36,261 bases of DNA from Bacillus sp. ISL-45 (GTDB lineage: Bacteria; Bacillota; Bacilli; Bacillales; Cytobacillaceae): positions 1 to 36,261 of the forward strand of contig NZ_JAGGQQ010000020.1 of assembly GCF_018613195.1 (NCBI RefSeq), written 5' to 3'. The notes under the pieces were generated by a model. That model had not been told where the DNA came from and made no database searches. It saw only the letters and a program-made list of their open reading frames with translations. Positions 1-36,261 of this stretch are shown here, one piece after another. Position 1 is the first letter of the stretch. Every line of letters starts with the position of its first letter. The position numbers and the translations under genes are program-made.

Positions 1-183
1 TGTCGCAAACAGAAAACCACGAATGAAATCATTCCTCGCAACAAACGTATGCGTGAGTTTTACGACAAGAAGCGTGAAGAAGGAAAGCCATTTAAGGTAA
101 CAGTTATTGCTTGTGTAAATAAGCTTTTACATTGGATTTTTGCCCTATTAAAAAACAGAACCACTTTCCAAGATATAACTTAG
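1..183 (+). mobile_element. IS110-family transposase, C-terminal fragment
   Basis: The open frame enters from the left edge and stops at TAG 181-183, giving 60 residues. The basic stretch followed by a small C-terminal segment with VNKLLHWIFALLKNRTTF closely resembles the tail of IS110-type (DEDD plus Transposase_20) transposases, which end with a similar KLL..I.ALLKN..PF motif. The catalytic part lies outside the window, so I cannot tell whether the copy is intact. No terminal inverted repeat is expected, since IS110 elements usually lack one. Family assignment rests on the tail only. Confidence 0.7.
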
Positions 184-443
184 AAACAACATCTAACTAA
201 ATAACGAAAAACCTTCCAGTTCAGAGAATAAGAAGGTTATTTGGTATACCCTTTTTTAGTATATCACGGTTGAATTTTAAAATTTAATGAAAAATATTGA
301 CAAACTATTAGCTGGTTTTGTTCAATAAGGAATTCAACAAAAAAGGCCGCTAATCCTTCCTGGATCAACGCACCCGTTAGTTTAAGTACCATTATTCACA
401 TACTTTTTAAAAAGGGATTAAACAAATGAATTTGAACAATATA
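184..443. other. Intergenic region beside IS fragment, no gene seen
   Basis: No convincing gene. There is a weak hairpin (AACCTTC / GAAGGTT around 209-238) that could end IS transcription, and a short inverted repeat around 316-340 (TTGTT...AACAA). The stretch 345-400 resembles non-coding sequence that recurs in Bacillus genomes, but I cannot name it. Confidence 0.4.
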
Positions 444-755
444 CTAATCCCCTAATTTTGTTAAATCTGATAAAGATAATTGGTCAACTACTTCATATCC
501 GTTTCCTTTCCCTTTAGGTTTTTCAATAACTGTACCCATATTTGTTATTTGACCTAAACCTACTCCGTCTGGGAAACTATGAGCAATGACAATATTATTT
601 TTTTCCACAGCTGGCTTTGATCCTAATACTGACTGAAGACTATTCAGTATTCTTTGTCTGTTTCCACTTGGTAAATTTCCGCTCAACCTATATACATCAA
701 CCCAAAAGAGATCAACTTGAACATTTCCACTCCCAAATGCTACTTTTCTTAGGAA
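444..755 (-). pseudogene. Histidine-phosphatase-family remnant (C-terminal part)
   Basis: The minus-strand frame from 755 to 444 reads continuously as VAFGSGNVQVDLFWVDVYRL, then LSGNLPSGNRQRILNSL, then NIVIAHSFPDGVGLGQ and a conserved end (KPKGKGNGYEVVDQL...). This looks like the C-terminal half of a secreted histidine phosphatase (phosphoglycerate-mutase superfamily), including the second catalytic His in AHSF. Upstream it is closed by TGA at 756-758, and the N-terminal RHG catalytic motif is absent. A TTG at 684-686 could be called as a start, but it is internal to the conserved region. I read it as a remnant; the exact family is from memory. Confidence 0.5.
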
Positions 756-850
756 TCAAGTAATGATCTCTTCCAAGCCAACCCTTCCATTCCAAGTGAA
801 CTTTTTAATTTACTGCTAATGTATGTTATATATCCCGTCATTAAACCAAT

Positions 851-896
851 AAAAAAACAAACGGGAAAAATCGAGAACTATTCCCGTTTGTTTTTA
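851..896. terminator. Strong bidirectional terminator
   Basis: A 12-bp stem (AACAAACGGGAA / TTCCCGTTTGTT) is flanked by A and T runs on both sides. It closes the minus-strand ars/trxB/chrA operon and shields it from the IS/phosphatase remnants. Confidence 0.85.
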
Positions 897-917
897 AGCA
901 AAGATTTAATCCATATT

Positions 918-2116
918 CTAAATGAGTGTCATGAGTGTTCCACCTATAGCGCCTGATACTACAATAATCCAAGGTGGTAACTTCCAATAAACTAACATGC
1001 TAAACAATATCGCTGCAAATGCAAAGTCAATTGGTGCTAAGATTGAACTAGTCTAAATGGGTTGATAAAACGCTGAGATTAATATACCAACTACTGCTGC
1101 ATTTACTCCCATTAGGGCCCCCTTGACTTTAGGGTTTCGACGTAGGCTATCCCAAAATGGAAGTGTCCCTAAAATTAATAAAAATGCAGGTAAGAATATA
1201 GCAACTGTTGCGAGGATCCCCCCTTCCCATCCATTCATGACAGCACCTAGATAGGCTGCAAATGTAAATAACGGACCTGGTACAGCTTGGGCTGCCCCAT
1301 ATCCTGCAAGAAACGCCTCTTCACTCAACCAGCCAGTCGGTACAAATTCCCGTTCAAGCAATGGTAAAACGACGTGTCCTCCTCCAAATACAAGAGAACC
1401 AGAACGGTAGAAACTATCAAACATAGCAATCCAGTGAATTGAGGTAACTTCTCTTAATATTGGAAGAAGAATGAGTAAACCAAAAAACAATACTAAACAT
1501 ACTAATGCAAAGCCACGGCTAATCGGAAAACTAACTCTATCATCAGACTCATCTTTATGTTGTCTATAAATCAGGAAACCAATGAATGCTCATAGGAGAA
1601 TAATTCCCACTTGAGTAAATGCTGTTTGCCACAATAATGTAACGATTAAAGCTAACAATGCGATTGCTTTTCTTTTTAAATCAGGAGTTAGCTTTTGAGC
1701 CATTCCTAAAATAGCATGTGCAACGACGGCAACGGCAACAATTTTTAAGCCATGAACCCATCCTGCGTCACTAACATCAAACCCGTTAAGAATCAACGCA
1801 AAAATAATTAGTGCAAGTACAGAAGGTATTGTAAAACCTAGAAATGAAACAATCCCACCTAATACTCCCGCACGCATGACACCTATACCTATTCCTACCT
1901 GACTACTAGAGGGCCTGGTAAGAACTGACATAAAGCAACTAAGTCAGCATAACTTTTTTCATCCATCCACTTCCTTCTACGGATATATTCATCATGAAAA
2001 TACCCCAAATGGGCAATAGGCCCACCGAATGATGTGAAACCTAATCTAGTCGATACCATTAAAATTTCAAGTAATGATTTAAATAGACTTTTTTCTTTCG
2101 CTATTGATTTATCCAC
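918..2116 (-). pseudogene. chrA: Chromate transporter ChrA, broken by three lesions
   Basis: Read together, three frames rebuild a full-length two-domain CHR-family chromate/proton antiporter of about 390 aa. The N-terminal half starts at GTG 2114-2116 (MDKSIAKEKSL...) and carries the FGGP motif; the second half carries FGGGHVVLPLL and AVPGPL. Lesions: a one-base deletion near 1911 (QFLPGP switches frame before SSQVGIG), an in-frame TGA at 1590-1592 (IILL*AFIGFL), and a TAG at 1053-1055 where a Trp is likely (FYQPI*TSSIL). After the TAG the frame stays open to TAG 918-920 with a normal last membrane segment. It is the last gene of the ars/trxB operon. Three independent lesions make sequencing error an unlikely full explanation. 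Confidence 0.85.
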
Positions 2117-2164
2117 TAGCCTTCTCCTTCTGTTGTAAAAGATTTATGGGCTAATCGGTCCCCT

Positions 2165-3139
<975 letters not shown>

Positions 3140-3158
3140 TTATGAATCTTCGTTGCCT

Positions 3159-3587
3159 TTAAGCGTTCGGATAGATTTTCTTTAATGCTTCCTTCATCTC
3201 TGGTTTTACATTAATTTTTGGTCTAACTGATTTTGCTATTTCCTCTGCAGCGTCAATAGTATTAGCTTGACCCAAATCGAGAAGTGTTCCAACTGCAACC
3301 GTCCCTGTGCGATTGCTGCCTCCCATGCAGTGAAAATAAATCTTCTTTCCTTCGTTGTAGGCATTTACGACTTCATTTATCGCCTTCTTAATAGCTTCTT
3401 CTTGGCGCTTTTCATCGTCCACAATTGGACTATGAATACGGTTATAATCAGAAGCTTCTTCAGGGGATTCTGCACGCAAATCAAAGATGACATCTACCTT
3501 TTCATTTTTCATAACGTCATGGACATCATCTGCACCGCCAATAAAAATACGATCCTTAATTAGTGCATGATAGTTTTTTTCACTCAT
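3159..3587 (-). CDS. Dual-specificity/tyrosine phosphatase-like protein
   Basis: A 142-aa cysteine phosphatase. The signature HCMGGSNRTG (86-95) matches HCxxGxxR(T/S) with nucleophile Cys87 and Arg93; a DLR segment (36-38) and an aspartate-rich loop (57-58) could supply the general acid. The small size fits single-domain dual-specificity phosphatases. It lies between the HesB-like gene and trxB in the ars operon. Because phosphatases of this chemistry can bind arsenate, a role in arsenate handling is conceivable, but the substrate is unknown. RBS AGGGAGG lies before the ATG. Confident for the fold, not for the role. Confidence 0.85.
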   Translation of the reverse strand: MSEKNYHALIKDRIFIGGADDVHDVMKNEKVDVIFDLRAESPEEASDYNRIHSPIVDDEKRQEEAIKKAINEVVNAYNEGKKIYFHCMGGSNRTGTVAVGTLLDLGQANTIDAAEEIAKSVRPKINVKPEMKEALKKIYPNA

Positions 3588-3604
3588 TATTAAATCCTCC
3601 CTAA

Positions 3605-3883
3605 TTAACAGCAGTCACTTTCGTTTCCTAGCAGAACAAATGCATTTTTATCTTCTGACACATCTAATGTTAGACCCTCGATATGTTCTTCAATATTTAG
3701 GTCTATTGCAACCCTGATTTCATTTATAGTTACTACTTTATCCTCTGCTTCCGGCTCATCCAGAGCCAGTCCAACCTGTGGCTTTCCTCAGCCAAAGCCC
3801 GCAAAGTAAACGCGGATGCCACCGGCAGCTTGATCATGAAATACTTGCTTCAAAAGATCACGCGCATCATTGGTGATTTGCAT
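3605..3883 (-). CDS. HesB/IscA-like protein with in-frame TGA (candidate selenoprotein)
   Basis: ATG 3881-3883 to TAA 3605-3607 gives 92 residues with one TGA at codon 32 (3788-3790). The product begins MQITNDARDLLKQVF, reads GIRVYFAGFG-[TGA]-GKPQVGLALDEP, continues with a normal Fe-S_biosyn (HesB/YadR/YfhF) body, and ends ESDCC. Homologues carry Cys at exactly the TGA position (GFGCGGP), and HesB-like selenoproteins with Sec there are a described bacterial family. The frame stays open and conserved after the TGA. A 7-bp hairpin suited to a bacterial SECIS lies 19-37 nt downstream of it. It sits between arsA and the phosphatase in the ars operon. The alternative is a one-base Cys-to-stop mutation: the neighbouring chrA is decayed, and no sel genes are in the window. 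Confidence 0.75.
3751..3769 (-). promoter_or_regulatory. Candidate bacterial SECIS hairpin
   Basis: On the minus strand CTGGCTC and GAGCCGG pair over 7 bp (one U-G) around the loop UGGAU. The loop begins 26 nt after the TGA, inside the 16-37 nt window described for bacterial SECIS elements, and has G in one of its first two positions. An alternative smaller hairpin closer to the TGA has GU in its loop. Functional only if the cell has SelB and tRNA-Sec. Confidence 0.5.
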
Positions 3884-3905
3884 TATTTCTCAACCCTTCA
3901 AAAAT

Positions 3906-5675
3906 TTATTTTAAGTAATTTTGCAAGTGTTTATAACCCGAATTATCTTGATTAATAAGCGGAACAATTGCACATTTAACAGCTAGTTCCTTATCTACTT
4001 TCTCGATCCATCTTTCTTCTGATATAGCTCTCCCACTTAAAACAGGATCAATAGTTTTAGTAGCGTACAGGCTTTGATTTACTACCCACCATTTAGGCTG
4101 AATACCAGCTCGCTTTAAATCTTCCTGTAAACGGCTCGCTTCCAGAACAGGTGTAGCTTCCGCCAAAGTAACAATTACTACACTTGTCTCTCGTGGATTT
4201 CTTAAACGGGGCAAAAGCTTTTCCACGCTCTCTGGTACTTCACCTGTAGAACGTGCTAGTTCTTTATGAAAGGACTGAGCAGCATCTAACAGTAGTAAAG
4301 TATGGCCAGTGGGTGCAGTATCAATAACGACGATTTCATCCTGTGAACGGTTCACAACTTCTGCAAACGCTCGGAAAATAGCGATTTCCTCTGTACATGG
4401 AGAATTCAAATCTTCTTCAAGATAAGCAATACCAGCTTCATCTAACTCTTTGCTGGCTTTTGAAAGAACTTCATTTTTGTAAGCTTCCACTTCATGCTTG
4501 GGATCAATTCTACTGATGGTTAGCAACTCATTAATTTTTTCATCCCGGAACATAAATTCAAGATGTGCCGCCGGGTCAGTGGTAGTTAAATGAACTTTCT
4601 TTTCCTCTTCCACTAGTCCAAGTGCAATTGTCGATGCCATCGTCGTTTTTCCTACTCCGCCTTTGCCCATGGTTAAAATAACCCTGGTTCCATTAATGGA
4701 GAAATCCTTAATGACTTCTTTCAAACCAGCTAAATCATATTTTAGGGCTGTAGAAGGTGTTTCTGAAGCTGACATCGTATAATGTTTTAATAGAAAACGC
4801 AGATTCTCAATTCCAGTTAAAGAATAAGAGACAAATGGTAAACAAAATGAGGGTACTTGTTTCAAAGAATCGGGCAACTTATTTAAAGCATTTCGTTGCT
4901 TTTGATAAAAGGAAGTGGAAACCTCATCAGTCGGAACATATTGCTTCATCAAACCATTGATAATTAATAATTGTTTCGTAATCCCTATCTCTCTCAATTC
5001 CTGTGAGGCTCTATCAGCTTCGAATAAAGATGATTCATCTGGTCTTGTCACCATGACTAAAGTAGTTTTAGCAGGGTCTGATAGTGCAGCAACTGTCTTA
5101 GAGTAAATATCCTTCTTTTCTGAAAGCCCTGATAGAGGCCCTAAACAAGAAGCTCCATGTGTACTCTCTTCTAGAAATCCTGTCCATGCATTAGGAAGTT
5201 GAAGAAGTCTCAATGTATGTCCCGTTGGCGCAGTGTCAAAAATGATATGGTCATACCCTTCTACAATTGCTGGATCTGCAAGCAAACTAGTAAATTCATC
5301 AAAAGCAGCTATTTCAACTGTACAAGCACCGGATAATTGTTCCTCCATTGTTAATACAACAGAATCAGGAAGCTTCCCTCGGTATGGGCCAACCACTTTT
5401 TCTCGGTAAGTTTTTGCCGCCTCTTCAGGATCTAAATTACATGCAAAAAGATTATTTACACTTGGCATAGACAATGGAGTATTTGATAATTCAATATCTA
5501 AAACATCTTGCAGATTAGAGGCCGGATCCGTACTAACTAATAATACTTTTTTTCCTTGATCAGCTAAAAAAACGGCAGTCGCACATGCTGTAGATGTTTT
5601 CCCTACTCCGCCTTTACCTGTAAAAAACAGAAATGGGGTGTTAACAGCTACTTTAGGATTAAAAGGTTGGTACAT
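3906..5675 (-). CDS. arsA: Arsenite-activated ATPase ArsA
   Basis: A 589-aa tandem-repeat ATPase that energises ArsB. Each half has a P-loop GKGGVGKT (about 20-27 and 336-343), a signal motif DTAPTGHTL, and a Cys before the EIAxF helix (SGACTVEIAAF and NSPCTEEIAIF). A further Cys in GASCLGPL completes the usual As(III)/Sb(III) site. The length matches full ArsA rather than the single-domain Get3 relatives. It follows arsD by 15 bp. As(III) is received from ArsD and passed to ArsB at the membrane. Confidence 0.95.
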   Translation of the reverse strand: MYQPFNPKVAVNTPFLFFTGKGGVGKTSTACATAVFLADQGKKVLLVSTDPASNLQDVLDIELSNTPLSMPSVNNLFACNLDPEEAAKTYREKVVGPYRGKLPDSVVLTMEEQLSGACTVEIAAFDEFTSLLADPAIVEGYDHIIFDTAPTGHTLRLLQLPNAWTGFLEESTHGASCLGPLSGLSEKKDIYSKTVAALSDPAKTTLVMVTRPDESSLFEADRASQELREIGITKQLLIINGLMKQYVPTDEVSTSFYQKQRNALNKLPDSLKQVPSFCLPFVSYSLTGIENLRFLLKHYTMSASETPSTALKYDLAGLKEVIKDFSINGTRVILTMGKGGVGKTTMASTIALGLVEEEKKVHLTTTDPAAHLEFMFRDEKINELLTISRIDPKHEVEAYKNEVLSKASKELDEAGIAYLEEDLNSPCTEEIAIFRAFAEVVNRSQDEIVVIDTAPTGHTLLLLDAAQSFHKELARSTGEVPESVEKLLPRLRNPRETSVVIVTLAEATPVLEASRLQEDLKRAGIQPKWWVVNQSLYATKTIDPVLSGRAISEERWIEKVDKELAVKCAIVPLINQDNSGYKHLQNYLK

Positions 5676-5690
5676 GTTTTCACTTCTTTC

Positions 5691-6047
5691 TTACTTGAAA
5701 TCAATTTTCTTAACGGATTTCTTTTCTTTAAGTTCAGAAATACTTAAACCTGACCATTCTGAGAGCTGTTCATTTGTAGGATACTTCCCTAATGCAATAA
5801 TCTCTCCATCTAATAACGTGACTGGCAATGCATCTGCACCTTTTTCATGAAGTATTTTATTTACAGCCTCATTTTTCGCAAATTTTCCCGGCTCGTTTGC
5901 CAAGTTGTATCGAGAAATATCAAAACCCTTTTTTTGTAAAAGGAATACTGCAGAAGCCATCCTTGTCAATTCCGGATCAACACTTGGTCCACATACTCCA
6001 GTAGGACAACATAATGCAGGATCAAAGATTTCGACTTTTTTCATCAA
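5691..6047 (-). CDS. arsD: Arsenic metallochaperone ArsD
   Basis: 118 aa from the first ATG; a second ATG follows at once, so the start could be 6044. The N-terminal DPALCCPTGVCG gives the Cys pair and third Cys that bind As(III) (Cys12, 13 and 18 in the usual numbering with the second Met). The thioredoxin-like fold continues with a cis-Pro loop (ALPVTLLDGE). It lacks the extra C-terminal Cys pairs seen in some enterobacterial versions. It hands As(III) to ArsA and can act as a weak co-repressor. It lies between arsC and arsA. Confidence 0.93.
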   Translation of the reverse strand: MMKKVEIFDPALCCPTGVCGPSVDPELTRMASAVFLLQKKGFDISRYNLANEPGKFAKNEAVNKILHEKGADALPVTLLDGEIIALGKYPTNEQLSEWSGLSISELKEKKSVKKIDFK

Positions 6048-6103
6048 AAAACTCCTTTAGCTTTGAAAATAGCCAAGAGAATATACCTCTTGGCTAATAA
6101 GAT

Positions 6104-6523
6104 TTACTTACCTGTTTCCGCAAATGTTTTGATTCGGTCTTTAATCTCATCACGTACACGCTGGAAGAAAGCCCATTTCTCTTCTTCTGTACCTTCAGCT
6201 TTTGCTGGGTCATCAAAACCCCAATGCTCACGTTTTACGTGTGGTGGTGTCATTGGGCAATGCTCATCTGCATGGCCACAAAGAGTAACGACTAGATCAG
6301 CGTTATTCAGGATTTGAGGGTCAATCACATCAGATGTGTGGTTGGAAATATCTACTCCTGCCTCTTTCATCGCTTTTACTGCATTAGGATTTAAGCCGTG
6401 CGCTTCTAGGCCAGCACTCTTAACTTCCCACTCATCTCCAAGATATTGTTTAGCCCAGCCTTCAGCCATTTGGCTTCTGCAAGAGTTTCCAGTACATAAA
6501 AAGTAGAGTGTTTTTTTAGTCAT
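6104..6523 (-). CDS. arsC: Arsenate reductase ArsC, thioredoxin type
   Basis: 139 aa, a low-molecular-weight phosphatase-fold enzyme. The P-loop CTGNSCRS holds nucleophile Cys10 and Cys15; the redox helix has Cys82 and Cys89 ([11 protein letters not shown]), exactly the spacing of the B. subtilis and S. aureus enzymes. It reduces arsenate to arsenite through a Cys10-Cys82-Cys89 relay with thioredoxin, in keeping with trxB in the same operon. It begins 18 bp after arsB with a GGGAG-type RBS. Confidence 0.97.
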
Positions 6524-6541
6524 CGTTAATTCGCTCCCTTG

Positions 6542-7843
6542 TTAGATAATTAGTAACCAAATATATAGTCCTACAAGTGTAATAAACAAAGTAGGGATGG
6601 TTAAAATGATTCCTGTTTTAAAATAAGTGCCCCATGAAATCTTTACGCCTTTCAAAGAAAGAACGTGGAGCCATAGAAGTGTTGCCAATGAACCAATCGG
6701 AGTAATCTTCGGACCCAAGTCTGAACCAATGATATTTGCGTATATAAGTGATTCTCGGATAACTCCTGTTGTGTTAGTATCTGCAATCGCCAAAGCATCT
6801 ATCATGACTGTTGGCATATTGTTCATAATTGAAGACAAAATTGCTGCAATAAAACCCATGCTGATTGTTGCGACAAACAAGCCCTGATCAGCCGCAACCT
6901 GGATAACATCTGCAAGGATGTTCGTCAAACCAGCGTTTCGCAGTCCATAAACGACTACGTACATTCCAATCGAGAAGAAGACGATTGCCCAGGGTGCTCC
7001 TTTTACAACATTTGAAGTGTGGACAGCAGGGCTTCTTCTAGCCATGATCAAAAAGAAAATGGCAACGATACCCGCAATAAACGATACCGGGATATTCAGG
7101 AATTCACTTGCGAAATATCCGACAAGCAGGATACCTAATACAACCCACGAAAGTCTGAACATCTTCATATCCTTGATTGCTTCTACCGGCTTCTTCAAGT
7201 CAGACATCTCATAGTTCTTTGGGATGCTTTTACGGAAGAATAAATATAAAACCAAAATACTTGCTGCTAAAGAGAAGAAGTTTGGCACGATCATTCGAGA
7301 AGCATATTCGACGAATCCAATATCAAAGAAATCGGCGGAGACTATATTTACCAAGTTACTTACTACTAATGGCAATGAAGTCGTATCGGCAATGAATCCA
7401 CTCGCGATAATAAAAGGAAACACCATTTTTTCTTCAAATTTCAGATTCCGCACCATCGCCAAAACAATTGGTGTCAAAATCAAGGCCGCCCCATCGTTCG
7501 CAAACAACGCAGCTACGGCTGCACCCAACAGAGACACGTAAACAAACATTTTAATACCGTTGCCTTTTGCAGCTCGTGCCATGTGCAATGCAGACCATTC
7601 AAAAAATCCAATTTCGTCTAAAATGAGGGAAATAATAATGATAGCGATAAATGCTAGTGTCGCATTCCAGACAATCCCGGTAACATCAATAACGTCCTGG
7701 AAATCGACAACACCAAAGATTAGGGCCAAAATCGCTCCACCTACCGCTGACCAGCCAATTCCCAGCCCTTTAGGCTGCCATATTACCAAAGTCAGTGTCA
7801 CTAGGAAGATAAGTGAAGCTATAATTGCTAATGACAAATTCAA
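6542..7843 (-). CDS. arsB: Arsenite efflux permease ArsB
   Basis: 433 aa and very hydrophobic, with about 11-12 membrane segments, as in ArsB/NhaD-type permeases. Recognisable stretches are [42 protein letters not shown] and [14 protein letters not shown]. It expels As(III)/Sb(III), alone with the proton gradient or with ArsA. It starts 9 bp after arsR, with GGAGGTGTTTG just upstream, so the two are co-transcribed. Confidence 0.95.
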
Positions 7844-7852
7844 ACACCTCCG

Positions 7853-8197
7853 TTATTCACAAGAAATTCGTTTTCCTTGCTTTTCAAGTTCTGTTAATTT
7901 TTCTTCCTGACTAGGCAGTGCATTTAAAAGCAATTGTACAAAATCAAATTGTTCATACTCCTGATTAAGCGAGTAAAAGATCCATTGGCCTCTCCTGCTT
8001 TCTTTTACCAGCCCAGCATCCTTTAATTTTCGGATATGCTGGCTAATAGCCGGCTGACTTGTATCGAAAATCTCTACAAATTCACAAACACAGCAATCAT
8101 GGTCGGCTAGGATCTTCACCATAGTTAATCTTGTTTTGTCACCGAGAAGCTTTAGCAAAGCTGCAGCATGTTCAATATCTATACCTTGTTTTATCAT
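7853..8197 (-). CDS. arsR: Arsenical resistance repressor ArsR
   Basis: 114 aa, ArsR/SmtB winged helix. The metal-sensing segment DHDCCVCEF has Cys35, Cys36 and Cys38 in the alpha-3 position (ELCVCDL in the classic repressor), so As(III) binding should release DNA. The recognition helix is SQPAISQHIRKLKDAGLV. It is first in the operon and reads from a promoter overlapping a CACTT/AAGTG palindrome (see that entry). RBS TGGAGGT lies 7 bases before ATG. Confidence 0.95.
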   Translation of the reverse strand: MIKQGIDIEHAAALLKLLGDKTRLTMVKILADHDCCVCEFVEIFDTSQPAISQHIRKLKDAGLVKESRRGQWIFYSLNQEYEQFDFVQLLLNALPSQEEKLTELEKQGKRISCE

Positions 8198-8222
8198 CGC
8201 ACATTACCTCCATCACGGAATC

Positions 8223-8254
8223 ATAATATAATAATACACTTATATAATCAAGTG
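8223..8254 (-). promoter_or_regulatory. ars promoter with ArsR operator
   Basis: On the minus strand -35 TTGATT (8246-8251), 17-nt spacer and -10 TATTAT (8223-8228). An inverted repeat CACTT (8237-8241) / AAGTG (8250-8254) covers the -35 and spacer, where a bound ArsR would block RNA polymerase. The distance to the arsR start leaves a 5' leader of about 20 nt. Confidence 0.75.
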
Positions 8255-8269
8255 CTTATATGTAAAATA

Positions 8270-8465
8270 AATATTAAGCTAATGTAAATTTTCTAATTGT
8301 TAGTTTGCTCCCAACAAACTGTTTTATGAACTTGAAAATTATTTAAAGAACTAAGATATAATTACATCATAAACATTTAAACTATTGGTGTATTGTCGTC
8401 AGTTTTTATTGGAAGGATTAGTAGATACTTTAAAAGGAAAGCCAAAAAGTAAATTGGTTTAGGAA
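8270..8465. other. Intergenic region between arsR and ynfA
   Basis: AT-rich, divergent spacer. A small hairpin (AGTTTG/CAAACT, about 8301-8319) and a possible plus-strand promoter (TTGAAA 8332-8337, TATAAT 8357-8362, spacer 19, slightly long) lie ahead of the ynfA-like gene. No gene seen. Confidence 0.4.
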
Positions 8466-8801
8466 GTGATTAGAATTTTACATGCAATTATATTGTTTTT
8501 ATTCGCTGGTTTAGCTGAAATTGGCGGAGGCTACTTAATTTGGCTATGGCTAAGAGAAGGAAAACCATATTACTGGGGATTAGCTGGCGGGATTGCCTTA
8601 GCTCTCTATGGTGTTATAGCGACATTTCAGACATTTCCATCATTCGGCAGAGTTTATGCGGCTTATGGTGGAGTGTTTATTGTCTTATCCGTTTTATGGG
8701 GATGGGGAATTGATAGAAAAACACCTGATTTATACGATTGGTTAGGTGCAGGAATATGTATTCTTGGCGTTTCAGTAATGTTATTTTCACCACGCCAGTA
8801 G
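8466..8801 (+). CDS. YnfA/UPF0060 family small membrane protein
   Basis: About 111 aa with four membrane helices. The motifs [20 protein letters not shown] near the N-terminus and [23 protein letters not shown] mark the UPF0060 (YnfA) family, a small transporter type related to SMR efflux pumps whose substrate is not well settled. The GTG start at 8466 has AGGA only 1-2 bases upstream, so the true start is uncertain; the conserved region begins about 10 residues in. It forms a two-gene unit with the following ORF, 14 bp away. Confidence 0.85.
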
Positions 8802-8815
8802 AAGGAGAATCTTTG

Positions 8816-9016
8816 ATGGTCATACAAGCTAATATGTCACCTGGAGCAATTGTTGATGTTTGGGAAAAAACTGCCGATGTTTTTACAAAGTATAATATTC
8901 CTCTTGTAAATCAATCTTTGGAAACTCTGGTCAACAATAACCTTTTGATTTTGCTGCTTCAAGAACTAAATTCGATCGTAGGAAGTTCTACTGCAACTTG
9001 TATTGAAGGCGGCTGA
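8816..9016 (+). CDS. Small ScdA_N/DUF542-like protein
   Basis: 66 aa from ATG 8816, chosen because GAAGGAG stands 8 bases before it; an upstream in-frame ATG overlaps ynfA. The segment IVDVWEKTADVFTKYNIPLV-NQSLETLV resembles the N-terminal domain of ScdA/YtfE/RIC iron-sulfur repair proteins (KTADVFxKYxIDFCCGGxxSLEE). Here the CCGG is replaced by PLVN, so the usual Cys pair is missing. A single Cys lies near the end in TCIEGG. Function unknown; it may be a fold relative only. Confidence 0.55.
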   Translation: MVIQANMSPGAIVDVWEKTADVFTKYNIPLVNQSLETLVNNNLLILLLQELNSIVGSSTATCIEGG

Positions 9017-9032
9017 CAAATGCCTTTAAAAG

Positions 9033-9066
9033 AAGAGTAGTTTACTCTTTAATTAAGGTTTTTTCA
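9033..9066 (+). terminator. Probable terminator after ynfA unit
   Basis: Perfect 7-bp stem AAGAGTA/TACTCTT (loop GTT), then a short gap and TTTTTT at 9060-9065. The spacing to the T-run is longer than ideal. Confidence 0.5.
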
Positions 9067-9319
9067 TAAACATTGTTGCTTCTCAACGAAAGCACGCGGT
9101 CAGCCTCGGCTTATTCGCTGATCAAATCTGCAACGGTTGCTCCGTTTATAGCCAGCAATTGCAAATAGGATCAACAGTCCGAAGTTACAACCAAAACCCA
9201 CCAGTAAACATTGAAGTGGCTATTCAAATTCAGGTAAATGTTGACTGCTTCTGTTCCAGCTGAGTTAATGCTGATTCTCCATATCAGGATAAGCAATGCC
9301 TGATACCGACCCACTACCA
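9067..9319. other. Non-coding stretch, possible degraded gene
   Basis: No intact frame. On the minus strand a hydrophobic peptide (about 9289-9170, ending HFNVYWWVLVVTS) runs to a stop, and another frame continues with FGLLILFAIAGYKRS. This suggests a decayed membrane-protein tail, but I cannot identify the parent family. Confidence 0.25.
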
Positions 9320-9356
9320 AAAATAAAGAGACTGTCAAGATTACCTGACAGTCTTT
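9320..9356. terminator. Terminator of the ltaS-like gene
   Basis: 9-bp perfect stem AGACTGTCA/TGACAGTCT (9329-9337, 9346-9354). In the minus direction it is followed by CTTTATTTTT. It is placed 20 bp after the ltaS stop. Confidence 0.8.
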
Positions 9357-9374
9357 CTTAGTTTCAACTCTAGT

Positions 9375-11306
9375 CTATTCTTCTATCGGAGGATTATAGT
9401 TATATTGTGAACGGTCAACTTCAATAAAGTCTTTAGGAGTGTAAAAGCGCAGCAAATCGCCATTTACGACTTTATCTGAGTTTGCAAGCTTTTGTTCCGC
9501 TACTTCCTGCAATCTTTTAGCTTCTTCTAATTTGTTTTCTTCCAGCAAATCTCCCGTAGACGAGTCATAATATTTGCCCTCTGCAGAAGTGATTGTCGGA
9601 CTGACAAAATCTCCGTTCCTAAAAGGAACTAAATCATCATGCTGCTCTGATAGAATATCGGTACCAAAGTGCACATATTCTTTTGTGTTGATTCCAAGCA
9701 GATGCAGCAGGGTCGGAAGGAGGTCAATTTGTCCGGCATATTCGTGGTTCATTCCGCCTTCCATTCCTGGCACACGAATGAATAATGGAGTACGCTGCAA
9801 TCCCGCACTTTCAAACGGTGTAATTTTCTTCCCTATAACTTCCTTCATTGCCTTATTGTGATTATTAGAAATCCCATAGTGATCACCATACATTATGATA
9901 ATGGAGTTATCATATAAACCCGATTCCTTTAAATATGAAAAAAATTGTTCTAGAGCTTCATCTGCATATCTAGCTGTCTGGAAGTAATTATCGACTATTT
10001 TATTACCTGTCGTATGCTTCTCAAGTGTTGCCTCCTCTTGATCCATTGTAAATGGAAAATGGTGAGTAACCGTAATGAAATTAGCATAGAACGGCTGCGG
10101 CAATGATTCCAAATAAGGTTTAGATTGTTCAAAGAACGGTTTATCCATCAATCCATATTCAGCTAAATTAGTTGAGTCCATATCGAAATAACTGGAATCA
10201 AAAAACTTATCGTATCCCAAAGATTTATAAATTTCATCCCTGTTCCAAAAGCTCCCTGTATTTCCGTGGAAGACTGCAGATGTGTAGCCCTGCTTTTGGC
10301 TTAAGATTGCAGGAGCAGCTTGATAGGTATTTAACCCTTTCGTTGTAAAGGCTGAACCTTGAGGCAATCCATATAGCGAATTTGCTACCATGAATTCTGC
10401 ATCAGCTGTTTTACCTTGAGCTGTTTGATGAAAGAAATTATCAAAGTATAGTGTATTCTCTTCATTCGTTAAGGAATTTAAGAACGGAGTAACCTCTTCA
10501 CCGTGCAGTTCGTAATCAATAAGGAAATTTTGAATCGACTCCATGTGTACATAGATAACATTCATCCCTTTCCCTGCACCAAAATATTCAGGGTTTGGCT
10601 TAGCATAATTTGATTTTGTAAAGTTTATAATCTCCGTGCTATCATTACTGTCAGCCAAAGCCCTCTGTGCGTGGGCTTTAGTACTCTGGACAGCATCATA
10701 AACAGTATAATTGTACATCCCTAAATATTTCACAATGTAATTGCGGTCAAATCCTCGGGTTAATAATTGAGGACGATCCATTTCTGCAATTGCTAGATTT
10801 ATTCCTGATATACTTAAAGCAACCAACATTAAAGTAGTTAACCTTCGCGGTGCTATCTTCTTAACTTCAATTCTCTTAAAATTAATTAAAAGCAAAGCTA
10901 GAATCAAAATTACATCCGCAAAGAACAACACATCTGAAGGTCTTAAAAGTGTTCCAATACTGCCGCTGACATCCCCGAAGTTTTGGGTCTGGGTTAAAGT
11001 GGGCAGAGTGATGAAATCATTAAAAAAACGATAATATAAAGCGTTGGCAAATAAGAGAATTGACAATAATAAATCAATTACGATTAATGAAATATACTTT
11101 AGTCGTCCTTTAAATAAAAAAGCAAATCCTAAAAATAATATAGAAGAACCCAATGGATTTAAGAACAGCAAAAACTGTTGAATGCTATTTTCAATTCCTA
11201 AATTAAATTGTGTTAACTGGACAAAATATGTCTTTAACCAAAGGAAGACAACTGCAGTTATGAAAAAGAAAGTAAATTTATTTGTTATCTTGTTATTTAA
11301 CAGCAT
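9375..11306 (-). CDS. ltaS: LTA synthase family protein (polyglycerolphosphate polymerase)
   Basis: 643 aa: five N-terminal membrane helices (about 10-150), a linker with a possible signal-peptidase AxA site (AHA near 211-213), then an extracellular sulfatase-fold domain. Catalytic nucleophile Thr300 (HQTAQGKTADAEF), metal ligand Glu256 (YVHMES), THHFPF and YGDHYG are all present at the family positions. Such enzymes move glycerol-phosphate from phosphatidylglycerol onto lipoteichoic acid outside the membrane. Bacilli carry several paralogues (LtaS, YfnI, YqgS, YvgJ), and I cannot tell which this is. It is monocistronic, between its own terminator and a serine-recombinase gene transcribed away from it. 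Confidence 0.9.
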   Translation of the reverse strand: MLLNNKITNKFTFFFITAVVFLWLKTYFVQLTQFNLGIENSIQQFLLFLNPLGSSILFLGFAFLFKGRLKYISLIVIDLLLSILLFANALYYRFFNDFITLPTLTQTQNFGDVSGSIGTLLRPSDVLFFADVILILALLLINFKRIEVKKIAPRRLTTLMLVALSISGINLAIAEMDRPQLLTRGFDRNYIVKYLGMYNYTVYDAVQSTKAHAQRALADSNDSTEIINFTKSNYAKPNPEYFGAGKGMNVIYVHMESIQNFLIDYELHGEEVTPFLNSLTNEENTLYFDNFFHQTAQGKTADAEFMVANSLYGLPQGSAFTTKGLNTYQAAPAILSQKQGYTSAVFHGNTGSFWNRDEIYKSLGYDKFFDSSYFDMDSTNLAEYGLMDKPFFEQSKPYLESLPQPFYANFITVTHHFPFTMDQEEATLEKHTTGNKIVDNYFQTARYADEALEQFFSYLKESGLYDNSIIIMYGDHYGISNNHNKAMKEVIGKKITPFESAGLQRTPLFIRVPGMEGGMNHEYAGQIDLLPTLLHLLGINTKEYVHFGTDILSEQHDDLVPFRNGDFVSPTITSAEGKYYDSSTGDLLEENKLEEAKRLQEVAEQKLANSDKVVNGDLLRFYTPKDFIEVDRSQYNYNPPIEE

Positions 11307-11361
11307 ATTGATCTCTTCCTTTCATTCGGCCTGTGTGTTAAGTTAGTCGTCAAATTAAGCA

Positions 11362-11432
11362 GGTTCAATTTCAAAAAGCTTTTCAATAAAAGATAGTTTA
11401 ACACGTATCTTCCCAAAATTGAACCATTTTGG
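11362..11432. repeat. Inverted repeats upstream of serine recombinase
   Basis: GGTTCAATTT (11362-11371) and AAATTGAACC (11416-11425) are a perfect 10-bp inverted pair 44 bp apart. A second palindrome CCAAAAT/ATTTTGG (11413-11419, 11426-11432) overlaps the right arm. The position just before a resolvase-type gene would suit a recombination or autoregulation site, but nothing proves it. Confidence 0.4.
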
Positions 11433-11500
11433 TACTGGTAATTATCTATATGGTAACATGGTCATATTATTATCGTGGATAATGCGAGGAGTGATTGTAA

Positions 11501-12049
11501 GTGCTAATTGGCTATGCGAGGCCGTATTCAAGTGATCCACACTGTGAAGAGCAATTTAAGCTTCTTACCAACATAAACTGTGACAAAATCATAAAGGATG
11601 ATCATTTTACATCTAAACAGGGAAAAAATCTTAAAAATATGATGAATAGGCTTAAACCAGGAGACACAATCGTAGTTGTGAAGCTTTTTGCTTTTGCAGA
11701 TTCTACACGTCATCTAGCAGAATTGTTAAGCGCTATCGAGGATAAAGGAGCTAAATTTTTATCCTTAAAAGAAAATATCGATACAAGCAAAAATATCAAG
11801 GGTTCCTTCAAAGACATTATTTATCGAATCGTTGAATTTGAATCAGATATCATTAGTGAAAAAACTAAGAAAGGCTTAAGTGAAGCAAAACAAAAGGGAA
11901 TCATTCCCGGGAGGCCAAAAATTCCAGACGAAAATGTGAATAGAGCAATAGAAATGTATCAAAGTAAAGAGTACAGCTTATCAGAAATTAAAAATGAAAC
12001 CGGAATAAGCAAAACTACTTTATACAGATATCTTGAAAAGAAACAATAA
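11501..12049 (+). CDS. Resolvase-type serine recombinase, atypical catalytic domain
   Basis: 182 aa with a GTG start and AGGAG box 9 bases upstream. The N-terminal resolvase domain begins MLIGYARPYSSDPHCEEQ, where typical members have YARVSTxDQ; it has one extra residue and a possible nucleophile at Ser10 or Ser11. The region that is usually (D/E)RLxRSxxxL reads VVKLFAFADSTRHL, so the two conserved arginines of the active site are missing. The E-helix and C-terminal HTH (SLSEIKNETGISKTTLYRYL) look intact, preceded by the usual GRPK hinge. It probably binds DNA; catalysis is doubtful. It converges with the SIR2 gene. Confidence 0.85.
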   Translation: MLIGYARPYSSDPHCEEQFKLLTNINCDKIIKDDHFTSKQGKNLKNMMNRLKPGDTIVVVKLFAFADSTRHLAELLSAIEDKGAKFLSLKENIDTSKNIKGSFKDIIYRIVEFESDIISEKTKKGLSEAKQKGIIPGRPKIPDENVNRAIEMYQSKEYSLSEIKNETGISKTTLYRYLEKKQ

Positions 12050-12200
12050 ATAAGGCAAAAACAGCTAATCATGTCCTTTACTTATGTGGACAATTATTTA
12101 ATCTTATTTGTATATCATCTTTAGTTTTGCATTTCTTAATACCCGATGAGACGTTCTTTAAACTGAATATTAAGAGCTGCTCTCGCCTTTTTATAAAGAG
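12050..12200. other. Convergent intergenic spacer
   Basis: AT-rich region between the converging recombinase and SIR2 genes. No clear terminator hairpin or gene. Confidence 0.4.
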
Positions 12201-13007
12201 TTAAATCTTTTGCTTTAAATCTTTTAGGAACTGGACTAATGCTTCTCCTGGTTCCTCATTTTGATAAACAATGGGGATGATTCCTCGTTCTTTCAATAGC
12301 CTTTCTTTAACAGGATTTGGGTCCACTAAAAAAATGTATGAGTTTGGTCGTAAAGATTCGTATCTAGATTTCTCCCATTGTTTTTGTAATTTATATAACA
12401 TATACCTTATGTTAATATCGGATAAGCTATATCCAATAAACAAAATTGATTTTCCTAAAGAATCGGATCGCAGCTTAATATCCAAAGGTGATTCAAAATC
12501 CAGTCTGTTAAAAAAACTTGATTCGGTTAAAACGATGGATGAATCGTGATCAAAGTCCCCATGAAACTTGATGATCTGTGGTGTATTTTCTTTAATTCTT
12601 GCAATGTCCACCATATTTGTAATCTTTATATAATCCTTTTTATAATAATCGTAAGCATATTCCAGCCATCTATCAAAGTTAGTCGTATAGATAATTGGAA
12701 ACCCAATTTCTACAATGATTTTATGAATTTCTGATTGCCCAATATCTATATTAGGATTATGCCACTTACGATCCATCCAACTTCTAAGTTCACCTAAAGA
12801 ACCCTTTTGATGAAAGTAATATTCAGCTAAGATCAAAAAATCATTATTTCCCCAAGCATTAAGAACTTCTGGGTCGAATCCAAGCTGGCTGGCCATTTCA
12901 TCAATCAATTCTCCATATGTTGGTAACCCCAAGTTTTTGGATATACCAGAACCCACGAAAAGAATGACATTATTATCTTTTATTAAATGAACTAATTCAT
13001 TTATCAT
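12201..13007 (-). CDS. Stand-alone SIR2-family protein
   Basis: 268 aa, a SIR2_2-type Rossmann domain. NAD-binding FVGSGISKNLGLPTYGEL (17-34), TTNFD (108-112), catalytic-type His in KFHGD (147-151) and FIGYSLSDINIR (190-201) occur in the usual order. There is no zinc-binding Cys quartet, unlike deacetylase sirtuins. Proteins of this branch are common NAD+-degrading effectors in anti-phage systems (ThsA, DSR, SIR2-APAZ and others), and some act alone. No partner gene is adjacent on its strand. RBS AAGGGGTG precedes ATG. Defence use is inference from family and setting beside a recombinase. Confidence 0.8.
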   Translation of the reverse strand: MINELVHLIKDNNVILFVGSGISKNLGLPTYGELIDEMASQLGFDPEVLNAWGNNDFLILAEYYFHQKGSLGELRSWMDRKWHNPNIDIGQSEIHKIIVEIGFPIIYTTNFDRWLEYAYDYYKKDYIKITNMVDIARIKENTPQIIKFHGDFDHDSSIVLTESSFFNRLDFESPLDIKLRSDSLGKSILFIGYSLSDINIRYMLYKLQKQWEKSRYESLRPNSYIFLVDPNPVKERLLKERGIIPIVYQNEEPGEALVQFLKDLKQKI

Positions 13008-13028
13008 AAGTACACCCCTTCATCAAAG

Positions 13029-13058
13029 ATATTATTTAAGAATAAAAAAAGTTCTCAA
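13029..13058 (-). promoter_or_regulatory. Probable promoter of SIR2 gene
   Basis: Minus strand: -35 TTGAGA (13053-13058), 18-nt spacer, -10 TAATAT (13029-13034). This places the start of transcription about 15-20 nt before the gene. Confidence 0.5.
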
Positions 13059-13151
13059 GTTAGATAATCTACATTGGCTGGTTGGGAAACATCACACAAG
13101 CTATTACGGTGGTAAAGAGAAAAATAATGAAACAAGAAATTGAAAGGTACC

Positions 13152-13187
13152 AAAAAACACACTAATACATTGTTTAGTGTGTTTTTT
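13152..13187. terminator. Bidirectional terminator after helD
   Basis: 14-bp stem (AAAAAACACACTAA / TTAGTGTGTTTTTT) that includes the helD stop codon at 13174-13176. The A/T runs on both arms make it work in both directions. Confidence 0.85.
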
Positions 13188-15501
13188 GCATCGTTTCTTT
13201 TATCTCTATATGAATCGGATCCACCCGGTCAAGCAAGAAAGAAGAAGGGTCAGGTCCATATAAGAAAAGTCGATGCATCGGTCTTGTCATTCCTACATAA
13301 ATCAACTTTATATCCAGTTCTTTCTCCGAATAAGGTTCCTCGATAGATACCATTAAAACAGCATCAAACTCGAGTCCCTTTGACAAGTATGCGGGTACAA
13401 TTGAAATTTGGCCTTTGACCATATCTTCCTGCTCATTCAGGAGTTGAAATGACAAATTGCTTTTTTCCATCACCTTTTTTATCTTGCTGCAATCACTTGC
13501 CGTTCGACCAATTATCGCGATGGAGTGTAGGTCCACTTCAACTAAGGCTCGAATATCTCTTTCAATCAGGCTTGCCAACTCTTCCTGGTCAGATGGATTA
13601 ATCTGGTGGAACACTGGTTTGGGCCCTCTCCTTACTACCGGTTCAACCTGGGGAAGATCTTCATCCATGATAGCCAGAATATCATTCGCAAGCTCCATTA
13701 TTTCAACAGTGGTACGATAGCTTTTTTGAAGCGTTAAATAATTCGCTTCCGGAAAGATCTGCTCTGTCAGTGGCTCCCAGCTTCTTGTTCCCCGATACGC
13801 GTGGATTCCCTGAGCCAAGTCCCCGACGATCGTAAAGAGATTTGTATCAAACCCTTCTTTTAATGCCGCAAATTGAAAATAGCTATAATCCTGGGCTTCA
13901 TCAATAAAAACACTTTTCATCTTATGCTTTTCATCTAAACCCATTAGCTTTGACTTTAAATAAAAAAGCGGGGCAAGGTCTTCAAGTTCATATGCTTTCT
14001 TTCCAAAAATACTTCTCGAATAATTCACGAGCTGGTTGACTTCCTCTTCCGATAAACCATCTGCATAAGTAGCCAATAATTCCTCGGAAGTCATCAATTT
14101 TTGATATAAAGTGTAGATATCCTTTTTCTCGAAGTAATTCATATACGTTTTGACAGCATTCTTAATTGATGATTGAAGCTGCTCGCTTCTTTTTTCTTTT
14201 CCATCCATCAAAGAGACGACCTTCTGCCGCCTTTTATCATTATCTTTTATGCCGTATATCGCTTTCTCCAGTGCTTCTTCATACCTTTCCTGGAACCTTG
14301 TAAGAATCTGAACCTTTTTTACTTTTACATGGTTGGTTAAGAGCTGCTTTATTTTATCCACCCGGCTATAAACAGGCAGATACCGATATTCCTTAAGAAA
14401 CAGTCTTTTTAGTTTTGTAGCCTTCATCAATCGGTATTTTTCGACAAAGAAATCCTCAGTTGGGGCCAGTTTCTTTTCTATATCACTTATATAAGCATCA
14501 AGTACATCTTTAAATTCCAGTGAACCTTTGAATGTTGATATTCTGCTTATCAGTTCATCTTTTGCCTTTCCCTCCACTAATGCAAGCAGCTTTTTTTCAG
14601 GGGGAATGACCTTAATTTTCTTACCTAGAGCAGATCGAATATAATCCATAAAAGTAGTCTGGTTGATTTTTCCTACACCTAATTCAGGAAGCACGTCAGA
14701 TATATAGTCAATGAAAAGTCTATTTGGCGCTAAAATCATTAGCTTTTCGGGTCTGAATCGCTCACCGAATGTGTATAGAAAATATGAGATGCGGTGAAGG
14801 GCAATGGTTGTTTTACCGCTGCCGGCTGCTCCCTGGACAATAATCGGATGCTGAAGGGACGCACGAATGACTTCGTTTTGTTCCTTTTGGATTGTCGTCA
14901 CGATTTCAGTTAGCCTGTTGTCTGCTTTCCCTGACAGTGATTTCTGCAGCAACTCATCATGCGTAGTCAGGTCTATATCGTGGAAATCCTTCAGCTTCCC
15001 TTCCTGGATCTCATACTGCCTCTTTAAGGAAAGATAGCCATCCCGCTGTTCGCCATTCACTTCATAGCTGACTTCACCCAATCGACCATCGTAATAAACA
15101 TTTGCAATTGGCGATCTCCAGTCCACGATGATTGGCATCTGGTTTTCTCTATCGTATAAAGATGTTTTACCAATATACAGGACTTCTTCGACCTCATCAT
15201 CCTGTTTTTTAAAATTGATTCTTGAGAAATAGGGCTTGTTCAATACGCTTTCTAATCGCTCTAACTCATTTTCTGCCAACTCCAGGAACTTGGCATTCGT
15301 TAAAATATTGATATAACTTAAACTGCTGTCGAGGTAATCCAGGTCTTCAAATGCCTGTTTAATGTTTTCTGTAAAAGATTGTTTATTTTCTTTGGACGCT
15401 TCAAGGATTGTTCTGATATATAGTTTCGTAAACTCGAGACGTTCTACCTCTTTCTGATAATCAGCATGCTTCAGAATTGAGGCTTTGCTTTTTTCAGACA
15501 T
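13174..15501 (-). CDS. helD: RNA polymerase recycling helicase HelD
   Basis: 775 aa if started at ATG 15499-15501 (MSEKSKASIL), which matches the B. subtilis HelD length. A GGAGGT box lies 12 bases upstream, and the frame extends further without a better RBS. Superfamily-1 helicase motifs: P-loop QGAAGSGKTT (223-232), Walker B FIDEAQDYS, VGDLAQGIHAYRG, YLSKGLEFDAVL and YVGMTRPMHRL. The charged N-terminal coiled coil is the part that enters the RNA polymerase secondary channel. HelD removes stalled RNA polymerase from DNA using ATP and can confer rifampicin tolerance in some species. Its terminator follows directly. Confidence 0.9.
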   Translation of the reverse strand: MSEKSKASILKHADYQKEVERLEFTKLYIRTILEASKENKQSFTENIKQAFEDLDYLDSSLSYINILTNAKFLELAENELERLESVLNKPYFSRINFKKQDDEVEEVLYIGKTSLYDRENQMPIIVDWRSPIANVYYDGRLGEVSYEVNGEQRDGYLSLKRQYEIQEGKLKDFHDIDLTTHDELLQKSLSGKADNRLTEIVTTIQKEQNEVIRASLQHPIIVQGAAGSGKTTIALHRISYFLYTFGERFRPEKLMILAPNRLFIDYISDVLPELGVGKINQTTFMDYIRSALGKKIKVIPPEKKLLALVEGKAKDELISRISTFKGSLEFKDVLDAYISDIEKKLAPTEDFFVEKYRLMKATKLKRLFLKEYRYLPVYSRVDKIKQLLTNHVKVKKVQILTRFQERYEEALEKAIYGIKDNDKRRQKVVSLMDGKEKRSEQLQSSIKNAVKTYMNYFEKKDIYTLYQKLMTSEELLATYADGLSEEEVNQLVNYSRSIFGKKAYELEDLAPLFYLKSKLMGLDEKHKMKSVFIDEAQDYSYFQFAALKEGFDTNLFTIVGDLAQGIHAYRGTRSWEPLTEQIFPEANYLTLQKSYRTTVEIMELANDILAIMDEDLPQVEPVVRRGPKPVFHQINPSDQEELASLIERDIRALVEVDLHSIAIIGRTASDCSKIKKVMEKSNLSFQLLNEQEDMVKGQISIVPAYLSKGLEFDAVLMVSIEEPYSEKELDIKLIYVGMTRPMHRLFLYGPDPSSFLLDRVDPIHIEIKETMQKTH

Positions 15502-15641
15502 TTGCGGCTCATGACCTCCATTCGAAAACATTATTTTTATTGGTGATGTTTTGTTGTTACTGAAGAGAAAGAAGAAAATTGAGGTGTAAAGGGGTTTTAA
15601 AAACAACTCGACTATAACATAGTCAGGAATTAGCTGGCAAA

Positions 15642-15666
15642 TAAAAAAAGAGCGCATAAAGCGCCC
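15642..15666 (-). terminator. Terminator of the sulP-uspA unit
   Basis: Minus strand: GGGCGC/GCGCTC stem (one G-U) with a TTTAT loop, then TTTTTTTAT. It begins 8 bp after the uspA stop codon. Confidence 0.8.
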
Positions 15667-15674
15667 TTACATGT

Positions 15675-16094
15675 TTATTTCACGATCATTACTGGACAAT
15701 TTGCCCTTTTGGCTACCTTATGGCTAACACTTCCGAGCATCAGTTCTTGCAGTCCATTAAGCCCTCTGCTCCCGATGACAACCAAATCAAATTTGTTTTT
15801 ATTTGTGTAATCGACCATAGCAGGACCTGGCTCTCCATGAAGGATTTTGATTTCAAAGTTAACACCTGATTCCTTGGCTTTCTGCTCAATGTCTTTTAAA
15901 CGCTCTTTCCTTTTGTCATTGATATCCGAGGAGTTCCAATTGCTTAGGACATCAGACTTTGAGCTGTCACCATCCACGACATAAACGATTTCAATTTTTG
16001 AATCTCCCTGGCAATTCGCAATCATGATGGCATGGTCAGCTGCACGCTTGGAGTGTTCAGATCCGTCAGCTGCTAAAAGAATTTTTTGATACAT
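15675..16094 (-). CDS. Universal stress protein, UspA family
   Basis: 139 aa from ATG 16092-16094 (MYQKILLAADGSEHSK), preferred because AGAGGTGAT lies just upstream; a start three codons earlier is also open. The ATP-binding signature GSRGLNGLQELMLGSVSHKV (G-2x-G-9x-G-S) is complete. It follows the first SulP gene by 16 bp, an arrangement seen in many bacteria, where the Usp protein may regulate the anion transporter. Cytoplasmic. Confidence 0.9.
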   Translation of the reverse strand: MYQKILLAADGSEHSKRAADHAIMIANCQGDSKIEIVYVVDGDSSKSDVLSNWNSSDINDKRKERLKDIEQKAKESGVNFEIKILHGEPGPAMVDYTNKNKFDLVVIGSRGLNGLQELMLGSVSHKVAKRANCPVMIVK

Positions 16095-16110
16095 TCCTAT
16101 CACCTCTTTA

Positions 16111-17559
16111 TTAATGTGAACCCAGTTTATTGGCCAGCTTCTCAGCCAATTCTGAGCTTTCCTGATTCATTCCGGTTACAAGTATCTTCTTTCCGTTTTC
16201 CTTAAACTTGTTCACAATTTTATCGATTGCTGCTACCGCAGAATCATCCCATAGATGTGATTTGCTCAAATTCACTTCTACAAACTCTACATCCTCTTTA
16301 TAATCAAACTTCTTAATGAGTTCTGTCACTGAGGCAAAGAAAAGTTCACCGCGAACCTTATAAATTCGGGTGTTTTTTTCAAGGGAGCTTTTCACTTCTA
16401 CTTGCGAAATCTTTGATACAAAGAATATCGCGCTTAAAAGGATTCCTGTAAAAACACCAATAGCTAAATTATGGGTGAAAACTACAGTCAATACTGTTAC
16501 TACCATAACAATCGCATCCGTTTTTGGCAATAGATGGATAGTTTTTATTGAATTCCAGTCAAAAGTGCTGATGGCAACCATGATCATTACTCCTGCAAGC
16601 GCCGCCATCGGAATCTGTGCCACAATATCTCCTAACAGGACAATCAAGAGTATCAATACCACCCCTGATACCAAAGAGGATAGTCTTTCACGCCCACCTG
16701 ACTTTATATTTATGACAGATTGGCCAATCATAGCACACCCAGCCATCCCACCAAAAAATCCTGTGACGATATTGGCAATCCCCTGTCCTCTGCTCTCTGT
16801 GTCTTTATTACTTTCAGAATCAGTCATATCATCTACGATGGTCGCAGTCAACAATGACTCTAACAGGCCAACTAAAGCTAATGCTAGTGAGTAGGGAAAT
16901 ATGATTATTAACGTATCAATTGATAAAGGGATATCAGGAAACAAGAAAACAGGCAAAGTTTTAGTTAAAGACCCCATATCCCCGACTGTCCTGACATCAA
17001 TCCCTATTATAATGACGATTGCAGTTACAATCACAATAGCGACCAGCGTCGAGGGGATTGCCTTAGTTATGTAAGGTAACAGGTAGATGATTAACAACGT
17101 TAACCCTGCTAACATATACACCATTAATGGAGCATCCACAAAATTATCAAGCTGAGACATAAAAATCAAAATTGCAAGTGCATTTACGAATCCCACCATG
17201 ACAGAACGGGGAATAAATTTCATATATCTCGAAAGTTTAAATACACCAAATAATATTTGTAGAACTCCTGTTAAAATCGTTGCGGCTAGTAAGTATTGAA
17301 GACCATGATCTGCTACAAGGTTAATAAAAAGTAACGCCATTGCCCCTGTAGCACCTGAAATCATCCCAGGTCTGCCTCCTACAAATGCAATGACCACGGC
17401 AATGGTAAAGGACGCGTACAATCCTACCATTGGATCAACACCGGCAATGATTGAGAATGCAATTGCCTCTGGTATTAGCGCAATCGCGACAACAATTCCA
17501 GAAAGGACATCTCCTTTTATATTTCCAAACCAAGAATTCATATAGCTCCTATTTTCCAT
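16111..17559 (-). CDS. SulP-family inorganic anion transporter with STAS domain
   Basis: 482 aa: about 10-14 membrane helices (to about 385) and a C-terminal STAS domain (about 390-480; [23 protein letters not shown]). The SulP signature [12 protein letters not shown] near the N-terminus and the [18 protein letters not shown] stretch are present. Substrate (sulfate, bicarbonate or other) cannot be read from sequence. A strong AAGGAGGG box precedes ATG. It is co-transcribed with uspA and is a close paralogue of the next gene upstream, which has its own terminator. Confidence 0.9.
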
Positions 17560-17682
17560 TTTGGCCCTCCTTTTTTATTGATATTTTGTGTACTTAGCCA
17601 AAAACAATGTGAACAATGAAAAACCAATTTTTACTGCATTTACTCTTTCACTCAAAATGAACATATTAAACCCCAAAATAAA

Positions 17683-17717
17683 AAACCCAAGCTCGTCTGA
17701 TAGACTATCTTGGGTTT
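17683..17717. terminator. Terminator between the two sulP genes
   Basis: 9-bp perfect stem AAACCCAAG/CTTGGGTTT. In the minus direction it is followed by TTTTATTTT. It ends the upstream SulP gene 10 bp after its stop. Confidence 0.85.
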
Positions 17718-17726
17718 AGCTTTATT

Positions 17727-19193
17727 CTAGTGACCGGAAAGTTTTGCTCCCGGCTTTTTGTGAACTGCCATTTTATCAACTAAGTTCATACTTGCTTCAT
17801 TTAAGCCAACTAAGCGAACGACCACGCCTGTTGCCCTTAGTTTCAAGACAATCTTATCAATTGCTGCTACTGCTGAGTCATCCCAAACATGAGAATGGGT
17901 GAAATCAATCTCAACCTCTTTGACATCTTCATTGAAATTAACCGCATCCATTAGTTCATCAACAGAAGCAAAGAAAACCTGGCCTTTCACTGTATAGATT
18001 TTCTTTTCACCTTCCATCATAGTATCAACACGGACTTTTGATATCTTGGCTACAAAGAAGATGGCACTTAGGATGATTCCTGCAAATACCCCTTTTGAAA
18101 GGTCATGCGTGGCAACCACAGTAATAACCGTTACAACCATTACAATTGAATCGGTAATTGGAGCTTTTGTGACACCTTTTATCGAACTCCAATCAAACGT
18201 ACCGATAGAGACCATGATCATGACACCAACTAAAGCTGCCATAGGGATTTGAATAACAATTTTGCTCAGAACAATAATCATGAACAACAAGACAACACCG
18301 GCTACTAAAGAAGAAAGCCTTCCTTTTCCTCCGGACTTCACATTGATAACTGATTGACCGATCATCGCACAACCTGCCATCCCTCCAAAGAATCCAGTTA
18401 TGATGTTGGCAATTCCCTGGCCGCGGCTTTCCTTGTTCTTATCACTTGCTGTATCAGTCATGTCATCAACAATTGAAGCTGTAAGCAGAGATTCAAGAAT
18501 GCCAACTATTGCAAGAGCTAAAGCGTATGGAAATATAATGCTCAATGTTTCCATATTAAAAGGAACGTTCGGGATAAAGAATGATGGCAATGCAGCAGTC
18601 AATTCTCCCATGTCACCCACTGCCTTCACATCACTTTTTGTGAAAATGGCTATGACAGTAATAATGATAATAGCAACTAGCGGAGATGGGATTGATTTAT
18701 TAATCCGCGGAAAAAGATAAATAATGGCCAATGTACCAGCTACAAGAGCATACATTTCCCACCCGGCACCTGTGAATTGCTCTAGCTGAGCCATAAAAAT
18801 AAGGATTGCAAGGGCATTTACAAATCCGATCATCACCGAGCGTGGGATAAACTTCATAAATCTGGCCAATTTAAATACACCAAAAAGGATTTGAAGGACA
18901 CCTGTTAAGATTGTGGCAGCAAACAAATACTGTAACCCGTGATCGGCTACTAAAGTGACCATCAATAACGCCATTGCTCCTGTTGCACCAGAAATCATTC
19001 CAGGTCTGCCACCAATGAATGCGATCACTACTGCGATGCTAAAAGAAGCATACAAACCTACCATTGGATCAACGCCAGCAATTATTGAAAATGCAATCGC
19101 TTCGGGAATCAATGCTAGGGCTACGACTATACCCGCAAGTATGTCTCCCTTAAGATTTCCGAACCACTGCTGTTTAATTGTATTAATGTTCAA
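17727..19193 (-). CDS. SulP-family inorganic anion transporter with STAS domain (paralogue 2)
   Basis: 488 aa, same architecture as its downstream neighbour, with long identical blocks ([20 protein letters not shown], [25 protein letters not shown]). STAS domain: [23 protein letters not shown]. It starts at TTG 19191-19193, with AAGGAG 9 bases upstream (no ATG fits). The C-terminus carries an extra basic tail. The pair is a tandem duplication that has diverged, with separate transcription. An 8-bp hairpin (GACTTTGA/TCAAAGTC, 19224-19246) lies in its leader. Confidence 0.9.
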
Positions 19194-19490
19194 AAAAACA
19201 CTCCTTTATAATTTAATTTTTTGTTGACTTTGAACTCTCATCAAAGTCTGGGCCGTTGAAAACAAGGTAATATTACCACATCTGAAGAAAGTGGCAACCC
19301 GACATGTAAGCGGTTATTTACCTTTTTCTCTCTCGAATTCGTCAATTTTCGTGTTTTTACTATGGTGATAGTGAAATTTTTCATTTTCATTATTCCTTTT
19401 TCGAAACAGGTAAGTGCTAAAACTACAAACCCTTTGAAATCTTTGTTATACTGGGAGTGTTCGTCGGTATAATCAAATAAGCAAGGAGGA
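19194..19490. other. Divergent intergenic region, sulP / methyltransferase
   Basis: It holds the leader hairpin of the second sulP gene and, toward the right, a possible plus-strand promoter (-10 TATAAT at about 19469-19474 with a weak -35). A long minus-strand frame here overlaps the methyltransferase start and has no RBS or recognisable product. Confidence 0.4.
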
Positions 19491-19508
19491 ATGAAGGAGA
19501 GAACAAAC

Positions 19509-20120
19509 TTGTTAGAATATACTGGGGAGAGAGTCATCCCCGACCTTATGAAACCAGCCAATGCTTTGTTGCTTGAACACTTAGCACGTTATCAATTTAG
19601 TTCCTACCACCTCCGTGGAAGGGTACTTGATATCGCTTGTGGTTCTGGCTATGGTTCGCAGATGCTCGCCAAGCTTGGCAAGAAACGGATCAATGAATTA
19701 ATCGCAGTTGATTTCGATCCCGTAACAATTGAATATGCTCATAAACGATATAACCATCCTCTGGTTAAATATCGTTGTGAAGATGCAACAGATCCCCTGC
19801 TTCCCCAAAAATTAGGCATGTTTGATGCCATCATTTCCTTTGAAACATTAGAACATTTAGAAGAAGAACGGCAATTTCTGGCCAATCTTTATAACATGTT
19901 AAAACCCGGTGGGACATTGGTCCTGTCCACACCTTTCGGAAAAGGAAGAGGAAAACCATGTGGTTCGCCATTCCATGTTCATCAGTTGACCGTTGACGAA
20001 TTTAATGAGTTATTTCCGGAATACAAAGGAGTAAAGATGTACTACCAAAAGGGCGTATTAATCGAGCCACCCTACCCGGGCGTTAAATATCCGCTTGGAG
20101 TCGCGGTTTGTACCAAATAG
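19509..20120 (+). CDS. Class I SAM-dependent methyltransferase
   Basis: 203 aa from TTG 19509 (MLEYTGERVIPDLM), chosen because AAGGAG lies at a good distance; the ATG at 19491 has its GGAGG box only one base away. SAM-binding motif I is VLDIACGSGYGSQML, motif II-type acidic residue in IAVDFDP, then FDAIISFETLEHLEE and LKPGGTLVLSTPF. The fold is Methyltransf_11/25. Similar proteins in bacilli often act on small molecules or glycans, but the substrate is unknown. Monocistronic as far as seen. Confidence 0.85.
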   Translation: MLEYTGERVIPDLMKPANALLLEHLARYQFSSYHLRGRVLDIACGSGYGSQMLAKLGKKRINELIAVDFDPVTIEYAHKRYNHPLVKYRCEDATDPLLPQKLGMFDAIISFETLEHLEEERQFLANLYNMLKPGGTLVLSTPFGKGRGKPCGSPFHVHQLTVDEFNELFPEYKGVKMYYQKGVLIEPPYPGVKYPLGVAVCTK

Positions 20121-20240
20121 AATTTTTTTAAAAAACTCTACTGAGTACTTGTATAAAGGTAACAAGTTCCTTTTGAAAATTACAAAATGATACCGTAAGT
20201 AAGGTAGTAAACCATTATAATGCAAAATTAACCCATTTAT

Positions 20241-20513
20241 ATGGGGGTGATTAAACTGGAAGAAATCCTTATTAAGTGTTTATCATCTGAAGATCTGCGG
20301 ATTATCGTCCCAATAGAGGTTCAGATATATTCACTTCATTTCGCCAAACATAAACAACAATCCAGGTTGGTGAAAATTAGTCATCTGGACGAAAACACTG
20401 AAAACAAAATTATCTCTTGCTTATTCGATAAATTACCTACAGACGAACATGTACGCCGAATATTTAATCAATTAAATATCATTTCTCAGGAACTGGAATT
20501 CCAATATAAATAG
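20241..20513 (+). CDS. Hypothetical protein, 90 aa
   Basis: Unrecognised, mixed-charge protein without membrane segments or signal peptide. The start is uncertain: ATG 20241 has no proper RBS upstream, while GGGGGTG inside the frame suggests initiation a few codons later at a non-ATG codon. It heads a run of five small plus-strand genes. Confidence 0.5.
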   Translation: MGVIKLEEILIKCLSSEDLRIIVPIEVQIYSLHFAKHKQQSRLVKISHLDENTENKIISCLFDKLPTDEHVRRIFNQLNIISQELEFQYK

Positions 20514-20532
20514 CTATAGGAAGGAGGAGTTT

Positions 20533-20667
20533 ATGGCTATTAAACTGATATGTGAAGAATGTAAAGGCGATGGTAAGGTTCCTTTCATACAGCTTCTTGG
20601 TTTAAAGAAAAGATGCAAGAACTGCCAAGGAGAGGGTAAGAAAATTCAACGTATTATTAGATATTAA
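20533..20667 (+). CDS. Micro-protein with two CxxCxGxG zinc motifs (DnaJ-like)
   Basis: 44 aa, AAGGAGG 5 bases before ATG. Two CxxCxGxG repeats, CEECKGDG and CKNCQGEG, joined by a 15-residue linker, make one complete zinc-binding hairpin of the DnaJ cysteine-rich domain, with nothing else attached. Small free-standing versions such as YuiA occur in bacilli; their role is unknown. Confidence 0.75.
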   Translation: MAIKLICEECKGDGKVPFIQLLGLKKRCKNCQGEGKKIQRIIRY

Positions 20668-20709
20668 CTTTGTTCCGTACAACATTATCTTCTTAAAGGG
20701 GTTCTGCTT

Positions 20710-20898
20710 TTGGTTAAAGCTGAAGATTTAATACTCTATAACAATTCAACCTACAAGGTTTTATATGTGTACCCAACAGGTTATTGTGAGATCAAAAAAA
20801 CTGACTCTGCCATAGTAGAATTTATTCATAGAAAAGACCTTAAAGCTTGTCCTTTGATTCTTGAGTCACAAGATTCTCCAGGAGGTGATTCACTTTGA
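20710..20898 (+). CDS. Hypothetical small protein, 62 aa
   Basis: TTG start with AAAGGGG 9 bases upstream. The sequence (ILYNNSTYKVLYVYPTGYCEI) looks like a small beta-barrel, for example KOW/SH3-like, but I cannot assign it. Its stop overlaps the start of the next micro-gene (TTGA), so the two are probably translationally coupled. Confidence 0.6.
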   Translation: MVKAEDLILYNNSTYKVLYVYPTGYCEIKKTDSAIVEFIHRKDLKACPLILESQDSPGGDSL

Positions 20899-21020
20899 AT
20901 AAAGAATGCCCTCGTTGTTCCGGAAAAGGTTATTTATTAGTTAAATTTCCGAATGAAAAAGAAGCTTGCTTCCACTGCCAAGGGAGCGGCATTAAAAATT
21001 CCACTCCTAATAGGAATTGA
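20895..21020 (+). CDS. Second micro-protein with CxxCxGxG zinc motifs
   Basis: 41 aa from TTG 20895, with GGAGGTGATTCAC just upstream. CPRCSGKG and CFHCQGSG reproduce the DnaJ zinc hairpin seen in the 44-aa gene 230 bp upstream, but the rest differs, so the two may be distant paralogues. Confidence 0.7.
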   Translation: MNKECPRCSGKGYLLVKFPNEKEACFHCQGSGIKNSTPNRN

Positions 21021-21064
21021 ACATGCCAAGAACTCGGTTTCATAGAATTTTAAGGAGGGGCATC

Positions 21065-21235
21065 ATGAAAGAACAGTTAATTAGAGGAGTCAGTATGCAT
21101 ACCGCTGGAGATTCCTTGTTATACTATATCCACTTTGACCATAAGACTTTAGAAGTTACCGAGAATGAATTCGATAAAGCTATGACTGATTTGAAGGTGA
21201 GCAAACGCCCTCTTACGATAATAGATCGTAACTAA
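21065..21235 (+). CDS. Hypothetical small protein, 56 aa
   Basis: ATG 21065 preceded by AAGGAGGGG. An upstream in-frame ATG at 21017 lacks an RBS and overlaps the previous gene. Acidic C-terminal helix region (VTENEFDKAMTDLKV). No family recognised. Confidence 0.65.
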   Translation: MKEQLIRGVSMHTAGDSLLYYIHFDHKTLEVTENEFDKAMTDLKVSKRPLTIIDRN

Positions 21236-21265
21236 TGCTTCGCTGTAGCTAAGGTTTAGACAATC

Positions 21266-21303
21266 AATAACCACCTTTGCTAAGATTGGCTTTGGAGGTT
21301 ATT
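21266..21303 (+). promoter_or_regulatory. Hairpin covering the RBS of the MFS gene
   Basis: AATAACCACC (21266-21275) can pair with GGAGGTTATT (21294-21303), one mismatch. The right arm holds the GGAGG box of the MFS pseudogene (ATG 21309), so translation of the original gene may have depended on opening this stem. Confidence 0.45.
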
Positions 21304-21308
21304 TACCA

Positions 21309-22581
21309 ATGAAATCACAAACAACTTCAACACCACTTCAAACACCTTTCTATTATGGATGGATGATTGTCTTTATCGGGGCATTGGGCGTATTTTTTTC
21401 CGGTCCTGGCCAGACATACTCCATTTCGGTATTTATCGACCACTATATCGCTGACTTCGGGTGGTCAAGGTCTCAAGTATCCGGCATTTATTCCGCGGCT
21501 ACACTAGCAGCTGGATTAAGCATGTTCTTTGTAGGCAGATATATAGATCTATATGGTCAAAGAAAAATGTCTGTCATCATTGGAATTGCCCTAGCCCTTG
21601 CTTGTTTTTGGAACAGTCTTGTCTCAAATTTCATCATGTTATTCATTGGCTTTTTCTTTCTAAGGCTATTGGGTCAGGGATCTATGACCTTAATTCCCAA
21701 TACCCTCGTTCCTCAATGGTTTATTGAAAAACGAGGTAAAGCACTTAGTCTAATGGCTATTGGTGGATTTACAAGTTCCGCTGCTTTCCCACCTCTAAAC
21801 ACATGGTTAGTCTCCAATTGGGGCTGGAGTTTCTCATGGAAGCTTTGGGGAATATTACTGTTATTTATTTTTGTACCCCTAGCATTCTTTTTAATTCGCA
21901 ATAAACCAGAAGATGTTGGAATGCTTCCAGACGGTGAGGATCATAAAAAGCAAACTCCTTCTGTTGGAGAACAACCAAAGAAGATATTAGAGATTAATTG
22001 GACTCTGCAGGAAGCAAAGAAAACAAGTGCTTTTTGGCTTTTGCTCGTATGTGTTAGTATCCCAGCACTTGTGAATACAGGACTAACATTTTCACTTGAT
22101 ATCAATCTTTAAACAAAATGGACTTTCATCGGGCACCGCTGCAATAGTTTTGAGCCTCATGGCAATTGTAGGATTCCCTATTTCATTAGCTGCCGGATAC
22201 ATTTTAGACCGCGTAAAAGTGAACTATATTTTAGCAGGAATCTTTGCAGGTGAAATTATATTTGTCGTTCTGCTTCTTTTTGTAAAGTCTTACCTCCTCG
22301 CCATCATTTTTGGCGTACTGTGGGGGATTAGTGGGGGATTCGAAAGAATTGCCTTAATTTACGTCTGGCCAAGTTACTTTGGAAGATTAGCTCTTGGAAG
22401 TATAAAAGGAAGCGCAATGACAGTCATGGTACTTGGGTCAGCATTAGGACCACTCCCTTTCGGATTCGCCTATGACCTGTTTGGGGGATACGAGTAAATA
22501 TTATTGCTAACCACCATCTTTCCTGTAATGGGAATAGCCTGTTCACTGCTTGCGAAGAAGCCGGTGAAAGAACAAGGCTAA
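21309..22581 (+). pseudogene. MFS transporter (oxalate/formate-antiporter-like), broken
   Basis: The protein starts normally (YYGWMIVFIGALGVFFSGPGQTYSISVF; about 6 helices, LIRNKPEDVGMLPDGE central loop). A one-base insertion in a T-run near 22091-22094 throws it out of frame; it should read LTFHLISIFKQNGLS in the second frame (22096-22497). That frame ends at TAA 22495-22497 inside GGYE*ILLLTTIFP, then stays open to TAA 22579-22581 with the expected C-terminus. Two lesions therefore break a roughly 420-aa 12-helix permease. The first lies in a homopolymer and could be a sequencing artefact; the second is not. Confidence 0.85.
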
Positions 22582-22597
22582 TTATAGTAAATATTTA

Positions 22598-22627
22598 AAG
22601 GCTTGATAATTTTCTCAAGCTTTTAAG
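22598..22627. terminator. Terminator between MFS remnant and HEPN-like operon
   Basis: Stem AGGCTTGA / TCAAGCTT (loop TAATTTTC), followed by TTTAAG on the plus strand and an A/T-rich stretch on the minus side. It serves converging units. Confidence 0.6.
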
Positions 22628-22646
22628 TATTATCCTTTTGAATATT

Positions 22647-23801
22647 TTACCAATCCATATTAGCTTCACGATCATAAATATATGATTCTTTTTCTAAAAA
22701 GTACTCTAAATTTTCATCTGAAGTAACTGCCCATTTTAGCTCTGAAACATACTCCGCATCAAACCTTATCTCCGGTATAGACTCTACAATTTTAATAGCC
22801 CTGTTCCATTCGGATTGATATAGGAATTCTTCAAACCTATCAATAATTTCGCACATTTCTTTATACTTTACACCTTTAATTAATAAAAATGAGAATACTT
22901 CATCCGGTTGAGATGGTACCTCAACTGGAATAGCGCCTACCCCTTTAATATGAGCAATTAAAGATCCGTTCCCTTTTTCAAAACCTCCGTGAGCGTGTTT
23001 ATTTCGTATCTCTTTCAAATTTTTTAGTGCTTCATAGTATTTTAACAATTTACGATTATTTTCTAATTCAAATATTTTTTTAAATTTATCACTCCAATTG
23101 GAATTGATTATATTAGGTATTGGTTCTGTTTTATAATCTATTTTTGTAAAAGGTAAAAGCAGTATTAACAGATGTTCTTGGAAACTAAAATACGCATCAA
23201 GCATTGCTTGTGTATTAAAAATTATTTCTTTTTCAAGATTAACTTTGCGATTTAACCCATAAGCAATGCTTCCTACAGGATAATCTTCGTTATTTTCAAT
23301 TTCGTCGTGAATTTTTTTTACGGTTCTTCTAAAATACAAATATCTTTGTCTAAGTAAACCAGTTTGATTCTCAATAGTTATTTCCCCATTATCTATCGCT
23401 TCATTAATTAAAGGCCGTAAAAGGCTTTCTGCAATTTTACTTGCGCTATTTAACTTTTTGAATAGATCTTTTAGTAAGTCCTCTTCAACATTTGAAATAC
23501 CTAAATTCAATCCAAATTTCTTCATTGAGAAAACACCATAAATATTTTTATATTTAAAAGGTATTTCATATAATATCTTTTCCATAGGTTTATATGTATG
23601 ATTAAACTCTAAAAGTTGGACAAAAATAGCATAAATCATATAAGGTTCAATATAATTTACATCTAATTGTTTTACCTTTAAAGTATATAAATCCTTACAA
23701 TATACTTCTTCTAGCTTTATACTTTCAATGTCTCTAGTACACATGATTAGGTTTTTAAATTTTTTTTGTTGCTCTTTCATTATTCTTTCTTTTATATTCA
23801 T
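22647..23801 (-). CDS. Unknown protein with HEPN-like RNKxAHG motif (gene 2 of pair)
   Basis: 384 aa, mostly helical. No family is recognised with certainty. NLKEIRNKHAHGGF (261-274) fits the R-x4-H core (Arg266, His271) of HEPN domains, which are often RNases or nucleotide-modifying partners. It is embedded in long helices, as in Apea-like HEPN proteins. The C-terminal ELKWAVTSDENLEYF parallels LWCLTSEDS of the partner. The start overlaps the partner's stop (ATGA), so translation is coupled. AT-rich relative to the core genes, suggesting transfer. No signal peptide or membrane helix. Confidence 0.75.
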   Translation of the reverse strand: MNIKERIMKEQQKKFKNLIMCTRDIESIKLEEVYCKDLYTLKVKQLDVNYIEPYMIYAIFVQLLEFNHTYKPMEKILYEIPFKYKNIYGVFSMKKFGLNLGISNVEEDLLKDLFKKLNSASKIAESLLRPLINEAIDNGEITIENQTGLLRQRYLYFRRTVKKIHDEIENNEDYPVGSIAYGLNRKVNLEKEIIFNTQAMLDAYFSFQEHLLILLLPFTKIDYKTEPIPNIINSNWSDKFKKIFELENNRKLLKYYEALKNLKEIRNKHAHGGFEKGNGSLIAHIKGVGAIPVEVPSQPDEVFSFLLIKGVKYKEMCEIIDRFEEFLYQSEWNRAIKIVESIPEIRFDAEYVSELKWAVTSDENLEYFLEKESYIYDREANMDW

Positions 23802-24850
23802 ATTAACGTAATTCTCCTGTTTTTACCTTGACTATCCTCTGAAGTCAAACACCAAAGAATATCTGCTAATATCCTATCTAGTTCACAGCAAATATTTAGA
23901 TAGATCCAATTTTCTCTACTATATTCAAAATAATCAAAGTAATAATTTTTCATAAAATGTGCAGCATACTCTTCTAATTTTTTTTGTAATCCGAGAAAAT
24001 CTCCATGAGCTATTTTATTACGAATTTGTCGAATTATTTTTGCAAACAACTTCTTTTTTTCATTATTTTCAAATCTATCTGACTCTATAAACAAGGCAAA
24101 TATATCATCGAATTTATTTGGGTCAGTAAAATCTTCTTTTCCTATAACCATTTCAATTAATGAATAATTTTTAAAAAGATGATACGCATTATAATTGCTA
24201 TCATCTGCTATAGCGGTCAGAATATAATCTAACATATAAAAATATTCTTCCTTCTCAATAAATAAATCTATTCTTCTACCAAAGTCTATAAGGCTATCTA
24301 TTTTTCTTCGGTTAAAAGAAATTGGATCCATATTAATATCGATATTCATTTCAGAATATAGCGTTCTGAATACATTAGTCTGTTCAAATAAGCTATTACC
24401 TGATGAATACATACAGGTTAATGGAATCCAATTCCTTTTATTACCTCCATTCCCGAGAAAAAATTCATATAAATTAATCCACTTCTCTGCAAACTCTATT
24501 TCGCAAGTAGGGCTATCTATATAAGGGTTCTTATTTTGAAGCATTGAATTTTCAAAGTCCTCAACAATTATACAAGTCAACTTATTTGCAATTTCTTCCA
24601 AATAATTCCCACTTCTTTGACCTAATATTCCTGAGAAATTTTTATGTTCAACGATATTTTTAGCATTGTATGCTTTTACATTTGTAAGGTCGGTGTATTT
24701 CTTAATATCATATTCCCTATGATGGATTTCTTCCTCCATTGTTTCTATTAATTCTTCTTGCCAATCATAAGAAAGATTAGATAAAGTGATTCCTAATTTT
24801 TTGGAAATCACAATTGGTTCTATTTCGGCGAAAATATTAACCACGATCAT
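23798..24850 (-). CDS. Unknown protein with HEPN-like RNKxAHG motif (gene 1 of pair)
   Basis: 350 aa, acidic and helical. IRQIRNKIAHGDF (273-285) carries the HEPN R-x4-H signature (Arg277, His282) in the C-terminal third, followed about 50 residues later by ADILWCLTSED. The N-terminal two thirds have no motif I know. RBS GAGGAG precedes ATG; a promoter is seen 90-115 bp upstream. It forms a two-gene unit with the 384-aa gene. Two similar HEPN-type proteins together suggest a heteromeric complex or a toxin with a related regulator, but this is inference. Confidence 0.75.
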   Translation of the reverse strand: MIVVNIFAEIEPIVISKKLGITLSNLSYDWQEELIETMEEEIHHREYDIKKYTDLTNVKAYNAKNIVEHKNFSGILGQRSGNYLEEIANKLTCIIVEDFENSMLQNKNPYIDSPTCEIEFAEKWINLYEFFLGNGGNKRNWIPLTCMYSSGNSLFEQTNVFRTLYSEMNIDINMDPISFNRRKIDSLIDFGRRIDLFIEKEEYFYMLDYILTAIADDSNYNAYHLFKNYSLIEMVIGKEDFTDPNKFDDIFALFIESDRFENNEKKKLFAKIIRQIRNKIAHGDFLGLQKKLEEYAAHFMKNYYFDYFEYSRENWIYLNICCELDRILADILWCLTSEDSQGKNRRITLI

Positions 24851-25103
24851 TGTTTATCTCCTCTATCCTAATTGAAATTGACTAATTTGGTTACGTTACC
24901 TCCAGCGATCAGAAGCTAGAAAAAGTATTTCCTTAAAATTATAACTAACGTTTCCCTTTAGTAAAATTATGGAATGCTTCTATTTTAACTATATCGGAAA
25001 TCTTACGAATCGTAAATTTTTATAAGTGTTTAATCATGAATCATAAGTTTTAAGAACCACTATTATCCACTTGTTAGCCCGTTCGTTACTAAACTCCGTA
25101 AAT
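24851..25103. other. Intergenic region upstream of the HEPN-like pair
   Basis: Very AT-rich. Apart from the promoter listed separately it holds no gene, and no repeats resembling those beside glmS. Confidence 0.4.
24938..24965 (-). promoter_or_regulatory. Probable promoter of the HEPN-like pair
   Basis: Minus strand: -35 TTTACT (24960-24965), 16-nt spacer, perfect -10 TATAAT (24938-24943). It leaves an untranslated leader of about 80 nt. Confidence 0.55.
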
Positions 25104-25152
25104 ATAAAAAAGCTTGTAGATCAGTCTAATTTTCTAGACTATCTACAAGCTC
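25104..25152 (-). terminator. Terminator after the xre gene
   Basis: Long stem AGCTTGTAGATCAGTCTA / TAGACTATCTACAAGCT with a one-base bulge, followed on the minus strand by TTTTTTAT. It separates the regulator from the HEPN-like pair, so these are distinct transcripts. Confidence 0.8.
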
Positions 25153-25209
25153 TACAATTAATCCAAAAACAAAAGATTTTTGGTTACTGATGTTGAACTA
25201 GTTAATTCT

Positions 25210-25407
25210 CTAATCTTCAAATAAAATATTTAAGTCCATTTTAATAACTTGCCTTAAAGATTTTAATGTTTGATAAGAAGGATAACATTTATCTTTTTCT
25301 ATATCACTTAAGGTTCCTTGAGAAATTCCTAATAAGTTTGCAAACTCAGCTTGTGTATAAAAATTTTCTTTTCTAATCGTTTTTATACGCTCACCAATTG
25401 ATACCAT
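25210..25407 (-). CDS. Small Xre/Cro-type HTH regulator
   Basis: 65 aa, a bare HTH_3 domain: IGERIKTIRKENFYTQAEFANLLGISQGTLSDIEKDKCYPSYQTLKSLRQVI. There is no sensor domain. GAGGAG lies 7 bases before ATG. It sits between the Tn7-like end and the HEPN-like pair, all on the minus strand. Such regulators often control defence or toxin genes next door, which is an inference here. Its upstream region contains the four 20-bp repeats. Confidence 0.9.
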   Translation of the reverse strand: MVSIGERIKTIRKENFYTQAEFANLLGISQGTLSDIEKDKCYPSYQTLKSLRQVIKMDLNILFED

Positions 25408-25449
25408 ATTATTAACTCCTCACAAGGAACCTTTTAAGACATAATGAAG

Positions 25450-25535
25450 ATTACCGACTATTTTTTTCGATTACCAACATTAATTACGAATTACCGACTA
25501 TTTTTTTCGATTACCGACTATTTTTTTCACAAACA
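25450..25535. mobile_element. Tn7-like transposon end with four 20-bp repeats at attTn7
   Basis: Four tandem copies with exact 20-bp period begin at 25450, 25470 (degenerate), 25490 and 25510; the unit is ATTACCGACTATTTTTTTCG. Next to them, the outer 8 bp read TGTTTGTG from the glmS side (25535 down to 25528). The distance from the glmS stop to this TGT is exactly 25 bp. Tn7 inserts at this spot, its ends start with TGT, and each end carries several TnsB-binding repeats of about 22 bp. The bordering GCTGA (25536-25540) would be the 5-bp target duplication. No tnsABCD genes and no opposite end are found in the window, so this may be a solo end of a decayed or very large element. Confidence 0.7.
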
Positions 25536-25560
25536 GCTGACTGGGTTCCAACACATTTAT

Positions 25561-27363
25561 TTATTCAACCGTAACTGATTTAGCCAGGTTACGTGGTTTA
25601 TCGACGTCACAGTCGCGGTGCAGTGCTGCGTAGTATGAGATCAACTGCAGCGGGATTACTGAGATAAGAGGTGTTAATAGGCTGTGCACTTCTGGGATGA
25701 CGAAGCGGTCTTCGTCTGTTTCCAGTCCGTTCATGGAAATGATGCACGGGTTTGCTCCGCGGGCAACGACTTCTTTGACGTTTCCACGGATGCTCAGGTT
25801 GACGAATTCTTGTGTTGCAAGGGCGATGACTGGTGTGCCTTCTTCAATCAAAGCAATTGTTCCGTGCTTCAGTTCTCCCCCAGCAAAGCCTTCAGCCTGG
25901 ATGTACGAAATTTCCTTCAGCTTCAACGCGCCTTCAAGGCCCACGTAGAAGTCGATTCCGCGTCCGATGAAGAATGCGTTTCTTGTAACAGTCAGGTATT
26001 CGCGCGCGATGCTTTCGAATTCTTCTTTGTCATCGCAAAGAGCTTCCATCGCTGACGCCACGATTCCCAGTTCCTGTACAAGGTCGAAGTTAACTTCGTG
26101 GCCAATTCCGCGAGCTGTTACTTCTGCTAAAATTGCCAGGACAGCAAGCTGAGCTGTATATGCCTTTGTTGAAGCGACCGCGATTTCAGGACCAGCGTGA
26201 AGAAGAAGAGTGTAGTCTGCTTCACGGGAAAGAGTTGAACCAGCAACATTCGTAATCGTCAAAGCCTTGTAGCCCATTTCCTTCACTTGAACAAGAACCT
26301 GTCGGCTGTCCGCAGTTTCTCCGCTCTGTGAAATGAAGATGAATAATGGCTTCTCAGATAGAAGTGGCATATTGTAGCCGAATTCACTTGAGATATGAAC
26401 TTCAACAGGAATCTTCGCCAATTTTTCGATGAACTGCTTGCCGACAAGACCTGCATGATATGAAGTACCAGCAGCGATAATGTAGATGCGGTCTGCTTCC
26501 TTCATCGCAGAAACGATGTCAGAGTCGATTTCAAGGGCGCCTTCGCCATCCTGATAGTTTTGGATGATTTTGCGCATCACTAGCGGCTGCTCGTCGATTT
26601 CTTTGAGCATGTAGTGTGGATATGTTCCCTTTTCAATATCGCTTGCATCAAGTTCTGCTGTGTAAGGAGCACGTGAAACCACTTCTCCTTCAAGGTTCTT
26701 GATTGTCACTTCTTCCTTAGTAACAATCACCATTTCTTTATCCATCAGTTCAACATACTGGTTAGTTACCTGGATCATTGCCATTGCGTCACTGGCAACA
26801 ACATTGAAGCCATCGCCAAGGCCGACAAGAAGCGGGCTCTTGTTTTTCGCCACAAAAATCGTGTCTTCGTTTTGCTCGTCTATCAGGGCAAGTGCATAGG
26901 AACCATGTAAAATTGTCAGCGTCTTTCGGAAGGCTTCTTCCAGGCTCAGACCTTCGTTTACGAACAGTTCGATTAACTGGACGATAATTTCAGTGTCTGT
27001 TTCACTTTTCAATTCGACATTCTGCAAGTACTCGCGCTTTAATAGATCGTAGTTCTCGATAACGCCATTGTGGACAAGAGTCAGTCTGCTAGTTGAGCTC
27101 TGGTGAGGGTGAGCGTTCACCTTGCTTGGAGGACCGTGAGTCGCCCAACGAGTATGGCCGATACCTGCGTTAGCCATCACATCATTGTCCACTGCATTGC
27201 GCAGGTCGGCAATGCGTCCTTTTTCCTTAAAAACATGAACTCCCTTTTCGTTCATGACTGCGATCCCCGCAGAGTCATACCCTCTATACTCAAGCTTTTC
27301 CAGACCTCTTAATAAAATCTCTTTCGAGTCATTATTTCCGATATATCCAACGATTCCACACAT
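25561..27363 (-). CDS. glmS: Glucosamine-fructose-6-phosphate aminotransferase GlmS
   Basis: 600 aa. The N-terminal glutaminase domain has nucleophile Cys2 (MCGIVGYIG); two SIS sugar-phosphate isomerase domains follow ([23 protein letters not shown]), and the C-terminal tail ends LAKSVTVE. It converts fructose-6-P and glutamine to glucosamine-6-P, the first step of cell-wall amino-sugar synthesis. Expression is controlled by the self-cleaving ribozyme in its leader. The conserved 3' end of this gene is the TnsD target of Tn7, and a Tn7-like end stands 25 bp after the stop codon. No terminator hairpin follows the gene, in keeping with interruption of the downstream region. Confidence 0.98.
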
Positions 27364-27489
27364 AACTTCTATTCCTCCTGTACGACAGGGGACAAGAAGC
27401 CTCTTAAATAGGGGCAGCTTGCCCCCTTATCTCATATAATTGGTTTGAGGTCAGACTTCGTAAATCCAATCCTCTTTAGTTTTAGCATC

Positions 27490-27637
27490 CCCATCTTTTT
27501 GTGCATTAAGTTGCCCTAATGTTTTGAAGATGGAATTCGCGGCTGTGCTTTCAGCCGGGAGGCATCCGCCGAAACTTCGATAAACCTCCACCTCGTCAAC
27601 TAATCCACATTTTCGGTCAAGGATTAGTCCTGGCGCT
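27490..27637 (-). ncRNA. glmS ribozyme/riboswitch
   Basis: Minus strand: cleavage context A|GCGCCAGGACTAATCC (cut next to 27636/27637), GACGAGGTGGAGGTTTATCGAAG, TTCGGCGGATGCCTCCCGGCTGA, and the P2.1/P3/P4 tail with CCATCTT...AAGATGG. These are the conserved core of the glmS catalytic riboswitch, which cleaves its own mRNA when glucosamine-6-P binds. It lies about 130 nt upstream of the glmS ATG. Confidence 0.95.
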
Positions 27638-27732
27638 TTAGTTTTCCATTGATTTACCTCTGCCCACCTTTCGATAAAATTTGTTTTTAAGGCTTATGCT
27701 GCACAATCCGCCTTATTTGCAAAAACAGGATT

Positions 27733-27761
27733 ATCATACATGATACGTATCTATCCGTCAA
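27733..27761 (-). promoter_or_regulatory. glmS promoter with palindromic spacer
   Basis: -35 TTGACG (27756-27761), 17-nt spacer, -10 TATGAT (27733-27738) on the minus strand. The spacer contains the perfect palindrome GATACGTATC (27742-27751), a possible operator. Transcription would start some 90 nt before the ribozyme cleavage site. Confidence 0.7.
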
Positions 27762-27835
27762 TAGAAAACAAAGGAAAATAGCCCTCCCGTACAATTACCC
27801 TATACCGGCCGACTAAAAACTCCCTTCCTAAATAA

Positions 27836-27879
27836 ATATGCATAAGAGCTCATTTATGTGCCGGAGCCCTTATGCATAT
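27836..27879. terminator. Terminator after glmM
   Basis: 16-bp stem ATATGCATAAGAGCTC / GAGCCCTTATGCATAT (one mismatch or G-U) followed by TTATTT on the minus strand. It separates the cdaA-cdaR-glmM operon from glmS. Confidence 0.8.
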
Positions 27880-27888
27880 GACTGATTC

Positions 27889-29238
27889 CTATTCTTTTAA
27901 TCCCATTTCTTCTTCAACAACGACAGCAATTCGTCTTACATATTCTTCGCAAAGCTCTGCTGTGGCTGCTTCTGCCATGACACGCACCAATGGCTCGGTA
28001 CCTGAAGGACGAACAAGGATACGGCCGTTGCCGTTCATTTCTGCTTCAACTTGTTCGATTACTTCTTTTACCTTCTCGTTATCAGTTACGTGGTGCTTAT
28101 CCGTCACTCTGATATTCACAAGAACCTGAGGGAATTTCTTCATTTCCCCTGCCAGCTCAGAAAGCGGCTTATTTGTTGCTTTCATGATGTTGGCAAGCTG
28201 CAAGCCTGTAAGCAGCCCGTCACCGGTGGTGTTATAATCCAGGAAGATGATATGGCCGGATTGCTCGCCGCCGAGATTATATCCGTTCTTCTTCATTTCT
28301 TCCACTACATAACGGTCGCCGACCGCTGTTTGAACACTTTGAACTCCATGTTCCTCAAGGCCTTTGTAAAAACCAAGATTGCTCATCACAGTCGATACCA
28401 CAGTACCCTGTTTCAGCTGGCCGCGTTCCTTCATGAATTTTCCGCAAATATACATGATCTGGTCGCCATCAACGATGTTTCCTTTTTCATCAATCGCAAT
28501 CAGGCGGTCGCCATCTCCATCAAAAGCAAGGCCTAAATCTGCTCCCTTTTCCTTTACGAATTCAGCAAGGGCTTCCGGATGTGTCGATCCGACACCATCA
28601 TTAATATTCAAGCCATTAGGCGATGCGCCCATTGTGGAAGTATCAGCATCAAGGTCAGCAAACAAATGCGTAGCCAATGATGAGGTTGCCCCATGTGCGC
28701 AGTCAAGCGCGATATGCAGACCTGTGAACTCTTCATCTACAGATTGCTTTAGATACTGAAGGTACTTTTGGCCGCCTTCAAAGTAATCATTTACCTGTCC
28801 AAGGTTAGCACCTACAGGACGAGGCAGCTCATCTTTGTCCATATCCATCAATTGTTCGATTTCATTCTCTTGATCATCAGATAGCTTATATCCATCTGGC
28901 CCAAAGAATTTAATTCCATTATCCGCTACTGGATTGTGAGAGGCCGAAATCATGACGCCAGCCTGCGCGCCAAGGGCCTTCGTTAAATAGGCCACTCCTG
29001 GAGTTGAGATAACGCCGAGCCTCATGACTTCCGCTCCGATTGATAATAGACCGGCTACCAGCGCTCCTTCAAGCATATGTCCGGAAATACGTGTGTCCCT
29101 TCCGATCAACACCTTAGGGCGATCATGCTCCTTTGTAAGGACATAGCCTCCGAAGCGGCCAAGCTTGAAAGCTAATTCTGGCGTTAATTCGCTGTTCGCA
29201 ACACCACGTACTCCGTCTGTACCGAAATATTTACCCAT
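27889..29238 (-). CDS. glmM: Phosphoglucosamine mutase GlmM
   Basis: 449 aa, alpha-D-phosphohexomutase. Catalytic Ser100 in MISASHNP, metal loop DGDGDR (about 240-245), sugar-binding GGEQSGHI and phosphate-binding [11 protein letters not shown] are all in order. It converts glucosamine-6-P to glucosamine-1-P. In Firmicutes GlmM also binds and inhibits the c-di-AMP synthase CdaA encoded two genes upstream in the same operon. Confidence 0.98.
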
Positions 29239-29274
29239 TCTTAGAATCTCTCCTTGTATGAAAAATTGCAGTCA

Positions 29275-30507
29275 TTACGCATCTTTTTTCGCAACCGATA
29301 TACTGGCCGTTTCTTTAGCCAGTTTCCACGTTATATTTTGAGGTGCTGTCACCTTCATCTCGACTTCATGATTCCCTTCCTCAAGCTCCGACACATCGAT
29401 CAAGACTTTAAAATCATCGGGTGACAGAGCCGAAACAATATCACTCGGTCCAGAAACGATCAAATTTGTCTGGCCGTCTGCGGGATCAAGGAAATTGACT
29501 TCATAGCCTGCATCCATCCCATCAATTTCAATTGGAACATTAGAAATGTTTATCTCGGAAGCCTTTGTGACTTTTACGGCCACTTTTACCGTTTCAGGCG
29601 AAACCCGGACAATTCCTTCGCCAATAATGACTGGAAGGGTGATATCCGTATCCTCCTCAATCTTGCTCACATCCACTTCGACCCTGACACGATCAAATTT
29701 CTCAAGAACGCTTGGGTCAGCTATGATCTCAGCTTCCTTCGTTTCCAAAGTGATTGAATCGATTGTTACCCCGCTTGGAGGAGTTCCTTTCCGGACAATA
29801 TCAATTGGTACCTTTTTGCTTGAGCTTTTAATCGGGATCGTTACCTCGACAACGCCAGGTTCGACAACAACATCAAGTTTATTCATATCTTTATCCAGAG
29901 CAAGAATACTTGCTTCTCGTGTGATGGTGTCTGATACCTTTCCCGAAGAATTGACAGTTGCTTTCACATAAGTGATTCTGTCGATAACATCCTTTGCACC
30001 TGTTATTTGGACTTTATTAGGTTTTACCGACGGCTTTTCAGCTATATAACCTTCCTCCACTATATTCGCGTTGAATTCCGCCTCCACACTGAATTCCTTC
30101 GTAACCTTCTCCTGGATTGACACATTTGCATACCCAGGTTCGATGGTAACGGTCAGGCGGTCTGAGACATCTTTAATCGTGATCGGGACCCGCTGATTGC
30201 CGATTTCGGCATCTGTTAAATCAACGAACACCTCGAAATTCCTCAGTGTCTTCGCCTGCTGCACAAGATTTTTCGGTCCTTGAAGCGTTACGGAAACTGT
30301 TTCAGGAACCCCGGATACTACCAAAGTATCGGTATCATAAATCCTTTTTACCGGCACGTCTTCAACCGTCTCTACCTTTTCATCTGATGGTACATTCACA
30401 TCGCCAGGCTTATCTGGATCGTTTTTAGGTACAGATCCAAACAGCAAGACAGCAAGAACCAGAGCAACGACTTTTATGAACCAGGGATTATCCATCCATT
30501 TATCCAT
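29275..30507 (-). CDS. cdaR: CdaR (YbbR), regulator of c-di-AMP synthase
   Basis: 410 aa: one N-terminal membrane helix (WFIKVVALVLAVLLFGSV), then an extracellular part with four YbbR repeats (about 55-135, 140-225, 230-310, 320-405). It overlaps cdaA by 8 bp. In B. subtilis and relatives CdaR binds CdaA at the membrane and modulates its activity. Confidence 0.95.
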   Translation of the reverse strand: MDKWMDNPWFIKVVALVLAVLLFGSVPKNDPDKPGDVNVPSDEKVETVEDVPVKRIYDTDTLVVSGVPETVSVTLQGPKNLVQQAKTLRNFEVFVDLTDAEIGNQRVPITIKDVSDRLTVTIEPGYANVSIQEKVTKEFSVEAEFNANIVEEGYIAEKPSVKPNKVQITGAKDVIDRITYVKATVNSSGKVSDTITREASILALDKDMNKLDVVVEPGVVEVTIPIKSSSKKVPIDIVRKGTPPSGVTIDSITLETKEAEIIADPSVLEKFDRVRVEVDVSKIEEDTDITLPVIIGEGIVRVSPETVKVAVKVTKASEINISNVPIEIDGMDAGYEVNFLDPADGQTNLIVSGPSDIVSALSPDDFKVLIDVSELEEGNHEVEMKVTAPQNITWKLAKETASISVAKKDA

Positions 30508-31327
30508 TTTTCTTCCCCCTCCAATTCCAGCGGGTAGAAGCTGCCTGCTTGATTCTTGATGGCGAAACCAGCTCGGCTGTAAGCAGTTCCCTTAGCGTAT
30601 CCCCGCTCAAGTCCCTGTAAAGTTCGCCATTTCGGGTAACCGATACATTCCCTGTTTCCTCAGATACGACAATCGTGATACTGTCGGTTACTTCACTGAT
30701 TCCGAGCGCGGCCCTGTGCCTTGTACCCAGTTCCTTCGAAATGAACGGACTTTCCGACAGCGGCAAATAACAAGCAGCCGCGGCAACGATGTTTTTCTGT
30801 ATCACTACAGCTCCATCATGAAGCGGCGTATTCGGTATAAAAAGATTAATCAACAGTTCAGAAGAGATTTTTGATTGAAGCTGGATGCCTGTCTCTATGT
30901 AATCACTCATTCCTGTTTCTCTTTCAATTGAGATCAATGCCCCGATCCGGCGCTTAGCCATATAATCGGTTGCCTTGATAATGGCCTCCACCATCTTCTC
31001 TTCGTCTTCCTCTTCCTGCAGACCTGATCTGGAAAAAAGCCGCCCTCTGCCGAGCTGTTCGAGTGCCCGCCGCAATTCGGGCTGGAAGATGATGATAATG
31101 GCCAGGAATCCCCAGGTTAGTACTTGTTCCATCATCCAGCTGAGCGTATTCAAGCCGAAGTAATCACTGATAAACTTTACAATCAGGATGACAAAAATCC
31201 CTTTTAAAAGCTGGACAGCCTTCGTACCTCGAATAATTGCAATCAGCTTGTAAATGACGAACCAAACCAGGAGAATGTCAACAATATTAGCTAGATATTC
31301 TAAAAAATCGAAATCCGCAAACGACAT
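30500..31327 (-). CDS. cdaA: Diadenylate cyclase CdaA
   Basis: 275 aa: three N-terminal membrane helices (about 12-80) and a cytoplasmic DAC domain with DGAVVI (171-176) and GTRHRAALG (201-209), the two catalytic motifs. It makes c-di-AMP from two ATP, controlling potassium homeostasis and cell-wall stress. First gene of cdaA-cdaR-glmM. Confidence 0.97.
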   Translation of the reverse strand: MSFADFDFLEYLANIVDILLVWFVIYKLIAIIRGTKAVQLLKGIFVILIVKFISDYFGLNTLSWMMEQVLTWGFLAIIIIFQPELRRALEQLGRGRLFSRSGLQEEEDEEKMVEAIIKATDYMAKRRIGALISIERETGMSDYIETGIQLQSKISSELLINLFIPNTPLHDGAVVIQKNIVAAAACYLPLSESPFISKELGTRHRAALGISEVTDSITIVVSEETGNVSVTRNGELYRDLSGDTLRELLTAELVSPSRIKQAASTRWNWRGKKNG

Positions 31328-31706
31328 TGCACTTCCTCCAGTAGTTTAGTAAGGCTCCTTCAGATGTCTATGAAACTGCCCTGAAGGTTCATCAGCCTTT
31401 TTAAAAGGCTTCTTTCGTAACTTTGTTGTTAACTATAGAAAAGTAAAAAATCGGCTTCAGGGTTTTCGAGTGCACAGCCAGTTAAGGAGCAGCAAGAAAG
31501 GTCTCCGAAGCCTTTCGAAATGCGGTGTAAAAATCATACAATGCAAAATCGCCCTTTGTAAAAAATACAAAAGAGGACCAATCTGTTTCAGCTATAAACA
31601 AAGGTAACTTTTTTATTATACCATAAGCTTTGTTCAAATTATAATGATGTCCACTGCAGTGCACTTGTCTGCTGACCCCAACCAATCCTTGCAAAAAGGG
31701 GCCTTA
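31328..31706. other. Leader/promoter region of the cdaA operon
   Basis: No gene. A -10 TATAAT on the minus strand (31615-31620) is a possible cdaA promoter, giving a leader of about 280 nt, though its -35 is poor. An antisense-looking 70-codon frame at 31482-31694 has no RBS and no recognisable product. Confidence 0.4.
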
Positions 31707-31709
31707 AAA

Positions 31710-31737
31710 AACAGCCATTCCTATTGGAATGACTGTT
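31710..31737. terminator. Terminator after sigW-rsiW
   Basis: 12-bp stem AACAGCCATTCC / GGAATGACTGTT (one G-U) with loop TATT. In the minus direction it is followed by TTTTAA. It overlaps the rsiW stop codon. Confidence 0.85.
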
Positions 31738-32359
31738 CCTTTTCGTCGTTCTCAAAAAGATCTGCCGTATTTTTAGCTGTCTTCTTAATATGGTACCAGA
31801 TCCACTCGAACACTTCATTGACCTCTGTTATTTCACCAGTGACATTGCCTGCTGAAGCCATGTATTTCTCACCGTTAATCACTGTGACATTACCCTGGAC
31901 CTCGCCTTCAATTTTCACCTTGCCATTCCTGACAACGACATCACCCTTGACGACTTCCCCTTCAGGCACGATTACTGTATCATTTTCAACAATCAGATTA
32001 GGCTGCTTCGATACGGAAAACTGGTGTTCTTCATTCCAAGTCGAAAAAACGCTGCCAGTCATTAACGCCAGGAAAAGCGAGGCAGCTGTTAACAATGGAT
32101 GGCTCCTGAACCAACGTTGGATTTCCGTCTTTTTCTTTTCCTTCGGCAGGCCGGCCATCACTTTTGAAGTAAAATCATCTGGTGCCTGGATATGGGAGGT
32201 GCTCTGTACAAGAGCGATTGATTTATTCAGCTCCCTGAAGTATTCCTGGCAATCTGAACAGCTTTGCAGATGCTCTCTTAATATCTTTTCATGTTCTTCG
32301 GAGATTTCTTCATCTAAATATTCATGCATATATTCGATAATTTGTTCGGAACATTTCAT
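31721..32359 (-). CDS. rsiW: Anti-sigma-W factor RsiW
   Basis: 212 aa. Cytoplasmic zinc anti-sigma domain with HLQSCSDC (HxxxCxxC, about 30-37), one membrane helix (LLTAASLFLALMTGSVFST, about 90-108), and an extracytoplasmic tail rich in short V/G/N beta repeats (VKGDVVVRNGKVKIEGEVQG). It holds SigW until regulated proteolysis under envelope stress. It lies directly after sigW, 16 bp apart. Confidence 0.93.
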   Translation of the reverse strand: MKCSEQIIEYMHEYLDEEISEEHEKILREHLQSCSDCQEYFRELNKSIALVQSTSHIQAPDDFTSKVMAGLPKEKKKTEIQRWFRSHPLLTAASLFLALMTGSVFSTWNEEHQFSVSKQPNLIVENDTVIVPEGEVVKGDVVVRNGKVKIEGEVQGNVTVINGEKYMASAGNVTGEITEVNEVFEWIWYHIKKTAKNTADLFENDEKEQSFQ

Positions 32360-32375
32360 ATTCTTTCACCTCACC

Positions 32376-32939
32376 TTATACGTGTCGCAACTGCTGCCTT
32401 AAGGCTTCTCTTCCTCGATGGATCCTCGTCTTCACGGTGCCAAGCGGCAAATCCAGAATTTCACTGATCTCATTCAGGCTGAGTTCTTCAATATACTTTA
32501 ATACGATTACAGACCGATATTTATCGGGTAGTTTTGAAATTTCCTTTTGGATGGTATCCTGCAATTCGATACTTTCTACTTCATCCTCTGGTAAGGGTGT
32601 TTCAGATGGAACCTGGGAATACATCGTCAAGCCTTCTGTTCCAGGTACCTCCGCATCAAGGAAATAATCTGGTTTCTTTTTGCGGATCCGGTCAATACAT
32701 AGGTTAGTAGCTATTCTATACAGCCATGTAGAAAACTTCAAGTTTTGATTGAAGCTGTTAATATTGATATATGCACGGATAAAAGCCTCCTGTGCAATAT
32801 CTTCTGCCTCGTGCCGATTCCCGAGCATACGGTAGCAAAGTTGGAATACCTTGTCCTTGTATACCTCAACAATCTCTCCATAGGCATTCTGGTCTCCCTT
32901 GAGTACTTGCTTTATTCTGTGTTTTACGATTGTCTCCAT
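32376..32939 (-). CDS. sigW: ECF sigma factor SigW
   Basis: 187 aa from ATG 32937-32939 (METIVKHRIKQVLKGDQ), chosen because GGAGGT lies 7 bases upstream and the length equals B. subtilis SigW. Regions: sigma-2 (YRMLGNRHEAEDIAQEAFIRAY, KFSTWLYRIATNLCIDRIRKKKPDYFLDAE) and sigma-4 (KYRSVIVLKYIEELSLNEISEILDLPLGTVKTRIHRGREALR). It controls the response to cell-wall antibiotics, detergents and bacteriocins. Confidence 0.97.
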   Translation of the reverse strand: METIVKHRIKQVLKGDQNAYGEIVEVYKDKVFQLCYRMLGNRHEAEDIAQEAFIRAYININSFNQNLKFSTWLYRIATNLCIDRIRKKKPDYFLDAEVPGTEGLTMYSQVPSETPLPEDEVESIELQDTIQKEISKLPDKYRSVIVLKYIEELSLNEISEILDLPLGTVKTRIHRGREALRQQLRHV

Positions 32940-32972
32940 TAGTTTACCTCCGCGCTTCATGCGGCTAATCGA

Positions 32973-33001
32973 TATACGAATCGATTCCGTAAAAGGTTTC
33001 G
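32973..33001 (-). promoter_or_regulatory. SigW-type autoregulatory promoter
   Basis: Minus strand CGAAAC (32996-33001), 17-nt spacer, CGTATA (32973-32978): a near-perfect match to the SigW consensus TGAAAC-N16-CGTA. It ends 33 bp before the sigW start, so the gene is self-activated. Confidence 0.85.
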
Positions 33002-33185
33002 TTTTTTTTATAAAAACTTTATTTATGTATGTAATTGACAAAATCATCTACTAACTGACTTATTTTGCGAAAAAAGCTAAAAAACACGCTAAGTCAATAT
33101 TAACAAATTTTTACCAGTTTGGTTTAAAAAGTTTTTTTCAGGGGTATAAATGAACTATCTTTCTGTGAAAGCGAGGAAGTAATCA

Positions 33186-33356
33186 ATGTGTGCAGAAACA
33201 TTGCTGAAGGATATTGAAAATTGCCGTAAAGAAATGGTTGAACTAGCTGCAAAAACCTCGCTGTCAAATCAACGGGTTGTAGACATCAGCACTAAACTCG
33301 ACCATTTACTAAATAAATATTATCACTTATCTTCAAAAAAGAAATTCCTATATTAA
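33186..33356 (+). CDS. Spo0E-like aspartyl-phosphate phosphatase
   Basis: 56 aa, GAGGA box before ATG. The pattern of two helices with MCAETLLKDIENCRKEMVEL and VVDISTKLDHLLNKYY fits the Spo0E family; STKLD stands for the usual S(Q/x)xLD catalytic motif. Such small proteins dephosphorylate Spo0A-P and delay sporulation. Transcribed alone between the diverging sigW promoter and a terminator. Confidence 0.85.
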   Translation: MCAETLLKDIENCRKEMVELAAKTSLSNQRVVDISTKLDHLLNKYYHLSSKKKFLY

Positions 33357-33364
33357 TAATAAGA

Positions 33365-33400
33365 GAGCAGCAGCCACCTGGCCGCTGCTCCTATTTTTTT
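33365..33400. terminator. Terminator shared by spo0E-like gene and rocF
   Basis: GAGCAGC..GCC / GGC..GCTGCTC, a 10-bp stem with one mismatch, followed by TATTTTTTT on the plus strand. It lies between two converging genes. Confidence 0.85.
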
Positions 33401-33435
33401 CACTAATATGACCCTATTCCCAAACTATATCGGCA

Positions 33436-34332
33436 TTACAAAAGTTTTTCACCAAATAAAGACCCCATCAATGCCACTGCCGCGACAGCTGTCTTGTTCT
33501 TTTCATCAAGGATTGGGTTGACTTCGACAAATTCAGCTGATGTGATGATTTTTGATTCAGCCAGCATCTCCATAGCCAGGTGGCTTTCACGATAGCTGAT
33601 GCCTCCGGTTACCGGCGTACCGACACCCGGTGCATCTGTTGGATCCAGCCCATCCAGATCAAGAGAAAGGTGGACACCATCCGTCTTATCTTTAAGATAG
33701 TTGACTGTTTCCTCAATCACCGCAGCCATTCCGAGACGATCGATTTCGTGCATTGTGAATACTTTAATGCCCATTTCCTTAATCAGGTCTTTCTCACCCT
33801 CGTCCAGCGCACGCGCTCCGATAATGACAATGTTTTCTGGCTTTACTTTTGGCGCAAACCCGCCTAATTGAGTCAGCATCTCGTGACCCAAACCCAGGCT
33901 CGCAGCCAGCGGCATTCCGTGGATATTACCAGACGGAGAAGTTTCCGCTGTATTCAAGTCCCCATGCGCATCATACCAGATGACACCCAGGTTCTTATAA
34001 TGCTTGGATACACCTGCCAATGTCCCTATCGCAATGCTATGGTCGCCGCCTAACACAAGTGGGAATGATCCTGATTCTATGATCTTGTCTACCTCATCAG
34101 CAAGCAAACTATTTTTCTCAGCAACTAATTCCAGGTTGCGAAGATTGCTGTTAGGATCAATCTTTACCTCTGGTCTGCCAACTGCGATATCTCCCAAATC
34201 CTCAATCTCATCAAATAACACTCTCAGTCTTTCATTTATTCCAGCATAACGGATTGCACTTGGGCCCATGTCGACTCCCCTTCTCATCTGACCCAAATCC
34301 ATAGGCATGCCAATAATCGAAAGTTTCTTCAT
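33436..34332 (-). CDS. rocF: Arginase RocF
   Basis: 298 aa, ureohydrolase family. Mn2+ ligands are in place: GGDH98, D121-A-H123-G-D125 and SLD225-L-D227. It hydrolyses arginine to ornithine and urea. AAGGGGGAG precedes ATG. The upstream region has a promoter overlapped by a near-perfect cre box, suggesting carbon catabolite control. Confidence 0.96.
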   Translation of the reverse strand: MKKLSIIGMPMDLGQMRRGVDMGPSAIRYAGINERLRVLFDEIEDLGDIAVGRPEVKIDPNSNLRNLELVAEKNSLLADEVDKIIESGSFPLVLGGDHSIAIGTLAGVSKHYKNLGVIWYDAHGDLNTAETSPSGNIHGMPLAASLGLGHEMLTQLGGFAPKVKPENIVIIGARALDEGEKDLIKEMGIKVFTMHEIDRLGMAAVIEETVNYLKDKTDGVHLSLDLDGLDPTDAPGVGTPVTGGISYRESHLAMEMLAESKIITSAEFVEVNPILDEKNKTAVAAVALMGSLFGEKLL

Positions 34333-34368
34333 TGTTTTCTCCCCCTTGCTATCTCTCGTCTACTCCTT

Positions 34369-34398
34369 ATTTTAAACGCTTTCAATCGAATGACTCAA
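34369..34398 (-). promoter_or_regulatory. rocF promoter and CcpA cre site
   Basis: Minus strand -35 TTGAGT (34393-34398), 18-nt spacer, -10 TAAAAT (34369-34374). Overlapping it, TGAAAGCGTTTAAA (34371-34384) matches the cre consensus TGWNANCGNTNWCA at all but one position. Repression by CcpA on good carbon sources is the likely effect. Confidence 0.6.
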
Positions 34399-34493
34399 CT
34401 GGACAATTTCATGAATATATATACGGTTTGGAATTGAGTGAATTTATCGATCTTGGGAAAAAATTATCTCGGCTTTGCCTCGAATTGGAAATA
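34399..34493. other. Spacer between rocF and the hairpin repeats
   Basis: AT-rich, no gene; nothing recognised beyond the flanking promoter and repeats. Confidence 0.4.
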
Positions 34494-34695
34494 GACTTGA
34501 TGTATGGAGAAAGCAAATGCTGTCGGAGTAATAAAGGATTCTGGACAGCTTTGAGCTCTACTACCTGAAACCTGTCACAATAACCGCTTTTTCTTGACAG
34601 CTTTGAGCTTTTCCAACTGAAAGCTGTCATAATAACAGTACTTTCTTGACAGCTTTGGGTTCTTTTCATTCAAACTTGTCTAAACTCTTTTGAAT
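34494..34695. repeat. Hairpin-forming 52-bp tandem repeats
   Basis: Units beginning GACAGCTTTG start at 34544, 34596 and 34648, an exact 52-bp period. A degenerate unit precedes them at 34494. The middle unit folds into GACAGCTTT / AAAGCTGTC, and the others partly do. The sequence ends just before the terminator of the tRNA operon. No ORF function is plausible. Confidence 0.75.
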
Positions 34696-34701
34696 GAAAA
34701 A

Positions 34702-34733
34702 TAAAAAAAGCCATAAACCCGGTTGGATTTATG
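34702..34733 (-). terminator. Terminator of the tRNA operon
   Basis: Minus strand CATAAATCC / GG(G)TTTATG stem followed by GGCTTTTTTTATTTTT. It ends the 5S-tRNA transcript after tRNA-Ala. Confidence 0.8.
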
Positions 34734-34760
34734 ACTAGAAATGGTATTTATGTAGTGTGA

Positions 34761-34836
34761 TGGTGGAGCCTAGCGGGATCGAACCGCTGACCTCCTGCGT
34801 GCAAGGCAGGCGCTCTCCCAGCTGAGCTAAGGCCCC
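34761..34836 (-). tRNA. tRNA-Ala (TGC)
   Basis: Complete cloverleaf, GGGGCCT/AGGCTCC acceptor, loop TTGCACG with anticodon TGC, encoded CCA end. Confidence 0.97.
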
Positions 34837-34839
34837 ATT

Positions 34840-34914
34840 TGGAGCGGAAGACGGGATTCGAACCCGCGACCCCAACCTTGGCAAGGTTGTATTCTACCAC
34901 TGAACTACTTCCGC
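34840..34914 (-). tRNA. tRNA-Gly (GCC)
   Basis: GCGGAAG/CTTCCGC acceptor, T73, encoded CCA, anticodon GCC in loop TTGCCAA. Confidence 0.97.
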
Positions 34915-34985
34915 ATAATTTTATTATATAAATAAAACCCCTAAAAATAAAGGATTAAGTTTATTCTTAGGGGTCTTAACATGAG

Positions 34986-35058
34986 TGAGCCATGAAGGAC
35001 TCGAACCTTCGACCCTCTGATTAAAAGTCAGATGCTCTACCGACTGAGCTAATGGCTC
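34986..35058 (-). tRNA. tRNA-Lys (TTT)
   Basis: GAGCCAT/ATGGCTC acceptor, anticodon TTT, A73; no CCA encoded. Confidence 0.97.
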
Positions 35059-35063
35059 AAAAA

Positions 35064-35138
35064 TGGCTGGGCTAGCTGGATTCGAACCAACGCATGACGG
35101 AGTCAAAGTCCGTTGCCTTACCGCTTGGCTATAGCCCA
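35064..35138 (-). tRNA. tRNA-Gln (TTG)
   Basis: TGGGCTA/TAGCCCA acceptor, anticodon TTG, G73 and encoded CCA. Confidence 0.97.
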
Positions 35139-35194
35139 ATGAAAAAAATAAAAAGGACATTAGTAGCTTGTCCAATTTTAATATGTATTAAAAA

Positions 35195-35279
35195 TGGTGG
35201 AGGGGGACGGATTCGAACCGCCGAACCCTGAGGGAGCGGATTTACAGTCCGCCGCGTTTAGCCACTTCGCTACCCCTCC
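35195..35279 (-). tRNA. tRNA-Tyr (GTA)
   Basis: 85 nt with long variable arm, anticodon GTA, GGAGGGG acceptor, encoded CCA. Confidence 0.97.
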
Positions 35280-35372
35280 ACATACTAAAACTTCCTAACC
35301 AGGTACATGCTCAAAATCCCTTGGGATTTCTCGCATCTTTCCGCTGAAGTTTATTCAGGTAAGTTAGAAAGA

Positions 35373-35448
<76 letters not shown>

Positions 35449-35490
35449 ATTTTAATGTAGATTATTTTCGTTAACGCGAAACTAATGATG

Positions 35491-35513
35491 TTATTTCGCT
35501 AGCCGCGAAATAA
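35491..35513. repeat. Hairpin in tRNA spacer
   Basis: Perfect TTATTTCGC/GCGAAATAA stem with TAGCC loop between tRNA-Thr and tRNA-Val. A smaller TTTCG.../CGAAA hairpin lies just before it. Possibly a processing site. Confidence 0.6.
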
Positions 35514-35515
35514 CT

Positions 35516-35591
35516 TGGTGGAGGATGACGGGATCGAACCGCCGACCCTCTGCTTGTAAGGCAGATGCTCTCCCAGCTGAGCTAATCCTCC
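35516..35591 (-). tRNA. tRNA-Val (TAC)
   Basis: GGAGGAT acceptor, anticodon TAC in loop TTACAAG, encoded CCA. Confidence 0.97.
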
Positions 35592-35624
35592 ATAATATGT
35601 TCGCTGATGCTTTTTTAAAGGATA

Positions 35625-35650
35625 ATTTTTTTCGCCTAGGCGAAAAAAAT
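35625..35650. repeat. Perfect 26-bp palindrome in tRNA spacer
   Basis: ATTTTTTT-CGCCTAGGCG-AAAAAAAT between tRNA-Val and tRNA-Glu. It looks like a terminator, but it lies inside the operon, so readthrough or processing is expected. Confidence 0.7.
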
Positions 35651-35651
35651 C

Positions 35652-35726
35652 TGGTGACCCCTACGGGATTCGAACCCGTGTTACCGCCGTGAAAGGGCGG
35701 TGTCTTAACCGCTTGACCAAGGGGCC
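35652..35726 (-). tRNA. tRNA-Glu (TTC)
   Basis: GGCCCCT acceptor, anticodon TTC in loop TTTCACG, encoded CCA. Confidence 0.97.
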
Positions 35727-35744
35727 ATATAATAATATTTTCAG

Positions 35745-35817
35745 AGCTTCCAAGCGGGCTCGAACCGCTGACCTCTTCCTTACCATGGAAGTGCTCTACC
35801 TGCTGAGCTATGGAAGC
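35745..35817 (-). tRNA. tRNA-Thr (GGT)
   Basis: GCTTCCA/TGGAAGC acceptor, loop ATGGTAA with anticodon GGT, T73, no CCA encoded. Confidence 0.95.
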
Positions 35818-35859
35818 ATTTTGCTGCCAGCTCAAATGACTTTCGTCATTTAGAGATAA

Positions 35860-35934
35860 TGGCTCCGCAGGTAGGATTCGAACCTACGACCGCTCGGTTA
35901 ACAGCCGAGTGCTCTACCACTGAGCTACTGCGGA
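35860..35934 (-). tRNA. tRNA-Asn (GTT)
   Basis: TCCGCAG/CTGCGGA acceptor, anticodon GTT in loop TGTTAAC, G73 and encoded CCA. Confidence 0.97.
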
Positions 35935-36013
35935 ATAATGGTAATTTTTCATAACTCTTGCAGATGATTCGAATGCCACATCTTAGAAGTTATCTAAAAT
36001 GATCATGCATTAT

Positions 36014-36261
<248 letters not shown>

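Follow-up and report, generated by a model that had tools for sequence, protein, structure and literature searches.

Structure of the HesB-like gene and its in-frame TGA

The question raised by this locus is whether the TGA inside a small HesB-like gene of an arsenic-resistance (ars) operon is read as selenocysteine (Sec) or is a stop codon, and what the product would contribute to the operon. The gene was studied within a window that comprises the whole stretch of 36,261 nucleotides from Bacillus sp. ISL-45 (contig C13 in a genome of 4.6 Mb). The features of the locus are as follows:

2165..3115, minus strand: thioredoxin-reductase-like gene trxB (Pyr_redox_2; trxB in an annotated relative)
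3159..3587, minus strand: dual-specificity-type (DSP) phosphatase gene (DSPc), 17 nt after the HesB-like stop
3605..3883, minus strand: predicted HesB/IscA-like selenoprotein gene, an ORF of 92 residues when TGA is read as U, with Sec32 and the C-terminus ESDCC
3751..3769, minus strand: putative bacterial SECIS hairpin CUGGCUC-UGGAU-GAGCCGG (loop 3762-3758), supported by codon conservation and compensatory changes
3788..3790, minus strand: in-frame TGA, codon 32, almost certainly read as Sec (TGA kept by 78 of the 80 named homologues)
3906..5675, minus strand: arsA, pump ATPase (ArsA_ATPase, 345.7 bits), its stop 22 nt before the HesB-like ATG
5691..6047, minus strand: arsD, metallochaperone (ArsD, 144.9 bits)
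6104..6523, minus strand: arsC-type arsenate reductase of the low-molecular-weight phosphatase fold (LMWPc; arsC in an annotated relative)
6542..7843, minus strand: arsB, arsenite pump (ArsB, 771.6 bits)
7853..8197, minus strand: arsR, first gene of the operon (HTH_5, ArsR family)

The first-pass annotation had reported a TGA at codon 32 with both flanks in frame and a protein end in CC, without naming a strand. The ORF was recovered as described when TGA was read as U, and was placed on the minus strand, with its ATG at position 3883 and a terminal TAA ending at position 3605. Residue 32 stands in the context GFG-U-GKPQVGLALDEP, and its codon (3790-3788) occupies the ligand-cysteine position of the IscA/HesB family. 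The HesB-like assignment made at that stage was also upheld, with a PF01521 (Fe-S_biosyn) score of 28.6 bits against a gathering cut-off of 26.3 when C was read for U. The window protein did not reach the curated cut-off of either selenoprotein model, scoring 44.5 bits for TIGR01911 (HesB_rel_seleno; cut-off 66.35) and 48.4 bits for NF038090 (IscA_HesB_Se; cut-off 85), and 49 of 49 members of a family alignment match both models at E 1e-5 or better. The predicted structure has the IscA fold, the C-terminal Cys pair being its weakest part (pLDDT ~50). A fold search with this model matched 1x0g, an IscA with a [2Fe-2S] cluster; none of the matches listed was thioredoxin-like, although such a match is still possible.

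Conservation of the TGA among relatives

Alignment of homologues showed that relatives keep the TGA: of the 80 named loci with a homologue, 78 carry it, one having TGC and one TAA instead, and the frame on both sides of the TGA is intact in these 78 as well as in 50 of 50 further genes. This arrangement persists to about 45% identity and across genera. The closest named homologue, 97% identical, is that of Mesobacillus selenatarsenatis SF-1 (L095), where it sits in the same operon, and a homologue was found in 39 of 61 related genomes. The TGC locus belongs to Thalassobacillus, in whose genome selA was not seen. The conservation of the TGA indicates that it is not a private Cys-to-stop mutation, an origin that its retention across genera rules out.

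The TAA locus (L100:6001-6276) is from Bacillus sp. V3-13. Its frame and hairpin are otherwise intact and the genome has selA, indicating that the HesB-like protein is dispensable in at least one strain. Another genome, G266, was considered as a second nonsense case and rejected, since it encodes a Cys form and has its TAA at the C-terminus. At locus L135, the full TGA gene is adjoined by a second, shortened version in which the hairpin can still be made out.

The hairpin downstream of the TGA

A conserved hairpin lies 18 nt downstream of UGA codon 32. It has 7 bp, as had been noted from the letters alone, one of them being a U-G pair, and the 5-nt loop UGGAU, whose first base is nucleotide 26 after the TGA. 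The bacterial SECIS model given in PMC13188914 allows a loop of 3-9 nt, a stem of 4-16 bp, G in the first two loop positions, a spacing of 16-37 nt and an energy of at most -7.5. The hairpin of the window falls within these limits (loop of 5 nt, 7 bp, spacing 25, -11.1 kcal/mol). With the energy cut included, the close set of 99 distinct TGA genes gave 90 passes and 9 failures, and the 50 more distant genes gave 32 passes and 18 failures, many of the latter narrow, at -7.2 to -7.4; the model was passed by 0 of 9 Cys forms and by 76 of 4898 other codon positions. The fragment L085 and the TAA locus L100 were in neither the set of 99 TGA rows nor that of 9 Cys rows.

The folding energy of this stretch is ordinary (z -1.06; 29 of 200 shuffles fold equally well), and it is conservation that lifts the hairpin above chance. 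Among close relatives of the query gene, 96 of 102 distinct TGA genes have the motif GCTCTGGA[TG]GAGCC, and 99 have its core GCTCTGGA[TGC]GA at a single fixed offset; the 102 were drawn from 114 TGA rows, L085 and L100 again being left out. In these close relatives the hairpin is frozen, third codon positions included: its Ala, Leu, Asp and Glu codons are 98-100% one codon, whereas at 26 other conserved codons the most frequent codon has a mean share of 0.60. The motif was absent from all 9 Cys forms.

A wider alignment, built from 47 distinct of 50 new sequences and 34 earlier ones, was used to follow the pairing at greater distance; one reading of the hairpin took in most of 52 rows, with L085 and L086 left out. 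Over 79 distinct sequences, 96.7% of the pair cells were paired, and 33 cells carried changes on both sides of the stem, a number reached by 0 of 500 shuffles (the best slid register gave 17). A stem U-A pair becomes G-C in five distant sequences, where GCT/GAG is replaced by GCG/GCG, and a G-C pair becomes U-G in fifteen. The SECIS check proposed at the outset thus gave a fit to the published model, constraint on codon choice and compensatory change, which together support the view that the hairpin behaves as a SECIS element.

Selenocysteine machinery and the reading of the TGA

All four components of the Sec pathway, on whose presence the first-pass annotation had made the case for Sec depend, were found in the genome: selA (560 bits), selB (366 bits) and selD (395 bits), each above its cut-off, and a tRNA-Sec (58 bits) with anticodon UCA (ARAGORN). 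The selD gene carries an in-frame TGA of its own, in STKAG-U-GC, and the formate dehydrogenase family gave three genome matches with one TGA each, two of them above the cut-off. A SECIS model built from the homologues picked out four genomic sites with E < 1e-5 (next match, E 0.29), namely those of the window gene, of its paralogues on contigs C1 and C11 and of a more distant HesB-like gene.

This fourth gene (L178, C25:185362-185409), which also has a TGA, lies about 17 kb from selA and has diverged from the ars type. The C11-type paralogue, where a TGA followed by TAA comes after the last Cys, was considered for a second Sec at its C-terminus. This reading was set aside; that TGA is most simply a stop, because loci L043, L044, L048 and L066 have TAA directly there.

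A Bacillus using Sec had been thought notable in itself, a view that did not hold, since selA was above the cut-off in 116 of the 249 genomes of the order; a Sec-using relative of Bacillus is common rather than unusual. The distribution of the TGA was compared with that of selA in the 111 genomes, out of 124 with a match, that scored 59 bits or more among the matches listed for the 249 genomes; they comprise 62 with the TGA form, 48 with only TGA-free forms and one with a TAA at the C-terminus. Each of the 62 contributed one or more genes in which the TGA was seen to occupy the family site. Among the matches listed, selA accompanied the TGA form in 62 of 62 genomes and TGA-free forms alone in 6 of 48, counts that, like the background of 116 in 249, take no account of relatedness.

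A TGA read by some other route, by a suppressor tRNA or as Trp or Cys, is very improbable: the residue inserted is deduced from sequence, which leaves this reading some room, and against it stand the presence of SelB and a tRNA-Sec with a UCA anticodon, the normal ends of most ORFs in the window, and the association of TGA forms with selA, relatives without selA having Cys at the site (read in 14 of the 48 Cys-only genomes). The rival reading, in which one base change turned a Cys codon into a stop in a dying gene, has next to no chance of being correct, even though the neighbouring downstream chrA has broken up into three ORFs and the TAA of Bacillus sp. V3-13 shows that nonsense changes do occur at codon 32, given the intact frames around the TGA in relatives, the synonymous and compensatory constraint on the hairpin and the selA gene in every TGA genome among the matches listed. 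Sec decoding at codon 32 of the HesB-like gene can hence be regarded as near certain on genomic grounds. SelA, SelB, SelD and tRNA-Sec would insert selenocysteine at this UGA, steered by the hairpin.

The HesB-like gene, with a TGA codon that would be used for selenocysteine, is likely to be overlooked by ordinary annotation. In five of five Cytobacillus plasmid records, no annotated feature is listed under the HesB-like gene (the gene table being incomplete). The scores of the window copy below the curated cut-offs give a second reason for its being missed. What emerges is a predicted selenoprotein that is widespread in ars operons of common soil Bacillaceae and easy to miss.

Linkage to arsenic-resistance genes

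The gene order of the operon is arsR-arsB-arsC-arsD-arsA-hesB(U)-phosphatase-trxB. The HesB-like gene has the marks of an ars accessory gene, in that it is co-directional with its neighbours, is separated from them by 22 and 17 nt, and recurs in this setting in relatives. Two or more same-strand ars genes were found near 49 of the 80 named loci and one near 2 others. No ars gene was found near the remaining 29 with queries that did not include acr3, three of these loci having short upstream flanks, and an arsenic role therefore cannot be that of the whole family. The DSP phosphatase gene adjoins the HesB-like gene in 20 of the 80 loci, and TrxB is present in 7, all of which also have at least two ars genes.

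Within the window genome, the close copies on C13 and C1 lie in ars operons and the C11 copy lies outside. On a Cytobacillus firmus plasmid the TGA form follows arsRBCDA-trxB-phosphatase and no feature is listed for it; on a Priestia megaterium plasmid a Cys form labelled adhesin follows arsRBCDA-phosphatase. The linkage at 49 loci, the copies in the same genome and the plasmids indicate that the gene is a recurring ars accessory whose family also lives elsewhere. The proposed connection with arsenic resistance was thus sustained as a genetic linkage, from which we infer an arsenic role for the product. It is highly probable that this is a true IscA/HesB-fold selenoprotein made as part of the arsenic-resistance operon.

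Two ars-linked Cys-form HesB-like proteins (L094:6001-6285 and L093:2539-2820) are labelled 'adhesin' in public plasmid records. In the region L111:5900-9024, ORFs named by eye as DsrE-, TusA-, rhodanese- and MBL-like accompany a TGA paralogue that lacks ars genes, a cluster of sulfur-transfer-like character.

Sec and Cys-Cys forms

That this HesB position is held by either Cys or Sec, as first stated, agrees with the finding of 9 Cys forms and further ones at the Sec position. The residue after Sec is Gly or Arg in 114 of 114 TGA rows, and Ser in two further genes. The ars-linked Cys forms have Cys-Cys at the Sec site in 19 of 21 cases, which are not independent of one another, and a single Cys in the other 2. 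A tree built from 103 Sec and 21 Cys rows (124 short proteins; 91 columns), in which 67 of 121 inner branches are unsupported, requires 4 Sec/Cys changes and does not settle their direction.

These forms raise the prospect, rather unlikely at present, of a selenium-dependent arm in Bacillaceae arsenic resistance, in which the Sec32 selenolate would replace Cys-Cys and the two forms would be exchangeable between Sec-using and other hosts. If one selenolate did the binding of soft metalloids, arsenite tolerance would depend on selenium supply, which makes the link between the two a testable idea. Sec and Cys-Cys in the same operon setting would also offer a clean comparison for the contribution of selenium to metalloid handling.

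Comparison with known systems

HesB-like selenoproteins had been called a described family in the first-pass annotation, in accordance with PMC1794560, PMC5029168 and PMC13188914. The window protein resembles those covered by TIGR01911 and NF038090 in its small IscA-like domain with Sec at the conserved HesB cysteine, and differs from them in falling below both cut-offs, in its location in an ars operon and in ending with CC. In PMC4562236 and PMC5481582, the ars1 operon of Bacillus sp. CDB3 is given as arsRYCDATorf7orf8, with orf7 being HesB-like. Like the window gene, orf7 shares its ars operon with genes for thioredoxin reductase and dual-specificity phosphatase (PMC4562236, PMC5481582), whereas the order in the window is hesB-phosphatase-trxB. 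The accessible text of PMC4562236 does not mention selenium (term count 0).

Both the family of HesB-like selenoproteins and the presence of a HesB-like gene in an ars operon of Bacillus have already been published. No description of the Sec form inside ars operons was found in the open-licence PMC literature, as far as its accessible text goes. Apparently new, with respect to that literature, is the Sec version as a regular component of ars operons in Bacillaceae, together with its covarying SECIS and the Cys-Cys counterpart.

Compared with E. coli IscA and SufA (15-25% identity), the window protein would have Sec in place of the first ligand Cys, and it ends in CC where IscA has its C-terminal Cys-x-Cys motif. 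ArsD, which is thought to carry As(III), is likewise a small cysteine-rich protein of the same operon; the analogy is functional only, as ArsD belongs to PF06953, an unrelated fold family.

Possible role of the product

Release of the operon by ArsR would lead to production of the HesB-like selenoprotein, in which the Sec32 selenolate and the Cys91-Cys92 pair may form a metal or cluster site, as the three cysteines do in IscA. The protein might then bind a soft metal(loid), whether As(III) or another, or guard or re-supply Fe-S clusters hit by arsenite; either function fits the ars operon setting. Re-reduction by the thioredoxin system is conceivable, trxB being located two genes downstream.

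Our first choice, tentative and short of an even chance, is a carrier or trap that binds As(III) through thiol and selenol groups. Second, and quite possible, comes a function in Fe-S carriage or repair, directed at arsenite-damaged Fe-S proteins, rather than in arsenic binding. IscA-type proteins carry Fe-S clusters, and the fold and the PF01521 match are what this function would predict, whereas the Cys-Cys that replaces Sec in the ars-linked Cys relatives is suggestive of thiophilic metalloid binding. The third choice, a selenol redox enzyme that would work with TrxB or the phosphatase-like protein to reduce arsenate or selenium oxyanions, is unlikely: both partners are operon neighbours, but the fold is of a metal- or cluster-binding type and not thioredoxin-like, and the ArsC of the operon belongs to a family that already reduces arsenate.

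Other features of the window

Next to trxB, a chrA-type chromate transporter gene (1053-2116, minus strand) is broken into three ORFs, two pieces of which match Chromate_transp. A SIR2-like protein is encoded at 12201-13007 (minus strand), adjoined by a resolvase gene; in PADLOC the protein is matched best by ThsA models, which cover residues 1-215 only. An MFS transporter gene at 21309-22497 (plus strand) is apparently split into two overlapping frames, the first part matching MFS_1. Two adjacent proteins of 384 and 350 amino acids, encoded at 22647-24850 (minus strand), have no Pfam match at 1e-5, and the 384-residue protein, the first of the pair, gave weak PADLOC matches only.
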